From Synechococcus sp. CCY 0621 (GTDB lineage: Bacteria; Cyanobacteriota; Cyanobacteriia; PCC-6307; Cyanobiaceae), in assembly GCF_019038465.1 (NCBI RefSeq), contig NZ_JAFKRH010000038.1:1-64000 (forward strand): a stretch of DNA of 64,000 nt, read 5' to 3'. Made by a program: the position numbers and the translations under genes. Shown in pieces: positions 1 to 64,000 of this stretch; position 1 is the stretch's first letter; every line of letters starts with the position of its first letter. The notes beneath the pieces were generated by a model that worked only from the letters and a program-made list of their open reading frames with translations, ran no database searches and had not been told where the DNA came from.

Positions 1-254
1 GAGCCGGCACCCCTGTCTGGCCTGTCCGGCATCCGGGGGAGGGGGGGATAGTTACCTGTCTTCCTGTGTCTCGATCGTGGAGCAGATCCGTTGCGACAGA
101 TGGCAGGCCGAATTCGAATTCTGACGTCTTAGGCCTCATGGTTATTGAAGTTGTCGGGGATGAAGAGTGGACAACCTTCCTGGCAGCAGGGGGCAGCCGG
201 AGACTGCTAACTCCAGTGCTTGTTGAAGCGACTTGGTCATAGGAAGAGAAAAGA

Positions 255-929
255 CTAATGCTCCCTGGAGTCAAGCCACTGAGTGAATGCAGACCAACTG
301 CGCCAAGAGACGCTAGAACCATCCATACGCTCGGAGCAGTCACCCGCTGAGAACTGCCGTCCGGCAATACGTTCGGCTATAGACAGAGCAAGGTCGCGGT
401 TACGGTAACGGAGTGGTCCGCCCATGCAGAGGGTCTCATACACCTCTGGGTCGTCCCGAAATGAAAGCAGAACAGAAAGCTCCCTGGGAGCGAGGAACGT
501 CGGCGCAGCAACCAATGCCTCTCTGCGTGCCTGTGCATCGGGGCCACAAAGGACGGATCGAATAACTGTGGAATAGTCGTCGAAGGAACTCCGATAGGCG
601 ACAAACGCACGAACAGCATCCGCGCGGACGCGAGAACTTCTGTTAGCAAGAGCTGACCTTATCGCCATGGTAAGAGCTTGGAGCGATGGTTCCGCGAGGC
701 GGCAGAACTCTGGTCGGGACTGGAGATGCTCGGCGAACATGAGCCCAAAGATAAGATCAAGCTCGTCGTCGGCATGCAGGCAATCGAGAAGGTCGACAAC
801 CAACTCGGGGCAAGCTGGAATGCGGAGGATGTCTTTAACGGTGATTCCGTAACTTGATGCCCGCGGATGTGGAATCCGAGAAAATAGTCTGCTTCGTTTC
901 ACCGGAGTATTCCTCCACATCCACAGCAC
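255..929 (-). CDS. Hypothetical protein with HEAT-like helical repeats
   Basis: A 224-residue soluble reading frame with no signal peptide or membrane segment. I do not recognise a named family. The middle of the protein (about residues 35-170) is a run of amphipathic helices with Leu/Ala/Val spacing, including a stretch around residues 95-125 where alternating helices resemble a HEAT or TPR-like repeat solenoid, which usually mediates protein binding. The last 40 residues are Ser/Trp-rich and look less ordered. No neighbour is close enough to suggest an operon, and the downstream DNA is decayed. The call rests on length and plausible amino acid composition only. Confidence 0.4.
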   Translation of the reverse strand: MLWMWRNTPVKRSRLFSRIPHPRASSYGITVKDILRIPACPELVVDLLDCLHADDELDLIFGLMFAEHLQSRPEFCRLAEPSLQALTMAIRSALANRSSRVRADAVRAFVAYRSSFDDYSTVIRSVLCGPDAQARREALVAAPTFLAPRELSVLLSFRDDPEVYETLCMGGPLRYRNRDLALSIAERIAGRQFSAGDCSERMDGSSVSWRSWSAFTQWLDSREH

Positions 930-1119
930 CCATCATTATCCTCAGTTGCGGCGTGACGCACCTGAAACAGGTTTCCCTCCGAGGAGCAAGTGCCGCAGTA
1001 CATCGTTCTCGGAGAAATGGGGGAAGTCACCCCATTGTGCGGGCTGCCACTTGCTCACGCCATGACCGTCCCCGGGACGTATGCAGAGACCCTCGTGCCT
1101 CAGCCCCCCCTCCAGACCC

Positions 1120-1330
1120 ATGCCCTTCCCCACCGCTGACATCTCCAGCCAACTCCTATTGGACATCACCAACACTCCCCAGGAGACCGAGAACCGCATG
1201 ACCGCTCGCGTCTTCAGCGCCGTTCACAAGCCTGAGGAGAGAGCGTAGGTCCGGCGGGCGTTCGCAGAGCTGCTTGTGGTTTTGGACCGTACAAGCCCTG
1301 ATCGGGCCGTCGGATCGAGCAATGAGGATC
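1120..1330 (+). pseudogene. Broken copy of the 35315-35668 protein (premature TAG)
   Basis: An ATG at 1120 opens a frame whose product begins MPFPTADISSQLLLDITNT. It matches the start of the intact protein at 35315 (MSFYTADISIQLLIDTTNT) without gaps. At 1246-1248 a TAG stands where the intact copy has a GAG codon. Beyond it the same frame still reads the homologous segment (LLVVLDRTSPD against LLEVLDRTSPD). So a single nonsense change has cut the protein to 42 residues, and similarity fades after about 1330. The function of the family is unknown to me. Confidence 0.7.
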
Positions 1331-2291
1331 AACAACACACGTCCACCTCTCCTTCTGAAGCTTGTTCCACTGCTCTACCGCTTGCTTGCAGGGATCTCGT
1401 TGCCACCTCTTCAGCAGCGCAGGTTCCCCGTGGTTCAGCTCCCCAAGGTCGATGAAGATCAGCGGCTCAGTTCGAGCGGCCGGGTCCCTGTGGAAGCGGA
1501 GAGCGTTTCGCCCGTCAGGTGCCCTGAGCCAGCCGTCCATAGGGGAAGAGCAGTATGGGCGTACTGCGCCAAGCTTCGCGCTGGGTGCTTGTGACGCACA
1601 GAGCTGTGCTGGCATGGCCGTTGAAGGATGATCTCCGTGACGCTCTGGCGATAGGGAGGTCCCATCCACCGGCGGACATCAGCCCACTGCTTCGCAGAAG
1701 CCTTCGGCTAGACGGACTCGCTGTAAGGACGCATCGATCGATTCCATCAGGCCCCCTCGTGGTTGCAGTGGTCGGGATGGAGAGGCGTCAACTTTCTTGG
1801 CAGAGGGGGTGGGCGAACGGCTCGGCATCAGGGTTACGCCCAGACGATCTGCGCAAGGAAGCGGAACGGTCAGATGTTTGGTTGGATCAAGTAGGCCGCC
1901 GGACGGTAGCAACTCAAGGTGAGTGGCCGATCCCTGGTGGGAGCGGTGTTTCAGTTGCATGTGGTGGCCTACAACCTGATCTGTCTGGCGAATCTGCTCA
2001 GCCCGTGGGAGACGCAGGTATAAACAGGAGTGGATGGGCGATCAGCGCCGATTCACTCCTCAGCGAGAGGGAGAATGACCAGCAGGAAACGACCTAAAGG
2101 CCAAGCGAAGGTCCCGGATGAAGCCGACGTTTGCCAGCGGAACGGGAGCAGTGGGTGGCGCTCACTTTGGCCACTATTTCAGCAGGTGCTAAGGCGTGCA
2201 GTTGCTGCGAAGGCAAGCTCGGCAGGGATCAGCCGCATTGTCCTGACCGCATTGCCTCGCCTGTCGAGGTGCTCGATGTCGGGTGTGGCGG
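1331..2291. other. Gene-poor stretch without a recognisable gene
   Basis: Several short frames of 60-180 codons exist on both strands, but none shows a recognisable domain, a convincing ribosome binding site or consistent codon use. A weak candidate starts at 2086 behind a GAGGGAGA sequence but quickly runs antisense to the secreted protein gene at 2292. I read the stretch as decayed intergenic DNA. Confidence 0.4.
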
Positions 2292-3119
2292 TCAACGTCT
2301 CAGGCGTTTTCTGAGCCGGCGGCTAAAGCCGAAGGCAGCGGCAGCTCCCAGGACCGGCAGGGGGCCGGGGACAGTGGCGGTGCCAGGGACGGGGGACGGA
2401 TCCGTGGTGGTCGGTGGCTGCGGCGGCGGGGGAGGGGGGGTGGCAATGAAGGGGGAGGCAGCGGCCCAGACGTTGGGGAAGCGTTCAATGAACCCCGAAG
2501 CTGCTGTTCCTGCGGGATCGAATCTCCCGGTCGCATCGTCGTCACGGGTCGTGAATGTGGTGCATACTCCGCCGAATGTGGGATCGGTCGATCCGTCGCA
2601 GTTCCGCACCGGAACGCCCGAAGGACCTCGTAAGGATGCGAACTGAATCGAGTAGGCCCCCGATGGACCGGCGTTTTGGCAACCGGTGAAGGGGTTGCAA
2701 TTGATCAGAAGAGGGATGGATTCTCTTCCCCACGCGAACCAAGGCCCCATCGGAATATTGGTGCCCGCAAAGCCCAAAGGTACGAATTGATCGTTGGGGA
2801 AGCCGAGGGCGGAGCCCACCAGCGCTGCGGCCGTTCGAGCGAGATCGCGGCTTCCCCACCAGAAACCAGGGGAATCATTGCCGCTGGAGGGGCTTGGGAA
2901 GCCATTCCGGAAACTGCCTTGAACAGTTTTGATCAGGTAGGTCGTGCCACTGAAGTCGATCAGGCAGGACGGGACGACCGACGTGGCGCTGCTGCATGGG
3001 GCGGGGGCCAGCTGGGCCTGTGCAGGAGCCGGGGCAAGAAGCGGTAAGGCGGCTGTGCAGAGACCGGCCAGCAGAACCGGGGCTGCCTGGTGCAGCAATC
3101 TACTGGAGAACAGATACAT
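2292..3119 (-). CDS. Secreted protein with PEP-CTERM-like C-terminal sorting signal
   Basis: A 275-residue exported protein. Residues 1-36 form a signal peptide with hydrophobic core and an AQA-type cleavage site. The body contains six or more cysteines and a Pro-rich linker (PPPPPPQPP, near 225). The last 25 residues have PGPLPVLG, then the hydrophobic AAAAFGF and a basic tail (SRRLRKRLRR). That tripartite end is the layout of PEP-CTERM signals in the form seen in cyanobacteria, which exosortase-type enzymes recognise and process. No exosortase lies in this window. The gene upstream in coordinate order (3310-4044) encodes an HpsJ-like protein, a family associated with cyanoexosortase systems. 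The substrate-binding role of the body is unknown. Confidence 0.75.
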   Translation of the reverse strand: MYLFSSRLLHQAAPVLLAGLCTAALPLLAPAPAQAQLAPAPCSSATSVVPSCLIDFSGTTYLIKTVQGSFRNGFPSPSSGNDSPGFWWGSRDLARTAAALVGSALGFPNDQFVPLGFAGTNIPMGPWFAWGRESIPLLINCNPFTGCQNAGPSGAYSIQFASLRGPSGVPVRNCDGSTDPTFGGVCTTFTTRDDDATGRFDPAGTAASGFIERFPNVWAAASPFIATPPPPPPQPPTTTDPSPVPGTATVPGPLPVLGAAAAFGFSRRLRKRLRR

Positions 3120-3309
3120 TGGATACAGTTTCTAAAGTCCCTGCACCCCAAATGTACCAGTGGCGATCAGCAGGATTTCACTTTCGTTGTGAACAAGTAA
3201 GGATTCAACCGAAAACAGCCTCAAGGATCTCGGAATTCCCCGGGATCCCCCAATGCTTCGCGCACATCCATTCCTCCAAAGATTCCTCATGTCCCCCACT
3301 GAGGGCCAG

Positions 3310-4044
3310 TCACCGCCGCCGCCTGCTAGCAGGGGTCCGGCCGCGGGGCAAGGCACCAGCAAGGAAGGCAAACCCGATCGCGTAGGCCAGTGCTGAGATG
3401 GCGATCCGGATGGTCTCCTTCACCAGCTGATCGGGCTTCATGGCAGCTTGGGCCTCGACTTGCCGCATCAGCTGCTGGGAGGCTTGTTCCGCCTTTGCCA
3501 GCAGCATGGAGCGCAGTTCGGCCATGGGCAGACGACGTTCCGAGGCCGAGAGGCCGGCGTTCCTGCCGAAGAATTTCTGCAGCAGGGCCTGTAACTCCTG
3601 GTGGGTGGCGGCGGTGCTGATGGACTGGCGTAGATCTGCGAGCTTTTCGGCGGACTTGCTGGTCTGCTGTTCCAAGGTTCCAGTGACGTTTCTGTAGAGG
3701 GACCAACCGGCATAGATCTGCAGGGGAATGAGCAGCAGGAAGCCGAGAGCGGCGGCCAGGGTCCAGCAGCGCAGAGCCTTCCAGCGGGCCCGCAACCGCT
3801 TGTTGCCTGGATCGACCCACTGGGCAAGGGGCATCAGCAGGGTGCCCACAAGAGGCAGGGTGGCGTAGCTGATCAAGGTGGCGGCGAGCTGGAGTTGCCA
3901 GGTGGGGTCGAGGAGTTTCGGTGGCAGGGCCGAGGTGAGCACGGCCGCGAGGAACACCACCGGCAGCACGATCGAACCGGCCGCCAGCAGACGGGCCAGG
4001 GAGGGATCGGGGCCGATCACCGGGGTGGTGGGGCTGCGGACCAC
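3310..4044 (-). CDS. HpsJ-like membrane protein
   Basis: A 244-residue inner-membrane protein starting with GTG. Hydrophobic segments lie at about residues 18-40, 52-74, 92-114 and 213-232. Between the third and fourth is a long periplasmic or cytoplasmic helical region (about 118-200) rich in Gln, Lys and Leu and likely coiled. This plan, three N-terminal helices, a helical stalk and one C-terminal helix with a basic tail, fits the HpsJ-like family annotated in cyanobacteria as cyanoexosortase-associated or linked to polysaccharide secretion. Its neighbour at 2292-3119 is a PEP-CTERM-like protein, which supports the assignment. The exact biochemical role is not known, and the family call comes from overall architecture. 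Confidence 0.6.
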   Translation of the reverse strand: MVRSPTTPVIGPDPSLARLLAAGSIVLPVVFLAAVLTSALPPKLLDPTWQLQLAATLISYATLPLVGTLLMPLAQWVDPGNKRLRARWKALRCWTLAAALGFLLLIPLQIYAGWSLYRNVTGTLEQQTSKSAEKLADLRQSISTAATHQELQALLQKFFGRNAGLSASERRLPMAELRSMLLAKAEQASQQLMRQVEAQAAMKPDQLVKETIRIAISALAYAIGFAFLAGALPRGRTPASRRRR

Positions 4045-4115
4045 GGCGGAACGGGCGGACGTGGGGTGGGAGCGCCCCAGTATCGCCTTGGAACTCGGCA
4101 GCGACCCATCAAGTG

Positions 4116-4196
4116 GGCGGCGGAGAGGTTCTCGCTGGGTCTCTCCTGGTCGTCGCTGGTGTCGACAGTTGGCTTCTGCCAGCTGGGCGGAATCCT
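4116..4196 (-). repeat. Damaged second copy of the DUF4079 gene 3' end
   Basis: This stretch matches 5101-5171, the 3' end of the DUF4079 gene, as an imperfect direct repeat: 18 of 20 bases at one end, then roughly 50 well-matched bases, with a 10-base insertion at 4136-4145. Read on the minus strand it still encodes the SWQKPT motif found near the DUF4079 C-terminus, but has no gene body before it. The two repeats bracket the cyclodipeptide synthase gene. Confidence 0.75.
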
Positions 4197-4212
4197 CAGC
4201 GACCGTTGCTGG

Positions 4213-5091
4213 TTATGCAGCCTCGCGGCTCTTCGAGCAGACCGGTTCCGTCAGCTCGTGAACTATCACAAAGTGTTGCCCAGGCGACGGACCGATCGAG
4301 AAGTCACCCGAGAAGATCCTCTCGAACAATCGAAGCGAGCGGTGGTAAACAAACGTCGAGGTTTGTACTCCGAATAGCTCAGGTCCGTTGAGGATGAGTG
4401 GCAGCTCTGCCATCAGATAATCGACCGCGCCCAAGCGCTGCCCATGGCTCGGTTCATGACCCTCTCGCCGCCGATTCTGAAGAACGTCGTCCGTTGCTGC
4501 CAGGCACTCCTGTTGAAACTCCTTGTCGGTGGCGAAGGCGTTGCGGAAGCGCTGTTCAGATGCGGCATAACGATCGAGCCGCGCCACCTGACTCCATGGA
4601 AACAGCCGAAGACGCTTGTCGACAGTCTCAACCGCCTCGCGAGCTCGATCAATCTTGTTGTTGAGGTAGCGTACTTGTCGCCTGGTCTTATGGGAGGCCT
4701 CTCCGGTGGTATAGCCGCCAGCCTCCAATGTCCACACCGTTGGGGTGTCGGGAATGAACACATCGACGCGATCGAAGTGTTCGTTGGCCCAGGCCAGCAA
4801 CTCGGTGAGTCGAGCCTCGCTGTAATAACTATTGAATGGGCTCGTCCCGACCACAACATGGCAGCGCTCGCCGCGATCGGGTAAGCATCGAGACAGATTG
4901 GACAGGTTGCGATGAAGGTTCGCGTTGCCGTAGGAGCTGAAGATGCACCCCTCACCGGGGCGCGGACGGATGACGACGCCGCAGCCGGGGCACGTATGGG
5001 ACAAGATGCAGGCCGAAGTATCGATGCTCGTTGCGATGCGGGTGCTGCATTGGGGACAGACCAACTCCACTGTTAAAGGGCTCCAGGTCAT
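4213..5091 (-). CDS. tRNA-dependent cyclodipeptide synthase with N-terminal zinc-ribbon-like domain
   Basis: A 292-residue protein. Residues 75-292 form a complete cyclodipeptide synthase (CDPS), which takes aminoacyl groups from two charged tRNAs and makes a cyclic dipeptide. The nucleophile lies in GTSPFN (Ser84), with Asn87. Tyr225 and Glu229 follow in DYLMAE, and Tyr249-His250 in FVYHR. The spacings 84-225 (141) and 225-249 (24) equal those of AlbC Ser37, Tyr178 and Tyr202, and Asn/Tyr/His places it in the NYH subfamily. Basic helix residues 135-151 fit tRNA binding. Residues 8-55 are an extra domain with CPQC (12-15), Cys28, CPGC (34-37) and GEGCIFSSYG (46-55), close to the GDCCVxC family but with two signature cysteines changed. 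The ATG at 5091 overlaps the DUF4079 stop by four bases, which fixes the start. The product's amino acids cannot be predicted here. Confidence 0.88.
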   Translation of the reverse strand: MTWSPLTVELVCPQCSTRIATSIDTSACILSHTCPGCGVVIRPRPGEGCIFSSYGNANLHRNLSNLSRCLPDRGERCHVVVGTSPFNSYYSEARLTELLAWANEHFDRVDVFIPDTPTVWTLEAGGYTTGEASHKTRRQVRYLNNKIDRAREAVETVDKRLRLFPWSQVARLDRYAASEQRFRNAFATDKEFQQECLAATDDVLQNRRREGHEPSHGQRLGAVDYLMAELPLILNGPELFGVQTSTFVYHRSLRLFERIFSGDFSIGPSPGQHFVIVHELTEPVCSKSREAA

Positions 5092-5789
5092 CGGAGCGCC
5101 GGCGGCGGACACGTTCTCGCCTGGTAGTCGCAGGCGTAGATCGTCGGCTTCTGCCAGCTGAGCGGGATCTCCAATAGATCCCGGGGGCCGCTGATCCCCT
5201 GGGCCAGGAAGAGCAAAGCCGCCAGGGCGTTGGCGCTGACATGCAGCCGGCGCCAACGCAGGTGCTTGTGGATCTCCGGCCGGCAGGCCACGGAGAACAG
5301 CATCAGGCCAGTGAGCCCGATGCCGCCCCAGAAGTGCGACTGCCAGAAGGCAGGCTCAAACGGGTTGTCGCTGAGCCGGAACACCTCCGGCTGCAGCCCC
5401 AAGGCAATCACCCCCGCCCAGCAGAGCAGGGCGAAGCTGGCCCGGTAGATGGGCTGTTTGACCCGCCAGAGGGCCGCCAGGGCGATCCCCGATCCCAACA
5501 GCACCAAAAGCAACAGTCCCAGCCGCAGTGCGCCCCCCTCAAAGGCCGTAAGGGGATGCTTGGTGACGATGACCACCGCTTCGGCGATCAGCACGATCGC
5601 CACCACCGAACCCGCCAGCAGCTTGCCGAGATCGGCATGGTCACGGCCCACTGTGGAGGGATGCTTGGCCTGGTTGAGGCGGCGATCCCGGGTCTGCAGT
5701 CCCAGCCGCAAGACCATGCCCAGCAAGGGGTAGACCAGCACCACGGCCAGGGCCGGATGGAGCAGCCAGAGCCAGTCGACGGTCTGCAT
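5088..5789 (-). CDS. DUF4079 family membrane protein, b561-like
   Basis: A 233-residue integral membrane protein with about six hydrophobic helices. Histidines sit in conserved contexts: LHPALA near residue 11, RDHADLG near 51, QSHFWGG near 152 and RLHVSANALA near 183. Four such histidines in helices suggest bis-histidine haem coordination as in cytochrome b561-type transmembrane electron carriers, which is how I read DUF4079. The start lies four bases after the DM13 gene stop and the end overlaps the CDPS start (ATGA), so the three genes are one transcription unit. The C-terminal tail has two cysteines (ACDYQARTC). A damaged copy of its 3' end lies at 4116-4196. Confidence 0.75.
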   Translation of the reverse strand: MQTVDWLWLLHPALAVVLVYPLLGMVLRLGLQTRDRRLNQAKHPSTVGRDHADLGKLLAGSVVAIVLIAEAVVIVTKHPLTAFEGGALRLGLLLLVLLGSGIALAALWRVKQPIYRASFALLCWAGVIALGLQPEVFRLSDNPFEPAFWQSHFWGGIGLTGLMLFSVACRPEIHKHLRWRRLHVSANALAALLFLAQGISGPRDLLEIPLSWQKPTIYACDYQARTCPPPALR

Positions 5790-5792
5790 GGC

Positions 5793-6257
5793 TCAGGGCT
5801 TCAGGGGGGCCCAGGCCATCGTGGCGTTGAACGCCTCGCACCAGATCATCACCGACCCTTGCTGGCTGAGGTCGATCGAGGCGGGGATCACATAGCTCTG
5901 GGCACCGGAGGCGGATTTGAGCGGCGCAAGGATCGTGTAGCTGCCGGCCTTGAGCGGAAAGCTGGGGGCCTTGGTGCTTGCCAGGGGCGTTGCCGATGGG
6001 CTGAAAATCACCTTCAGGTCGGGGGCCGTCTCCTTGGTCTTGAAATCGCTGCTCAGCACCAGCAACTGCTTCCCGGCTTTCTGGATGATGGTGAAGCTGC
6101 CGTTGACGGGAGCCTCGGCCATGCGGAAGCTCTGCATGGCCAGGGGCGCCGCCTGGGCGATCACCACGGGGACGGGAGCCTTCATGGTTTCGGCCTGCCC
6201 TGGAGCAGCGGCGCTGCCGAGGAGTGTGAGGGTCAGGGCTCCTACAAGGGACTTCAT
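5793..6257 (-). CDS. Exported DM13 domain protein
   Basis: A 154-residue protein with an N-terminal signal peptide (about residues 1-23, cleavage near GQA). I chose the ATG at 6257 because the longer frame starts with TTG and places ten polar residues before the signal. Residues 45-154 match the DM13 domain: the start GSFTIIQKAG, the central AGSYTILAPL and the hallmark end VMIWCEAFNATMAWAPL with its near-invariant cysteine. DM13 domains are proposed to take part in electron transfer or redox sensing outside the cytoplasm, often beside b561-like or DOMON proteins. That fits the adjacent DUF4079 gene, whose start is only four bases from this stop. Confidence 0.75.
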   Translation of the reverse strand: MKSLVGALTLTLLGSAAAPGQAETMKAPVPVVIAQAAPLAMQSFRMAEAPVNGSFTIIQKAGKQLLVLSSDFKTKETAPDLKVIFSPSATPLASTKAPSFPLKAGSYTILAPLKSASGAQSYVIPASIDLSQQGSVMIWCEAFNATMAWAPLKP

Positions 6258-6559
6258 CACGAATGCATCAAGGGGGAAGTGGCGCAAGCTGGGATTCCTG
6301 TCGGATCAGCTCAGGCTTGCCGTACTTACCCGTGAGCTGCTCGATCGGTTTGCGCCATCATCAGGCTTGACCTCCCTGGCGGCTCCCCCGAGGCCGTCGC
6401 GTGCAACCGCAACCCCTGGCTCTTGGCGACAGCGTCGCCCGGGAAATACGAACAATGGCTACCGTCATGCCCTAAACGTTCATGCCTGGGGATTGGCATA
6501 GAGTTGGCATCCGCTTTTGTTCCAGCGTCAGCCATTCCTCTTCACACCGGGGATTTGCC

Positions 6560-6916
6560 ATGGGTAACGACCGTCTTTTTCATGCTCTTGATTTCATGCA
6601 GCCGTCCGACGATGAGCCGATACGGTCGGTGATCACGGAAACTGCTGAGGCTGTGGTTGTCGCGTGGCATGTCAAGCCAGGCCAACGTATCGATGCCCAC
6701 GTTCATCCTTCCGGGCAGGACACCTGGACGATTCTCACCGGCCAGGGCAATTACCAGACGGAGACATCTGGTTCTACCTTGGCGATCACAGCTGGGGATG
6801 TGGTCGTCGCTCCCATCGGCTGTGTGCACGGCGTCAGCAATAGCGGTCAGGAGCCACTCACCTTCATTTCCGTTGTTTCGCCCGCAGATGCTGGCTACGA
6901 ACCTCTCCACCCTTGA
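6560..6916 (+). CDS. Cupin domain protein
   Basis: A 118-residue single-domain cupin. The start at 6560 is preceded by GGGGA at a good distance, and the longer upstream frame lacks any family resemblance. Cupin motif 1 is seen as HVHPSGQDTWTILTGQG (residues about 47-63) and motif 2 as the VVVAPIGCVHGVSN segment (about 81-94). The two HxH/His positions and Glu-like Asp/Gln are arranged to hold one metal ion, although the Glu of motif 1 is replaced by Gln-Asp. Small cupins act as dioxygenases, isomerases or binding proteins, and nothing here decides which. The gene appears monocistronic. Confidence 0.75.
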   Translation: MGNDRLFHALDFMQPSDDEPIRSVITETAEAVVVAWHVKPGQRIDAHVHPSGQDTWTILTGQGNYQTETSGSTLAITAGDVVVAPIGCVHGVSNSGQEPLTFISVVSPADAGYEPLHP

Positions 6917-7285
6917 TGGCATGGGTTTCCACACTATTGATCATGAATGAAAGGCAGGTGCATTCCAGTCCTGCCGTCATTTCCCAGCTGTCCCGAGTGG
7001 TGCGCGCGGGAATGGCAAGGAGAAGACAGGTCTGACAACAGGTTGACAGCCCAAGTGATGCTCCCTAAGCAATACGATGCCTCGGGGACCCCCCTGTGCC
7101 AGGCTCCATAGCGACTGCCGTTCGATCGGGCTCCAACCCCTGATTCGTACTTACGGGGAGGGCCTCCGCTTCGAGGAGCTCGCAAGCCGCATCGAGGCGC
7201 TCCGTTCAGCCCTTCCTGAAGGATCCATCAGAGCAGCAGGGATGGATCGCCCATGCTAGTACAGGCGTACTTGCCGAGGAGTGCC
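6917..7285. other. Intergenic region, no gene seen
   Basis: I find no supported coding frame, RNA or clear terminator. It presumably holds the promoter of the downstream three-gene set starting at 7286, but no -35/-10 pair stands out. Confidence 0.4.
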
Positions 7286-7573
7286 ATGGGCATCCGTCCG
7301 CGCCCTTTCACGTCTGGAACCGGTGGGCCTGTCGAGCAGCCGATCGAGGAGTGGCCCTATCTGGATCAGGAGGTCCTGCAAAGAAGCCGAAGTCGCAAGG
7401 TCTGTATGACCTGCCACTGGTTTCGCCGCCACGCCGGGGGGAACTGCATCCCCCAACTCACCTGCCAGCTGCACCAGGGCCTGCTGGCCCATGGGGAGCA
7501 CCTGACCCGCCGCTGCCAGGGTTGGACCGATGACCTGACGCGCCAGCAGGGCTGCTGCCCGGAGGTGGCATGA
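7286..7573 (+). CDS. Small cysteine-rich conserved protein
   Basis: A 95-residue protein. The ATG at 7286 has GAGGAG six bases upstream, which decides against the earlier ATG at 7253. The C-terminal half has regularly placed cysteines: CMTC, Cys in GGNC, Cys in LTC, Cys in RRC and the CC pair near the end, with a conserved-looking CHWFRRH segment. This pattern suggests a metal site or disulfide-bonded fold. I recall similar small proteins in picocyanobacteria but no function. The stop overlaps the next start (ATGA at 7570-7573), so it is translated with the LOG-family gene. Confidence 0.6.
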   Translation: MGIRPRPFTSGTGGPVEQPIEEWPYLDQEVLQRSRSRKVCMTCHWFRRHAGGNCIPQLTCQLHQGLLAHGEHLTRRCQGWTDDLTRQQGCCPEVA

Positions 7574-8082
7574 GCAACCGGCGTGCGGTGGTGGGCGTGA
7601 TGGGCGCCGGAGAGGGCGCCTCCGCGGAGGCTGTGGCCCTGGCCGAGGAGCTGGGGGAGCGCATCAGCGCCAGTGGCTGGGTGCTGCTCACCGGTGGCCG
7701 CCCGGCGGGAGTGATGGCGGCGGCCAGCCGCGGTGCGGCGCGGGTGGAGGGGCACCTGGTGGTGGGGGTACTGCCCGATGAAGGGAACGGCGAGGAAAGG
7801 CAAAGCACGGCGGAGCTGGATCTGGCCCTGTTCACCGGCATGGGTAAGGCCCGCAACGTCATCAACGTGCTCAGCGCCGAGGTGGTGGTGGTCTGCGGCG
7901 GCGGCGGCCCCGGCACAGCCTCAGAAGCCGCCCATGCCCTCAATGCAGGGAGGCCGCTGATCCTGCTGGCGGTGCCACCGCTTTGGCGCGAGTTCTTCTG
8001 CTCACTCGGCGAGGAGGTACAGAGCGCGAGCGATGTGCAGGAGTGCTGCCGACTGATCGAGGCCCAACTCACTGAGGCATGA
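7570..8082 (+). CDS. LOG-family/DprA-like Rossmann-fold protein
   Basis: A 170-residue protein of the SLOG superfamily (the TIGR00725 type). It has a Rossmann-like nucleotide site: VGVMGAGEG at the N-terminus, LLTGGRPAGVMAAASRGA around residues 39-56 and VVVCGGGGPGTASEA around 105-119. The last corresponds to the PGGxGTxxE motif of LOG phosphoribohydrolases, here as GGGGPGTASE. LOG enzymes release cytokinin bases from nucleoside monophosphates, but proteins of this shorter group often have no proven substrate. It overlaps its neighbours on both sides by four bases (ATGA), so three genes are coupled. Confidence 0.75.
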   Translation: MSNRRAVVGVMGAGEGASAEAVALAEELGERISASGWVLLTGGRPAGVMAAASRGAARVEGHLVVGVLPDEGNGEERQSTAELDLALFTGMGKARNVINVLSAEVVVVCGGGGPGTASEAAHALNAGRPLILLAVPPLWREFFCSLGEEVQSASDVQECCRLIEAQLTEA

Positions 8083-8285
8083 GCCGGCCATCACCTCGTG
8101 TCCCCCTGACCCCAAAGGAGGGCTGGCTGAGCGACGGCCGTCAGGTGCTGCGCTTCCGCCCGACCCGCTGGGAGCGCACCGACCAGCGACTGGAGATCAC
8201 CAGCGGGGTGCTGGCCATTGATCCGGTTCTGAGGCGTAGGCAGAGCGGACGGCTCAGTGCTGATGGCGGTGGTGCACGTCGCTGA
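8079..8285 (+). CDS. Short hypothetical protein, possibly truncated
   Basis: A 68-residue frame whose ATG overlaps the stop of the LOG-family gene, which supports translation. The first 50 residues look like a real protein start (KEGWLSDGRQVLRF, then a WERTDQRLEIT segment). The last 15 residues are Arg/Gly-rich and lie antisense to the His-rich end of the transporter pseudogene, so the original 3' end may have been lost. No family is recognised. Confidence 0.4.
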   Translation: MSRPSPRVPLTPKEGWLSDGRQVLRFRPTRWERTDQRLEITSGVLAIDPVLRRRQSGRLSADGGGARR

Positions 8286-9202
8286 CGTGGGGGTGCTCGT
8301 TGGCCAGCGGGTCATGGCCGTGGCGATGGCTGTGCCAGAAGGGCTGGCCAGGCTCGAGGTCCGCGAGATCCTCCGGTTGGTGGGGATGAAGGTGATGCGC
8401 ATCGCCGTCGACAGGGGTGTGGAAGTGGCGATGCTGGTGATCACGTTCGGCATGGCGGTGCCAGTGGCCATGGCGGCCGCCGCCAACAGCAGCGATGGAC
8501 TGAGCGGTGAACCCATGGGCTTCCCTGGCGGCGCCAAGGGAAGCCAGGGCCACCATGTCGAGCCAGATCGACACGCCATAGCCCAGGGCTGCCGATGCCG
8601 AGCAGGACGGCACTCATCCAGACGAACGGAATGGGGTGCCCTTGCAGATGGGCCACGGCCAGCATCGGCAGGGCCGCCCCGAGGGCCTTGGCGGCGGAGA
8701 TCTGCAGGGGGTTGCGCAGGCTGAGGCGCTGAGAAAGGTTGTTGTCGATGCCCCAGCACAGGCAGGCCAGGGCGATCCACAGCACGCCCTGCCATTGGCT
8801 GCCGCCCAGCCGTCACGGCCGAGGTGCTCCTTCCCTAACCCCCACGGCGATCAGCACCGTGAACACCGCCTCCAGGTTGAGCAGCAGCGCTGAGGCCCCC
8901 GGGGTGAGCAGCGCCAGGCCCTTGACCAGGGCGATCGGTCCGGCGATGCCGCCCAGCAGGGTGATCAGCCCCAACAGGGGGAGATCCTGCCGCTGGATCG
9001 GAGCGTGGCGGCTGGTCGGGGCCTCGGCCACGGCCAGGGGCAGCAGCACCAATGCCGCTCCGGCGTACAGCAGACCCGCCACGAGCACGGGGTAAGACCC
9101 GTGGCTCAAGCTTCCGACCAGCGGAGCGCTGGAACCGAACAGGGCGGCAGCGAGCAGGCCCGCCAACCAGCTGCGGCGCTGTTATCGCGTCTGGGAGGTC
9201 AT
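8254..9202 (-). pseudogene. Broken DMT/EamA transporter with His-rich tail
   Basis: Read on the minus strand from the ATG at 9202, the frame meets a TAA after six codons (MTSQTR*), then continues as an EamA-type transporter: five hydrophobic helices in 9166-8813, then a shifted frame with CWGIDNNLSQRLS and LQISAAKALGAALP (8785-8590), then a second shift into GYGVSIWLDMVALASLG. The third part ends in about 55 residues with dense histidines (HWHRH, HQHRHFH, HHLHPHQ, HHRHQH). EamA proteins export small metabolites, and a His-rich cytoplasmic tail is typical of metal-related members. One stop and two frameshifts make the gene inactive unless the sequence is in error. Confidence 0.75.
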
Positions 9203-9231
9203 CTGGATCACCACAGCAACCGGACAGGCTC

Positions 9232-9861
9232 CTATGCAAACGATGGGGAAGTCCGTTGGAACCGACAGGACAGAACGTGTTGCTCCGCGCCGCCTGGTGT
9301 GCGATGGCGCAACCACCCATGATCGAGCAAACGCAATGCTGTCCCCAAGGATTCCTGGAGCCTCTCAGGGCTGTACCGCACCACAGCCAAGCCGCCGCAA
9401 GTGGTGGGGCCATCTTCTGGAAAGGTTGCCAGGAGCAGAGTGCCACCAGGCTTGAGCGTCTGCAGCACGGCCCGGACATGGTCCTGCTAATCGGCGGGCC
9501 TGGTGAGGAAATGAAACACCGCCCGGTCGTGCCAGACGGCATAGGCATGCTCGGGCAGGGTGGCCGTGAGGATGTCGGCCTCCAGCCACTGCACCGCAGC
9601 GGCGCGTGCGCCAAGCCGCTCTCTGGTCACGGCCAGTGCCGCGCCGGAAAGGTCCAGAACCATGATCCGTTGATAGCCAAGGTTCAGGAGATCATCCACA
9701 AGCGTGGAGGCACCCCCGCCCACATCGATGATCGCCGCATCCAGAGGTGGGCCGGCAGCCTGAAGCAGCCAGAGTGAGTCATCGACATGGGCTTGATACC
9801 AGCTCAACGACTCAGGGGCCTTGGTGGCGTAGATCGTCTCCCAGTGCTTTTTGCTCGTCAT
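9232..9861 (-). pseudogene. SAM-dependent class I methyltransferase with in-frame TAG
   Basis: The frame starting at 9861 encodes a methyltransferase N-terminus: HWETIYATKAPESLSWYQ, then the SAM-binding motif IIDVGGGASTLVDDLL, VLDLSGAAL and VWHDRAVFHFLT. A TAG at 9487-9489 stops it at 124 residues. Directly after it the same frame continues with HVRAVLQTLKPGGTLLLATF, the standard post-motif segment, to the real end at 9232. So the gene is whole except for one nonsense codon. The full-length product would be about 209 residues, of the small family often annotated as class I methyltransferases of unknown substrate. Confidence 0.75.
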
Positions 9862-9893
9862 GGGTTCACGCAGAGGCGGCTGTTGTCAACAGT

Positions 9894-10318
9894 TCAGCCG
9901 CCCCGCAGCACCGCGCTGAGCAAGGAGAGGTTGATCATCACAATCACGCTGGCGCACAGCCAGCCTGCTGCCTGAAGCCAGAGCGGTGCTCTGAGCTCGC
10001 CCATCAGGCCCCGCCGACCTCCTCGCAGCAACGGCATCAGGGCCAGCAGGAGCACCGTGCCGTGGCCAGGAATCCAAACAGAGAAAGCGGCTGGCCCAGC
10101 AGCGTGCCCCAGGCGCTGCCGAGCACCTTGTCGCAGCCATCGCTACCGCCCGGACAGGACAGGCTGCCGATCCAACCCCAGCGATTGGCGGTGATCGAGC
10201 CGGTGTCGATCATGCCGATCGTGGCGAGCACGGCCATGGCGAGGCGCACCCAGGGCCGGCCTGGCTCCTGGGCGGCCCGACGGCTGGAGAGCGGATTGGT
10301 TCGCGTAGCGCTGCTCAC
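9894..10318 (-). pseudogene. Frameshifted vitamin K epoxide reductase (VKOR) gene
   Basis: From a GTG at 10318 the frame encodes a VKOR-like N-terminus: a helix (LAMAVLATIGMIDTGSIT), then LSCPGGSDGCDKVLGSAWG with the two cysteines of the first redox pair, then GQPLSLFGFLA. A frameshift near 10070 moves the remainder into another frame, which reads VLLLALMPLLRGG and VIVMINLSLLSAVLRGG to a TGA at 9894. The CxxC active-site helix expected further on is not seen. VKOR proteins reoxidise DsbA-like partners in oxidative protein folding. The gene lies downstream of the MerR-type operator at 10356-10377 and divergent from the regulator. Confidence 0.65.
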
Positions 10319-10355
10319 AGGGGGAGAGAAGGCTGGAGATGCGGCGATTGAAAAG

Positions 10356-10377
10356 CCTGAAGTGGCTTCAGGGTCAA
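10356..10377 (-). promoter_or_regulatory. MerR-type operator within a promoter facing the VKOR gene
   Basis: The inverted repeat CCTGAAG-TGG-CTTCAGG occupies 10356-10372. On the minus strand it directly follows TTGACC (10377-10372), a -35 element. This is the usual arrangement for MerR-family regulators, which bind between over-spaced -35 and -10 boxes. It faces the VKOR pseudogene and lies between it and the merR gene. A near copy precedes the P-type ATPase. Confidence 0.75.
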
Positions 10378-10439
10378 GGGCCTAGCGTTGCGCCTGGGAG
10401 GCTTGTCCGCCCGACTTGCCAACCCAGGGGGATGAATCC

Positions 10440-10856
10440 ATGCAGATCGGCGAGTTGGCACGGTCCACCGGGGTCAAGATCGAAACCATCCGCTATTACG
10501 AACGCGAGCAGTTGTTGCCGGTGCCGCAGCGCACGGATGGCAACTATCGCCTCTATTCGCCGCGGCATGTGGAGCAGTTGCGTTTCATCCGCTACTGCCG
10601 CAGCCTTGACATGAGCCTGGAGGAGGTCCGCATCCTGATCGGGGTGCTCGACACACCGTCCGGAAGCTGTCAGACGGTGAATGCCCTGCTGGACGAGAAG
10701 ATCGTCGAGGTCGATGCCCGCGTGAATGAGTTGCACAAACTCCAGGATCAGCTACGGCAGCTCAGAGGGCATTGTCAGCAACCGGATGAGGTGAAGACCT
10801 GTGGCATCCTCATGGAGTTGAACCGTTCGGCTGGAATCGATAAGGCTCAGATCTGA
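10440..10856 (+). CDS. MerR-family heavy-metal-responsive regulator (CadR/PbrR type)
   Basis: A 138-residue DNA-binding regulator. The start at 10440 gives the canonical N-terminus MQIGELARSTGVKIETIRYY, a winged helix-turn-helix, followed by NYRLYSPRHVEQLRFI. A dimerisation helix covers about residues 80-115. Metal ligands are likely Cys79 (GSCQTVN), Cys113 (GHCQQ) and Cys120 (KTCGIL), a set typical of Cd/Pb/Zn-responsive members. Two MerR-type operators lie nearby: one in front of the divergent VKOR gene, one in front of the convergently placed P-type ATPase. So it most likely activates metal efflux when the metal binds. Confidence 0.85.
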   Translation: MQIGELARSTGVKIETIRYYEREQLLPVPQRTDGNYRLYSPRHVEQLRFIRYCRSLDMSLEEVRILIGVLDTPSGSCQTVNALLDEKIVEVDARVNELHKLQDQLRQLRGHCQQPDEVKTCGILMELNRSAGIDKAQI

Positions 10857-10872
10857 TCGCTTCCGACCAGGC

Positions 10873-13086
10873 TCAACCCTTGATCTTGCCAAACGTGGGA
10901 GTGCGAAGCAGCCGCAGGCCATTGGCGATCACGATCAGGCTGGTGCCCATGTCCGCGAAGACCGCCATCCACATCGTGGCATTTCCGGCCACGGTGAGCA
11001 CCAGAAAAATGGCCTTGATTCCCAGCGCCAGCGCGATGTTCTGGCGCAGGATTCGAAAGGTGCGTCGGGAGAGGGCGATCGTTTCCGGTACGCGCATCAG
11101 ATCGTCGTTCATGATCACCACGTCGGCGGCTTCAATAGCGATATGGGTGCCCGCGGCCCCCATCGCGAAACCGATGTCCGCCTGGGCCAGGGCCGGGGCA
11201 TCGTTGATGCCATCGCCAGCCATGGCCGCGAATCCATAGCGGGCCTGCAGATCGGCCACCGCCTCGAGCTTGTCCTGCGGCAGCAGGTTGCTTTTCAACT
11301 GCTCGATGCCGGCCACGGCCGCGATCGCACCGGCGGTGGCTGCGTTGTCACCCGTGAGCATCACCGGGGTGACGCCGAGGGCCCGCAGGGCGGCCATGGC
11401 CGCCGCCGAGCTGGGCCGAACGGTGTCGGCGACGGCGATCAGGGCGAGCACGCCGCTGTCATCCGCCAGCAGGCTGAGGGAGCGGCCCTGGCGCTCGTGG
11501 ACCTGCATCGATGCTTCCAGTGCGCTGGAGCAGAGTCCCAGCTCCTCGATCCAGCGGTGGTTGGCCAGCATCAGCGGCCGCCCCGCGATCACGCCGCGCA
11601 CCCCCCTTCCGGGGAGGGCCTCGAAGGCCTCCACGGCCAGCCGCTCGCCATCAAGGCCTGACGCCATGGCCCGCGACACCGGATGGTCGGAGCGCTCCGC
11701 CAGGCTGCTGGCCCACTGCTTGAGAGTTCCAGCGTCTGCCCCTTCTTGCCGTGGGGAGAAGGCCACCAGCTGGGGCTGGCCCAGGGTGATCGTGCCGGTC
11801 TTGTCGAGGGCCAGCACCTTGATCTTGCGGGCCTCCTCGAGGTACAGGCCGCCTTTGATGATGATGCCGCGGCGGGCGGCGGTGGCCAGGCCGCTCACCA
11901 CCGTGACCGGTGTGGCGATCACCAGCGCACAGGGACAGGCGATCACCAGCAGCACCAGGGCCTTGTAGATCGCCTGCATGGGGGTGAATCCCAGCAAGGG
12001 CGGCGCCAGCAGGGCAACGGCCAGGGCCACCACAAACACCGCCGGGGTGTAGCGGGCCGCGAAGCGATCGACGAAGCGCTGGATCGGGGCACGGGAGGCC
12101 TGGGCTTCCTCCACGGCCTGGATGATGCGCGCCAGGGTGCTGAGCGAGGCAGGTGCCGTCACCTGGATCTCGAGTGCGCCGCCCTGGTTGATCGTGCCCG
12201 CAAACACTTCATCACCAGGGCCTTTGTCAACCGGCAGGCTTTCGCCGGTGATCGGGGCCTGGTTGATCGCACTCTCGCCGCTGAGCACCGTGCCATCAAG
12301 CGGCAGCCGTTCCCCCGGGCGGACCCGCGCCACATCTCCGATGGCCACGGCACTGGCGGCCACGCGTTGCCAGCGGCCATCGCTCTGGCGGATCTCCGCC
12401 TCATCGGGGGCCAGGGCCATCAGGCTGGTGATCGCCTGGCGGGCCCGCTGCACGGCCCGCGCTTCAATCGCCTCAGCCACGGCATAGAGCGCCATCACCA
12501 TGGCGGCCTCCGGGAAGCGGCCGATCAGGAAGGCGCCCGTGACCGCCACGCTCATCAACGCATTGATGTTGAGCCGGCCCTGGCGCAGGGCGGCCAGGCC
12601 CTTGCGAAACACGGAGAAGCCCGCCAGGGCGATCGCGGTGATGGCGATCCCGATCTCCACCAGCTCATGGCCCGGGTAGGCGGGAACGACCAGATGCAGC
12701 AGCTCCGCCGTGAGCGCCAGTGCCAGGGAGCCCGCCAGACGGAGCCGTTCAAGGCGCCGTTCGGCGCGGGTCTGGGCGGCAGAAGGCCGGTGATCGGAGC
12801 TGATCGGCTCAGGGTTGAATCCCAGCCGGCGGATTGCGGCAAGGGCGGAGTTGAGCCCTGCGGCTTCGGCATCGATCGCCAGAACGCGCTCGGCCAGCAG
12901 GAACCTCAGGCCGCGGATGCCGTCGACACCTGCGAGGGCATGGCGGATCTCGGTTTCTTCGGTGGCGCAATCCATGGCGCTGATCCGAAACCGCGCTTCT
13001 CTGGCGCATGCCAGCTCCGGCTGCGGCTCCATGGTGGCTCCAGCGTTCTGCCCGCTGGTTCCGGTGTTGCAGCAATGTTCCGCCAT
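10873..13086 (-). CDS. Heavy-metal P1B-type ATPase (Cd/Zn/Pb export)
   Basis: A 737-residue membrane pump. It starts with a Cys-containing leader (residues 1-25: HCC, then ELACA) and an HMA-like metal-binding domain with MDCATEE (Cys40), the variant seen in ZntA/CadA-type proteins. Eight transmembrane helices are expected. The ion path motif IACPCAL lies near residue 384. The phosphorylated aspartate is in DKTGT near 429. TGES occurs in the actuator domain and GDGINDAP in the hinge. The CPC motif with an HMA of this type points to Zn/Cd/Pb. Its promoter region contains a MerR-type operator at 13116-13137 almost identical to that in front of the regulator, so it is the probable main target of the MerR protein at 10440. 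The 3' end converges on merR with 16 bases between the genes. Confidence 0.92.
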   Translation of the reverse strand: MAEHCCNTGTSGQNAGATMEPQPELACAREARFRISAMDCATEETEIRHALAGVDGIRGLRFLLAERVLAIDAEAAGLNSALAAIRRLGFNPEPISSDHRPSAAQTRAERRLERLRLAGSLALALTAELLHLVVPAYPGHELVEIGIAITAIALAGFSVFRKGLAALRQGRLNINALMSVAVTGAFLIGRFPEAAMVMALYAVAEAIEARAVQRARQAITSLMALAPDEAEIRQSDGRWQRVAASAVAIGDVARVRPGERLPLDGTVLSGESAINQAPITGESLPVDKGPGDEVFAGTINQGGALEIQVTAPASLSTLARIIQAVEEAQASRAPIQRFVDRFAARYTPAVFVVALAVALLAPPLLGFTPMQAIYKALVLLVIACPCALVIATPVTVVSGLATAARRGIIIKGGLYLEEARKIKVLALDKTGTITLGQPQLVAFSPRQEGADAGTLKQWASSLAERSDHPVSRAMASGLDGERLAVEAFEALPGRGVRGVIAGRPLMLANHRWIEELGLCSSALEASMQVHERQGRSLSLLADDSGVLALIAVADTVRPSSAAAMAALRALGVTPVMLTGDNAATAGAIAAVAGIEQLKSNLLPQDKLEAVADLQARYGFAAMAGDGINDAPALAQADIGFAMGAAGTHIAIEAADVVIMNDDLMRVPETIALSRRTFRILRQNIALALGIKAIFLVLTVAGNATMWMAVFADMGTSLIVIANGLRLLRTPTFGKIKG

Positions 13087-13115
13087 GGTCAGGTCATCCA
13101 GGCCCCAGCAAACAG

Positions 13116-13137
13116 CCTGTAGTCACTCCAGGGTCAA
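13116..13137 (-). promoter_or_regulatory. MerR-type operator of the P-type ATPase promoter
   Basis: Read on the minus strand, TTGACC (13137-13132) runs into the imperfect inverted repeat CCTGGAG-TGA-CTACAGG (13132-13116). The downstream TTTGCT is a plausible -10 at a spacing of 19-20 bases, longer than usual, as expected for MerR activation by DNA distortion. The ATPase start is about 30 bases beyond. Confidence 0.8.
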
Positions 13138-13172
13138 GGGTGGGTTGGGGCTGTGTCTCCACAGGCTGTTGA

Positions 13173-13583
13173 TCAACGCAGCTGGGGACACTCCTGATCC
13201 CGCAACGGCTGCATCAGCCCATCGGCTTGCCGGGCCAGCTTGGCTCCAGCCGCCGTGTAGAACCTGAACTGCTGGATGTTGACGTAGAGAACCCGCCGGC
13301 TGCGCAGCAGCTGTTCTTCCGCCTTGTGGCGGCACTCGATCAGGGCCTGGTAGTCGATGGTCTGCTCGTTGCGGTCGTTGGCATTGGCCCCATCGGCCTG
13401 CTGGCTGAGGACCGGGCAGATCCGTTCGCGGGTGGTGCGAACCAGGGCGATTTCGGCCTTCATGGCCTGCTCGGCCAGGGCATTGCGTTGCTCCAGCAGG
13501 TTCCGGCACGCCTCCACTTCAGCCGCCATCACCGGAGCTCCCAGCCACCAACTGGTCAACAGCAGGGTCAGGACGTGGCGCAT
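13173..13583 (-). CDS. Exported hypothetical protein
   Basis: A 136-residue protein. I place the start at 13583 because residues 1-21 then form a signal peptide (MRHVLTLLLTSWWLG, cleavage near MAA), whereas the longer frame adds 63 uncharacteristic residues. The mature part is helical and charged, with cysteines in EACRNLL, ERICPVL, ALIECRH and QECPQLR, probably two disulfides. No family is recognised. It stands alone between the P-type ATPase and the divergently oriented DUF305 gene, so a periplasmic role in metal stress is possible but unproven. Confidence 0.55.
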   Translation of the reverse strand: MRHVLTLLLTSWWLGAPVMAAEVEACRNLLEQRNALAEQAMKAEIALVRTTRERICPVLSQQADGANANDRNEQTIDYQALIECRHKAEEQLLRSRRVLYVNIQQFRFYTAAGAKLARQADGLMQPLRDQECPQLR

Positions 13584-13870
13584 CCACGGGTCGGTTCGAG
13601 GCCCGCGCCTGTGGTGGCATTCGCCGTGACCATCCTGTTGCATCAGAAGATTTTGCTGGGGTAAGCCCCTCACGAGCCTCAGCCGCTGCTCCTCATGGGG
13701 CTCAGAAGAAGCGGACCCGTCAAGGATGGCGTCCTGTTCTGCCCGGACCTGGGGGTGTGAGCCGTCGGCCATGCGATGGATCGGTGAAGCATTGCCCCGA
13801 AAGACCCTCGGACCATGCCGGCGTGGCCACCTTGGAGATCAAGACACCCGCACTTTTGGAGGCCGGATCC

Positions 13871-14566
13871 ATGGCCCAGGTCCACCAGCGCCCCCCAGGG
13901 AAGCGATCCGCCGTGGCTCTTCTGCTGGTGGCCGGAGGAGCCTGCGCCCTGGCGTTGCTCGTCAACAGCCCCAGCCTTGCCCAGGGCTGGGGCGGAGGGC
14001 AGCCGCCTGGGCATGGCATGGGGTGGGACGGGGCCGGACGAATGGGCCCGAACGATCAGCGCTTCATCGTGATGATGATTCCCCACCATGAGGGGGCGAT
14101 CGCCATGGCCGAGATGGCCCTCACCCGAGCGAAGCGGCCCGAGATCAAGCAGCTGGCCAAGAGCATCAAGGCCAGCCAGACCCAGGAGAACGCCCAGATG
14201 CGCAGCTGGTTCCGCCAATGGTTCGGCGGTGATGTGCCGCAGTGGGGTGGGAGTTACGGCCGGGGTGTCTATTCCGGCTGGGGCGGCTGGATGGGCGGCG
14301 GCGGCGGAATGATGATGGGCCGTGGAGGGGGCATGGGGATGATGGGCACCGATGTTGAGTGGCTGAAGAACGCCCCTGATTTCGATCGTGCCTTCATCGA
14401 ACAGATGATTCCCCACCACCGCATGGGCGTGATGATGGCCTCGATGGCCCAATCCAACAGCCAGCATCCGCAGCTGCGGGAGCTGCAGCAGGCCATGGTG
14501 AAGGTCCAGAGCCAGGAGATCGAGCAGATGGCGCAGTGGTACCGCAACTGGTACGGAAAGCCCTGA
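13871..14566 (+). CDS. DUF305 family exported protein with two repeats
   Basis: A 231-residue exported protein. The ATG at 13871 follows GGAGG by eight bases. A signal peptide covers about residues 1-38. Two DUF305 units follow: the first has FIVMMIPHHEGAIAMAEMAL, the second FIEQMIPHHRMGVMMASMA. Each has the IPHH motif of this ferritin-like helical family. Between them is a Gly/Met/Trp-rich linker (GGWMGGGGGMMMG). His-His and Met-rich sequences suggest binding of copper or silver, and DUF305 genes often accompany metal-resistance loci, as here. The stop overlaps the DUF302 start by one base (TGATG), so the two are co-translated. Confidence 0.85.
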   Translation: MAQVHQRPPGKRSAVALLLVAGGACALALLVNSPSLAQGWGGGQPPGHGMGWDGAGRMGPNDQRFIVMMIPHHEGAIAMAEMALTRAKRPEIKQLAKSIKASQTQENAQMRSWFRQWFGGDVPQWGGSYGRGVYSGWGGWMGGGGGMMMGRGGGMGMMGTDVEWLKNAPDFDRAFIEQMIPHHRMGVMMASMAQSNSQHPQLRELQQAMVKVQSQEIEQMAQWYRNWYGKP

Positions 14567-14967
14567 TGTCAGCCATGGATCCGTTCTTCATCCTCGACAC
14601 GCCGAAATCCTTCGAGGAGGCCAGTAACGCCCTCCAGGAGGCGGTGGTGGACCAGGGCTTCGGCGTGCTGGCCGTGCATGATCTGGGCCACACCCTGCGC
14701 AGCAAAGGCCTGCCATTCCCGGAGCAGTGCCGCATCTTCGAAGTGTGTAACCCCCAGCAAGCCGCCACAGTGCTCAGCACCTCGATGGCGCTCAACATGG
14801 CTCTGCCCTGCCGGATCTCCGTCTACACCGAAGCCGGCCAGACCCGCCTCGGGATGATCCGCCCCGAGGCGATGCTTGCGGGCCTCTCGGCCGATCCCTC
14901 CCTGCGGGAGGTGGCCCGGGCGGTGGAGACCTCCACCACGGCGATCATCGAGGCCGCTGCGGCCTAG
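14566..14967 (+). CDS. DUF302 family protein
   Basis: A 133-residue soluble protein whose ATG overlaps the DUF305 stop. The DUF302 fold is visible: an N-terminal strand and helix (KSFEEASNALQEAVVDQGFGVLAVHDL), the segment CRIFEVCNPQQAATVLSTS and the strand-turn PCRISVYTEAGQTRLG. The cysteines at about 54 and 60 belong to the CxxxxxC-like spacing common in the family. DUF302 proteins are widespread and occur with sulfur or metal genes, but no reaction is known. Downstream homology to another locus starts just after the stop (the repeat at 14962). Confidence 0.8.
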   Translation: MSAMDPFFILDTPKSFEEASNALQEAVVDQGFGVLAVHDLGHTLRSKGLPFPEQCRIFEVCNPQQAATVLSTSMALNMALPCRISVYTEAGQTRLGMIRPEAMLAGLSADPSLREVARAVETSTTAIIEAAAA

Positions 14968-15050
14968 CCAGGTAGCCCTTTAAAGGTGAGCCCACAGGCC
15001 ACGTCCGCCCTGGCACCCCCGTACTCACTGATCCTGCCCAGGCGTCGCCG

Positions 15051-15340
15051 CAGCCCACCGAGGCCCTGTCCGGATCGTTCCAGCGCGTCACCTTCCACAA
15101 TCCCGAAAACGGCTTCTGCGTGCTGCCCATCAAGGCCCGCGGCCACCGGCACCTGGTGACGGTGGTGGGCCATGCCGCCGAGATCAGTTCCGGTGGATGG
15201 GTGACTGTCAGCAGCACCTGGGTGAACAGCTGCGAGCACAGCCAGCCTTCCAGGCCTCCTTCCTCAGGGCTTCCGCTCCAACCACCGCGCAGGGGGTCGA
15301 GAAGTACCTGGATTCGGGGATGATCAGCGGGATCGGCCCG
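15051..15340 (+). pseudogene. 5' fragment of a RecD2-like helicase gene, copy A
   Basis: The frame reads FQRVTFHNPENGFCVL, ARGHRHLVTVVGHAAEI and WVTVSSTWVNS, the N-terminal OB-like segment of RecD2-type ATP-dependent DNA helicases. A frameshift after about residue 65 moves the rest (matching RASFLRASAPTT) out of frame. No helicase motifs follow. It matches copy B at 29285, which keeps the frame longer. A full RecD2 gene would be over 2 kb, so only the first tenth or so remains. Confidence 0.75.
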
Positions 15341-15568
15341 ACCTACGACGGTGACACCCTTGCGGCTGAGCCTGCGATCTTCCTATCCACTCCGCTCTGA
15401 GATGAGCGCCGCAGGGAGGTAGCCAGAAGCATCCCCTGGGAGGAGCAACGCCTCGGCCTTGAGCTCACCCCCAGACAGATGGCGCCGACCGGACGATCGA
15501 GCCACTCAGGCCCACCACCTGCACCAGCGTCTGCGGCCCGCTGATCTGGCGTGGCGGCCATCGCAGAT

Positions 15569-15751
15569 TCAGCCATGGCCTTCACAGCCACAGCCGGCGC
15601 GGCAGGGCTCACCGTTGGGATGCCCCTTGGCGCAGACTTCGCTGCAGAACAGCAGGGCGCCGTTGCGGAACGGGCTGTCCGCTTGCGCCGTGCAGTGGCA
15701 GCCCGGACAGGCGCACTTCAGTGCGGTTGGTTTTTCCATGGTCGTGGTCAT
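15569..15751 (-). CDS. smtA: Bacterial metallothionein (SmtA type), copy A
   Basis: A 60-residue metallothionein. The start at 15751 follows GGAGAGG. The N-terminal cluster is CACPGCHC (13-20), then FCSEVCAKGH (Cys36, Cys40, His44) and PCRAGCGCEGHG (Cys50, 54, 56, His59), the zinc-finger-like fold and ligand set of cyanobacterial SmtA, which buffers Zn and Cd in the cytoplasm. It differs from copy B at residue 58, Gly here instead of Cys, leaving nine cysteines. In copy B a CDGSH gene overlaps its end; here that gene is deleted. Confidence 0.85.
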   Translation of the reverse strand: MTTTMEKPTALKCACPGCHCTAQADSPFRNGALLFCSEVCAKGHPNGEPCRAGCGCEGHG

Positions 15752-16062
15752 GGCCTCTCCTTGCTCCGTGCCGATGGGTCCAGTCTGGTGCCGCCAGCAC
15801 CGGGCAGGAACGGCTTGCCGTACTGACAAGCCGGGCTGCTGGACCTATTAATGAATCAGAGGCCACGACCAGGGCAGCGCGAGCCCAGACCCTGCAACCG
15901 GCCCAAGGGCGCTCGATACGGGGCGCCCTTCTCATTGGGGCCGAGTTCGGCGGTGAGCATCCACAGTGAAGGCAGGCCGCGCAGGCCAGCCCATGACTGC
16001 AGCCTTTGCCGTCCTTTCGGGGCGACCCCTTCATGGAGTGGCCATCTCAGGCTGTGCTCGGC

Positions 16063-16548
16063 TCATGGCCTCAGCATCACGGCAAGCCAGGGACGGCGAT
16101 CGGCGGGGCGGTCCGGGTCGTTGGCCTTACCAGGGCGCTGACCAAGGCGGCGCAACCTGAAGCCGTAGGCCATGGCCTCGGAGTGGATCGCTTCTGAATT
16201 GGCGGGGTCAACAGCCAGCAGGGCCGCCAACAGTTCATGGCGGAGGGGAAGGCCGTCGCGGGAACTCTCCATCAGGACCCGTGCAACGGTGAGACCATCA
16301 AGGGGGGCGACGGGCTCGACCTCGGGAGACGGCTGCTGGGCGACGGCTTCCATCAGCGCCCGATCCATGGCCTCCCGCTGCTCAGCCGTCAGGACGGCGG
16401 CGACATCAGCTGAGCCAGGAAGCTGGACAGCAGCGGGAACGATGCCCAGCCATTCGACCAGCTCCAGTGCGGCGGTACGGCCGATACCGACCCGGTCGAT
16501 CCACTCATCAAGGCGGATGGGCTCGTTGTAGTTGCTGTCCATCGTCAT
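16063..16548 (-). CDS. Hypothetical protein
   Basis: A 161-residue soluble protein. The ATG at 16548 (or 16542) begins a sensible N-terminus, MTMDSNYNEPIRLDEWIDRVG, and the first 60 residues (RTAALELVEWLGIVPA) look like a helix-turn-helix of the kind found in small DNA-binding proteins, though not clearly enough to claim. The middle is acidic and Ala/Val-rich, the C-terminus basic. No operon partner is seen and I recognise no family. Confidence 0.45.
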   Translation of the reverse strand: MTMDSNYNEPIRLDEWIDRVGIGRTAALELVEWLGIVPAAVQLPGSADVAAVLTAEQREAMDRALMEAVAQQPSPEVEPVAPLDGLTVARVLMESSRDGLPLRHELLAALLAVDPANSEAIHSEAMAYGFRLRRLGQRPGKANDPDRPADRRPWLAVMLRP

Positions 16549-16828
16549 GTCCAGGGATGGGTCAAGCTCGGGAGCTGGGTGCGACGGGTGATCAAGGCTC
16601 CAGTTCCAACGTAAGGACGATCCACCCCCGAGAATGTGACGAATGTCGATGGGATGACCCGATCCCTTCCTGGCCGACGAGTCAGAGCGTCTTCTCATCG
16701 CTCAGGCGGAAGTTCGGTAGCTGATCCAATATCAGTAGCTGCGCGATCCTCCAAAGACACTCCGGAGGGACAACCTTCCTAAAGCCTGCACATTCTGTTG
16801 CCGTGGGGCGAAGACTCTTGAATCAAAC

Positions 16829-16966
16829 ATGGCTGACTCCACCTCCCGCTGCGGATTCACCGCCTTCAGCAAAACCGGGAGTGGCCGTCGCACCATGCTC
16901 GGTGTGGTGTCTGGGTTTTCAGGACAGCATCCATCGTTAACCAATGTGGTGGGGCACCGCTCCTGA
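16829..16966 (+). pseudogene. Degenerate high-light-inducible (hli) gene
   Basis: The frame starts MADSTSRCGFTAFSKT and aligns with the intact Hli at 26249 (MADSMPRFGFVAFAET). The chlorophyll-binding motif ExWNGRxAMLGF has become SGRRTMLGVV, with the glutamate and asparagine lost, and the second half (SGFSGQHPSLTN) no longer forms a membrane helix. A stop ends it after 45 residues. It is most likely a dead paralogue. Confidence 0.65.
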
Positions 16967-17279
16967 ATCGGGTTCAGACCCATGGGCAAACGCCGAAACC
17001 ACAGTCCTGAGTTCAAGGCCAGGATCGCCATGGGGGCATCAGTGGTCGCAAGACGCTCCAGGAGATCGCCGCTGCGTCAGCGCCGGCTTGATCCAGGGAA
17101 GGCAGTGGGGCAATCATTCAGGTTGATGATGAAGAATGCGGCGCTCTGGGGCTGATGCTGAACAGGAGTGATGATGAGGTGAACTGAGCCTGGAATCCCT
17201 TCAGCCGGGGAGATGCACCCCGAGCACGGAAAGTGTCCTCAGCTCTTCCCACCCCAGTGGCAATGAGCCGATCAAGGAC
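16967..17279. other. Intergenic region, no gene seen
   Basis: No supported coding frame or RNA is visible between the decayed hli copy and the transposase fragment. Confidence 0.35.
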
Positions 17280-17387
17280 CTAATACGCCAGCTTCCCGAT
17301 CGGCGGCAGCGGCTGGCTGGCTGGGATCCGCTCCTCGATCGACACGTAGGAGTACTGAGAGCCGCTGCGCTTCTTTTGACCACGCAT
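17280..17387 (-). mobile_element. N-terminal scrap of an insertion-sequence transposase
   Basis: A 35-codon frame from an ATG at 17387 to a TAG at 17280 begins MRGQKKRSGSQYSYVSIEER and continues IPASQPLPPI. This matches the opening of IS4/IS5-like transposases (MRGxxxxxxxxFSYVxxExRIPxxHPLRxI). The rest of the gene and the inverted repeats are gone. Confidence 0.6.
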
Positions 17388-17620
17388 CAAACCTGCGGCA
17401 GTTGGCCCATTTTCGAAGAGGTGGCTGGGTTTTCTGCGAACTCCTAAGCCATGACCGCCGGCATGGAAGTCTCCGCAGGTGGACAGCACACCCTGGGCAA
17501 CGCCCGCCGGGAAAGCTCGCCCCGACCCCGGCCGAAGGCCCCCAGGCGGTCCTGGGCAGACGGGGCGCGATGACAACGCACTAATCCACTCCAGGTTTCG
17601 ATCCTCTGCTCCGGCTGGCC

Positions 17621-19252
17621 TCAGCCCGATGTCCTGCCCCGCAGGATCCGCTCCCCGTCGCGAATGCCCAGCAGCCGGGCCACGGCGAGGAACGTCAATG
17701 CGCCTGCCGCCCCTGCCGCCGCCAGGCGAAGCAGGGCCATTGGCAACGCCTCCGCCAGCTGGAGCGCCCCGCTCACCTGCCAGAGGCTCCACGCCACCAG
17801 AGTGGTGACCAGGCCCGCCAGCGTCTTGGTGAGCAGATCGCCGGTGAGGCCCCACCAGGCGATCCTCCCCAGGGCCCGCTCCAGGGCGATGGCCAGCAGC
17901 AGGACGGCGAACAGATTCACGCCCACCGAGGCCAGCACCAGACCCGGAGCTCCGAAACTTCCCACCAGGGCCGCATCCAGGACCACGTTCAGGACGACGG
18001 AGGCCAGGCCGACACGGAACGGTGTGGCCCCATCACCCAGCCCGTAGAAGAAGCGCACCATCACGTCGCGCACCAGGCTGGGCACGATCCCGATGCCGTA
18101 GATCAGCAGCAGCCCCGCCACCTGCCGGGTCGATTCCGGGTCGAAGGCCCGTCGCTGAAACAGCGTGGCCACCATCGGCTCCGCCAGGGCCGCCACCAGG
18201 GCGGCTAGGGGAACGGCCACGAAGCAGGTGAGGCGCAGGGCCAGCGTCACCCGCTCCCGCAGCTGGGCCGGCTCCTCCCGAGCGGCCAGCCGGGCAAAGG
18301 CCGGCAGCAGGGGGACCAGCAGCATGCTGGCCGCCCATCCGCGCGGCGCCTGGACCAGCACCTCCGCATAGCCCAGGGCGGCGGCCACCCCCGGCAGATA
18401 GGAGGCGAAGATCAGATCCACCGTGGCATTGGCGCTTCCCAGCGCCGTCGTCAGGGTGGCTGGTGCCAGCAGGGCGAGCACCTTCCGCTTCGCCTCCGGG
18501 GCTGCGGGGGTCGTCCCGGAAGGCTGGGGCTGCGCCGGTTCGGCGGCACCCCGTAGACGCCCCACCGCCAGCTGCTGCAGGAGCCACTGCAGCAGGGCTC
18601 CGAGCACCATGCCAAGGGCCAGGGTGCGGGACGCGGCCGCCATCCAGGCCGGTGAGCCCGGGGTGAACCAGCGCCCCTGTCCCAGCGCCACCGCCGCGGC
18701 GGCGATCACCGCCGTGCTGGAAAGCATCGGGCTGAGCGACGGTATGCCGTAGACCCCGGCGCTGATCAGGCGGGCCATCCCCACCCCGATCCAGCCGGAG
18801 AGCAGCACGATCGGCGCCATCCAGCGCAGCTGCAAGACCGCCAGCTGTCGCGTCCCGTCGCTGAGCCCCGGCGCCAGCACCGCCAGCAGGGGCCCGGCCG
18901 CCAGCACGATCCCCAGGCTCACGGGCAGCAGCCCCAGGGTCAGGCTGCGCTGGGCCCAGCCGATCAGTCGTTGCTGGTCGAGCCCCTCATCCTGGCTGAG
19001 AACGCTCACCAGGGCCGATTGCAGTGGACCGTTCTGGCCACCCAGCACCACCAGGAAGAAGCCGGGGATCATCGCGGCGAACGCGAAGGCGTCGGCCACC
19101 GCCCCGACGCCGAACACCGCTGCCACCGCCATGGAGCGTGCCAGCCCCAGCCCCTTGCTGAGGGCCGTGGCGACCCCCACCACCCCGGCGATCCCCACCA
19201 GGGAGCGACGCTCGCCCACCCCGCTCAGTGCCCGCCGTGGCGGCGCCGGCAC
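17621..19252 (-). CDS. murJ: Lipid II flippase MurJ
   Basis: A 543-residue MATE-like membrane protein with about fourteen hydrophobic helices, the standard MurJ length. Typical family segments are the start GVATALSKGLGLARSMAVAA, DAFAFAAMIPGFF (helix 2), and the basic positions R/K in the central cavity such as LVQAPRGWAASML and RDVMVRFFYGLGD. MurJ moves lipid II across the membrane for peptidoglycan assembly. The GTG start at 19252 lies 28 bases inside the end of the ATP-grasp gene, so the two are translated together, following the KamA gene. I see no damage. Confidence 0.88.
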   Translation of the reverse strand: MPAPPRRALSGVGERRSLVGIAGVVGVATALSKGLGLARSMAVAAVFGVGAVADAFAFAAMIPGFFLVVLGGQNGPLQSALVSVLSQDEGLDQQRLIGWAQRSLTLGLLPVSLGIVLAAGPLLAVLAPGLSDGTRQLAVLQLRWMAPIVLLSGWIGVGMARLISAGVYGIPSLSPMLSSTAVIAAAAVALGQGRWFTPGSPAWMAAASRTLALGMVLGALLQWLLQQLAVGRLRGAAEPAQPQPSGTTPAAPEAKRKVLALLAPATLTTALGSANATVDLIFASYLPGVAAALGYAEVLVQAPRGWAASMLLVPLLPAFARLAAREEPAQLRERVTLALRLTCFVAVPLAALVAALAEPMVATLFQRRAFDPESTRQVAGLLLIYGIGIVPSLVRDVMVRFFYGLGDGATPFRVGLASVVLNVVLDAALVGSFGAPGLVLASVGVNLFAVLLLAIALERALGRIAWWGLTGDLLTKTLAGLVTTLVAWSLWQVSGALQLAEALPMALLRLAAAGAAGALTFLAVARLLGIRDGERILRGRTSG

Positions 19253-20220
19253 GCCGCCACGATCGCGCCGATCAGATCCTGATAGGCCATGCCCGCCTGG
19301 GCGGCCACGAGCGTCAACGACCGCTGCGGGTGCAGGGTCGCATCGGCGTTGAGATCCAGCAGGTGGGCGGTCCCGGCGGCGTCGATGCGGAAGTCGAAGC
19401 TGGCGTAATCGAGCGGACCGAGCAGCTCCACCAGCCGCAGAGCAGCACGGCGCAGGGGCTGCAGGACGGGCTCGTTCAGGTCAACCGCCACCTTGGCCAG
19501 GCCGCCCCGACGCTTGGCCTTCAGGTCGAGCAGCCGCTCCCCTAGCGGCGCCCCGTCGGCATCGAGGGTTTCCACAGCGCCCAGAAGAGCGATCCCCTCG
19601 CCCCCGTTGCCCACCACCCCAACGGTGACCTCCCGCCCGGAGATCAGCTCCTCGCACAGCACAGAGCCGCCGAAGTCCTGGTGCAGGCTTTCCACCAGCT
19701 CACGCAGGGCCTTGAGCCCCCAGGAGCGCTCGAAGCGCCGCAGCCCCAGCGAATAACCCTCGCTCGCAGGCTTGAGGATCGAGACCGGCCAGTCCGGCAG
19801 CGCCTGCACCGGTTCCGCCGGAGTGATAAGCCGCCAGGCGGGTGTGGCGATCCCGGCCCAGAGCATCACGGGCTTGAGCCAGTCCTTGTTGAGGGCCAGC
19901 GCCTTGGCGGCCGCATCGCCACCGGTGTAAGGAATTCCCAGGTGCTCCAGCACCGCCGGGGCAATCGCGGTGCGGCTGCGCGAGAGGGCCCCCACCGAAA
20001 GGTTCATCACCAGATCCGGCCTTTCGCCGGCGCCGGCCGTGCCGTGCCGCAGCAGGGCTTCCACCCCGCCGAGGCGCTCCACGTCGTGGCCCAGCTGGAG
20101 CAGCGCCTCTTCCACCGCATCGAGTTCCTCCGGCTCACGCCAGTGGTAGTGGGTCTCTTCCCGGGCGGCGGGGGAGTCCAGCAGGTCCTCCCGTGTTTCG
20201 TACAGCAGGCCGATCCGCAT
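19225..20220 (-). CDS. ATP-grasp ligase related to D-alanine-D-alanine ligase
   Basis: A 331-residue ATP-grasp protein. The ATG at 20220 overlaps the stop of the KamA gene by one base (TGATG), which fixes the start. The N-terminal domain holds LVMNLSVGALSRSRTA and IPYTGGDAAAKALALNKDW, the latter as in Ddl enzymes. The ATP-grasp core has SILKPASEGYSLGL and ELISGREVTVGVV. The metal-binding end, ASFDFRIDAAGTAHLLDLNADATLHP, has the usual N-x-N replaced by LNAD, so the ion site is slightly altered. Ddl joins two D-Ala for the peptidoglycan stem. The differences and the KamA partner leave another amino acid substrate possible. MurJ follows. Confidence 0.7.
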   Translation of the reverse strand: MRIGLLYETREDLLDSPAAREETHYHWREPEELDAVEEALLQLGHDVERLGGVEALLRHGTAGAGERPDLVMNLSVGALSRSRTAIAPAVLEHLGIPYTGGDAAAKALALNKDWLKPVMLWAGIATPAWRLITPAEPVQALPDWPVSILKPASEGYSLGLRRFERSWGLKALRELVESLHQDFGGSVLCEELISGREVTVGVVGNGGEGIALLGAVETLDADGAPLGERLLDLKAKRRGGLAKVAVDLNEPVLQPLRRAALRLVELLGPLDYASFDFRIDAAGTAHLLDLNADATLHPQRSLTLVAAQAGMAYQDLIGAIVAACRRRHGGH

Positions 20221-21341
20221 CACTGCTGAAGCCAGGTCGTCTCGGGCGTGATCTGGGCGAGGTGGAGGCCTTCGCGTGTGATTCCCCGGCGCACCTGATG
20301 CCAGCGGCAGACCAGCTCGCCATCGCGGCCAGGCAGCTGCCCGACCAATTCCAGCTTGCCGTCGGCATGGGTGAGGATGTAGCGGAAGCGTTTCACAGGC
20401 CCGTTGCAGCGCCGGCGCACGGCCTCCACCAGCGCCAGACCGTCCAGGAGCGGCAGCTGGAAATGGGTGGCGTGTTGCACCGGCCGGGGATGGAAGAGGT
20501 ACTGGGGCAGAACGCCGAGGCGATGCAGGCGCTTGAACAGCTCGGTGAGCACGTCGACATCGGCGTTCACCCCCTTCATCAGGGGGATCTGGGCGGTCAG
20601 CAGACAGCCGCTCTCTCGCAGCGCCTCGATCGCCCGCTCGGCCGCGGGGGTGATCTCGCGCGGGTGATCGAAGTGGCACTGCACCACGATCTGGAAGCGG
20701 GTCCGCAGCCGGTGCAGCAGAGCGAGCAGGGCCGGATCGGTGCTGAAGCGGCTCGGCAGGAAGGCCGGCAGTTTGGTGCTGATGCGCAGCTGCCAGAGAT
20801 GCCTGATCGGGGACAGGGCCTCGAACAATCGCTCCAGGCGGCGGGTGCTGCAGATCATCGGGTCGCCCCCCGAGAGCAGCACGTTCTCCACTTCCGGATG
20901 GGCGGCCACGTAGGCGACGGCCGCTTCAAGATCCTCGATCGTCTCCTTGGTCATCACGTCCCGGCTCATCAGCCGCCGGCGAAAGCAGTAGCGGCAGTGG
21001 CCGGCACAGGCTTCGGTGAGCAGGAAGACGGCGGTCTGCTCATACTTGTGCTGCAGACCCGGCACGATCGTGGAGAGGGCTTCTCCGCTGGTGTCGAGGG
21101 ATCCATCGGGGCTGTCCTCCGCGGCGGTGGGCATCAGCAGCTGCCGCAAGGGATCGCCGGGATCGTTCCAGTCGATCAGGTCGGCGTAGCCGGTGGGCAC
21201 CAGGAAGGGAAAGCGCTCCCGGGCCGCCGCCACCGCCGGCTGATCCTCCTGCGGCAGCGACAGCCAGGGGCCGGAAGGATCGGCGGCGAGCGCCCGTGCC
21301 TGGCGCAGGCCGCTGCTCAGCTCGTCTTGCCACAGGACCAT
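20220..21341 (-). CDS. KamA-family radical SAM aminomutase-like protein
   Basis: A 373-residue radical SAM enzyme of the lysine 2,3-aminomutase family. The [4Fe-4S] motif is CAGHCRYC followed by FRRR near residues 112-122, and LLSGGDPM gives the GGE-like segment for SAM binding. Later come STKLPAFLPSR, VQCHFDHPREIT and the PLP-region segment PQYLFHPRPVQHATHF. The family moves an amino group between carbons of lysine or related amino acids, using PLP and SAM. A PLP-binding lysine is expected in the C-terminal part (PLMKGVNAD). The gene is coupled by one base to the ATP-grasp gene. Which amino acid is rearranged cannot be read from sequence alone. Confidence 0.85.
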   Translation of the reverse strand: MVLWQDELSSGLRQARALAADPSGPWLSLPQEDQPAVAAARERFPFLVPTGYADLIDWNDPGDPLRQLLMPTAAEDSPDGSLDTSGEALSTIVPGLQHKYEQTAVFLLTEACAGHCRYCFRRRLMSRDVMTKETIEDLEAAVAYVAAHPEVENVLLSGGDPMICSTRRLERLFEALSPIRHLWQLRISTKLPAFLPSRFSTDPALLALLHRLRTRFQIVVQCHFDHPREITPAAERAIEALRESGCLLTAQIPLMKGVNADVDVLTELFKRLHRLGVLPQYLFHPRPVQHATHFQLPLLDGLALVEAVRRRCNGPVKRFRYILTHADGKLELVGQLPGRDGELVCRWHQVRRGITREGLHLAQITPETTWLQQ

Positions 21342-21404
21342 CAGCGGGATGCTAATCCAGTCGTCCGGCCCGGCCAGAATGGTGGTTTCAAGGCGCCGTC
21401 GTCG

Positions 21405-22244
21405 ATGCCATTGCCTGCCTGGGCCCAGCCTCTGCGGGCCTGCCTGCGTCAGGAGTGGATCGAATGGGGTTACCGGCGTCGGGGCCACCGCCGCCGCTTC
21501 GCGCGGCGCCTGCAGGGCCCGGCAGAGACCACCCACCCCTGGTGCTGGGGGGAGTGCGTCACACCGGTGAAGCGACGCGGTGAGGCCTCCGCCGACGCGG
21601 ACCGGCTGCACAACATGCAGCGGGCGATCGACCATCTCCACGGGGTGGTGATCGAACCGGGGGAAATTCTGAGTTTCTGGCACCACGTGCCTCGCCCCTG
21701 CCTGGCCAACGGCTACCGCGCCGGTCCGATGCTCGTGGACGGCCGCCTGCGCAGCGGCATCGGGGGGGGGCTCTGCCAGGTCTCCACCACCCTGTTCGGC
21801 GCCCTGCTGAGGGCCGGTTGCACCCTGCTGGAGCACAGCAACCACAGCATCGACGTGCATGGGGAGGATCGTTTCTTCCAGCTGGGACAGGACGCGGCCG
21901 TGGCCTATGGCTTCAAGAACCTGCTGGCCCGCAACGACCATGCCGTGCCGCTGCTCCTGGCGATGCGGCTGAACCGCAGCGGCGAACCCCGGAGCATGGA
22001 GGCCGCTCTGTTTGCCCGGGCCCCCTGTCCGCTCCAGGTGCGCCTCGACTCGCAGGTGATCGCGTGGCTGCCGCCCCCCGCTGATGACGGCCGTGCCGGC
22101 AGCCGGGTGGAGACCCGCCGCTGGATGGCGCCGGCCGGTCCCGGGGCCGAACTGGCCGCCCCAGGCGAAGGCGACGCCCGGGGGTGGCGGCTGGATTACC
22201 GCTTCATCAGCCATTACCGTCCCCAGATCACCCTGCCTGGCTGA
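21405..22244 (+). CDS. VanW family protein
   Basis: A 279-residue protein, divergent from the KamA gene with 63 bases between starts. Residues about 50-200 hold the VanW domain: NMQRAIDHLHGVVIEPGEILSFW, RSGIGGGLCQVSTTLFGALL, AGCTLLEHSNHS and YGFKNLLARN. VanW genes lie in some vancomycin-resistance clusters and widely in bacteria, with a role in the cell envelope but no proven reaction. The position beside a Ddl-like ligase and MurJ fits an envelope function. The start is the first ATG after the KamA promoter region, and earlier frames are antisense to KamA. Confidence 0.8.
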   Translation: MPLPAWAQPLRACLRQEWIEWGYRRRGHRRRFARRLQGPAETTHPWCWGECVTPVKRRGEASADADRLHNMQRAIDHLHGVVIEPGEILSFWHHVPRPCLANGYRAGPMLVDGRLRSGIGGGLCQVSTTLFGALLRAGCTLLEHSNHSIDVHGEDRFFQLGQDAAVAYGFKNLLARNDHAVPLLLAMRLNRSGEPRSMEAALFARAPCPLQVRLDSQVIAWLPPPADDGRAGSRVETRRWMAPAGPGAELAAPGEGDARGWRLDYRFISHYRPQITLPG

Positions 22245-22250
22245 ATCGCC

Positions 22251-23309
22251 ATGACGGCTGCCGACGGGGCCTGCCTGCGCGTACCGCAGGAGCGGATTGA
22301 CCGCTTCATCGGAGCGATCCTGGAGCGCCATGGCGTCCGCGCCGATGTGGCCGGGACGATCCGCAGCCACCTGGTGCAAGCCCATCTCTGGGGCATCGAT
22401 TCCCATGGCCTGCAGCAACTGATCGGCTATGACCGCAGCCTGGCCAACGGGCGCATCAACCCCTCCCCCACGCTGCGCTTCGAAGCCACCCACGGGTGCC
22501 TGATGCGAGTCGACGCCGATCGCAGCCCGGGCCAGTACGCCGCGGGCCAGGCGATGCAACGGGCGATCGAGTTGGCCCGCATCCATGGCATGGCCGCCGT
22601 GGGTGTCACCAACAGCAACCACTTCGGCATGGCAGGGGTCTACACCCGCATGGCCGCCGCCGCCGGGATGGTGGGCTTCGCCACCAGCGACACCAACGTC
22701 GTGGATCTGGCCCCCTTCGGCGGCACCGCGGCCAGACTTGGTAACAACCCCCTCTCCTGGGCCGTTCCCTGCGGCGACACGCCCGTGGTGCTCGACATGT
22801 CCGCGGGCACGGTGAGTGGTGGCCGCATCCGCCACTTCGCCTATCTCGGCCTGCCGATTCCCGCCGGCTGGGGACTCGACGCCGACGGGCACGACACCCT
22901 CGACCCGGCAACATCGGCGGCGAATACCGCCGGTTCCCCCAAGGCCTCAGGGCTGGCCCTCATCGCCGATCTGCTCTGCGGGCCGCTGCTGGGCACAGAG
23001 GCGGCAATGTTCAAGCGCAAAAGGGTGCATGACGCCGCCAATGGCACCGGCCATGTCCTCTGGGTGCTCGATGTGGCCGCCTGGACCGGGCGTGCAGACT
23101 TCGAAGCCCGGGTGGCGGCGGCCATCGCCGGGCTGAAAGCCACTCCACCCACCGAAGCCGGTCAGGTGGTTCTCTATCCCGGTGAACGGGAGAACCTCAC
23201 CGAACGGAAACGGCTGCGCGATGGAATCCCCCTGCCCCTCGGCCTGCTCGAGGCCCTGGGCGATCACTTCGGAGCCGATGCCGTTGCCCTGCTGCAGAAA
23301 GACGCCTGA
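22251..23309 (+). CDS. Ldh family malate/L-lactate dehydrogenase-type oxidoreductase
   Basis: A 352-residue NAD(P)-dependent dehydrogenase of the LDH2/MDH2 (YlbC, YiaK) family, unrelated to classical Rossmann lactate dehydrogenases. Hallmarks are GIDSHGLQQL (catalytic histidine region), VGVTNSNHFGMAG, PFGGTAARLGNNPLSWAVP and SPKASGLALIADLL in the C-terminal part. It probably oxidises a 2-hydroxy acid such as malate, ureidoglycolate or sulfolactate. The start is seven bases after the VanW stop, so the two genes form an operon. Length is normal and no damage is seen. Confidence 0.85.
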   Translation: MTAADGACLRVPQERIDRFIGAILERHGVRADVAGTIRSHLVQAHLWGIDSHGLQQLIGYDRSLANGRINPSPTLRFEATHGCLMRVDADRSPGQYAAGQAMQRAIELARIHGMAAVGVTNSNHFGMAGVYTRMAAAAGMVGFATSDTNVVDLAPFGGTAARLGNNPLSWAVPCGDTPVVLDMSAGTVSGGRIRHFAYLGLPIPAGWGLDADGHDTLDPATSAANTAGSPKASGLALIADLLCGPLLGTEAAMFKRKRVHDAANGTGHVLWVLDVAAWTGRADFEARVAAAIAGLKATPPTEAGQVVLYPGERENLTERKRLRDGIPLPLGLLEALGDHFGADAVALLQKDA

Positions 23310-23428
23310 ACCGGATCCGCTGGACCGGCAGCTCGGTGGCAGCTCGGTGATTTCTGACGGAAAGCCCTATCAAAGGTCCGTATCCTGATAGGACTTACAT
23401 TCGCCTGTCAGGAAAACTCTGAGGGCCC

Positions 23429-23590
23429 ATGCCGCAGAAGAGACGGCGAGGCAGCTGGATACTGGAATCGGTCGGCATACTGACAGGTGGCATCTTGAAG
23501 CCGAAATATTTCCGTCCATCTTTAACTGTTACCGGCATATTTTATATCCTCCATTGCTTACTGGTTGTCAGGCACTTTAGCCATGCATGA
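23429..23590 (+). CDS. Small single-helix membrane protein, tentative
   Basis: A 53-codon frame starting at an ATG preceded by GAGGG. The product is basic at the N-terminus (MPQKRRRGSW) and has one hydrophobic segment near residues 34-48 (TVTGIFYILHCLLVV). Upstream, at about 23370-23396, CCTATCA and TGATAGG form a seven-base inverted repeat. I recognise no family, and the frame could be chance. Confidence 0.3.
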   Translation: MPQKRRRGSWILESVGILTGGILKPKYFRPSLTVTGIFYILHCLLVVRHFSHA

Positions 23591-23666
23591 TTTCTCATAG
23601 GCTTGATTACCCAGCTCGTTCCGCGGCACACGAACCGAGCGCCTCAACTGATATGCAGGTCCTGCT

Positions 23667-23925
23667 GTGGTCACGGCTCGCAACGGCATCCAGCTCCAGA
23701 AGGGCCTGTCGCTGCCCGATTTTCAGAAGTTCTACGGCCCAGTGGCGCACTGGGAGGCCTCTCTGGAGAAGGCCCGCTGGCCTGACGGCTTCCATTGCCC
23801 CCGCTGCGATGGGCATGAGCACGGCCTTGTTTATGGCCGGCGGCTCAAGCGTTATCAATGCCGTGCTTGTGGGCACCAAGCCACGCTCACCGCGGGCACG
23901 ATCATGCAGGCCACTGAGCTGCCGC
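23667..23925 (+). mobile_element. Truncated IS1595-family transposase
   Basis: The frame encodes the N-terminal zinc-ribbon of an IS1595-type transposase: LQKGLSLPDFQKFYG, then CPRCDGHEHGLVYGRRLKRY and CRACGHQATLTAGTIMQ, so C-x2-C ... C-x2-C is present. The DDE catalytic core is absent. At about 23925 the sequence passes straight into a fragment of a GAF gene on the opposite strand, so the element is truncated. No terminal inverted repeats were found. Confidence 0.8.
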
Positions 23926-24086
23926 TCAGAGTCGACCAGGCTGACCAGGGCGATGGGCACGTCGCAGACGTAGGCCGCCAGTGCCGTCAGATCGTCGATG
24001 GCCCGCTCGGTTGGTGTGTCGAGGATGCGGTATCAGCGAAGGGCTTCAAGCCGCTCTTGCTCTTGCTTGGTCAGTGGCGCTTTCAT
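23925..24086 (-). pseudogene. N-terminal fragment of a GAF-domain sensor gene
   Basis: Read from an ATG at 24086, the frame gives MKAPLTKQEQERLEALR, a TGA stop, then YRILDTPTERAIDDL and IALVSLVDSERQL, the standard opening of GAF-domain sensor kinases or cyclases. Both the internal stop and the abrupt end at the transposase fragment show it is dead. The rest of the gene is not in this window. Confidence 0.7.
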
Positions 24087-24241
24087 GGGCATGAAACCGA
24101 AGGATCCTGACGTCCCGTGGCCTCACTGTGGGCCCCACTCCCTCGGCACAGGAGCGGCTTCACGTTTCCACACCACTCCCCACCCCCGAACAGGGCATCG
24201 CTCCGTCCGCGCGGGCTTTGTGAGGAGTAAATTCCGTTGTG

Positions 24242-24424
24242 ATGGAGCACCTGAACTGGGGATACATCCAATTAGGCCTGCTCGCCATTGCTTTTGGTGG
24301 CCTGCAGGTCTGGTGGATCAGCAGCACTCTGAGGACACGTGGCCTCGCTAAGCCCCTGAGCGCAAAGGGTTTCCGCAGATCCCTGGAGCGGATTTTTGAG
24401 AAGGACCAGCCGCCACCCGATTGA
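24242..24424 (+). CDS. Small membrane protein
   Basis: A 60-residue protein with one hydrophobic helix at about residues 7-27 (GYIQLGLLAIAFGGLQVWW) and a basic tail. GAGGAG lies about 15 bases upstream, a little far. I recognise no family. The next gene (24480) follows on the same strand after 55 bases. Confidence 0.45.
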   Translation: MEHLNWGYIQLGLLAIAFGGLQVWWISSTLRTRGLAKPLSAKGFRRSLERIFEKDQPPPD

Positions 24425-24479
24425 TTGAGCGGCAGCAGGACCGGTTCATGGTAGGATTGTAAAGATTTGATAAGCTTGT

Positions 24480-24779
24480 ATGTTCAGGGCACTGTTCGGC
24501 TTTCTCTTTGCGGCGGTTATGTTTGTCCAGGTTCCTCAATGGGACAACGATTGGACCAAGTGCTCTGTGTCGGTTCCCGACACCGCTTGTCACTGGTATG
24601 TAGTGAATCCAGACAACACTTTTGGCAAGGGATTTAGTTGGATCACTGCTCCAAAGTATGACTTTGAAGCACTTCAAGACATTGCAGCTCAGCATGAAGT
24701 GACAGTCGCTAGCGGCTATCAAACGACGGTGGAATTGATGAATGCAAGCGCTGACGTCAAATACGGCGACAATTACTGA
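24480..24779 (+). CDS. Hypothetical exported or membrane-anchored protein
   Basis: A 99-residue protein with a hydrophobic N-terminus (MFRALFGFLFAAVMFV), either a signal peptide or anchor. The body has two cysteines (TKCSVS and TACHWY) and is aromatic-rich. Codon use is more AT-rich than the neighbouring backbone, as is the 240-base spacer that follows, so this short stretch may be acquired DNA. No family recognised. Confidence 0.5.
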   Translation: MFRALFGFLFAAVMFVQVPQWDNDWTKCSVSVPDTACHWYVVNPDNTFGKGFSWITAPKYDFEALQDIAAQHEVTVASGYQTTVELMNASADVKYGDNY

Positions 24780-25023
24780 GCGATAACAATTTTTCAATTA
24801 GATGCTTGATCTATTCTGATTTATCCGATAGGTCTGCCTTTGGTATTTAAACCTTAGACTTATTGATCGCTAGCAGACAGTTTAACTAAAGTTTCTAGGC
24901 GGTTATAGCGAAATCGAGCAGCGGAATGATTAAACTCCTGTCAGCATCAGCGGCAGGCCAGGATAATTCCGTTCATCAAGACATCAAAAGATTCGGTTGA
25001 ATAAGTTCCAGATATCTCGCTGT

Positions 25024-25572
25024 TCAGCCTTGAGCGTTTATGGGACGTTTCCACGGAGTGCGCCCCCAGGGCTTGAGAAAAGAAATGAACACAACGGCCA
25101 ACTGCAGCAGCACCTGAACGCCGCCACCCACCAGCCCCTGGAACCAGGTTGTCCAGTAGATCGAATCCGCAGGTATCTCAGGCAAGTTGAGCCCTGCGAC
25201 CAAAGCGGCATTGCTATCGAGCCAGGGACCCAAGGCCACTGTGCCAAAAAAGATCAACGACACCGTGAGCAGGCCCTTGATCACCACCCACCAGTGCTTG
25301 AAATACCCCCACGGTGTGATGGCACAAAGTACAAGACCACTCAGGAGACTCAGCGAAGCACAAGGAATGATCACGACGTCGTCCAAGAACTTGCTCAGTT
25401 CAGCGACTACCACCTGCGTGGGGAAGGCCCGCTCGGCCTGGCCGAACTGAATCAACACCAATAGGCCGGCCGTCACGGCCCAAGTCAGGGAGATCACCAC
25501 ATGCGTGGAGATGATCCACAACCGCCCGGTGACCGATACTTTCCACACGAAAGGCAGCTGCTCAAATACCAC
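25024..25572 (-). CDS. Four-helix membrane protein (DUF2269-like)
   Basis: A 182-residue integral membrane protein starting with GTG. Four hydrophobic helices are seen at about residues 17-42, 68-90, 96-116 and 146-168. Conserved-looking residues include HVVISLTWAVTAGLL, ASLSLLSGLVLC, TPWGYFKHWWVVIKGLLT and a Trp-rich loop. This resembles DUF2269-type proteins of unknown function. It has no obvious operon partner: the next gene on the same strand is a pseudogene. Confidence 0.6.
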   Translation of the reverse strand: MVFEQLPFVWKVSVTGRLWIISTHVVISLTWAVTAGLLVLIQFGQAERAFPTQVVVAELSKFLDDVVIIPCASLSLLSGLVLCAITPWGYFKHWWVVIKGLLTVSLIFFGTVALGPWLDSNAALVAGLNLPEIPADSIYWTTWFQGLVGGGVQVLLQLAVVFISFLKPWGRTPWKRPINAQG

Positions 25573-25659
25573 GGAACCCTACCCAGAACCAGCCTTGGCC
25601 TCCCACCAGCCCAAAACGAGTGGCAATGGTGTCCCTCCGTCGCCTTCTGCTGAAGCGGG

Positions 25660-26190
25660 CGATCAGCCCAGAAAGGGATCCAGGAAGCTGAGCGGCCTGG
25701 GCATGGTTTCGGAGAAGCCGAGAATGCCGCGGTCCCGGTAGCAGTACACCAGTGTGTCGTCTGCCTCAGGGCACGTAGGTGCGCCAGTGGCCCAGCACTT
25801 CGCTCATGTTGCTGAGCAGCCGCACCGTGGCCAGCTCGAAGGGCCGCTGGAAGCCACGGCCGCCTGTTCTGGCGAAGAACGGCCCCTGGATCGGCGGCAG
25901 GTTCGGCCAGGGGCCGCCAATCTGCCACAGGCCTTCGTAGAGCGCCAGCGTCCGATGCAGCTGGGGCTCGGCGTCCACCCGCAGCTGCTCGCTCGGGAAG
26001 CCGGTCGTCCGGTGTCAACGACTTAGGCGGGTCTCATCACCGATGCCGATCGCCAGCACGTTGATGCCGGTGGCCTCCAGCTGCGGCCATGCCGCCACCA
26101 GGGCCTGGGCGTATTCGAGGCTGTCGAAATCCCCCAGCTGGGGGAGCATGAGCACCAGGCGACGGCGGCCCTTCCCGCGCCCTGAGGGCA
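25660..26190 (-). pseudogene. Decayed AhpC/TSA peroxiredoxin-like gene
   Basis: On the minus strand the reading LVLMLPQLGDFDSLEYAQAL, INVLAIGIGDETRLSR, a TGA stop, TGFPSEQLRVDAEPQLHRTL and then FQRPFELATVRLLSNMSEVL matches the peroxiredoxin-like AhpC/TSA proteins of picocyanobacteria. After a second stop (TYVP*) the tail continues in another frame (a YRDRGILGFSETM segment). Part of the middle is also missing. Two stops and deletions show the gene is lost. The catalytic region cannot be judged. Confidence 0.7.
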
Positions 26191-26248
26191 ATCCAGTGCC
26201 ACCCCTCGTTACAATCTATTACAGTTGCTGAAACACCTCGAAACAGTC

Positions 26249-26392
26249 ATGGCTGATTCCATGCCCCGCTTCGGGTTCGTTGCCTTCGCAGAAACCTGGA
26301 ATGGTCGCCTCGCCATGCTCGGCTTCGTGATCGGGCTTGGCACCGAGCTGCTTACAGGTCAGGGCATCCTTTCCCAAATCGGTCTGGGTTGA
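26249..26392 (+). CDS. hli: High-light-inducible protein (Hli/Scp)
   Basis: A 47-residue single-helix chlorophyll-binding protein. The helix carries ETWNGRLAMLGFVIGLGTEL, with the ExxNGRxAM motif whose glutamate and asparagine ligate chlorophyll. The N-terminus (MADSMPRFGF) is typical. Hli proteins protect photosystems and chlorophyll biosynthesis under high light and stress. A 38-codon membrane protein gene starts five bases after the stop, so the two are co-transcribed. A degenerate paralogue lies at 16829. Confidence 0.9.
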   Translation: MADSMPRFGFVAFAETWNGRLAMLGFVIGLGTELLTGQGILSQIGLG

Positions 26393-26397
26393 TCACC

Positions 26398-26514
26398 ATG
26401 ACTACCGACTACACCCCAGCCATCACTGCGGTCATCGCAATGGTGGTTGGCATGAGCGCCATGGTCATCTTCGTGCTCAGCCGCCCCAGTGATCTTTCAC
26501 CCAGCTCCTGTTGA
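26398..26514 (+). CDS. 38-residue single-helix membrane protein partnered with hli
   Basis: A very small protein with one membrane helix: MTTDYTPAITAVIAMVVGM, then SAMVIFVLSRP and a short polar end. Its ATG lies five bases after the Hli stop, with the Hli coding end providing the upstream leader. Similar tiny proteins sit after hli genes in marine picocyanobacteria as I recall, but their role is unknown. It would insert into the thylakoid or plasma membrane, perhaps next to Hli. Confidence 0.65.
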   Translation: MTTDYTPAITAVIAMVVGMSAMVIFVLSRPSDLSPSSC

Positions 26515-26933
26515 TGCCATCCACGATGCGGTGGTGATCCCACCCAGTCAAGCTCTGCCGCCCCACTTCTTGGCACATTGGCATGGCCTCTCCTTAGGGC
26601 TTCTTCAGGGATGGTTCGAGCGGCACCTCCATCGCTCACCCGATTCGCCCAGAGCCTTGGGCGACAGCAAACCCAATGACTCTCCCGGGCCCAGTCCCGG
26701 AATTTTTTATGCCTGCCCACCAGTACTGGGCCTCCGGTTCGATCAGCCCCAGTCACCGGTCGGGGTCGATCAGCTGCTCAAGGCCTGCTGAATCCCGCTG
26801 AGTCAAACGGCCATTGGGGTGGCTATGCATAGAGGAGTGAGGTCGAGGTAGGTGGGTCGCACCCCAACCCGTAGCGGCCTCACACCCATTCGCGACTGAT
26901 CAATCTGCTGAGACAGAACAGCTAGAACGAGCC
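26515..26933. other. Intergenic region, no gene seen
   Basis: Frames of about 100 codons occur on both strands, but none shows a family signature or a good start. It probably holds the promoter of the FAD oxidoreductase gene. Confidence 0.4.
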
Positions 26934-28568
26934 ATGCCAGACGACACCATGCCCGACAGAAAACAATCTCATGTGGTCGTCATCGGAGGCGGATGGGCTG
27001 GCTGGGGTGCCGCAAAGTCACTCTGCGAAGCCGGCGTTGACGTGACCTTGATCGATGGGATGCTCGATCCAACCGGCAGTCAACCAATCACAACCAAAAG
27101 CGGTAAACCATTTGAGGCTGGAATCAGGGGCTTTTGGAAGGACTATCCCAACATCAATGCCCTCACAGAAGAGCTCAGAATTGGCAATATATTCACTGAC
27201 TTCACAACCAGTGCTTTTTGGTCACCCGATGGATTGGAAGCGACAGCTCCTGTTTTTGGAGAATCACCCCAATGGCCAAGCCCCCTAGGCCAAGTGATTG
27301 CAACAATCAAAAACTTCAAGCGACTTCCCATTCAAGATCGACTCAGTATCGCAGGACTTCTCTATGCCATACTGGACCTCTATCGAAGCGACCAGATTTT
27401 CCAGAAATACGACAATCTTAGTGCACAATCACTATTTCTAAAGCTAGGCATCAGCGATCGACTAATTAATGAGTTCTTGCGACCGATCTTGCTGGTTGGC
27501 TTGTTCAAGCCTCCCGAAGAAGTTTCGGCCGCTGTCACTATGGAGCTCCTCTATTACTATGCCCTGGCGCATCAAGACTCGTTTGATGTTCGTTGGATTA
27601 ATTCAAAAAGCATTGCCGAACAACTGTTTGAGCCTCTCAGTCGAAGGCTGATGTCTCGCCATCATCTGCGCGTCCTTGGGGGAACCTTCGTGACACGGTT
27701 GAATGTTTCATCTGCGACGCAACGCATAAGCTCGGTTGAAATTCAAAGTGTAACAGCAAAAGAAGTCAGGGTGATTGATGACGTCGATGCTGTGGTTTTA
27801 GCGGTGGGTGCTAAAGGACTTAAATCCCTGATGTCTAAATCTCCAGAATGCAGCAAAGCAGCGCCAGAGCTTGTTGCCGCTGCTTCCCTCGGATCGATCG
27901 ATGTCGTTTCAACACGTCTGTGGCTGGATCGCTATGTTCCAATCGCTTACCCAGCCAATGTCTTCTCTCGCTTCGAATCGCTGAAGGGCGCTGGAGGCAC
28001 CTTTTTCATGCTTGACCAACTGCAAAAAGAATCGGAGCGGGCGCTATGGGGTCATGACCAGCCGCAGGGTTCCGTGATTGCAAGCGACTTTTACAACGCA
28101 TCTGCGATCGCAGTGATGAATGATCAAGAGATTATTGATCGACTTATGCATGACTTGCTTCCAATTGCTCACCCTGAATTCAGGAACGCGAAGGTAGTTG
28201 ATTACGAGGTACGGCGTTATCCAGATTCTGTGTCTCACTTCTCTCCCGGCAGTTTTAGGAAGCGCCCACCCTTGGAAACCTCAGTAGAGACGATCGTCTG
28301 CGCTGGTGACTGGGTGCGGATGGGCAACAAAGAGCATGGTGCCAAAGGCCTTTGTCAGGAAAGAGCCTATGTTTGTGGACTGGAAGCAGGAAACTCCCTG
28401 ATCAGGCGCAAAATCGTCAAAGGGTCGAATCAATCGAAGACCATCCAACATTCGGTCGTCCCAATTCGTGCTGATGAACCACAGGTCGTTCTAGGCCGTG
28501 TTCTCAACAAAATCGTAATGGATCAAATCGATGTCTTTGGCCTGACACTCCCTTGGTTTGACTCATAG
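26934..28568 (+). CDS. FAD-dependent amine oxidase/desaturase-like oxidoreductase
   Basis: A 544-residue flavoprotein. The dinucleotide fold is at residues 13-41: VVVIGGGWAGWGAA, with the acidic end VTLID. A second FAD segment lies near the C-terminus: IVCAGDWVRMGNKEHGAKGL (about 459-478). The plan is that of amine oxidases, phytoene/carotene desaturases and hydroxysqualene dehydroxylases. Substrate cannot be fixed. A nearer ATG at residue 6 (26949) is possible. The gene is noticeably AT-richer than the backbone (for example runs such as ATTCAAAAAG), with different codon use, which suggests recent transfer. Pseudogenes flank it on the right. Confidence 0.8.
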   Translation: MPDDTMPDRKQSHVVVIGGGWAGWGAAKSLCEAGVDVTLIDGMLDPTGSQPITTKSGKPFEAGIRGFWKDYPNINALTEELRIGNIFTDFTTSAFWSPDGLEATAPVFGESPQWPSPLGQVIATIKNFKRLPIQDRLSIAGLLYAILDLYRSDQIFQKYDNLSAQSLFLKLGISDRLINEFLRPILLVGLFKPPEEVSAAVTMELLYYYALAHQDSFDVRWINSKSIAEQLFEPLSRRLMSRHHLRVLGGTFVTRLNVSSATQRISSVEIQSVTAKEVRVIDDVDAVVLAVGAKGLKSLMSKSPECSKAAPELVAAASLGSIDVVSTRLWLDRYVPIAYPANVFSRFESLKGAGGTFFMLDQLQKESERALWGHDQPQGSVIASDFYNASAIAVMNDQEIIDRLMHDLLPIAHPEFRNAKVVDYEVRRYPDSVSHFSPGSFRKRPPLETSVETIVCAGDWVRMGNKEHGAKGLCQERAYVCGLEAGNSLIRRKIVKGSNQSKTIQHSVVPIRADEPQVVLGRVLNKIVMDQIDVFGLTLPWFDS

Positions 28569-28745
28569 CCATCAAGTTATCATATAAACATAGCTGTGGC
28601 ATGGATGTCTCTTGACGTTCGCTGGATTGATCGCATCATCACCCACTCCTCTGATTCCATGTCCTCAAGTGTCAGGGCAGAAGTGTCCGTAGTCTTCATT
28701 CAGGATGTCAGGCGAAAGCGAAAACTGGTCCAGCACTAATTCCGG

Positions 28746-28909
28746 ATGTCACTTGACAGAACCAAAGGCGAGGTGATCACCGGTGAGTTGCTCCCCGATC
28801 AGGAGATTCCGTTGCTGAAGTCACGCCGGAATTGAGCCGGGCGGAGGCCCTCAAGCTCTGGGCTGAGAAGCGCCAAGCGGGCTGGAGTCCCTGCAGCCCC
28901 CAGTGGTGA
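28746..28909 (+). pseudogene. Frameshifted DUF1651-like gene
   Basis: The first frame reads MSLDRTKGEVITGELLPDQ then EIPLLKSRRN and stops. One frame over, ELSRAEALKLWAEKRQAGW continues to a TGA at 28907. Together they reproduce the DUF1651 pattern of picocyanobacteria: a (P)xLLKSR segment, then (L/E)SRxxAxxLWxExxxxGW. A shift near 28825 separates them. The start of the gene is probably also missing. Confidence 0.5.
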
Positions 28910-28979
28910 TCACCACGACCGCCAATACCGATTGCCCCCCACCAAGCTGAGCCCAGATCCGATGGCCCCCTCCTTGCCA

Positions 28980-29207
28980 ATGAGCAACAGCCACCCGCCA
29001 CGGCGTTACCGCCTGGTGGATCACCACGGCCAACCGCACCTTGAGCTCGATGAGCACTTCGATTCAATCGAGGAGGCCTGGGCGTTCGCCACCCACTGGT
29101 GGCAGCAGCAACAGCCTGCAAGCGAACCGGCTTCCCAGATCGGCCTTGGGTTGGAGGTGAGCACCGAGAGCGGCAGCTGGCGCACCCTGCGCCATCCGCA
29201 GGCCTGA
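28980..29207 (+). CDS. Small conserved protein with a damaged copy at 34738
   Basis: A 75-residue protein starting at 28980. The sequence is mildly basic at the N-terminus (SNSHPPRRYRLV), then acidic, with EHFDSIEEAWAFATHWW, and ends GSWRTLRHPQA. The pattern resembles small nucleic-acid or helicase-associated proteins but I recognise no family. It sits directly before the recD2 5' fragment and so may be a partner that survived. Its homologue at 34738-34920 is broken by a frameshift. Confidence 0.55.
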   Translation: MSNSHPPRRYRLVDHHGQPHLELDEHFDSIEEAWAFATHWWQQQQPASEPASQIGLGLEVSTESGSWRTLRHPQA

Positions 29208-29284
29208 ACCCTGCAAAGGTGACCCCACAGGCCTCTCCCGCACTGGCACCCCCGTCCTCCACTGAACCTGCCCAGGCCAGCACG

Positions 29285-29578
29285 CAGCCCACCGAGGTGC
29301 TGGCGGGATCGATCGAGCGCGTCACCTTCCACAATGCCGAGAACGGCTTCTGCGTGCTGCGCATCAAGGCCCGCGGCCACCGCGACCTGGTGACGGTGGT
29401 GGGCCATGCCGCCGAGATCAGTGCCGGTGAATGGGTCACCGTGAGCGGCACCTGGGTGAACAGCCGCGAGCACGGCCAGCAGTTCAGAGCCTCCTTCCTC
29501 AGGGCTTCCGCTCCAACCACCGCGGAGTGGATCGAGAAGTACCTGGGTTCGTGCATGATCCGCGGGATCGGCCCGACC
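29285..29578 (+). pseudogene. 5' fragment of a RecD2-like helicase gene, copy B
   Basis: Within an open frame (29099-29779) the segment LAGSIERVTFHNAENGFCVL, then ARGHRDLVTVVGHAAEIS, VSGTWVNSREHGQQF, RASFLRASAPTTAEWIEKYL and IRGIGPT is the N-terminal domain of RecD2-type helicases (OB-like fold before the ATPase core). After GIGPT the similarity ends abruptly and unrelated sequence follows. No Walker motif is present, so no helicase can be made. Upstream, the small protein at 28980 may be its old neighbour. Confidence 0.8.
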
Positions 29579-29740
29579 CACGACGTTGACACCCTGGCGG
29601 CTGAGCCGGCGATCTTCCTACCCACTCAGCTCCGCGATGAGCGCCACAGGGAGGTAGGCAGAACCATCCCCTGGGCAGAGCAACGCCTGGGCCTTGAGCT
29701 CACCCCCAGACAGGGGGCGCCGACCGGACGATCAAGCCAC

Positions 29741-30010
29741 TCAGGCCCACCACCTCCACCAGCGTCTGCGGCCCGCTGATCTGGCGTGGCGGCCATCACA
29801 GAGCGGGTAGCGGTGGGAAAGGCCGCAGCCGCAGACCATCACCGTGCTGGCTTGATCAAGCCGCAGCTCCCGTGACACCCAGCCAGTGCCGAGGTGGGCG
29901 CCATCGCAGATCCAGCCATGGCGGCTGCGGCCGCAGCGGCAGAGCTGGTGCACTCCCGCTGGCAGCTCCAGGGGAATCGGACCCGCAGAAGGCGGAGCCG
30001 ATTCAGCCAT
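29741..30010 (-). CDS. CDGSH iron-sulfur domain protein with two motifs
   Basis: An 89-residue protein with two CDGSH motifs: CRCGRSRHGWICDGAH (residues about 24-39) and CGCGLSHRYPLCDGRH (about 60-75). Each is C-x-C-x2-S-x3-x-x-C-D-G-x-H, the ligand set (three Cys, one His) of the mitoNEET-type [2Fe-2S] cluster. The first motif has Trp where Pro is usual. I chose the ATG at 30010 since it falls just inside the metallothionein end (8-base overlap). The tail is basic and Trp-rich (RRRWWRWWA). It probably carries or transfers iron-sulfur clusters. The duplicated copy A has lost this gene. Confidence 0.8.
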   Translation of the reverse strand: MAESAPPSAGPIPLELPAGVHQLCRCGRSRHGWICDGAHLGTGWVSRELRLDQASTVMVCGCGLSHRYPLCDGRHARSAGRRRWWRWWA

Positions 30011-30185
30011 GGCACTCACAGCCACAGCCGGCGTGGCAGGGCTCACCGTTGGGGTGCCCCTTGGCGCAGACCTCGCTGCAGAACAGCAGGGCGCCGTTGC
30101 GGAACGGGCTGTCCGCCTGCACCGTGCAGTGACAGCCCGGGCAGGCGCACTGCAGCGTGGTTGGTTTCTCCAGGGTCGTGGTCAT
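30003..30185 (-). CDS. smtA: Bacterial metallothionein (SmtA type), copy B
   Basis: A 60-residue metallothionein starting at 30185 behind GGAGAGG. The ligands are CACPGCHC (13-20), FCSEVC (36, 40), His44 and PCHAGCGCECHG (50, 54, 56, 58, His59), ten cysteines in all, one more than copy A, which has Gly at 58. It binds Zn and Cd in the cytoplasm. The CDGSH gene starts eight bases before its stop, so they are one operon. Confidence 0.88.
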   Translation of the reverse strand: MTTTLEKPTTLQCACPGCHCTVQADSPFRNGALLFCSEVCAKGHPNGEPCHAGCGCECHG

Positions 30186-30540
30186 GGCCTCTCCTTGCTC
30201 TGTGCCGATGGGCCCAGTCTGGTGCCGTCAGCACCGGGCAGGAACGGCTTGCCGTACTGACAAGCCTGGCTGGCGGAACTATCTATAGGTCAGAGGCCAC
30301 GACCAGGGCAGCGCGAGCTGAGACCCTGCAACCGGCCCTAGCCGAAGGCTTCTGCGCAGCAGTAGGGCGTCCGACACGGGGCGCCCTTCTCATTGGGGAC
30401 GAGGCCAGCCTTTCTGCAGCTGTGCTGGGTTGCAGGACATTGGCACTTCGCGTTAAACGTGTCTGGCTCCCCCGGCAGCGCCACGGTTGCCCAGTGAGCC
30501 AGACCTAGCGTTAAGGCCATACCGCCGGGTGGGCCATGGC

Positions 30541-31020
30541 CGTGGTGAACCGCTGCAGGTGCGGAGCTACCCCAGCCAGAAAATGCTGGTCTGAGCCGGG
30601 CAGCACGACCTCGATGTCGATGCAGCTGGAGCCAGGGAGCCCTGCCTGTATCTGATTCACGATTACGAGACGGAAGAAGAGGCCAAGGAAATCCTCGAGG
30701 AGGTCTACTAGGCGATCTGTGAAGCCGAGCTCGACTACTGGCATCGCGACACCGGCACCTGGCCGGCGGAGCGCAGCTATCCGGTGTTCCGCAAATGGTT
30801 CGAGGAGCGCTTCTGCCCCCTGATCCAGGACCTGGTGGGCGAGGAACTCACCGCCACCCAGGTGGATGAGGAGTTCATCGTTGGGCTGGGGGCTGCGCTG
30901 GAAGTGCTCACCCCCGATGAGCACGACACCCTGATGACGTCTGGATCACCCTTCGTCATGGAGCTGAGGCGCGATGCGCGCTGGGTGTGGTCTCGGCGGC
31001 CGGGCGGGGCAAGAGCGACT
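30541..31020 (+). pseudogene. Conserved soluble protein gene with two stops
   Basis: One frame reads GEPLQVRSYPSQKMLV, TGA, then AGQHDLDVDAAGA, CLYLIHDYETEEEAKEILEE and VY, TAG (30709-30711), then AICEAELDYWHRDTGTWPAE, RSYPVFRKWFEERFCPLIQD and LTPDEHDTLMTSG. The sequence is coherent across both stops, so a real gene of about 150 residues has been cut twice. It is acidic and soluble. I do not recognise the family, nor its true start. Confidence 0.6.
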
Positions 31021-31147
31021 GAGGCCAAGCTGGGGAAACCCCATGAGGGTGCATCCATGGATCGATAGGTTCCATTCGGTTCTCCTTGGACTCCCGAGCA
31101 TTCCATGCCATTGCGATGCTGACTCCCATCCATCGTTGCGATGACCA

Positions 31148-31459
31148 CTACTGGGCCTGGGCCTCAATTTCCTGTTTCGAAACGACGCCATCACCGTTCT
31201 CATCCGTCATGTTGAAGGCCCGGCTATACATGCCGAAGCGTCGGATCCTGGGCGCCCGGCCGAGGCCCTGGTCTGCGTTGAGATTGACGAAGGTCTTGAA
31301 TTCAGCGAAATCGAGTTGCTTGTCCTGATTGGCGTCAGCCTTGAGGAAATTGGCCTGGGCCTGTGCGCGCTCGGATGTGGCGGTTGCCGGCAGTGCGAGC
31401 GCCATCCACAGGGCCGTTGCCGAGGCAAGACGGGTGGCGAAAGACCGTTTGGTGTTCAT
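31148..31459 (-). CDS. Exported EF-hand protein
   Basis: A 103-residue protein. The ATG at 31459 gives a signal peptide (residues 1-28; MNTKRSFATRLASATALWMA). Two EF-hand loops follow: DANQDKQLDFAEF (about 41-53) and DENGDGVVSKQEI (about 86-98), both with the required Asp/Asn/Asp and the final Glu for calcium. The longer frame upstream runs antisense to the next gene's end and is not used. It is likely a periplasmic calcium-binding protein. Confidence 0.75.
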   Translation of the reverse strand: MNTKRSFATRLASATALWMALALPATATSERAQAQANFLKADANQDKQLDFAEFKTFVNLNADQGLGRAPRIRRFGMYSRAFNMTDENGDGVVSKQEIEAQAQ

Positions 31460-31562
31460 GGTGTTAACTCCGATGGGATTGGCTGAGGTTGGCCGTTGGA
31501 TGGCGGCAGCCGCTGATGACGACAGACCGATCGACGATGGCTTTGGATGCGAACTCAAACGA

Positions 31563-32426
31563 TTAGGAGGAATGTTGTCCAGCACCTGGGGGCCCAAACA
31601 GGATGGAAAGCCGTTGTTTCCAGCCGGACTTCGCTGCCCTGAACTCAGCGAACATGGCCAGCCACTCGCCAAACACGATCTTGAAAGGATTGAGCGTTCT
31701 GGCTTGGCCGGCAAGTCCGTAGCAGAGCGTTTCCTTGGCCGGCTGCTCCGTGAAGGTGCCGAAGAGCCGGTCAAAGACAATCAATGTCCCACCAAAATTC
31801 TTGTCGAGGCAAGTTTCGTTGCAGGCATGGTGGAGCCGGTGATGGGACGGGCTGTTCAAGATCCATTCAAGGAACCCAAGGCGTGGCAGCCACTCGGAAT
31901 GGATGAAGAACTGGTAGCCGAGGTTGAGGCTGAGAGCGATCACAATGGCGATCGGGTGGAACCCAATCAGAGCCAGCGGGACATAAATGAGATAGTGACC
32001 GGATAATCCCGCCGTCCATCCGAGCCGAATGCCAGCGGTCAGATTGATCCGGGTGGAGGAGTGGTGCACCGCGTGGGTCGCCCACAACCAGCGCACCTGG
32101 TGGGAGGCGCGGTGATGCCAATAGTAGACAAACTCCACGATCACAAAGAACGCGATCCAAGCCAGTGGCGATGCCAAATCAATGTCGAAAAGTCGATGGT
32201 TGTAGGCCAGGAAGAGGGGCACCGAGACGACTGCGGCCTCCATCGTCCGGATGATCTGGTGGCCGAAGGCGATCACGAAGGACGCTGCGGTTTCATCGAT
32301 GTCATGGGTGTCGACACGGGCGAAGCGGCTGCCGGTGTACTCCAGTGCCATGAGCCCGACGACGATGGCGAGGAACAGGGGCCCCAATGTAGTGCGGGCG
32401 GCTGGAATCAGACTGGGATCAACCAT
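31563..32426 (-). CDS. Sterol desaturase/fatty acid hydroxylase family protein
   Basis: A 287-residue membrane protein with a di-iron site. The ATG at 32426 follows GGAGA. Histidine clusters fit the family: HHRASHQ, HAVHHSS, and the C-terminal HHRLHHA with a preceding HSEW, spread over four to five hydrophobic helices (for example LGPLFLAIVVGLMALE and LAWIAFFVIVEFVYYWHH). Such enzymes hydroxylate or desaturate sterols, carotenoids or fatty acids with O2. A response regulator gene (32605) is divergent with 178 bases between the starts, so it may be a target. Confidence 0.85.
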   Translation of the reverse strand: MVDPSLIPAARTTLGPLFLAIVVGLMALEYTGSRFARVDTHDIDETAASFVIAFGHQIIRTMEAAVVSVPLFLAYNHRLFDIDLASPLAWIAFFVIVEFVYYWHHRASHQVRWLWATHAVHHSSTRINLTAGIRLGWTAGLSGHYLIYVPLALIGFHPIAIVIALSLNLGYQFFIHSEWLPRLGFLEWILNSPSHHRLHHACNETCLDKNFGGTLIVFDRLFGTFTEQPAKETLCYGLAGQARTLNPFKIVFGEWLAMFAEFRAAKSGWKQRLSILFGPPGAGQHSS

Positions 32427-32604
32427 GGGATTCTCCACGTGGTGCGAGGTGGCCACACCAAGAAGGTAAGAGGTCAACTTGACGGGGGTTTTTCCGTGTG
32501 GATGCGTTTTGCGGAGATTTGTGGCCAGACTTTGTCAGTTTGTGCATGAGCCACACCAACGCCTGCCGAACAGCTACAGAGGGTGCACCTCGCCGAGCCT
32601 GGGG

Positions 32605-33327
32605 ATGGGCGCAGAGCCAACCAAGATCCTTGTGGTCGATGATGATGACGATATCCGAGGGCTCCTCATCGGCGTCCTGAGCGAGGAGGGGTTTGCTGCC
32701 AGGGGCGTTCCCGATGCGGGACGCATGGACGCCGCCATCGCGCTCGAGCGACCCGACCTCGTCATCCTCGATCTGATGCTCCCCGGTGAGGACGGCCTGT
32801 CAATCTGCCGGCGGCTGCGCGCGGCCTCGTCGATTCCCGTGATCATGCTCACGGCCCGAAGTGCTGAAGTCGATCGCATCGTCGGTCTTGAACTCGGTGC
32901 CGATGACTATGTGACGAAGCCGTTCTCCAAACGGGAACTGGTAGCCCGGATTCGATCCGTGTTGCGCCGTGGCGGGCCGCCGGCCGGACGCAACCCACCC
33001 CAGGAGGTGCTCCAGTTCAATCAATACACGGTCCATGTGAATGCGCGACGTCTTTCCGATTCATCAGGACGTGACATTGCACTGACCAGCGCTGAATTTG
33101 ATTTGCTTGTCTGCTTCGTTCAGGCACCCCAGCGTGTGCTTTCGAGGGATCTGCTGCTCGAGAAGGTCCATCAGCGCCGTGGGGATCCCTTTGACCGGTC
33201 CATCGATACCTTGGTGTCGCGGCTGCGGAAGAAGATCGAAGCGGCCAGTGACAACGAACGGCTCATCGCCACGATCCGAAGTCATGGCTATCTGTTCACG
33301 CCAACGGTGCAGGTCGTGTCGGGATGA
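32605..33327 (+). CDS. OmpR-family response regulator
   Basis: A 240-residue two-domain regulator. The receiver domain begins KILVVDDDDDIRGLL, with phospho-acceptor Asp in LVILDLMLPGEDGLS (about residue 54), Thr in IMLTAR and Lys in YVTKPF. The C-terminal winged helix (about 140-235) reads TSAEFDLLVCFV, SRDLLLEKVHQR and RSIDTLVSRLRKKI, the OmpR DNA-binding pattern. The start at 32605 gives the canonical length. It overlaps the sensor kinase start by four bases (ATGA), so the two form a two-component system. The longer upstream frame is not used. Confidence 0.9.
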   Translation: MGAEPTKILVVDDDDDIRGLLIGVLSEEGFAARGVPDAGRMDAAIALERPDLVILDLMLPGEDGLSICRRLRAASSIPVIMLTARSAEVDRIVGLELGADDYVTKPFSKRELVARIRSVLRRGGPPAGRNPPQEVLQFNQYTVHVNARRLSDSSGRDIALTSAEFDLLVCFVQAPQRVLSRDLLLEKVHQRRGDPFDRSIDTLVSRLRKKIEAASDNERLIATIRSHGYLFTPTVQVVSG

Positions 33328-34694
33328 AAACGTCCCAGGTGGTTCGCCTCGGCCTGACCCTTGTGGTCACACTGCTCACGATCTCCGTGATGGCCGCGGC
33401 CTATGTGTTGCGGCGGTCGCCCATCAACGCGCAGGCAACGATTCCCTCGCCGGCCAAGGTGGCGGCGATGGCTGATCTGCTCGACGGGCTCTCCGACGAG
33501 GCGCGGGCGAAGATCCTGCCGGCGCTGTCGACTCCGACCCTCGAAGTCACGCTTGAACCCCATGCCGGGCCCGCGCTCAGCCCTGCGGCGCCGGAAGACC
33601 GGCCACTGAAAGAGCTCGCAGCTGCCTACCGGGCGGCGATGCCGAACCGTGCCATCGGGCTGGATGTCTGGCGACCCGGGCGGCCGATGGACGGCCTGCC
33701 ACCGCTGCTGCGCAGCGCCGATGCGAGACGCGTTCTGAGCATCACCTTGCAGCGCTACACGCTGCTCGTTCTGCGATCCCGGGAGCTGTTTCCGGTGACC
33801 AATCTCGGCTTACCCCTCGGCTTCGGCGCCGGGCTGGTGGGGACGATCTTCGCCACGCTGATGCTGGTGTTCCTGTTGCGTCAGATCCGCCCGCTGGAAG
33901 AGCTGGCGCGTGCCGTCGACAGCATTGATCTGAACGCCGACCCCCAGCCAATCCGGGACGTGAGGTCAGCGGCGCCGGAGATCCGCGCCCTCGTGGGAGC
34001 CTTCAACCGGCAACAGGAGCGACTGTCGCGACTGTTGCAGGCGCGCCTTGCCCTTGTCGGCGGTCTCCAGCACGATGTCAGGACATTGGCCACCAAGGTT
34101 CGGCTGCGTTTGGAGCACGCGCCCACCTCCCAGGGTCTGGACCAAGCCATCTCGGACCTCGACGACATGGTTCGCCTGCTGGATGATGCCCTGCTCGCCA
34201 CCCAAGGTACCGAGACAGCGACGGAGGATGGGCTCGAACTGGTCGACATCCACGCCTTGCTGAGCCTGGAACTGGAGGCTCGACCGGATCAGAGCGTCAG
34301 CCTCGACGGGGTTGGGGACGGGCCGACGCCTCGGCTCTATGTGCTTGGGAACCGCCTTGCCCTGCGTCGGGTTTTTGCCAACCTGATCGACAACGCCCTG
34401 AAGCACGGTCACCAGGCGCGGATCGGGGTGGCCGGGACGCCGCCTGATCGGGTCGTGGTGACCATTGATGACCGCGGGCCCGGCATTCCAGCGGCGATGC
34501 GTGACTGGGTGCGCGAGCCGTTCGTGCGGCTTGAGCGTTCGCGGGCGCGAACGACCGGCGGCTCCGGACTTGGCCTCGCCATTGTCAGCAACCTCCTGGC
34601 CCGTCACCATGGCCACTTCACGATTGCGGACGCACCAGGCGGCGGTGCAAGGGTCACCGTGGAACTGCCGCGGTTCCGGGCTGATCGGGCTTGA
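33324..34694 (+). CDS. Sensor histidine kinase
   Basis: A 456-residue membrane kinase. Helices lie at about residues 8-28 and 170-190, with a sensor domain of about 140 residues between. A HAMP-like linker follows (IRPLEELARAVDSIDL). The phospho-acceptor region is GGLQHDVRTLATKVRLRLEH, with His at about 251 followed by D rather than the usual E. The ATPase domain has NLIDNALKHG (N box), DDRGPGIP (G1), SGLGLAIV (G2). It partners the response regulator at 32605. The signal sensed is unknown. This arrangement is more common in proteobacteria, so transfer is possible. Confidence 0.88.
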   Translation: MKTSQVVRLGLTLVVTLLTISVMAAAYVLRRSPINAQATIPSPAKVAAMADLLDGLSDEARAKILPALSTPTLEVTLEPHAGPALSPAAPEDRPLKELAAAYRAAMPNRAIGLDVWRPGRPMDGLPPLLRSADARRVLSITLQRYTLLVLRSRELFPVTNLGLPLGFGAGLVGTIFATLMLVFLLRQIRPLEELARAVDSIDLNADPQPIRDVRSAAPEIRALVGAFNRQQERLSRLLQARLALVGGLQHDVRTLATKVRLRLEHAPTSQGLDQAISDLDDMVRLLDDALLATQGTETATEDGLELVDIHALLSLELEARPDQSVSLDGVGDGPTPRLYVLGNRLALRRVFANLIDNALKHGHQARIGVAGTPPDRVVVTIDDRGPGIPAAMRDWVREPFVRLERSRARTTGGSGLGLAIVSNLLARHHGHFTIADAPGGGARVTVELPRFRADRA

Positions 34695-34737
34695 GGCCCA
34701 CGGTGGTCGGGCGCCATCTGCAGTGAGCACGCCCAGT

Positions 34738-34920
34738 GCTGCCAACCCCACCTTGAGCTTGATGAGCACTTCGATTCGATCGAGGAGGCATGGGCGTTCG
34801 CCACCCACTGGTGGCAAGGAGCAACAGCCCGCTGGCGAACCGGCATCCCAGGTTGGTCTTGGTTTGGAGATGAGTACTGAGAGCGGCAGTTGGCGCACTC
34901 TTCGCCACCCTCAAGGTTGA
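34738..34920 (+). pseudogene. Damaged copy of the small protein gene at 28980
   Basis: The first part reads HLELDEHFDSIEEAWAFATHWW as in 28980. A one-base change near 34815 shifts the rest (EQQPAGEPASQVGLGLEMST, then GSWRTLRHPQG) into another frame. The start codon region is missing. It shows that the locus 29 kb duplicated more than its metallothionein part. Confidence 0.7.
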
Positions 34921-35000
34921 AGCCTGCACTGGAGAGACCAAAGGCCACTACCACCACCGTTAGTCAGTTAACACTTCAGCTGTAGTTGCCATAGGATGAA

Positions 35001-35198
35001 ACCACCGCTGCAACTTACTCGAAACAAATCGTTGGGCCACTGCGTAGAGCTTTCATCTATGGCCTTATCAGTTACGCGGGACTGATTCTGATCAACAACT
35101 CAGAGCTTGACCTCCCCAATATGTGGATCGCCTATCTACCAATGTTTATCGGCGTCTATGTGGTGACGCAGTGGTTGGACAGGAAATTCCGGGACTGA
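35001..35198 (+). pseudogene. Tail of a membrane protein, tentative
   Basis: An open frame ending at a TGA (35196-35198) reads RRAFIYGLISYAGLILINN, then MWIAYLPMFIGVYVVTQWLD and RKFRD: two membrane helices and a basic end. There is a stop just before and no start codon except an internal ATG at 35121, so it may be a remnant or a small protein. The rest of 34921-35314 shows no gene. Confidence 0.3.
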
Positions 35199-35314
35199 GA
35201 GCCTCAGGAATGATTGAGGTGGTCAATCCAGGGAATGGGCAGCAAGTGCCTGTCGCTCTCTGACCGCTCCCGAGAACGCTGCTGGGAGTAACCGATAACT
35301 GCCCGTTCAGCCCC

Positions 35315-35668
35315 ATGTCCTTCTATACCGCCGACATCTCCATCCAGCTTCTGATCGACACGACCAACACCCTGCAGGAGATCGAAAGCCGCATGACCGC
35401 CAGAGCCTTCGGCGCGGTGCACAGCCCTGAGATTGGACCTGAGGTCCAGCGGGTGCTCATAGCGCTACTGGAGGTCCTGGACCGGACCAGCCCCGATGGA
35501 GTGATCCGACCCACCACAGGCTCGACTCGTCCCCACCACTCCGTCAGATGCTGCTTCCTGCTGCTCAACCAACTACTTCGGATAGAGGAGGTCCGGTTGC
35601 CCATCAGGGAACGGGCAATGAAAGAGCCGGATGCAGGTTCTGTCCAACCCCTGTCCAACCGGGGGTGA
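35315..35668 (+). CDS. Hypothetical protein, intact copy of the 1120 pseudogene
   Basis: A 117-residue soluble protein. Residues 1-60 are helical: MSFYTADISIQLLIDTTNTL, IESRMTARAFGAVH, VQRVLIALLEVLDRTSPDG. The C-terminal half is rich in Ser, Arg and Leu. No family is recognised. The paralogue at 1120 has a premature TAG, so this copy may be the only working one. It lies 22 bases from the 3' end of tRNA-Pro, in the region where elements often integrate. Confidence 0.55.
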   Translation: MSFYTADISIQLLIDTTNTLQEIESRMTARAFGAVHSPEIGPEVQRVLIALLEVLDRTSPDGVIRPTTGSTRPHHSVRCCFLLLNQLLRIEEVRLPIRERAMKEPDAGSVQPLSNRG

Positions 35669-35690
35669 ATGGCAATCCCTGAAAAGTCAA

Positions 35691-35764
35691 TCGGGGCGAC
35701 AGGATTCGAACCTGCGACCTAGTGCTCCCAAAGCACCCGCGCTACCAAGCTGCGCCACGCCCCG
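35691..35764 (-). tRNA. tRNA-Pro (anticodon UGG)
   Basis: The minus strand folds into a cloverleaf of 74 bases: acceptor CGGGGCG pairing with CGCCCCG and discriminator A at 35691, D-arm GCGCAGCTTGGTAGCGC, anticodon loop CTTTGGGAG with anticodon TGG, and T-arm GGTTCGAATCC. No CCA is encoded. Its 3' end faces the accessory region on the left. Confidence 0.95.
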
Positions 35765-36093
35765 TCGTTCAAAGCTTAGTCCATGATCTGGCGACGATCG
35801 CCCCAGTGACAGAAGGCCAGGACCTGTGAAGGGTCCGCGACGGGTGCTTGTGCAGAGGATTGAAAAGCAGCGTGATGAGCGGCCTGAGGTCAAACACACG
35901 TGTTGGGTGCACGATCGCAGGGACGCAGCCTTGGCCAGTGGCAACAGCACAACGCAGTCACGAATGTCCTGAATGTGGTTGCAGGTGTGTGGAGCAAAAG
36001 ATAGGAACCACCTGCTCAAGAGCAGATCTTTCGCGCTGTACGGCTCAGAGAGTGTTGCTCACAGACGAACAGCATCTACCCGTGCCTTGCACT
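35765..36093. other. Intergenic region, no gene seen
   Basis: Short frames occur, but none has a recognisable product. The stretch lies between tRNA-Pro and the PilZ gene and likely holds the tRNA promoter. Confidence 0.4.
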
Positions 36094-36483
36094 TCAGGCC
36101 TCCAAGGATCCAGGCGCCAACAGAGCTCTATCAAAGTACTGATCCAGGATGGTTCCAGGCAGCAGCGGGCCCTCCGTGAAGGCAAGACCCATACGAATCT
36201 TCTGATTCAAGATCGTCATCCACTTGACGCAAGCAGACAGATAAACATTTTGGAACAGTCCATAATCGCTGATGCTGAGGAAGACTTGATCATTGAGGTC
36301 AACCTCCAGCAATCCGCGACGAACAATGCAAGCTCCAGCCCGGCTGATATCACCCAATGTTACGTAGCCCGAATGCCCCGAGGACAGATGGATGCTGGCG
36401 GGAACTCCCGATGGCAAAATTTGCCTTAGCGAACTGCGTCGATCTTTGCGTCGCTCCTCATTTCCGGTAAACTCCGGTAGCAT
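36094..36483 (-). CDS. PilZ domain protein
   Basis: A 129-residue protein almost entirely one PilZ domain, which binds cyclic di-GMP. The first motif is RRKDRRSSLRQ near residues 11-21 (RxxxR). The second is GDISRAGACIV near 43-53 ([D/N]xSxxG). The rest forms the usual beta barrel with ISDYGLFQNVYLSACVKWM and RMGLAFTEG. Single-domain PilZ proteins act as c-di-GMP-dependent adaptors in motility, adhesion or polysaccharide secretion. Pseudogenes flank it on the right. Confidence 0.8.
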   Translation of the reverse strand: MLPEFTGNEERRKDRRSSLRQILPSGVPASIHLSSGHSGYVTLGDISRAGACIVRRGLLEVDLNDQVFLSISDYGLFQNVYLSACVKWMTILNQKIRMGLAFTEGPLLPGTILDQYFDRALLAPGSLEA

Positions 36484-36948
36484 GGATCCAGATCAGACAT
36501 GTACCTTCAAAGCTAAAAGCAAGCCGCTGCATTGTCAACGGCATCATGTCGGGACGGATACACAAACCCAAGCGTGGCGATCGAATAGTTTCAGGCAAAG
36601 AAATGGTTAAGTCTCAGCGTGGGGATCGGGGCAGGACATGACCCTCTGAGGGGCGATCGGCCCCAGCCACTCTGATCAAAACCACTCCACGTAGAAGAGG
36701 GTAGAGGATAATGTTATAAGCCTATCCTTTGCGATGTCCAATTTAGAATCAAGGCAGCGAAATGACAGGCATGGCAGGCATTCTGAACAAAAGTCGGATG
36801 TGTGAGGCCAGGTCCCGGCTGCGCACGTGTTCTCTCCAGCGGCTTGCGTCCAGTTCGCTCACCCTTCTGTTTCCAGGCCTTTTGAGCATGGCTCTGGTGC
36901 ACCCGGCCACAGCTCAAGAAGGAAAATGAGCGGTGACGGTGGCCGAAG
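36484..36948. other. Intergenic region, no gene seen
   Basis: No supported frame is visible. Similarity to nitrilase upstream sequence cannot be judged. The DNA before 36949 may contain the lost promoter and start of the decayed nitrilase. Confidence 0.4.
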
Positions 36949-37611
36949 GTGGCCGCTGTCGACTTCATCCCCGCATGGGGTGATCTCGAGAGCAACATTC
37001 GTCGTCTCGCGCAAGCGGCGGAACGCGTGGCCGCCCAGGGCGTGAACGATGTGGTGTTTCCTGAAACGACAATCAGTAGTGACGACTTTACCGAACCTGC
37101 GGAATTGCCGCCCTATGTGGACACGATTCCGGGTCGTGCGACAGCAGCCTTGTTTCCGATGATCAAGCGAACCGGGCTGATCATGAACGTGGTCATTGCC
37201 GAGAAAGATGCGATCACTGGCATCGTCTTGAACACCGCTGTCTTGCTAGGCTCTGATGGCATCATCGGCAAGTACCGCAAGAACGGACTCAATGGCCAGG
37301 ACGTGCAACTGTTCGGGCCTGGCGACACCGATGTCGGGGTCTTTGACACACCGATCGGGCGCATTGCCCTGATCATTTGCTAAGACGATACCAACTGGCA
37401 ATACGACCGGCTGGCAGGCCTGAGGGGAGCTCAGATCATTGGATGGCACTCGATTTCTGATCGTGTGATGCCTGGCACCCCGGCGGCGAAGGCTCGCCTG
37501 TACCACTCCACGGACGCCAACGTTCAACACATGAGTGCGCTCAATGGCGTCTTCGTGGTTGGGGCCACCCTCAGCGGCATTGAGCGCAACCCAATCACCT
37601 GGTTGCCATAG
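36949..37611 (+). pseudogene. Decayed nitrilase-family gene
   Basis: The frame encodes a nitrilase N-terminal half: VNDVVFPETTIS (catalytic Glu region), then GKYRKNGLNGQD (catalytic Lys region), VGVFDTPIGRIALIIC ending in the catalytic cysteine. Directly after that cysteine a TAA stops it (37381-37383) where a tyrosine codon is expected. The same frame continues DDTNWQYDRLAGLRGAQII, then DRVMPGTPAAKARLYHSTD, GATLSGIERNPITWLP, and a TAG (37609-37611). Two stops inactivate it. Nitrilases split nitriles or amides to acids. Confidence 0.8.
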
Positions 37612-37759
37612 GGGCTCAAGCTTGTCCAGGCGCCCGTGGTCCCTCCCGAGGCGCTTCCACCCGGGCTCAACCGATGGGTCGCGACCACCATCATCCCCGC
37701 CGACCTTCGCTCTACAACCCGTTGCTGGCGCTACGGCGCGCGCCGGTCGATTCCTGCGC

Positions 37760-38304
37760 AACGATGGGGAATCAGCCTGTGCAGTTGGCTGCTGCACAGT
37801 GGCTCGGAGGTTCATCACAACTAGGCAGCAGCCAGCCCCTGGCCAACGAGCTGACCGTGCTCCCCGAGCTCTCGGGGCTGTCGGGATCAGAAGCCGGGTC
37901 GAGCGTCGCGGAGGAGCCTTCGAGCAACTCCTTGCCAACCGCGCCAACGTCGGACATGGCTACCCGGTAAGCAGTTACCCCGAGCGAGAAGGCTCCCTCC
38001 TTTACGCAGTGAGTGATCCCCCGACGGGCCGAGCCGATCTGCACCCCTATCTGGCCTGCTAGTTGGGCCAGTCTTGGTCATCAGTGGCAGTAGGCGGGTT
38101 GGCAGCGCCACCGCAGCAGGAATTTACGGGCCTGAGCCGGTGGTGTTCACACCCACGCTCACGGCGCCTGGCACCTGGATCAACCAACAGCAGCTGCTCA
38201 TTGGCCAGCGCAACGACCTCTATCGCCCCCTGGTCCTGGATGCTCAGAACATCTGCTTCCAGAAGTGGAAGCAGGCCGGCCATGGAATCGTGAGCTGCCC
38301 CTGA
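37760..38304 (+). pseudogene. Second decayed nitrilase/amidohydrolase-like gene
   Basis: Reading fragments in several frames (PVQLAAAQWLGGSSQL near 37770, HGYPVSSYPEREGSLLYAV near 37960-38010, and SGSRRVGSA then GIYGPEPVVFTPTLTAPG near 38085-38170) resemble a nitrilase-superfamily protein's start, middle and end. Frameshifts separate them and the catalytic motifs are not preserved in one frame. It follows the first nitrilase remnant on the same strand, so a tandem pair has been lost. Confidence 0.5.
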
Positions 38305-38330
38305 CACTGTCGTTGTGACCATGGGCTGCT

Positions 38331-38693
38331 TCACCCCCAGCGCCGCCTACGGCTCACCGCCACGCTGCCGTCGAAGCCGGGCACCGGCACCCGGCACTTG
38401 CTGAGCTCCAACGCCAGGGGGATGGGGCCGTAGCAGGCTTCGAGGGCATCGAGGATCCGCTCGCTGTAGTGCTCCAGGGTGAGGCAGCGTATGGTGCGGG
38501 CCTGCTGCTGCAGCGCGGCGATGCCGCGGCCGTAGTCGAAACCCTGGCTGAGGTCGTCGCTGCGGGCCACGGCGCCCAGGTCGACCCCCAGGGAGAAGGC
38601 CAGCTCGAACCACTGGCCGTGCAGCCGTTCGTGCTCGTACACGCCCACGTGGGCCCAGAGCCGCAGGCCCCGCACATGGATCGCCTCGTTCAC
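38331..38693 (-). CDS. folB: Dihydroneopterin aldolase FolB
   Basis: A 120-residue aldolase starting with GTG. It cleaves dihydroneopterin to 6-hydroxymethyl-dihydropterin in folate synthesis. Family segments are [20 protein letters not shown], then [29 protein letters not shown] and [18 protein letters not shown], with the Glu/His/Lys active-site region represented. The GTG overlaps the proA stop by four bases (GTGA), so it is the last gene of tamB-ROK-proA-folB. Confidence 0.88.
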
Positions 38694-40021
38694 AGGGGCA
38701 GGGGGCGGTGGCTGAACTGCCGCCGGCCTTCGGCGTAGTCGGCGGCGATGTGGCCCTCGCCCCGCAGCCGGTAGCGGTAGGTGACCAGCCCCTCGAGCCC
38801 CACCGGCCCCCGCGGCGGCAGGGTCTGGGTGCTGATGCCCACCTCGGCGCCGAAGCCGTAGCGGTTGCCGTCGGCGAAGCGGGTGGAGCAGTTGAGGAAC
38901 ACCCCGGCGCTGTCGACTGCCCGCAGGAAGCGGTCGGCGGCCGCCGGATCGGTGGTGGCGATCGCGTCGGTGTGGCGGGAGCCGTGGCGGCGCACATGTT
39001 CCAGGGCCGCCTCCAGATCCTCCACCACCTTCACATTGAGGATCAGATCGGAATACTCCGTGTCCCAGGCGCCGGGGCCGGCCGCTTGCTCCACCCCAAT
39101 GGCGCAGGCGGCCGCATCGCCCCGCAGCTCGACGCCTGCCGCCGCGAAGGCTGGCAGCGCCACCGCCAGGAAGGCCGGCGCGATGGCCTGGTGCACCAGC
39201 AGGGTCTCGATGGCGTTGCAGGCCGCCGGGTACTGGGTCTTGCTGTCGAGGGCGATGCGCAGCGCCAGGGCCGGGTCGGCGGCCCGATCCACATACAAGT
39301 GGCAGATGCCGTCGGCGTGGCCGAGCACGGGGATGCGGGTGTTGTCCTGGATGAAGCGCACCAGGGCGTTGGACCCCCGGGGGATGATCAGATCCACCAG
39401 GCCATCGAGCCGCAGCAGCCCCAGGCTCTCCTGGCGGCTGGTGAGCAGCTCCAGGGCGCCCGGGGCCACGGCGCTGTCGGCCAGGCCCCGCTGCAGGGCC
39501 GCCACGATCGCCTGGCAGCTGCGGCTGGCCTCCCGTCCCCCCTTGAGCAGGGCGCCATTGCCGGAGCGGATCGCCAGCGAGGCGATCTGCATCACCGCAT
39601 CGGGCCGGGCCTCGAAGATCACCCCCAGCACCCCCAGGGGCACACTCAGGCGCTCCAGCACCAGCCCCTGGTCGAGTTCGGTGTGCAGCTGGCGCCGGCC
39701 CAGCGGATCGGCCAGGGCCGCCACCTGGCGCACGCCGGCGATGGCGCCCGCCAGCTTGGGGCCATCCAGCTTGAGGCGGGCCACCAGGGCCGGCGCCAGC
39801 CCCTCGGCGGCAGCGGCCGCCAGGTCAGCCCGGTTGGCCTCCAGGATTTCGGCGCTGGCCGCGTCGAGGGCGTCGGCCAGCGCCGTCACGGCTGCGCGGC
39901 GTTCGGCGTCGCTGCACTGGCCCAGGGCCATGGCGGCCCGGCGCACCGCCGCGGCCCGCTGCAGCAGCTGGGGGTCGGGCTCCGGCACGACGCTGGTGGG
40001 AGGGGTGATGGTCTGGCTCAT
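38690..40021 (-). CDS. proA: Glutamate-5-semialdehyde dehydrogenase (gamma-glutamyl phosphate reductase) ProA
   Basis: A 443-residue enzyme of the second step of proline synthesis, reducing gamma-glutamyl phosphate with NADPH. The aldehyde dehydrogenase fold is seen: [16 protein letters not shown], then [13 protein letters not shown], and the catalytic cysteine in [23 protein letters not shown] and [18 protein letters not shown] mark the end. The ATG at 40021 lies six bases after the ROK gene stop, and its end overlaps folB. The longer open frame to 40564 is antisense to nothing but duplicates ROK sequence in another frame, so it is not used. Confidence 0.92.
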
Positions 40022-40026
40022 GGCTC

Positions 40027-40944
40027 CTATCCTCCCAAGCGATCCAGCGCCAGACGCACGGCCCCCAGCCGGCCGGCGCCGTTGCCGAGGGCGCAGCGGC
40101 GGATCACCAGTCCCTCCCGGCTCACGGCCAGCACCCGCTGCTCCACCTCCCGCCACACGGCCGGCAGGAAGTGGTGGCTGGCGGCGCTGAGGCCGCCGCC
40201 GATCAGCACCAGCTGCGGGGTGAGCACGTAGAGCAACGAGCTCAGCCCCACCCCGAGCAAGCGTCCGTAGGCCGCCCACACCGCCAGGGCCTCGCTGTCG
40301 CCGGCATCGGCGCGGCGGCAGAGCTCGCGCGGATCGAGAGGGCTGAGGCGGGCCAGGCCGCCGATGCTGCAGAACTGCTCCAGGGAGCCACGGTTGCCGC
40401 TGCGGCATTCGGGGCCATCGGGGTCCACACCGATCAGGCCCGGTTCGGCCGCCGCGCCGCCGTGGCCGGTGAACAGCTGGCCGCCGAGCAGCACCGCCCC
40501 GCCCACACCGGTGCCGAGGGTGAGCAACAACACGTTGTCGACGCCCCGGGCCGCCCCCAGCCACGCTTCGCCGAGCAGGGCGGCGTTGGCGTCATTGCCC
40601 AGGATCACCCGCCGCCCCAGTTCGGCTTCCAGCCAGGCGGCCAGGGGCACGTCCCGCCAGCCCGGCAGATTGATCGAGATCCGCGCCACCCGTCCCGCCA
40701 CATCGCAGGGCCCCGGCAGACCGATGCCCACCCGGCCGGCGAGGCGATCGGGGTCGATCTGGCCCACGGCCTCAGCCAGGGCCACGCACACCGCCCCCGG
40801 CATCGCCGGCTGGGGGGTGGGCACCTCGGCCTCGGCAAGCAGCGTGCCCTGCGGATCGCAGCGGGCCAGCTTGATGGCCGTGCCCCCCAGATCGATGCCG
40901 ATCAGCTGGGCCTCACCGGGAGGTCGTACGGGGGACGACGCCAT
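40027..40944 (-). CDS. ROK family sugar kinase (glucokinase-like)
   Basis: A 305-residue sugar kinase. The ATP motif [16 protein letters not shown] is near the N-terminus, catalytic [15 protein letters not shown] near residues 119-133 and [16 protein letters not shown] near 146-161. In the zinc segment most ROK proteins have CxCGxxGCxE, but here it reads [15 protein letters not shown], so several Cys are missing and the zinc site is probably absent or changed. Possible substrates are glucose or another hexose. The ATG at 40944 overlaps the tamB stop by one base (TGATG). Confidence 0.8.
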
Positions 40945-43900
40945 CAGAAGCGCAGGAACACCTGCAGCAGGGACTGCCAGGCCCCTTCGGTGTCGACGGA
41001 GGTCTGCAGGTTGAAGGTGTCGGAGGCCTTGTAGGTGAGCGTCACCTGGGGGGGCACATCGGAGCGGTTCGGGGCCGCCAGCACCGACATGCTGAAGCGG
41101 TTGGTGATGTCGACGCCGATCTCGGCACCCAGCACCAGCTGGGGCGGCACCCGCCGCCGGGTGGTGCCTTCCTGCTGGGTGTCGATCGCCTGGTTCACGT
41201 AGGTGGGATAGAGGGCCAGGCTCACCCGCTGGCCGAAGGCATCGCTGAGCGACGACAGCAGCGGCGACAGCAGGGTCTGGCCCACCACCGTGGCCAGGGC
41301 GGCCCCGGCCCCGCCGCCGCTCAGGCCCGCCAGGGAGTTGCCGCCGATCAGGGCCACCAGCCGCTCCTGGGGCAGGGGCGGACTGCTGCGCAGCTTGAGG
41401 TTCTCGGCGATGCGGTCGGCCGGCCCGCTCACCGACACCACCACCAGGATCAGGTTGAGCTGGTTGAGGGCCGACAGACCGGACTGGTTGGGGGCGTTCT
41501 GCACCGAGGGGCCGATCTCCCCCACCCCGGCCGGAGAGATCACGCTGAGGCTGTCGGAGATGCGGGTGCGCAGGGCGATGTCGAGGTAAGGCACCAGCCC
41601 CATGGAGGGGGTGAAGATCGCCACGTTGGGGGCGTCGGGATCGAGGCTGAAGCTGGTGGTGAACAGGCTGAGCCGTCCCCCCAGCAGACGCACCACGCCG
41701 GAGGCCCGCAGGGAGGGGTCGAGGCGGCCATTGATGCGCAGGCGGCCGGCGGTGGTGAAGTTGGCGATGTTGGGGATCACCACCCGCAGGTCCGGGCCCA
41801 GCCGCAGGGTCAGGTCCTCGAAGGCCAGGTAGGGGAAGCGGGGCACCGAGGCGCGCAGGGCTTCGGCGGTGGTGGACTCCACATCGGGTCCCAGCAACAC
41901 CAGGGGCTGCTGGAAGTTCCACTTCGCCTCCAGCAGCTCGGGCATGGTGCGCGGCTGCACCGGCTGATCGGACACCGGCGCACTGGCCGCCAGCTGGCCG
42001 GGCTGGACGTTGATCGTGCCGCGGCTGATCGCCACATCGCCGCCGAGAACGGGAGCCACCAGGCTGCCGCTCAGGTGCAGCTGCCCATCCCCCACCGCCA
42101 CCAGGCGCGGCACCGAGAAGGGCACCTCCGCCAGCTTCATCACCAGGGTCTTGTCCTGGGCCAGGGGCCGGAACAAGCCCAGACGACCCTCACCGCCGAC
42201 CACCCCCTTCGGCCCCACCCGGGCGCGGAACTCCTGCACCACCAGCTGCTCGAAGTCGAACAGGATCGTGGCCTCCACCTCCCGCACCTCCTGGCCGATG
42301 AAGCGGCAGCGGAGGTCGCGCAGCCGCAGGAAGCCGTTGGCGATCGGATCGTCGAGGCTGCCGCGCACCAGCAGCTGCAGGTCGGCACCACCCTCCTGCC
42401 ACTCGAAGGCCTGCCCCCCCAGCCGGGTGAGGAAGCGCAGGCCATCGCCCCGGGTGGCCAGGCGCAGCTCCAGCCCCTGCTGGGACGCCACCAACGGGAT
42501 CGTGCCCGACAGGTCGACGCTGCGGGAAGCCCCTTCGGCCCGCAGGGCCAGATCCAGCCCGATGCCTTCAGCCTTCAGCTCCACCCGGCCCCGCTCCAGC
42601 GCCAGGGCCTGCTCGCCGAGGCGGCCATCGACCAGCGCCAGGTCGACGCTGAGCTCGGGGCGGGCACCGCCCAGCCGGTAACGGCCCCGGGCGGCCAGGC
42701 TGCCGCGCAGGTTCTCCGGCAGGGGCGTCAGCAGGGCCAGCAGGGATAGGGGCAGGTCGGCGAGGCTGAAGCTGCCGCTGCCGCCGCTGAGCGGTCCCTC
42801 CAGCCGCACCTCGAACGGCTTGCCAGCCAGGGACTGGGCCCGGTCGCCCTGGTCGTACCAGAGGTGACCGGTGGCCTTGAGGTCGGCCCTGGTGCGGGCG
42901 AAGTCAGGGCCGCTGAGCAGCAGGTCGGCATCGATCCGGGCCTGCAGCCGCTCGAGCCGCTCCGCCCGGCTGGCCCGGCTGGCCGCCTGGACACGGGCGG
43001 CGACCCGTTGCTCGGCCTGGGCCAGGGCCAGCAGCTGGTCGGTGACCGTGCCGGCCATGGTGTCGATCACCAGGCTGCCCAGGTCGCTGGCCTGTCCGCG
43101 CTTCGGAGCCGAGGCCCCGCGCCAGATCGGCCAGGCGTCGTTGAGCTGACGGAACAACAGGGTGGAGAGCTGGCGGGCTTCGAAGCGGGCCCGGAACGGA
43201 CCGTTCCAGCGTCCGGAGACCGTGGCGGCGATGCTGCCCTCGCCGAGGGGCTCGATCCGGCCCTTCACCCGGTACTGGCGGTCGTCGTAGGCCACATCGG
43301 CCTGAATGCGGCGTCCCCCCACGCCCAGGAACTGGGGCGAGAGCAGCTCCACCCGGCCGTCGAAGCTGAGGGGCTGCAGCCCCAGCCGGCCACGGCCGCT
43401 GAGGTCCCCCTCCAGGCGCCGCAGGCGGCGGTTGGGTCCGGTGGCCACCGACAGGCCCCGCAGCGGGAAGGCGCGCGCCACCCAGCGGTAGCCCGCCGGC
43501 CGGCCGTCGAGGGTCAGCAAGCCACCGTCCCGCTCGATCGCGGCCCGCACCGGCTGCCAGCGCCGGTCGAGCAGGGCCGTGATGCGGCCGCTGGGCGTCG
43601 GCGCCACCGCAGCCAGATCCAGGGAGCGGTTCTTGAGGCTGCCGCTCCAGGTTTCCCGCAGCAACAGGGGCCCCGCCCCGGGCTGCTGCAGGCGCAGCTG
43701 CAGGTCGGGGCGCAGTTCCGCCAGGGGCCCGGCGATCGTGCCCGCCACATCCATTTCCCCCTGCAGGCTGGTGCCGAGCAGCGGGTCGAGGCGGGCCAGG
43801 GGGTAGTCCTGGACAGCGACGCGGGCCAGCAGCGGACCGGCCACCAGACCCTTGCCGGCCTGGAAGGACAGGGGCAGCTGGGCTGTGGCCTTGAGGCGGT

Positions 43901-45302
43901 CGGCCTCGAAGCGCTCCAGCCGCAGCAAGCGGTCGCGCCACACCAGCGCCGCCTGCCAGGGCCCCAGGAGCCGCTGGGACGCCTGGCCCGTCTCCAGCCG
44001 CAGGCGCGGCGCCGCCAGGCGGCCATCGGCCCGCAGGCGGCCGGCGAGGGGCTGCCGCAACCACTCCGGCAGCTTGGCGGCGGCGGGAAAATCATCGGGA
44101 TTCAGGCGCCAGCGGGCGTCCAGGGCCAGCGAACGGCCAACGCTGCCGCTGGCCCTGAGCGTGGAGCCACCCAGCCGGCCATCGAGCCGGGTGAGGCGCA
44201 GCAGGCCGTCGCCCCAGCGTCCCTTGAGGTCGGCCATCAGGGGTTGGCGCCCCAGCGGATGGCGCGGTGGCGGCTGGACGACGAGCTGGAGATCCAGGCG
44301 GCGATCCGCTTCGGCCCTGGCCGTCAGACGGCCGCCCCAGGTCCAGAAGCGCCAGGGGCTGGCAGGCAGGATCAGGGCCCTGTCGCGGCAGCTCAGGGGC
44401 AGCCGCTGTGCCGTCAGCGGCACCGAGCCGGTCTGCAGCTGCCAGCGCAGGCTCCGCAGCTCCAGGCCGCCGTCGCAGCGGGCCAGGCCCTTGTTGATCA
44501 TCAGCCCCAGGCGGCCCTCGGCCACACCGGCGAGGCTCCCCCCGGCCCGGTCACCGGAGGGAAACAGCGAGCGCAGCGGGGCCAGGGGAAAACGGCGGGC
44601 CGTCAGCCGGCCCAGCCACTGCTGCGTCTGCCACTGGCCACCACCATCCAGCAGCAGCGATCCGCCGCCGCCACCGGCCGGGGGGGCCAGCCGCAGGCCC
44701 AGGTCGATCTCGCGGCGGTGCAGGCGCAGGGCCACCTGGCCCGAAAGGGCCAGATCGAGGGGCCGGGCCGTGGCTCCGGCGCCCCAGACCCGCACGGCGC
44801 CGGGCTGGAGCAGACCCAGGCGCAGGTCGAGCCGTGGCGGCTCGCGGCCGGGGGGAACCGCTCCCAGCACCCAGAACTGGCCCCTGGCGTTGCGGCGCAG
44901 GTCGGCGCGGGCCCCCTTGAGGCCCAGATCCAGCACGGGCCCGCGCAACAGCAGGCTGGCCATGGGGTCGATGCGCAGCCGCACCGCCTCCACTGTGGCG
45001 GTGGAGCTGTCCTGACGGCCGGGCAGGAAACGGCTGGGGCCGATCCAGAAGCCATCGGCCTTCAGGCCCCGGTAGGGACCCAGGGCCAGCGGACGGCCCA
45101 TGGCCGTGCCGATCTGGCGCTCCAGGCTGGGCCTGAATCGGCCGTAGAGGCCAGCGACGATCCGGTCGAACCAGAAGACCCCGAGACCCAGGCTGGCCCC
45201 TGCCAAGCCAACCGCAAGCAGTCCCTTCCACGCGCGTCGGCGGGCCAAAAGAGACTGGTTGTCAGGCTTCCAACGCATCCACCGGGGTCGGTCGCCGTCC
45301 AT
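40944..45302 (-). CDS. tamB: TamB-domain translocation/assembly protein
   Basis: A 1452-residue envelope protein. Near the N-terminus (about residues 28-48) is a membrane anchor (GLLAVGLAGASLGLGVFWF). The rest is a long run of beta strands, with the AsmA/TamB-like middle and the DUF490/TamB domain at the C-terminus (about 1050-1452), ending VNQAIDTQQEG, VPPQLVLGAEIGVDITNRFS. TamB-type proteins bridge inner and outer membranes and help outer-membrane assembly or lipid transport. It is first in the tamB-ROK-proA-folB operon. The start ATG at 45302 is the obvious one. Confidence 0.9.
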   Translation of the reverse strand: MDGDRPRWMRWKPDNQSLLARRRAWKGLLAVGLAGASLGLGVFWFDRIVAGLYGRFRPSLERQIGTAMGRPLALGPYRGLKADGFWIGPSRFLPGRQDSSTATVEAVRLRIDPMASLLLRGPVLDLGLKGARADLRRNARGQFWVLGAVPPGREPPRLDLRLGLLQPGAVRVWGAGATARPLDLALSGQVALRLHRREIDLGLRLAPPAGGGGGSLLLDGGGQWQTQQWLGRLTARRFPLAPLRSLFPSGDRAGGSLAGVAEGRLGLMINKGLARCDGGLELRSLRWQLQTGSVPLTAQRLPLSCRDRALILPASPWRFWTWGGRLTARAEADRRLDLQLVVQPPPRHPLGRQPLMADLKGRWGDGLLRLTRLDGRLGGSTLRASGSVGRSLALDARWRLNPDDFPAAAKLPEWLRQPLAGRLRADGRLAAPRLRLETGQASQRLLGPWQAALVWRDRLLRLERFEADRLKATAQLPLSFQAGKGLVAGPLLARVAVQDYPLARLDPLLGTSLQGEMDVAGTIAGPLAELRPDLQLRLQQPGAGPLLLRETWSGSLKNRSLDLAAVAPTPSGRITALLDRRWQPVRAAIERDGGLLTLDGRPAGYRWVARAFPLRGLSVATGPNRRLRRLEGDLSGRGRLGLQPLSFDGRVELLSPQFLGVGGRRIQADVAYDDRQYRVKGRIEPLGEGSIAATVSGRWNGPFRARFEARQLSTLLFRQLNDAWPIWRGASAPKRGQASDLGSLVIDTMAGTVTDQLLALAQAEQRVAARVQAASRASRAERLERLQARIDADLLLSGPDFARTRADLKATGHLWYDQGDRAQSLAGKPFEVRLEGPLSGGSGSFSLADLPLSLLALLTPLPENLRGSLAARGRYRLGGARPELSVDLALVDGRLGEQALALERGRVELKAEGIGLDLALRAEGASRSVDLSGTIPLVASQQGLELRLATRGDGLRFLTRLGGQAFEWQEGGADLQLLVRGSLDDPIANGFLRLRDLRCRFIGQEVREVEATILFDFEQLVVQEFRARVGPKGVVGGEGRLGLFRPLAQDKTLVMKLAEVPFSVPRLVAVGDGQLHLSGSLVAPVLGGDVAISRGTINVQPGQLAASAPVSDQPVQPRTMPELLEAKWNFQQPLVLLGPDVESTTAEALRASVPRFPYLAFEDLTLRLGPDLRVVIPNIANFTTAGRLRINGRLDPSLRASGVVRLLGGRLSLFTTSFSLDPDAPNVAIFTPSMGLVPYLDIALRTRISDSLSVISPAGVGEIGPSVQNAPNQSGLSALNQLNLILVVVSVSGPADRIAENLKLRSSPPLPQERLVALIGGNSLAGLSGGGAGAALATVVGQTLLSPLLSSLSDAFGQRVSLALYPTYVNQAIDTQQEGTTRRRVPPQLVLGAEIGVDITNRFSMSVLAAPNRSDVPPQVTLTYKASDTFNLQTSVDTEGAWQSLLQVFLRF

Positions 45303-45345
45303 GGCGGCCGCAATATAAGGGGCTTGTCACGCCTTCCCCAGCCCC

Positions 45346-45825
45346 ATGGCCGCTGATCCGATCCTGCTTGTGGCCGGCACCTGGCTGGGTGCCGCCAGCG
45401 GCGTGCTGGCGGTGCTGACCATCGCCGGTTTTCTCTCCCGCTGGGGGATTCGCTTCCGTCTGGTGGGGATCACCAGCTTCACGGCCCTGCTCTCGCTCTC
45501 CTGCCTCGCCTTCGCCATCAGCTACAACCCGCGGGTGAGCGTGCCGGGGGCAGTCCAGGTGCCGGTCGTGTTCGACAACGGCACCGATCTGGTGATTGCT
45601 GCCGCACCGGCCGATCTGCCGAGCGAGGCGGCGGCCCCCACCGTGGAGCAGGTGGCCCGCAACCTGCGCGGCGGTGGGCGTGGCGGCAGTGGTGGCGGCG
45701 CTGGTAGCCAGGTCCGGGTGCGACTGCGGCGGGTCGAGGCCGTGGAGCCAGGACTGGCACGGCCCGTGGTGCTGGCGGAAACCACCCGCCAGGAGGCGAC
45801 CAGCAGCCTCGACGACGCGGTCTGA
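45346..45825 (+). CDS. ycf51: Ycf51-family membrane protein (DUF2518)
   Basis: A 159-residue protein divergent from tamB. Residues 1-60 have two hydrophobic helices (ILLVAGTWLGAASGVLAVL and FRLVGITSFTALLSLSCLA), then a conserved periplasmic or stromal part: SVPGAVQVPVVFDNGTDLVI, AAPTVEQVARNLRG, VRVRLRRVEAVEPGL. This is the DUF2518/Ycf51 pattern of cyanobacteria and some plastids, function unknown. A Gly/Arg-rich insert (GGGRGGSGGGAG) separates two parts. The next gene follows in six bases. Confidence 0.8.
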   Translation: MAADPILLVAGTWLGAASGVLAVLTIAGFLSRWGIRFRLVGITSFTALLSLSCLAFAISYNPRVSVPGAVQVPVVFDNGTDLVIAAAPADLPSEAAAPTVEQVARNLRGGGRGGSGGGAGSQVRVRLRRVEAVEPGLARPVVLAETTRQEATSSLDDAV

Positions 45826-45831
45826 CCCTTG

Positions 45832-46233
45832 GTGGCCCACCCCTTCCAGCCAGCGGCCCACATGCGGCGCGAGCAGCAGCGCCTGCGCCGGGATGGCATC
45901 GAGAGCTGGGAGGCCCTGGCCGGGCTGGATGACGGGCAGCTGCGGCAGCTGGCGGCCTCCGGGGAAGCCAGCGAGGCCAAGCTGATCCGCCTGCGGGGTC
46001 AGGCCCGGCTGGTGAGCGCGGTGGGGTTGGCCCCGGAAGAGGCGGCCCTGTTGCTGCATGGGGGCATCGCCAGCCCCGCCGGGCTGGCCGCCGCCGATCC
46101 CCAGCAGCTGCTGCTGCAGCTGGGCCGGCTGCAGCGTCGGCTTACGGGAGCCGCCATGCCCCCGGTGGATCTGGCCCTGGTGCTGGGCTGGATCCGCCGG
46201 GCCAGGCAGGCCTCCGGTCGCTCCCCGAACTGA
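45832..46233 (+). CDS. Helix-hairpin-helix-like protein (DUF4332 type)
   Basis: A 133-residue helical protein in an operon with ycf51. GTG at 45832 is the likely start (a TTG precedes it). The sequence has helix-hairpin-helix-like segments: RDGIESWEALAGLDDGQLRQ, ASEAKLIRLRGQARLVSAVG, LLLHGGIASPAGLAAADPQQ and PVDLALVLGWIRRAR, as in DUF4332 proteins, in which such motifs often bind DNA or proteins. Function unknown. Confidence 0.5.
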   Translation: MAHPFQPAAHMRREQQRLRRDGIESWEALAGLDDGQLRQLAASGEASEAKLIRLRGQARLVSAVGLAPEEAALLLHGGIASPAGLAAADPQQLLLQLGRLQRRLTGAAMPPVDLALVLGWIRRARQASGRSPN

Positions 46234-46295
46234 CCCTCTGGACGGCGCCACCCAGGCGGGGGTGACTGGAATGGAGAAAACGGACGGAGGCAGTG

Positions 46296-46622
46296 ATGCC
46301 CCCATCAACCCGACGTTCTCCCCCTAGAGCCACGAACCACTCCCTTCGCAGGCGCCTCAGCGCCCTGCTGTGCGCCACCTGCCTTACCGCGGTAGCCACA
46401 CCCATGGTCCGCGCCCAGTCCGCCCTGCTGGAGTCGGTGAAGCAGAACCCGGCCCTGGCCCAGAGCCTCTGCCAGCAGTTCCGCCAGCTGAACGCCCAAG
46501 GCGTCTCGGCCACCTCCAAGGCGTCGATTTCCAGCCTGGCCAGCAGCCGGGGCCTGAGCCCGATGGATGCGGAAGTGCTGGCCACCTACGTGATCGGCCT
46601 GCACTGCTCCACCGTGTTCTGA
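46296..46622 (+). CDS. Exported hypothetical protein
   Basis: A 108-residue protein. The ATG at 46296 follows GGAGG. A signal peptide spans about residues 1-40 with a cleavage site near VRAQ. The mature part (about 66 residues) is helical: ALLESVKQNPALAQSLCQQF, RQLNAQGVSATSKAS, LSPMDAEVLATYVIGLHCS, with two cysteines that could form a disulfide. No family is recognised. It is followed within six bases by the CocE/NonD gene. Confidence 0.5.
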   Translation: MPPSTRRSPPRATNHSLRRRLSALLCATCLTAVATPMVRAQSALLESVKQNPALAQSLCQQFRQLNAQGVSATSKASISSLASSRGLSPMDAEVLATYVIGLHCSTVF

Positions 46623-46627
46623 TCCCC

Positions 46628-48232
46628 GTGATCCGGACCCTGGACGCCACCCTGCAGCTGGCGGACGGGGTGCGGCTGACCAGCCGCCTCTGGCACCCCG
46701 ACGGGGAGGGCCCCTGGCCCGTGCTGGTGATGCGCCAGCCCTACGGCCGGGCGATCGCCTCCACCGTGACCTACGCCCATCCCAGCTGGTACGCCGGCCA
46801 CGGGTTCCTGGTGGTGGTGCAGGACGTGCGCGGCCGTGGTGCGTCCGATGGTTGCTTCGCTGGCTTCGCCCAGGAAGCGGCCGATGGGGCCGCCACGATC
46901 CGCTGGGCCCGGGGGCTGGAGGGCAGCAACGGCCGGGTGGGCAGCTACGGCTTCTCCTACCAGGGCCTGAGCCAGCTGCTGAACAGCGCTGGCAACGACG
47001 ACGCAGCCCTGCCGGACTGCCTGAGCCCGGCCATGTGCGGCCTCGACGAACGCCTGCACTGGGCCAGCGAAGGCGGCGCCCACTGGTGGGCCCTGGGGCT
47101 GGGCTGGGCCCTGCAGCTGGCGGCGGAAGGCTGCCGGCGCCGCGGCGACGGGGCCGGCTGGCGCCAGATCCGCCGCAGCCTTCAGCAGGGCCACTTCTGC
47201 GACGAGGGGCTGGCCCTGCTGGAGCGCTACGACCCCGCCGGCATGGGCCTGCGCTGGCTGAAGCAGGATCCCTGCGTCCCGGAGGGCTGGACGGTCCACA
47301 CCGCGGCGCCGGCGCTGCTGCGCCGACCGATGCTGCTGATTGGTGGCTGGCACGACCCGCACCTGAACGGCGTGCTCGATCTCTGGGCCCGGGCCCGCGC
47401 CGCAGGCGGCAGCCCCGGGCTCCTGATCGGCGCCTGGAGCCACCTCGACTGGAACGGTGGCCTCGACAGCGAGCTGCTGGCCTTCTTCCGGCGCCATCTG
47501 CAGGATCCGGCTCCTGGCACCAGCGCGCCGGCCGCCCCCGAGGCCCCCATCCGCCTGCAGTGCTGCGCCAGCGGCGCCTGGCACAGCGCGGGCGACGCCA
47601 GCGAGCCGCAGGGGGCGGCCATCGGCTGGTCGCTGCATTCGGGTGGCCTGGCGGCGATCCGTTGCGACGAAGGGGAACTGCGGCCGGAACCAGCGGGACG
47701 TGGCGTGGTGGTGCTGGTGCATGACCCCTGGCGGCCGGTGCCCGGCCGGGGCGGCCATCTCGGCCTGGTGCCCGGACCGGTGGAGCGCGCTGACCTGGAT
47801 CGTCGCGCCGATGTGGCCTGCTTCAGCAGCGCCCCTTTGGAGCACGACCTCTGGCTGCTGGGGATCTTCCGCCTGCAGCTGCGGGTGAACGCCGACCAGC
47901 CCAGCTTCGATCTCTGCGCCGCCCTCTCCGAGGTGAGCCCGGATGGGCGATCCGTGCGCCAGCTGAGCACCGGCGTGGCCCGCTTCAGCCCCAGGGAGCT
48001 CAGCGCCGAGAGCCATCGCACCGTGGCCCTGCAACCCCTGGCCACCCTGGTGGCCGCTGGCCAGCGGCTGCGGTTGTCGGTGGCGGCGGCGGCCTGGCCC
48101 CTGATCGCCGTCAACCCCGGCGACGGCAGCCTGCCGGCGGGTGGTAGCAGCGCCGAGCACCGGGTGATCAGCCTGACGCTGGACCTGGACGGCAGCTGGC
48201 TGGGCCTGGACCCCCTGGTTCGGGCAAACTGA
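46628..48232 (+). CDS. CocE/NonD family hydrolase
   Basis: A 534-residue alpha/beta hydrolase starting with GTG at 46628 (TTG/GTG alternatives are few). Family marks: LASRLWHPDGEGPWPVLVMR-like start (written as TSRLWHPDGEGPWPVLVM), VVVQDVRGRGASDGCF, GSYGFSYQGLSQLL with nucleophile serine, LLIGGWHDPHLNG with Asp, and GAWSHLDWNG with His. The C-terminal part (about 380-534) is the jelly-roll domain of the cocaine esterase/X-Pro dipeptidyl peptidase type. It cleaves esters or amides; the substrate is not known. It sits in a housekeeping run between a secreted protein and glgB. Confidence 0.85.
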   Translation: MIRTLDATLQLADGVRLTSRLWHPDGEGPWPVLVMRQPYGRAIASTVTYAHPSWYAGHGFLVVVQDVRGRGASDGCFAGFAQEAADGAATIRWARGLEGSNGRVGSYGFSYQGLSQLLNSAGNDDAALPDCLSPAMCGLDERLHWASEGGAHWWALGLGWALQLAAEGCRRRGDGAGWRQIRRSLQQGHFCDEGLALLERYDPAGMGLRWLKQDPCVPEGWTVHTAAPALLRRPMLLIGGWHDPHLNGVLDLWARARAAGGSPGLLIGAWSHLDWNGGLDSELLAFFRRHLQDPAPGTSAPAAPEAPIRLQCCASGAWHSAGDASEPQGAAIGWSLHSGGLAAIRCDEGELRPEPAGRGVVVLVHDPWRPVPGRGGHLGLVPGPVERADLDRRADVACFSSAPLEHDLWLLGIFRLQLRVNADQPSFDLCAALSEVSPDGRSVRQLSTGVARFSPRELSAESHRTVALQPLATLVAAGQRLRLSVAAAAWPLIAVNPGDGSLPAGGSSAEHRVISLTLDLDGSWLGLDPLVRAN

Positions 48233-48254
48233 GCCGACCCGAACCCCGTCGCCC

Positions 48255-49020
48255 ATGCCGCGCCCCCAACCGCGCCGAGCCCTGATCGGCCTGACGCTGC
48301 TCGTGAGCAGCCTGGCGGTGCTGGCGCCGCGGGGGGCCTGGGCCCAGGCCGTGCCGATTCCCACCAGCACCGGCCAGCCCAGTGCCGCCCTGAGCGAAGC
48401 CAAGGCCCGCGCCGCCGCCGAGAGGATCCTGACCACGATCCGCAACGGCGACGCCCAGGCGCGCTTCAACCAGTTCTCGCCGGCCCTGCAGCGGGTCACC
48501 CAGCATGGTGGCCGCCACCATGAAGACCCAGCCCAAGCTGCTGCGCTGGACGATCCGCAGCATCCAGCCCGGCTACGACTCGAGCACGGTGGAGGCCACC
48601 CTGGTCACCAGTGCCGGCCAGCGCGATCTGCTGATGGTGATCGATGCCGACGGCAAGATCGATGGCTATCACTTCAACGTCACCGACCAGCCGGCCGAAA
48701 AGGTGGTGCGGGACTTCATCAGCGCCCTCTCGGCGGGTCACTTCATCTCCGCCAGCAGCTTCCTGTCGCCGGTGATGCAGGAGCAGATTTCCCAGGCCCA
48801 GCTGCAGCAGAAGTGGTTCAACCTGCAGCGCATCACCGGTAATTTCGTGCGGGTGAAGCGCGTCAGCCGGGCGGAGAGCACCCCGGACATGCGGCTGGTG
48901 ATCGTCAACACCGAGTTCAATCGGCTCACGGACAACCTGTTCGTGACGCTGGACGCCCAGAACCAGATCATCGGCGTGGATTTCCCCACGGATCCGGCCC
49001 CTCCCTCGCCGCCGCGCTGA
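48255..49020 (+). pseudogene. Exported DUF3887 protein with one frameshift
   Basis: Frame one starts MPRPQPRRALIGLTLLVSSL with a signal peptide (cleavage near AQA), then RFNQFSPALQRV. Near 48500 (GGTCACCCAGC) the reading must shift by one base to continue as MVAATMKTQPKLLRWTIRSI and then VVRDFISALSAGHFISASSF, LFVTLDAQNQIIGVDF, which ends at 49020. Both halves belong to DUF3887, so the gene has one extra base. It is either a real frameshift or a sequencing or assembly error. Apart from that it is intact, about 254 residues. Confidence 0.75.
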
Positions 49021-49053
49021 GCCGGCGCGTCCACCGACGTAAGCTCCCGGCGC

Positions 49054-51366
49054 ATGCCCGCCCCATCTTCCATGGCCCTGTCCAGCCTCGAATGGATGGT
49101 CGATGATGCCCATCGGCTGGCGGAATGTCGCCACGACCATCCCTTCTCCGTGCTCGGACCGCAGCCCCTGGACGGCGGTGGCTGGGTGGTGCGGGCCTGG
49201 ATGCCGGACGCCCATGGGGTGGAACTGCTGCTCGGGGGCGAGCGGCTGGCGATGGCCAACCCCCACCATCCCTGGATCTTCGAAACCCGCCTCGAGGCTG
49301 ACCCCGGCTGCGGCTACCGCTTGCACGTGCAACGGGGCGGCATCGAGCACGAGCAGCACGACCCCTGGGCCTTCCGCCATGAGTGGATGGGGGAACTGGA
49401 CCGGCACCTGTTCGCTGAGGGCAACCACCACCACGTCTGGCGGCGCATGGGGGCCCACGTCGTCGAACGGGACGGCATCGCCGGGGTGCAGTTCTGTCTG
49501 TGGGCGCCCAATGCCCGCAGCGTGGCCCTGCTGGGCCATTTCAACGGCTGGGATGGCCGCCATCACCCGATGCAGCAGCGGCTCGGGGGCGCCTGGGAAC
49601 TGTTTATCCCCGGGCTGGGCGTCGGCGAGACCTACAAGTACGAGGTCAGGGCCCAGAACGGCCACTGCTACCAGAAGGCCGACCCCTACGGCTTCCGCCA
49701 TGAGATCCGGCCGAACACCGGCTCGATCGTGGCCCAGCTGGGCACCTACGACTGGAACGACAGCGCCTGGCTCGCCGAACGGGATGGCCGCGATCCGCTG
49801 CCCCAGCCGATCGCGGTGTACGAGATGCACCTGGGCAGCTGGATGCATGCCGCCGCCGACCAGCCCTTCCTCGAAGCCGACGGCAGCGCCCGGCCGCCGG
49901 TGCCCGCCGCCGACATGAAACCGGGCGCCCGGTTGATGACCTACCCGGAGCTGGCCGACAGGGTGATCCCGTACGTGAAGGAGCGCGGCTTCACCCACAT
50001 CGAGCTGATGCCGATTTCCGAGCATCCCTTCGACGGCTCCTGGGGGTATCAGGTGACGGGCTGGTACGCCCCCACCAGCCGCTTCGGCAGCCCGGACGAG
50101 TTCCGCGCCTTCGTCGACCGCTGCCACGCCGAGGGCCTCGGCGTGATCCTCGACTGGGTGCCCGGCCACTTCCCCAAGGACAGCCACGGCCTGGCCTTCT
50201 TCGATGGCGCCCACCTTTACGAGCATGCCGACCCCCGCATCGGCGAGCACAAGGAGTGGGGCACGCTGATCTTCAATTACAGCCGCAACGAGGTGCGCAA
50301 CTTCCTCGTCGCCAACCTCATCTACTGGTTCGAGGAGTTTCACATCGATGGCATCCGGGTGGATGCGGTGGCGTCGATGCTCTACCGCGACTACCTGCGT
50401 CCGGATGGCGAATGGCTGCCCAACGAGAACGGAGGCCGCGAGAATCTGGAAGCGGTGCGCTTCCTGCAGCAGGCCAACCACGTGCTGTTCCAGCACTTCC
50501 CCGGCGCCCTGTCGATCGCCGAGGAATCCACCACCTGGCCGATGGTGACCCAGCCCACAGACATGGGCGGCCTGGGGTTCAACCTCAAGTGGAACATGGG
50601 CTGGATGCACGACATGCTCGATTACTTCGAGCTGGATCCCTGGTTCCGCCAGTTCCACCAGAACCACGTCACCTTCTCGATCTGGTACGCCTTCACCGAG
50701 AACTTCATGCTGGCCCTGAGCCACGATGAGGTGGTGCACGGCAAGAGCAACCTGCTGCACAAGATGCCGGGGGACGACTGGCAGAAGTTCGCCAATGTGC
50801 GCGCCCTGCTGGCCTACATGTGGACCCACCCGGGCAAGAAAACGATCTTCATGGGCATGGAGTTCGGCCAGCGGGCCGAATGGAACGTCTGGGGTGATCT
50901 GCAGTGGGAGCTGCTGCAGTACGAAGCCCACACGGGCCTGCTCAACCTGGTGGATGACCTCAACGTCTTCTACAAATCCGAGCCAGCGCTGTGGGGCGAC
51001 GACTTCGATCAGTACGGCTTCCAGTGGATCGACTGCAACGACAACCGCCATTCGGTGATCAGCTTCATGCGCCGCGACAGCGGCAGCGGCAGCTGGGTGG
51101 TGGTGGTGGCCAACTTCACCCCCCAGAGCCATTCCCATTACCGCGTGGGTGTGCCGTTGGAGGGCTTCTATGCGGAGGTGTTCAACACCGACAGCAGCCG
51201 CTACGGCGGCAGCAACCTCGGCAACCTGGGCGGCCGCTTCACCGATGCCTGGGCGATCCACGATTACCAGAACTCGCTCGAGCTGTGCCTGCCGCCCCTG
51301 AGCGTGGTGGTGTTCCGCCTGGACGAGTCCCGCAGCCTGCAGCGTCCGGCCATCGGCGAGGGCTGA
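49054..51366 (+). CDS. glgB: 1,4-alpha-glucan branching enzyme GlgB
   Basis: A 770-residue (or 764 from the ATG at 49072) glycogen branching enzyme, which transfers a chain to make alpha-1,6 links. Order: N-terminal carbohydrate-binding domains ([20 protein letters not shown]), then the GH13 TIM barrel with [16 protein letters not shown] (catalytic Asp at about 438), [12 protein letters not shown] (catalytic Glu at about 489) and [11 protein letters not shown] (Asp at about 559), then a C-terminal beta domain. [12 protein letters not shown] is a family signature. Length is normal and codon use fits the backbone. Confidence 0.95.
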
Positions 51367-51453
51367 GGGGCCCCATGCCACGACTGGTGACAGGAGCGGC
51401 GGGAGGTCGGGGGTGCTCGGTTAGGTTTCGCCGTTGACCTTCCGACCGGCGCA

Positions 51454-52512
51454 ATGACTGAATCCGCCCCCCTGCTGCTGCGCGCCGCCCGAGGTGAGCA
51501 GGTGGAGCGGCCTCCGGTCTGGATGATGCGCCAGGCGGGCCGCTACATGAAGGTCTACCGCGACCTGCGCGACCGCCATCCCGGCTTCCGTGAGCGCTCC
51601 GAGAACCCCGATCTCTCCTACGAGATCTCGATGCAGCCGTTCCACGCCTTCCGTCCCGACGGCGTGATCCTGTTCTCCGACATCCTCACGCCCCTGCCGG
51701 GCATGGGGATCGACTTCGACATCATCGAGAGCAAGGGTCCGATCATCGAGCCCGCCATCCGCAGCCAGGCCCAGGTGGATGCGCTGCGCCCCCTGGATCC
51801 GGCCGAGGCCCTGCCCTTTGTGGGCGAGGTGCTGAAGCGGCTGCGGGCCGACGTGGGCAACCAGGCGGCGGTGCTCGGCTTCGTGGGCGCCCCCTGGACC
51901 CTGGCCGCCTACGCGGTGGAGGGCAAGAGCTCCAAGACCTATTCGGTGATCAAGGCGATGGCCTTCCAGGAGCCCGCCCTGCTGCACCAGCTGCTGGGCC
52001 ACCTGGCCGATCAGATCGCCACCTACGTGCGCTACCAGATCGACAGCGGCGCCCAGGTGGTGCAGCTGTTCGATTCCTGGGCGGGGCAGCTGAGCCCGAT
52101 CGACTACGACGTCTTCGCCGCCCCGTACCAGAAGCGGGTGATCGACCAGGTGAAGGCCACCCACCCCGACACCCCCCTGATCCTCTACATCTCCGGCAGC
52201 GCCGGCGTGCTGGAGCGCATGGCCAGCACCGGCGTCGACTTCATCTCGCTCGACTGGACCGTGGACATGGCCGATGGCTGTGCCCGCCTGCCCCAGCACC
52301 TGGGCGTGCAGGGCAATGTGGATCCCGGCCTGCTGTTCGGCACGCCTGAGGCGATCCGTGAGCGGATCCTGGACACGGTGCGCAAGGCCCGCGGCCGCCG
52401 CCACATCCTCAACCTGGGCCACGGCATCCTGCCCGGCACCCCTGAAGACAACGCCCGCGTCTTCTTCGAGACTGGCAAGGCCGTGACGGAGCTGCTGGGG
52501 GCCGCTGTTTGA
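51454..52512 (+). CDS. hemE: Uroporphyrinogen decarboxylase HemE
   Basis: A 352-residue enzyme converting uroporphyrinogen III to coproporphyrinogen III in haem and chlorophyll synthesis. Marks are [18 protein letters not shown] near residues 26-44, [32 protein letters not shown] (with the key Asp) and [12 protein letters not shown]. It ends at TGA 52512, which overlaps the next gene's TTG start. Complete and normal length. Confidence 0.96.
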
Positions 52513-53519
52513 GCGCCGCCACCTCCGGGCCCCAGCGGATCCTGATCACCGGCGCCAGCGGTTGCGTCGGCCAGTACATCGCCGAGAACCTGCTGGCCAA
52601 CAGCGACGCCCAGCTGCTGCTGCTGCTGCGGGATCCCGCCAAGCTCAGCGCCGTGCCCGCCGATCACCCGCGCATCACCCTGCTGGTGGGTGATCTGCGG
52701 GAGCTGGGCCCCCACGCTGAAGCGATCGCCAGCGCCGACCGGATCATCCACACGGCCACCGCCTGGGGCGACCCGGAGCGGGCCCAGGCGGTCAACGTGG
52801 TGGCCGTGAAGGAACTGCTGCGGCTCACCGATCCGGAGCGGCTGCAGCAGGTGATCTATTTCTCCACCGCCAGCATCCTCGACCGGCAGCTGCAGCTGCT
52901 GCCGGAGGCGATGGCCTACGGCACCGAGTACATCCAGACCAAGGCCACCTGCCTGCAGGACCTGGAGCGCCATCCCCTGGCGCCAAGGATCGTGGCGGTG
53001 TTCCCGACGCTGGTGTTCGGCGGCTCGGTGGGCACGGCCGATCCCCACCCCACCAGCTATCTCACGGCCGGGCTGAAGGAGGCCTTCGGCTGGCTGTGGC
53101 TGGCCCGCTGGCTGCGCACCGACGCCAGCTTCCACTTCATCCATGCCGCCGACATCGCCACGGTCTGCGCCCACCTGGCCACCACCCCCCATGGCCCCAA
53201 CCCGGAGCCGGGCCAGGGGCCGGTGCGGCGGCTGGTGCTGGGTCAGGCGCCGATCACGATCAACGGCGCCGTGGCCTGCCTGTGCCGCTGGCGACGGGTG
53301 TGGGTGCCGCCGGTGGGAATCGATCTTCGCGGCTGGCTGATCGAGGGACTGATCAAGCTGCTGCGCATTGAGGTGAACGCCTGGGACCGCTTCTCGATCC
53401 GTCAGCGCCACTTCGTGCACGAGCCCGTGAGCCCGCCCGAGCGCTTCGGGCTGGTGAGCTTCGCCCCCACCCTCAACGCGGTGCTGGAGACGGCGGGCGT
53501 GCCGCACCGGGGCCGCTGA
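52509..53519 (+). CDS. NAD-dependent epimerase/dehydratase family protein
   Basis: A 336-residue extended-SDR protein starting with TTG that overlaps the hemE stop (TTGA). The N-terminal dinucleotide motif is [18 protein letters not shown], with [11 protein letters not shown] for Asp binding and the active-site pair [12 protein letters not shown] (YxxxK). It is likely a nucleoside-sugar or other NAD(P)-dependent enzyme, not identified further. Its coupling to hemE is common in picocyanobacteria as far as I recall. Confidence 0.85.
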
Positions 53520-53617
53520 ATTGTTGCGAATGTGCCGGAGGGCCCCAACGCCAGGCGGCCGTTGCCTAATTTGATCCGGTTGCAAGTGCCATCAGGCACC
53601 TTCTTTTGCACCCTCCC

Positions 53618-53959
53618 ATGCGTCGTCTTCTTTCCCTGTTCGCTCTCTGCCTGGCGCTGGTGCTGGGTGCCGCCCCGAGCTTCGCCGCCGATGCGGCCCA
53701 TGGCGGCCAGATCTTCTCCGCCAACTGCGCCGCCTGCCACATGGGTGGCGGCAACGTGGTGAACGCCGAACGCACCCTCAAGGCCGATGCCCTGGCCTCC
53801 TACCTGGCCAACTACGACGCCGACCACGAGGCCGCCATCGCCTACCAGGTGACCAACGGCAAGAACGCCATGCCCGCCTTCGGCGGCAAGCTCAGCGACG
53901 GCGACATCGCCGACGTGGCCGCCTACGTCGAGGACATGGCCTCCAAAGGCTGGGCCTGA
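53618..53959 (+). CDS. petJ: Cytochrome c6 (PetJ)
   Basis: A 113-residue cytochrome c6 precursor. The ATG at 53618 gives [20 protein letters not shown], a signal peptide cleaved near SFA-ADA. The haem motif is NCAACH (Cys, Cys, His) and the Met ligand is in [14 protein letters not shown]. The rest ([23 protein letters not shown]) is standard. It carries electrons from cytochrome b6f to photosystem I or cytochrome oxidase, in the lumen. A strong hairpin terminator follows at 54003. Confidence 0.95.
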
Positions 53960-54002
53960 TCCCCGCCCCGCTGGTCCACGCCGACCGGCTCCTAACGCTG
54001 CA

Positions 54003-54030
54003 AAGCCCCGGCCCAGCCGGGGCTTTTTTT
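54003..54030 (+). terminator. Rho-independent terminator after petJ
   Basis: AAGCCCCGG (54003-54011), loop CCCAG, CCGGGGCTT (54017-54025), then a run of seven T to 54030. The nine-pair GC-rich stem and T run are classical. On the opposite strand it could also serve the converging gene at 54062. Confidence 0.92.
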
Positions 54031-54061
54031 GTGGCCACCGCCCAAGGCCGGCCATCAGGGC

Positions 54062-54268
54062 TCAGAGCTCGGCCCGGCAGGCGGCCAGCACCGCCAGGTA
54101 GAGGTCCTCGGGAACGTCTCTGATGTCGTACTCGGAGGGCAACATGCCGTGGACGTGGCGGTGCACGACCCGCCAGCAGTCGCGCTCCGGTTCAAAGGCG
54201 CCACCGAGGGCCTGGGATTCGGCGGCCAGCTGGGCCACCAGGGCCTGGTCGTCGGCGGCGGAGGGCAT
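54062..54268 (-). CDS. Small conserved hypothetical protein
   Basis: A 68-residue soluble acidic protein. The ATG at 54268 is chosen since it begins a coherent frame (MPSAADDQALVAQLAAESQA); earlier residues of the longer frame lie antisense to the secreted gene at 54297. The core has FEPERDCWRVVHRHVHGMLP and YDIRDVPEDLYLAVLAAC. It converges with petJ. No family is known to me. Confidence 0.55.
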   Translation of the reverse strand: MPSAADDQALVAQLAAESQALGGAFEPERDCWRVVHRHVHGMLPSEYDIRDVPEDLYLAVLAACRAEL

Positions 54269-54296
54269 GGGTGACGAACGGGCTGGAGAAGCGAGA

Positions 54297-54671
54297 ATGG
54301 GGTTCAGCCGCGACCCCATCATGGCGATCCACCCCTCCGCCGAGCTGCTGGCGGTCCTGCTGGCCGGCGTGATTCCCCTGGCCATGCCTCTGGCGGCGCA
54401 GCCGGCCCTGGCCCAGGCGGTGACGCCCAACCAACCGCTGGCGATCGAGGCCAGCCCGGGGCTGCCGCCGCCGGCCTGCAAATTGGTAGTGCCCAGGAGC
54501 GAGGCGGTGCTGCAGCCCCTGCGGATCCATCCGGCCCAGGTGGCCCAGAAGAACAGTTTTGGCTGCCTGTCGGCGGCGGATGCCTTCTATGGCCGCGACG
54601 GTTGCCCCAGCCAGCTGTGCGGCCAGAAGCACGGCTACCAGGTGCCCCTGCCGGCACAGAACGGGCGGTAG
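54297..54671 (+). CDS. Exported hypothetical protein
   Basis: A 124-residue protein. The ATG at 54297 follows GGAG by a good spacing; a second ATG at 54321 is possible. A signal sequence runs over about residues 9-40 (AELLAVLLAGVIPLAMPLAA, cleavage near ALAQA). The mature part contains PACKLVV, FGCLSAADAF, DGCPSQLCGQKHG: four cysteines, probably two disulfides. No family recognised. Divergent from the 54062 gene. Confidence 0.5.
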   Translation: MGFSRDPIMAIHPSAELLAVLLAGVIPLAMPLAAQPALAQAVTPNQPLAIEASPGLPPPACKLVVPRSEAVLQPLRIHPAQVAQKNSFGCLSAADAFYGRDGCPSQLCGQKHGYQVPLPAQNGR

Positions 54672-54761
54672 GCCTCCCCCGGCGGTTCGGTCCTCCCACT
54701 CGGACAATTCCGAAGCCATTCATACGGTTGCTGCATTGCCAGCCCCAGGGAGATTCCAACC

Positions 54762-57392
54762 ATGCATCCCACCGCCGAACTGTTCACCGAGAAGGCCTGG
54801 GGCGCCGTCGTGGCCTCCCAGCAGCTGGCCCAGCAGAAGCGCCAGCAGCAGATGGAGAGCGAGCACCTGTTCGCCGCCCTGCTGGCCCAGCAGGACCTGG
54901 CCAGCCGGATCCTGGAGAAGGCCGGCGTGGATCTGGGGGTGCTGAACCAGAAGCTGGAGGCCTTCATCGCCAGCCAGCCCAGCCTGGCCGCCGCCCCCGA
55001 CAACGTCTACCTGGGCAAGGGGCTCAATGCGGTGCTGGATCGGGCCGATGGGCTCAAGAAGGAGTTCGACGACAGCTTCATCGCCGTGGAGCACCTGGTG
55101 CTGGCCCTGGCCGGCGATGAGCGCTGCGGCCGCCAGCTGCTCTCGCAGGCGGGCGCCGATGGGGCCAGGATCAAGGAGGCCGTTCAGGCCGTGCGAGGCA
55201 GCCAACGCGTGACCGACCAGAACCCGGAGGGCACCTATGAGTCGCTCGAGAAATACGGCCGCGACCTCACCGCCGCCGCCCGCGACGGCAAGCTCGATCC
55301 GGTGATCGGCCGCGACGAGGAGATCCGCCGCACCGTGCAGATCCTGTCGCGCCGCACCAAGAACAACCCGGTGCTGATCGGTGAGCCCGGCGTCGGCAAG
55401 ACAGCCATCGTGGAAGGGCTGGCGCAGAGGATCGTCAATGGCGATGTGCCCACGGCGCTGCAGAACCGCCAGCTGATCGCCCTCGACATGGGCGCCCTGA
55501 TCGCCGGCGCCAAGTACCGCGGCGAATTCGAGGAGCGGCTCAAGGCCGTGCTCAAGGAGGTCACCTCCAGCGAGGGGCAGATCGTGCTGTTCATCGACGA
55601 GATCCACACGGTGGTGGGGGCTGGCGCCACCGGCGGTGCCATGGACGCCAGCAACCTGCTCAAACCGATGCTGGCCCGCGGTGAGCTGCGCTGCATCGGC
55701 GCCACCACCCTCGATGAGCACCGCCAGCACATCGAGAAGGATCCGGCCCTGGAGCGCCGCTTCCAGCAGGTGTTCGTCGACCAGCCGACGGTGGAGGACA
55801 CGATCTCGATCCTGCGCGGCCTGAAGGAGCGCTACGAGGTGCACCACGGCGTGCGCATCGCCGACAACGCCCTGGTGGCGGCGGCGGTGCTGAGCAGCCG
55901 CTACATCGCCGATCGCTTCCTGCCCGACAAGGCCATCGACCTGATGGATGAATCGGCGGCGCGCCTGAAGATGGAGATCACCTCCAAGCCGGAGGAGATC
56001 GACGAGCTCGACCGCCGCATCCTGCAGCTGGAGATGGAGAAGCTGTCCCTGGGGCGCGAATCGGATCCGGCCAGTCGCGACCGGCTCGAGAAGCTCGAAA
56101 AGGAACTGGCCGACCTGGGCGAGCAGCAGAGCAGCCTCAATGCCCAGTGGCAGAAGGAGAAGGGCTCGATCGATGAACTCTCCGCCCTGAAAGAAGAGAT
56201 CGAGCAGGTGCAGCTGCAGGTGGAGCAGGCCAAGCGCCAGTACGACCTCAACAAGGCCGCCGAACTGGAGTACGGCACCCTGGCGGGGCTGAACAAGAAA
56301 CTGGCCGCCCGCACCGAGGAGCTCAGCGCCCATGCCGGCGAGAAGAACCTGCTGCGCGAAGAAGTCACCGAGGACGACATCGCCGAGGTGATCGCCAAGT
56401 GGACCGGCATTCCGGTGAGCAAGCTGGTGCAGAGCGAGATGGAGAAACTGCTGCATCTCGAGGACGAGCTGCACACGCGGGTGATCGGCCAGGACCAGGC
56501 CGTGACGGCGGTGGCCGATGCCATCCAGCGCTCACGGGCCGGCCTGTCGGACCCCAACCGCCCGATCGCCAGCTTCCTGTTCCTCGGCCCCACCGGCGTG
56601 GGCAAGACCGAGCTGTCCAAGGCCCTGGCTTCGCAGCTGTTCGACAGCGAAGAGGCGATGGTGCGCATCGACATGAGCGAGTACATGGAGAAGCACGCCG
56701 TGTCCCGGCTGATCGGAGCGCCTCCTGGGTATGTGGGCTACGAGGAGGGCGGCCAGCTCACCGAAGCGGTGCGGCGGCGCCCCTACGCGGTGATCCTGTT
56801 CGACGAGGTGGAGAAAGCCCACCCCGATGTGTTCAACGTGATGCTGCAGATCCTCGATGACGGCCGCGTCACCGATGGCCAGGGCCGCACGGTGGATTTC
56901 ACCAACACGGTGCTGATTCTCACCAGCAACATCGGCAGCGCTTCGATCCTCGATCTGGCCGGCGATCCGGCCCGCTACGGCGAGATGGAGAAGCGGGTCA
57001 ATGAGGCGCTGCGGGGCCACTTCCGCCCCGAATTCCTCAACCGTCTGGATGAATCGATCATCTTCCGCAGCCTGCGAGAAGACGAACTGCGCCAGATCGT
57101 GGCCCTGCAGGTGCAGCGGCTGACCCGGCGCCTCGAGGAGCGCAAGCTGGCCCTGCGGGTGAACAGCGACGCCCTCGACTGGCTGGCCGCCGTCGGCTAC
57201 GACCCGGTGTACGGGGCCCGGCCGCTGAAGCGGGCGATCCAGCGGGAACTGGAGACGCCGATCGCCAAGGCGATCCTGGCGGGCACCTTCCCCGCCGGCA
57301 GCACGATCGCGGTGGATGTGGAGCTGGAGCGGCTGCGCTTCCGCCAGGCCGAACCGGCCGAGATCCAGGCGGTGGCACCGGCGCTGGTGTGA
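54762..57392 (+). CDS. clpB: ATP-dependent disaggregase ClpB
   Basis: An 876-residue Hsp100 chaperone. N domain residues 1-150, first AAA+ with Walker [13 protein letters not shown] at about 207, middle coiled-coil domain about 410-530 ([16 protein letters not shown]), second AAA+ with [14 protein letters not shown] at about 608 and conserved [19 protein letters not shown] drives threading of aggregated proteins with DnaK. SD AGGGAG precedes the ATG. No heat-shock promoter element was recognised. Length and motifs are normal. Confidence 0.96.
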
Positions 57393-57423
57393 TCCCTGCG
57401 CCGGCGCGGGACGGGCCAGCCCG

Positions 57424-57654
57424 TTACCAGAACGTGCGGCAGGGGAAGGCCAGCATCCGGTCAAATGGATCTCTGTGCGGTTGAAGGAAGGCCCCGGCTC
57501 GCAGCGCATGGGCGTCTGCCAACTCCGGCAACTTGCCACTGTGGTGTTTGATGCTCAGCTCCCAGACCGTGGTGGAGCTCACCCAGAGGCGGGACGCCGG
57601 ATCTTGCAGCAGCGCCAGCACGTAGCTGGGGTCAGGGCCGCAGCGCCCCGCCAT
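57424..57654 (-). pseudogene. Shortened PIN-domain (VapC-like) toxin gene
   Basis: The frame encodes ALLQDPASRLWVSSTTVWEL, SIKHHSGKLPELADA, HALRAGAFLQPHRDPFDRML and FPCRTFW, each a match to VapC PIN toxins. The N-terminal strand with the first catalytic aspartate (the LDTHxxLW region) is missing, and the middle and end are joined with deletions. So the RNase is probably inactive. It lies immediately after its antitoxin on the same strand. Confidence 0.7.
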
Positions 57655-57904
57655 CCCAAAGGGCCAGGTCGTCGTGATCGAGGGGCCGCAACAGCCCCTC
57701 GGGATCGGCCAGCGGAGTGCCGCTGCGCAGCCGACCGGGGAGGCGCGGCGGCGGCGTGGGCTCCAGGGGCATCAACCGCGCCCAGGGCTTGCCGGCCTTG
57801 GCCACCACGATCGTTTCACCGTCATGGGCGGCATCGATCAAGCGCGACAGCTGGGTCTTGGCTTCGTGGACGTTGACCAGCCGCGGCGGAGATGGTGCGT
57901 CCAT
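57632..57904 (-). CDS. Phd/YefM-type antitoxin
   Basis: A 90-residue antitoxin. The N-terminal part reads VNVHEAKTQLSRLIDAAHDG, ETIVVAKAGKPWARLMPLE, the YefM/Phd DNA-binding fold. The C-terminus (LRPLDHDDLALWDGGALRP) is the toxin-binding tail. It overlaps the toxin start, the usual TA order, and probably represses its own promoter. The partner toxin is damaged, so the antitoxin may be a leftover. Confidence 0.75.
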   Translation of the reverse strand: MDAPSPPRLVNVHEAKTQLSRLIDAAHDGETIVVAKAGKPWARLMPLEPTPPPRLPGRLRSGTPLADPEGLLRPLDHDDLALWDGGALRP

Positions 57905-58076
57905 GGGGCGATGCTTAGGCCATGACTAAGGAAGATTCTGGTTCCGTTTGGACCACCGTGGCAAGGAAATGGCGAGCTCCCCTATGGCGCTGGCGTGACG
58001 GGCCGGGAGCCTGTGTCGGTTGCTACCAGGCTCCCGGTCGGTTTCGAGGGATTCTGGGGCGTGGCTTGCAGGTCTG

Positions 58077-58556
58077 ATGGCTGATTCGGGATCTGCCGGG
58101 GGTGGGGTCGACGTCAGAGACATCAAAGCCAACGACGACGCCACGCCCCCTCGCCGCAGGGGGCGGGCCAAGCGGCGTGATCTGCGTTGTCCGGTGCACG
58201 CGGAGACCAGCATGGTGGGCACGGGGCGGAAGTATTTCCTGCACCTGCTCACCACCGAGGAACTGAAGCAGCGGGGCCTGAGCCACAAGCGGGCCCAGCT
58301 GGTGATCCAGGCCTATCCGGTGCTGGTGCTCAGCAACGAGTGGCTGGAGCAGCTGTGGTGCCCGGAGTGCGGGCAGAGCCACTGGTGCCACATCACCCGC
58401 CACGAGCGCCACGCGCACACGGTGCGCTGGGCGTCACGGGAGCTGTGGCAGCAGGTGGCTCACGTCGATCCGATGGTGGCCAACCCGAGCGTGAGTGAAT
58501 TCAGCCGCCGGGTGGCGGGTCGGGGGGATTCCAGCCGCCGCTACTGGGACAACTGA
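58077..58556 (+). CDS. Conserved hypothetical protein with Cys/His motif
   Basis: A 159-residue soluble protein. The start at 58077 gives MADSGSAGGGVDVRDIKAND, then a basic region (RRRGRAKRRD). The core, about residues 38-120, has RCPVHAETSM, SHKRAQLVIQAYP, LSNEWLEQLWCPECGQSHWC, then ITRHERHAHTVRW. The CPxC and CPECGxxxWC elements suggest a small zinc site. I know similar proteins from cyanobacteria, but no function. Its end overlaps the phosphatase gene by 16 bases (convergent). Confidence 0.6.
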   Translation: MADSGSAGGGVDVRDIKANDDATPPRRRGRAKRRDLRCPVHAETSMVGTGRKYFLHLLTTEELKQRGLSHKRAQLVIQAYPVLVLSNEWLEQLWCPECGQSHWCHITRHERHAHTVRWASRELWQQVAHVDPMVANPSVSEFSRRVAGRGDSSRRYWDN

Positions 58557-59014
58557 TCCAGCAGGCTGAGCTGGCCGGGCAGGGGCATGGTGCCGGGGTG
58601 CACCTGCATCAGGTAGTCGAGGGCCTGGAGGCGGCTGAGGCGACGGCGACGCTTCAGCCAGGCCAGGCAGAGCAGGGGCGAGCGCTCCATGGCGGCGATG
58701 CAGTGCACGAACAGGGGGCCGCGCTGCTGCTGCATCTGGATCGCCAGCGCCAGGGCGGCCTCCAGCTCCTCGATGGCGGGGTCACGGCCGCTGCGGTGAT
58801 CGGGCAGGGGGTGGCGACGCCAGAGGAAGCGCTGCTCGAGCCCCGCCAGCAGGGGCCATTCCTCGCTGCTGCAGAGGCTCAGCACGGCGCCGATGCCCTG
58901 CGCTTCGAGCTGGACGAGGTGTTCGGGACTGCGGGGCGCTGGCCCCAGCGCCAGCTCACCACGCAGCACCCAGTCGATGCGGAAGCGGGAGGACGCCTTG
59001 GGCTCAGGTGGCAT
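58541..59014 (-). CDS. Dual-specificity protein phosphatase-like protein
   Basis: A 157-residue phosphatase of the dual-specificity type. The catalytic loop is FVHCIAAMERSPLLCLAWL, matching HCx5R with Cys at about residue 103 and Arg at 109. The general acid region may be in LPDHRSGRDPAIEEL. Such enzymes remove phosphate from tyrosine, serine or other substrates. Located between a hypothetical gene and the polysaccharide export gene, it could act on the BY-kinase system nearby, but that is only a guess. Confidence 0.8.
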   Translation of the reverse strand: MPPEPKASSRFRIDWVLRGELALGPAPRSPEHLVQLEAQGIGAVLSLCSSEEWPLLAGLEQRFLWRRHPLPDHRSGRDPAIEELEAALALAIQMQQQRGPLFVHCIAAMERSPLLCLAWLKRRRRLSRLQALDYLMQVHPGTMPLPGQLSLLDQLSQ

Positions 59015-59031
59015 CGACGCGGCCCGGGGGC

Positions 59032-60168
59032 TCAGTTGTTGTTGTTGTTGTCGGCGAGCCGCAGCAGGGTGAGCACGCTGGCGATGCCGGTGAGCGGGCG
59101 GCCGATGGCATCGACGGCATCGGTGAGCCGGGCGTAGTTGCTGCGGAACACCACCACCACATCGCCATCGCGCAGGGGCGGGTTGAGCTGGGGGGAGGCG
59201 GGCGCGCCGAGGTTGAGGGGCACGGCCATGCGGGTGAGGGTGCCGTTGCGGTTGATGCGGATCAGGTCGACCCGGTCGGTCTTGGCCCGCTGCACGACGC
59301 TGCCACCGGCGGCCAGCACCGCCTGCACGAGGGGGGTGTTGGGCTTCACCGTCACCGGCCCGGGGCGTACCACTTCGCCGATCACATTCACGGTGATTTC
59401 GGGTGGGGCGATGATCGTGGTGGAGAGTTCGCTCAGCTCGATCACCGGCTCGGTGGCGCGGGGGATCATGACGATGTCGCCATCGAAGAGGATCGGGTTC
59501 TGCACCTGGTCGCCTTGCTGGATGAGGGTGAGCAGGTCGACCTTGGCGCGGCGGTAGCGCACCTGGTCGCCGGGGAGGCGGCGGCGCAGCACCACCTCGC
59601 GGAGGTTGGCGTCGCCGGTGACGCCACCGGCCTTCTGGATGGCGTTGACGAGGGTGGGCAGGCCGGTGATCGTCACATCCGAACTGGCGTTGGAGACCTC
59701 CGAGGTGCTGAGGCTGTAGACGCCGGGCCGTTCCACCTCGCCCACCAGGGACACCTGAATGGGCCTGGGGCGCACCAGCTGCAGGTCAAGGTCGGAGCGG
59801 AGCAGTTGCTTGCGGTAGAGCGCCTGCAACCAAAAGGAGGCCTGGGCCAGGGTGAGGCCGCTGAGGCGGACGATGCCGATGTAGGGAACGGTGGCGGTGC
59901 CGTCGCTGATGATCTGGATCGGGCCGGAACGATCCAGGCGGGTGCTGAGGTTGAGGAAGCGCAGCTCCAAGCCGTCGCCGGGCCCGAGGATGTAGGCATC
60001 TTCCTGGGGCACTGCCGGAAGATCCTGACCTGGCTTCAGCTCAGACCGGGATTTTGCTGACGCCGGTGCTGGGCCAGCGGACTGGGCCAGAGCAGAAGCC
60101 GGAAGCAAGCTGTGGGCTCCCAGGACAGCCGCCAAACAAAGACTCCGAAAGCGGGCGGATCGGAGCAT
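59032..60168 (-). CDS. Wza-like polysaccharide export protein with SLBB domains
   Basis: A 378-residue outer-membrane export protein. The ATG at 60168 gives a signal peptide (residues about 1-30). The polysaccharide export domain starts at AYILGPGDGLELRFLNLSTR, followed by two SLBB-type repeats (QVSLVGEVERPGVYSLSTSE and VNVIGEVVRPGPVTVKPNTP). It forms the channel for exopolysaccharide export. The C-terminus ends ADNNNNN, encoded by five GTT triplets read backwards. The tyrosine kinase at 61889 lies in the same locus. Confidence 0.9.
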   Translation of the reverse strand: MLRSARFRSLCLAAVLGAHSLLPASALAQSAGPAPASAKSRSELKPGQDLPAVPQEDAYILGPGDGLELRFLNLSTRLDRSGPIQIISDGTATVPYIGIVRLSGLTLAQASFWLQALYRKQLLRSDLDLQLVRPRPIQVSLVGEVERPGVYSLSTSEVSNASSDVTITGLPTLVNAIQKAGGVTGDANLREVVLRRRLPGDQVRYRRAKVDLLTLIQQGDQVQNPILFDGDIVMIPRATEPVIELSELSTTIIAPPEITVNVIGEVVRPGPVTVKPNTPLVQAVLAAGGSVVQRAKTDRVDLIRINRNGTLTRMAVPLNLGAPASPQLNPPLRDGDVVVVFRSNYARLTDAVDAIGRPLTGIASVLTLLRLADNNNNN

Positions 60169-60232
60169 GCGGAAGACTGGAAGGCCAGGGACCTGAAGGG
60201 CTTGCGCCAAAGTTACCGGCTACGGCAAGCGG

Positions 60233-60565
60233 TCATCGAGGGGCTGGAGCGAAGCGAACCGTGGGGGCCATCACCGAGTTACTGACCGTCGTGGCGCCAC
60301 TGTTGCGCCCAGCATTGCCACGGGAGGGGTTGGGGCCATTGCCGTTGTTGCCACCCTGGAAGGGCCCCTTACCATTGCCATTGCCATTACCCACGCCCTT
60401 GCTCTGGGCCTGGGCGGGGAGGGGAGCCAGGGATTCGAGGACGGCGGCCCCAACAGAAGCACCGAGCGCCAAGGAAAGGCCCGCCACCAATGGCAGCGCT
60501 GAGAGGGTACGGAATTTCACGACAGACCGTAAGGCAATTCTTGTTGTCAATTTAGCATGCAGCAC
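60233..60565 (-). CDS. Small exported Gly/Asn-rich protein
   Basis: A 110-residue exported protein (or 95 from a GTG at 60520, VKFRTLSALPLVAGLSLALG). A signal peptide is followed by a low-complexity part: GNGNGNGKGPFQGGNNGNGP and RGNAGRNSGATTVSN. No family recognised. It lies between the Wza-like protein and a predicted barrel protein, so it may be part of the exopolysaccharide or surface locus. Confidence 0.45.
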   Translation of the reverse strand: MLHAKLTTRIALRSVVKFRTLSALPLVAGLSLALGASVGAAVLESLAPLPAQAQSKGVGNGNGNGKGPFQGGNNGNGPNPSRGNAGRNSGATTVSNSVMAPTVRFAPAPR

Positions 60566-60665
60566 AAGGCCACTCCAATTCTGGAGCCCCCGTTGATGAC
60601 AAGACTACAAAAATGTAGCCTGGGCCACCAATCATCCAACGGGCACTCCTGAACACCACAACGGT

Positions 60666-61700
60666 TCAGAAGAGTCCACGGCGGAAGTTGTCCCCCCAGC
60701 TCACCGTGAACACCCCCACCGTGCCGAAGGGGCTCTGGTTGAAAACATCGGCGGCGAGCAGGTTGATGGCGATGGGCACCTCGCGGAAGGGGGTGTAGGA
60801 GAGGTTGAGGTTGGCGCCGCGGCCGCTGACCCCGGCGGAGAGGCCGACGTTGGGTGTGAGCTCGACGCCGATCGCTCCGAAGGGCGACACGTCGCTGCCC
60901 TCGAAGTTCTCATCGAGGGCAGCGAAGTCGCGGCCGCCCACACCAAGGCTGATCTGCAGCACCTGGTTGAAGCGGAAGTTCGGCTTTCGCAACGGCAGGG
61001 CCACGGTGACCACACCGAAGCCGGTGGCGGAGGGGAGGGTTTCACTGCTGGGGGCCCGCCTGTAGGCATAGACATCGAAGATTCCCCCGGTGACGCTGAC
61101 CTGCAGGCGCGGCTGGTCGATGAGGGTGCGGCCCACCGCCACGTCGAAGGAGCCGTTGGAGTTGAAGTTCTTGAAACTGGCGATGTTCCAGCGCAGCTCC
61201 ACCGCAACAAGCTCCCTCTGATCGCCGAATCCAATGCCGGCGTTGAACGCTGCGTCGAAGTCGCCGTCGCTGAGATCGCGGCCCCCGCCAATACCCGCAC
61301 TGGCCTGAAAGTAGAAGTCACCCCAGTTGGCCACGTAGGCCGAGGGCAGGCCGCCGCCGAGGTTGGGGGGGGAGTAAGGCTCCAGCAGCAGGGCGGCGAG
61401 GTCGTCGGCGGAGAGGGCGGGATCGGTCACCGTCACAGGCTGGGCAGCGGCGGGATCGGTCACCGTCAGAGGTGCGGGTTCGTTGTCGGCCATCCAGACC
61501 AGGCCTTCGGAAACGGGCTCGGGCTCGGGGGCCTGGGCGGCGGGACCGCCAGAGAGGGCGGGCTCGGCCAGAAAGGGATTGCGGGTGGGCGCCAGCGTCG
61601 GCTCCGTCTCCCAGGCGAGCTGGGCGCGGGCGGTGAGCGGCGCCTCGCAGAGCAGCAACGCGATGGCCAGCGGACAACCGCACATGGACTGGCGAACCAT
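60666..61700 (-). CDS. Predicted outer-membrane beta-barrel protein
   Basis: A 344-residue exported protein. A signal peptide covers about residues 1-27 (MVRQSMCGCPLAIALLLCEA, cleavage near ARA). A Pro/Glu-rich segment is followed from about residue 130 by many strands with alternating hydrophobic residues (WGDFYFQASAGIGGG, RELVAVELRWNIASF, VGVFTVSWGDNFRRGLF) that end in a C-terminal phenylalanine, the signature of an outer-membrane barrel. The family is unknown to me. It lies in the polysaccharide export region. Confidence 0.65.
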   Translation of the reverse strand: MVRQSMCGCPLAIALLLCEAPLTARAQLAWETEPTLAPTRNPFLAEPALSGGPAAQAPEPEPVSEGLVWMADNEPAPLTVTDPAAAQPVTVTDPALSADDLAALLLEPYSPPNLGGGLPSAYVANWGDFYFQASAGIGGGRDLSDGDFDAAFNAGIGFGDQRELVAVELRWNIASFKNFNSNGSFDVAVGRTLIDQPRLQVSVTGGIFDVYAYRRAPSSETLPSATGFGVVTVALPLRKPNFRFNQVLQISLGVGGRDFAALDENFEGSDVSPFGAIGVELTPNVGLSAGVSGRGANLNLSYTPFREVPIAINLLAADVFNQSPFGTVGVFTVSWGDNFRRGLF

Positions 61701-61888
61701 GGAACTTCTGCGCGGCTACCCGGTTTCTCTGCGCAGGATGCCAGAACCATCCAGGGGGTAGGGATCGGCGCAGACAGTTCGCTCCGGCGGCAGCATCGAG
61801 AAGCGTGGGGATTATTGGGCAAAAGCGCACCAAAGTTCGCTTGTCAGCGCCCGTAGAGTGACAATCACGCCCAGGACACCAACCCGGA

Positions 61889-64000
61889 ATGCCAGCGCCG
61901 AAAGCCAATTCCCAGCTTTCCGGAGCAACAGCGCAGGCGGGCCAGACGCTGGTGGCGGCGCCGGCAGGGTTTGTGGTGGCGGAGTATCAGGGCGGCCAGG
62001 AAAAGGAAGGCGGTGGCTTCGATGTGCGTGATCTGCTGCAGGTGTTCCGGCGGCGGCAGAAACCGTTTCTGATCACCGTGGCGCTGATCACCGCCGTGCA
62101 GGCGGCGCGCACCTTGCATGAGCGCTATGTCAATCCGGTGTATGCGGGCAATTTCACGCTGTTGATTTCCGATCCGGTCAACGAACCGGAGGAATCCTCG
62201 GGGAATGCGGAGGCGGGTGCCCTGGCCTCGCTGGCGCGCAACAGCTCGTCGGTGGATCTGCCGACCCTGATGCAGGTGCTGCAGAGCCGTTCGGTGCTGG
62301 ATCCAGTGTTCGAGGCCCTGAAGAAGGAGGGCGTGGCCCCGAAGGCGTTTCCCAGCATCACGGTGGGGATGACGAAAGAGGTGAGCCGGGATGCGGGGCC
62401 TTCCTTCGGGGTGGTGGGGGTGCAGGGCAGGGGCTCGGATCCCCAGGCGCTGAAGCGGGGCCTGGAGCTCACGGAGAAGGCCTACCTGGCCTGGGCCACC
62501 AGCCAGCGCCAGGAACGGCTGAGCGATGGGGTGCGCTTTCTGGAGCAACAGGAACCACGGCTGCGCAGCAACAGTGAACGGCTGCAGCTGAACCTGCAGC
62601 GCTTCCGGGAAGCCAACACGCTGATCCAACCCAGCGAGGAGGCCGTGGCCCTGCGGACCCAGCTTGAGCAGCTGCAGCAACGGCGGCTGGCGCAGCAAGG
62701 GGAGCAGAGGCGGCTGCAGGAACTGCGCGCCGACGTGGCCAGTGGCCGGCTGGCGGCGCGAGCGTTCACCATCACTGGCGAGGAGGGCAACTCCACAGAG
62801 GGTGGAGCCGGTGCCACGGCCTCCGGTGGCGGTTCGGTGTCGGCCAACCTGCCCGGCCAGTCGCAGTTGGATGAACTGCAGCGGCTGGAGCAGGAGATCG
62901 CCGAGGCGGAGGCCAACTTCCAACCGGGCTCGGCGGTGCTGGCGTCGTTGAAGGCGTCGCGGGCGTCGCTGCTGCCGCGGGTCCAGGAGAAACAACTGCA
63001 GGCCGTGGATGCGGCCCTGCGCCAGAACGGCAATGCGATCAACACCACCCAGGCCCAGATCGGCCGCCTGGAGCGGCAATTCCAGAACCAACCGGAACTG
63101 CTGCGGGAGTTCGAGAGCATCCAGAAACGCCTGCAGATCGCCGATGGCAATCTGGAGAGCTATCTGCGGGCCCGGGAGCAATTTCAGCTGGAGATCGCCC
63201 AGCGCAGTTCCCCCTGGAAAGTGATCTCCGCCGCCCAGGTGAGTGATGTGCCGGTGGAGCCTTCCCTGGGCCGGGGCCTGGTGGAAGGACTGTTGCTGGG
63301 GCTGCTGGGCGGGGCGGCGGTGGCCTTCCTGCGTGAGCGGCTCGACCACGTGTTCCACAGCCCCCAGGAGGTGCGGGAAGAACTGAACCTGCCGCTTCTC
63401 GGCCACATGCCCTACGTGGCGTTCTTTGATGGGGTGCGGCGCGAGAAACGCTTCCTGATCGGTGAGCTCGACCAGCAGAGCGCCGGGGCGGCTGGCTACC
63501 AGCGCTTCTTTTACCAGGAATCGCTGCGCAACCTGTACACAAGCCTGCGCTTTCTGAGCACCGACAAGCCGCTGCGGTCGGTGGCGATCACCAGCACGAT
63601 GCCAGCAGAGGGCAAGAGCCTGCTGAACGTGCTGCTGGCCAAAACCCTGTGCGAACTGGGCCAGCGGGTGCTGCTGGTGGATGGCGACCTGCGCAAACCG
63701 CAGATCCACCACCGCCTGGGGCTCGACAACCTGCGCGGGCTGAGCAACCTGCTCACCGAGGAGGCCGCCGACTGGCGGCAGGTGGTGCAGCCGGTGCCCA
63801 ACTACCCCGGCTGGAGTGTGCTCACGGCAGGGCTGCTGCCCCCCGATCCGCCGCGGCTGCTGGGCTCGGAGCGCATGGACCAGATCGTGCGAGCACTGGC
63901 CGACAGCGGCGAGTTCGATCTGATCCTGTACGACACGCCACCAGCACTGGGCCTGGCCGATGCGGCGCTGATCGCCCAGCATCTCGATGGGATCATCCTG
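61889..64000 (+). CDS. Polysaccharide co-polymerase with tyrosine kinase domain (BY-kinase, Wzc-like), cut by the window edge
   Basis: A frame of 704 codons open to the last base, so the C-terminus is missing. N-terminal Wzz-type part: FDVRDLLQVFRRRQKPFLIT with one membrane segment near residues 60-75, a long coiled coil (about 210-420), and a second membrane segment near 465-485 (GLVEGLLLGLLGGAAVAFLR). The cytoplasmic kinase follows: Walker A TSTMPAEGKSLLNVLL, Walker A' VLLVDGDLRKP, and Walker B-like LILYDTPPALGLADAALI. It regulates chain length and export together with the Wza-like protein. The ATG at 61889 begins a Gln-rich N-terminus. A Tyr-rich tail is expected beyond the window. Confidence 0.92.
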   Translation, partial: MPAPKANSQLSGATAQAGQTLVAAPAGFVVAEYQGGQEKEGGGFDVRDLLQVFRRRQKPFLITVALITAVQAARTLHERYVNPVYAGNFTLLISDPVNEPEESSGNAEAGALASLARNSSSVDLPTLMQVLQSRSVLDPVFEALKKEGVAPKAFPSITVGMTKEVSRDAGPSFGVVGVQGRGSDPQALKRGLELTEKAYLAWATSQRQERLSDGVRFLEQQEPRLRSNSERLQLNLQRFREANTLIQPSEEAVALRTQLEQLQQRRLAQQGEQRRLQELRADVASGRLAARAFTITGEEGNSTEGGAGATASGGGSVSANLPGQSQLDELQRLEQEIAEAEANFQPGSAVLASLKASRASLLPRVQEKQLQAVDAALRQNGNAINTTQAQIGRLERQFQNQPELLREFESIQKRLQIADGNLESYLRAREQFQLEIAQRSSPWKVISAAQVSDVPVEPSLGRGLVEGLLLGLLGGAAVAFLRERLDHVFHSPQEVREELNLPLLGHMPYVAFFDGVRREKRFLIGELDQQSAGAAGYQRFFYQESLRNLYTSLRFLSTDKPLRSVAITSTMPAEGKSLLNVLLAKTLCELGQRVLLVDGDLRKPQIHHRLGLDNLRGLSNLLTEEAADWRQVVQPVPNYPGWSVLTAGLLPPDPPRLLGSERMDQIVRALADSGEFDLILYDTPPALGLADAALIAQHLDGIIL

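Follow-up and report, generated by a model that had tools for sequence, protein, structure and literature searches.

A cyclodipeptide synthase fused to a GDCCVxC-derived domain in Synechococcus sp. CCY 0621 and its relatives in metal-resistance loci

Organization of the fusion gene and its two domains

The small freshwater cyanobacterium Synechococcus sp. CCY 0621 harbors a gene in which a cyclodipeptide synthase (CDPS) is fused C-terminal to a domain of a metal-trafficking type. The gene is found in the window, by which the whole analyzed stretch of 64,000 nucleotides (contig NZ_JAFKRH010000038.1, positions 1 to 64,000) is denoted here, as the last member of a DM13-DUF4079-fusion run on the reverse strand (Table 1). 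Open reading frame, strand and coordinates had been given correctly in the original prediction, which was made from the letters of the DNA and a list of its open reading frames. The start codon is well supported, because its ATG overlaps the stop codon of the DUF4079 gene (ATGA) and because the fusions of other genomes begin with M-E/T at the corresponding site. This overlap suggests that DUF4079 and the fusion may be translationally coupled.

Table 1. Position of the fusion gene, its domains and functional residues, the neighboring features of the window, and the related Streptomyces operon.
Feature	Position	Strand	Basis or remark
GDCCVxC-derived domain / cyclodipeptide synthase fusion	4213..5091	-	292 aa; ATG at 5091, stop 4215-4213
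N-terminal GDCCVxC-homologous domain, residues 9-57	4921..5067	-	NF041374 match; same stretch found in genome search
First CxxC, residues 12-15	5047..5058	-	invariant in 6/6 fusions
Second CxxC, residues 34-37	4981..4992	-	invariant in 6/6 fusions
GEGCIFSS, residues 46-53, replacing GDCCVFCS	4933..4956	-	[GA][ED]GC[IV]FSS in 6/6 fusions
NYH-type CDPS catalytic domain, residues 75-278	4258..4869	-	PF16715, TIGR04539, PDB matches AlbC and YvmC
Ser84, nucleophile, equivalent to AlbC S37	4840..4842	-	AlbC alignment
Asn87, equivalent to AlbC N40, N of NYH	4831..4833	-	AlbC alignment
Tyr225, equivalent to AlbC Y178	4417..4419	-	AlbC alignment
Glu229, equivalent to AlbC E182	4405..4407	-	AlbC alignment
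Tyr249-His250, equivalent to AlbC Y202-H203, YH of NYH	4342..4347	-	AlbC alignment
DUF4079 membrane protein	5088..5789	-	PF13301 113 bits; stop overlaps fusion start (ATGA)
DM13 (predicted electron-transfer) protein, first of the DM13-DUF4079-fusion run	5793..6287	-	PF10517 71 bits
79-nt partial duplicate of DUF4079 3' end (cf. 5101-5169), downstream of fusion	4116..4194		sequence comparison
MerR-family regulator of nearby metal module, 5.3 kb from fusion	10416..10856	+	PF13411 78 bits
P1B-type heavy-metal ATPase of nearby metal module	10873..13086	-	PF00122 182 bits; CPC motif in translation
MerR <-> CDPS-P1B-ATPase operon of Streptomyces plasmids	L070:4953-7873 (also L071, L072)		

Residues 75-278 match the CDPS profiles far above the curated cut-offs, with 203.6 bits in the Pfam search (PF16715, cut-off 27) and 219.2 bits in the NCBIfam search (TIGR04539, cut-off 45), and the solved CDPSs YvmC (1.1e-24) and AlbC (2e-24) are matched by phmmer. 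In the alignment with AlbC a constant offset of 47 is kept at all six catalytic and signature residues; each residue named in the original prediction falls on its AlbC equivalent, and the AlbC-like spacings of 141 and 24 that it reported are exact. S84, N87, Y225, E229, Y249 and H250 are invariant in all four intact fusions. With regard to the Rossmann (class-I aaRS-like) fold of the family, the top Foldseek matches of the low-confidence model of the fusion (pLDDT 52.7) are all CDPSs, with AlbC in first place (E 3.4e-11, probability 1.00, TM 0.44). Profiles and signature residues identify residues 75-278 as a cyclodipeptide synthase, as had been predicted, and assign it to the NYH type. The fusion has its domain, catalytic residues and spacing in common with the NYH enzymes AlbC and YvmC, and differs from them by its N-terminal metal-type domain. 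The 2018 survey of the CDPS family (PMC5816076) contains C-terminal fusions only (to a methyltransferase, P450 or ABC transporter), with an additional domain at the C-terminus of the Legionellaceae enzymes; an N-terminal metal-type domain does not occur in it. Actinobacteria, Firmicutes and Proteobacteria account for more than 99% of its NYH enzymes. The cyanobacterial CDPS assayed there, an XYP enzyme from Lyngbya, was inactive.

The N-terminal segment (residues 9-57) matches the GDCCVxC profile NF041374 with 51.7 bits when the N-terminus is searched alone and with 47.6 bits within the whole protein, the curated cut-off being 40; the fusions of the genomes G004, G033 and G007 are above this cut-off as well. 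Pfam zinc-ribbon models gave no significant match to the domain (best 18.3 bits, cut-off 27.6), and a plain Pfam zinc-ribbon assignment was therefore discarded. On the strength of the profile match the N-domain is a genuine GDCCVxC homologue, which places the first 57 residues in the family whose resemblance had been noted, with two signature cysteines replaced exactly as claimed. Neither of the two outcomes that had been named as refuting the original prediction was observed. The standalone GDCCVxC (seleno)proteins examined share both CxxC pairs and the PxPG...FxSYG frame with the fusion N-domain, but are only about 70-85 amino acids long and read GDCCVFCSYG, as in a standalone cyanobacterial member, where the enzyme-linked domain reads GEGCIFSSYG. 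Thus, the first cysteine of the CC pair and that of VxC are lost in the fusion. The eponymous signature is absent from the window copy, which has GEGCIFS instead ([GA][ED]GC[IV]FS in all six fusions), and the domain is therefore filed as a derived homologous domain rather than as a canonical GDCCVxC protein. The N-terminal cysteine pattern described earlier holds in the window copy; its Cys28, however, is inconstant within the fusion family, being replaced by Leu in G033 and by Phe in G007.

Between the fusion copies, dN/dS (Nei-Gojobori) amounts to 0.11-0.71 for the N-domain, with most pairs below 0.4, and to 0.04-0.30 for the CDPS domain; purifying selection thus acts on both. Since the low dN/dS is accompanied by CxxC pairs and an altered motif present in six of six copies, the N-domain appears to be maintained in a specialized form and not to be vestigial; its recurrence in six genomes and the selection acting on it disfavor the remnant that had been offered as one option for it. 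In the AlphaFold model of the fusion the N-domain is not resolved (pLDDT 24-44), hence no claim is made on domain placement.

Distribution and neighborhoods of the fusion in Cyanobiaceae

A search of cyanobacterial genomes for the same fusion had been proposed, and in the fusion-profile search it recurs in six of 400 Cyanobiaceae genomes, the N-domain being present in all copies. Four of these are intact, namely those of the window, G004, G033 (locus L013) and Cyanobium T1B-Tous (locus L012, taken as G597 because the coordinates agree). In the G491 copy the gene is interrupted by an IS3-type transposase (L029:8789-9595), and the copy of G007 (locus L014) is broken, i.e. deleted/frameshifted. 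Occurrence in six genomes and in at least three settings rules out a chimera or assembly artifact. Apart from these, few cyanobacteria have a CDPS: in a sample of 386 genomes from across the phylum only 2 contain one, and the second of these CDPSs has no similarity to the fusion detectable by tblastn. No further fusion was found in the other cyanobacteria sampled. Two short fusion-specific peptide patterns, by which divergent fusions may be missed, were found among 84,980 species genomes in Cyanobium and cyanobacterial MAGs only. The Cyanobium isolate and the MAGs of uncultured cyanobacteria among the closest loci are consistent with the picocyanobacterial host inferred in the original prediction.

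Several origins were considered and rejected. A plasmid-borne fusion was ruled out because none of 72,556 plasmids searched has a match over 80% of the fusion, and an origin from phages or viral contigs by searches of these, which gave no match. Capture of the N-domain from a resident standalone gene was dismissed as well, as the 36 other genomes of the genus that were searched yielded no GDCCVxC gene standing alone.

The surroundings of the six copies differ. In the window and in G004 the fusion follows DM13-DUF4079 with the ATGA overlap and lies outside any metal operon. The window contains a MerR/P1B-ATPase/VKOR module about 5.3 kb off, on the opposite flank compared with T1B-Tous; in G004 no metal gene was recognized within 10 kb of the fusion. 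The gene order in T1B-Tous is YHS-type copper ATPase, DUF305, DUF411 and fusion, followed by P1B ATPase, MerR, VKOR and an Nramp-like gene, and in G033 it is DUF305, fusion, P-type ATPase and a sulfate-permease-like gene. A DUF305-like gene also adjoins the broken fusion of G007, so that DUF305 is found beside three of the six Cyanobiaceae fusion loci. The G491 copy adjoins a sulfate permease and has no adjoining metal-resistance gene. Neither a P450 nor a methyltransferase or cyclodipeptide oxidase was recognized directly beside the fusion copies. No MerR-type dyad rises above chance in the sequence preceding the cyanobacterial fusions, and the idea of such a dyad was discarded for them.

Some further features of these loci were observed. 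The partial duplicate of the DUF4079 3' end is 82-84% identical to positions 5101-5169, and G004 lacks 65 nt of it at the corresponding place. DUF4079 homologues occur in all 42 searched genomes of the genus, often in two or more copies, and G000 contains scattered DUF4079 fragments as well (contig C14). The VKOR gene of the window (9894-10318, reverse strand) looks frameshifted; its homologue in T1B-Tous (L012:10914-11867) is an intact gene to which a thioredoxin-like end is fused. A secreted-looking protein is encoded at 2292-3119 of the window (reverse strand), with the C-terminal sequence GPLPVLGAAAAFGFSRRLRKRLRR, a PEP-CTERM-like tail, and the neighborhood of the G004 copy contains a similar tail (L023:6670-7287).

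Metal-resistance context of the two halves

The original prediction missed the link to metal resistance for both halves of the protein, and this link is new relative to it. On unrelated plasmids of Pseudomonas, Enterobacter, Hydrogenophaga, Sulfitobacter, Salinibacter and Haliscomenobacter (L060, L061, L063, L064, L066, L067) a standalone GDCCVxC gene is located directly after merP, merF, merT or merTP. The Pararoseomonas gene is preceded by a cation diffusion facilitator, and those of Methylorubrum and Caulobacter have copper genes nearby; one of the standalone genes inspected, that of Thiothrix, has no metal neighbor. There (L062:3980-7205) the GDCCVxC gene overlaps a DUF4395 gene, which is followed by a thioredoxin-domain gene, and metal-transport genes are missing. 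Standalone GDCCVxC proteins are likely an accessory part of mercury transport operons, and from genomic context putative metal binding may be expected for the family. Its name, GDCCVxC, was not found in the open literature searched, and a mercury-locus context is now given to this uncharacterized family.

The closest non-fused CDPSs found are encoded on Streptomyces plasmids and are 35-39% identical to the fusion across the CDPS domain. On three of these plasmids (S. mirabilis pI, pFRL6 and S. liliifuscus) a heavy-metal MerR gene is divergent from the CDPS gene, and a heavy-metal P1B-ATPase follows approximately 20 bp after the latter. Within the gap between MerR and CDPS, next to a TTGACC box, lies ACCTTGCCCTAAGGGCAAGGT, a perfect dyad whose arms are 10 bp long and which is reached in none of 2000 shuffles. 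The CDPS of the NBC_00637 plasmid is flanked by DUF305/DUF3105 on one side and by CopY/M56/CopC genes on the other; a CDF transporter, another DUF305 and an alkylmercury lyase (MerB) are encoded nearby. As the three MerR/CDPS/ATPase operons are near-identical, the metal-locus CDPSs outside cyanobacteria count as only two independent loci. P450, methyltransferase and cyclodipeptide oxidase genes are also absent beside these nearest relatives. For plasmid pI, nickel and some copper tolerance have been demonstrated experimentally in a paper whose main text does not mention the CDPS (PMC9195940).

The Streptomyces metal-locus CDPSs (pI, pFRL6, S. liliifuscus, NBC_00637) share with the fusion a PD......T.EA.GY.PE.A..K.RRQ..Y..NKI block, a clade in the tree and metal-resistance neighbors. 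Contrary to the fusion they are single-domain proteins of 235-242 amino acids without a GDCCVxC domain. In the CDPS tree the fusions join the metal-locus CDPSs in a nine-row clade with moderate support (89/86), which includes a Legionella lytica CDPS without metal context; the P450-linked YvmC/Priestia/Staphylococcus group and AlbC are placed outside. The gene of the Legionella lytica plasmid CDPS (L076:5980-8734) overlaps a response-regulator gene, a possible signaling pair. Taken together, the nearest relatives have a strong metal link and three of the six fusions a good one, and that of the window copy is weak.

Proposed function and competing explanations

From homology, domain order, conserved residues, conservation, selection and genomic context we infer, as the best explanation, an activity, a zinc site, a docking function, a product and a role. 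On balance we incline to regard the protein as a working tRNA-dependent NYH CDPS carrying a GDCCVxC-derived N-domain, within a CDPS lineage kept in metal-resistance loci. By analogy to AlbC, whose cycle has been described (PMC5816076), the CDPS domain would transfer the aminoacyl group of a charged tRNA onto Ser84, join a second aminoacyl group and release the cyclodipeptide. The N-domain probably still holds a structural zinc ion via its two CxxC pairs, but no longer has the cysteines, vicinal and downstream, with which a soft metal would be carried. Since the CxxC pairs are kept and the extra thiols are gone, a docking or regulatory knuckle appears likelier than a metal carrier. The domain might dock to a metal-handling partner or serve as a metal or redox switch on the enzyme, and its context suggests that the cyclodipeptide may act in metal stress, e.g. 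as a ligand or signal.

A broader proposal is tentative: a metal-responsive branch of tRNA-dependent cyclodipeptide synthesis in which a MerR-controlled CDPS is cotranscribed with efflux genes, its product buffers, exports or signals soft metal, and the Cyanobiaceae fusion domain couples activity to metal status. The metal-resistance operons of the relatives hint at bacteria that make ring dipeptides on metal exposure.

The same loss of soft-metal cysteines and retention of both CxxC pairs would also suit a zinc knuckle recruited only for tRNA holding or CDPS stabilization, the metal neighborhoods being incidental because genes moved by horizontal transfer accumulate in such islands. Proteins that handle tRNA often contain zinc ribbons, e.g. 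as insertions in methionyl-tRNA synthetases (PMC2922099), and the loci of the window and G004 are not metal operons. We nevertheless consider this reading rather unlikely, as the metal context recurs independently in relatives that are not fused, where MerR-type control immediately precedes the CDPS, and as the GDCCVxC family is itself mer-linked.

CDPSs are entry enzymes of secondary metabolism, and pairing with P450s and methyltransferases is their usual biosynthetic setting. Other plasmid CDPSs are indeed paired in this manner, which is consistent with an ordinary secondary-metabolite enzyme whose signaling or antibiotic diketopiperazine is unrelated to metals. Such a role is improbable here, since none of the tailoring genes named above was recognized directly beside the fusions or their nearest relatives. 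That the fusion is a decaying hitch-hiker, i.e. a horizontally acquired gene being lost together with a vestigial N-domain, would agree with its patchy distribution and its two broken copies, but is highly improbable in view of four intact copies in which the catalytic and CxxC residues are invariant and dN/dS is low for either domain.

With regard to the preferred reading of a working CDPS in a metal-linked lineage, the fusion is a variant within a known enzyme family, and a new physiological class is a possibility. The terms 'cyclodipeptide synthase' and 'P-type ATPase' were not found together in one paper in the open literature searched (5.39 million papers). A CDPS with a mer-associated domain, whose nearest relatives reside in MerR-controlled efflux operons, suggests a physiological role absent from that literature. 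The question is thereby made testable, namely whether the cyclodipeptide is made when metals rise and whether it binds or moves metal.

The pocket motif P1 of the fusion is VGFWLIFL. A product prediction from it was not retained, as it fits no motif listed in the survey; the best agreement, 4 of 8 positions with the Cys-using cCG/cCC enzyme CDPS 102, is a lead only. In the Streptomyces metal-locus CDPSs the corresponding motif is CGF[WG]LFFP instead.
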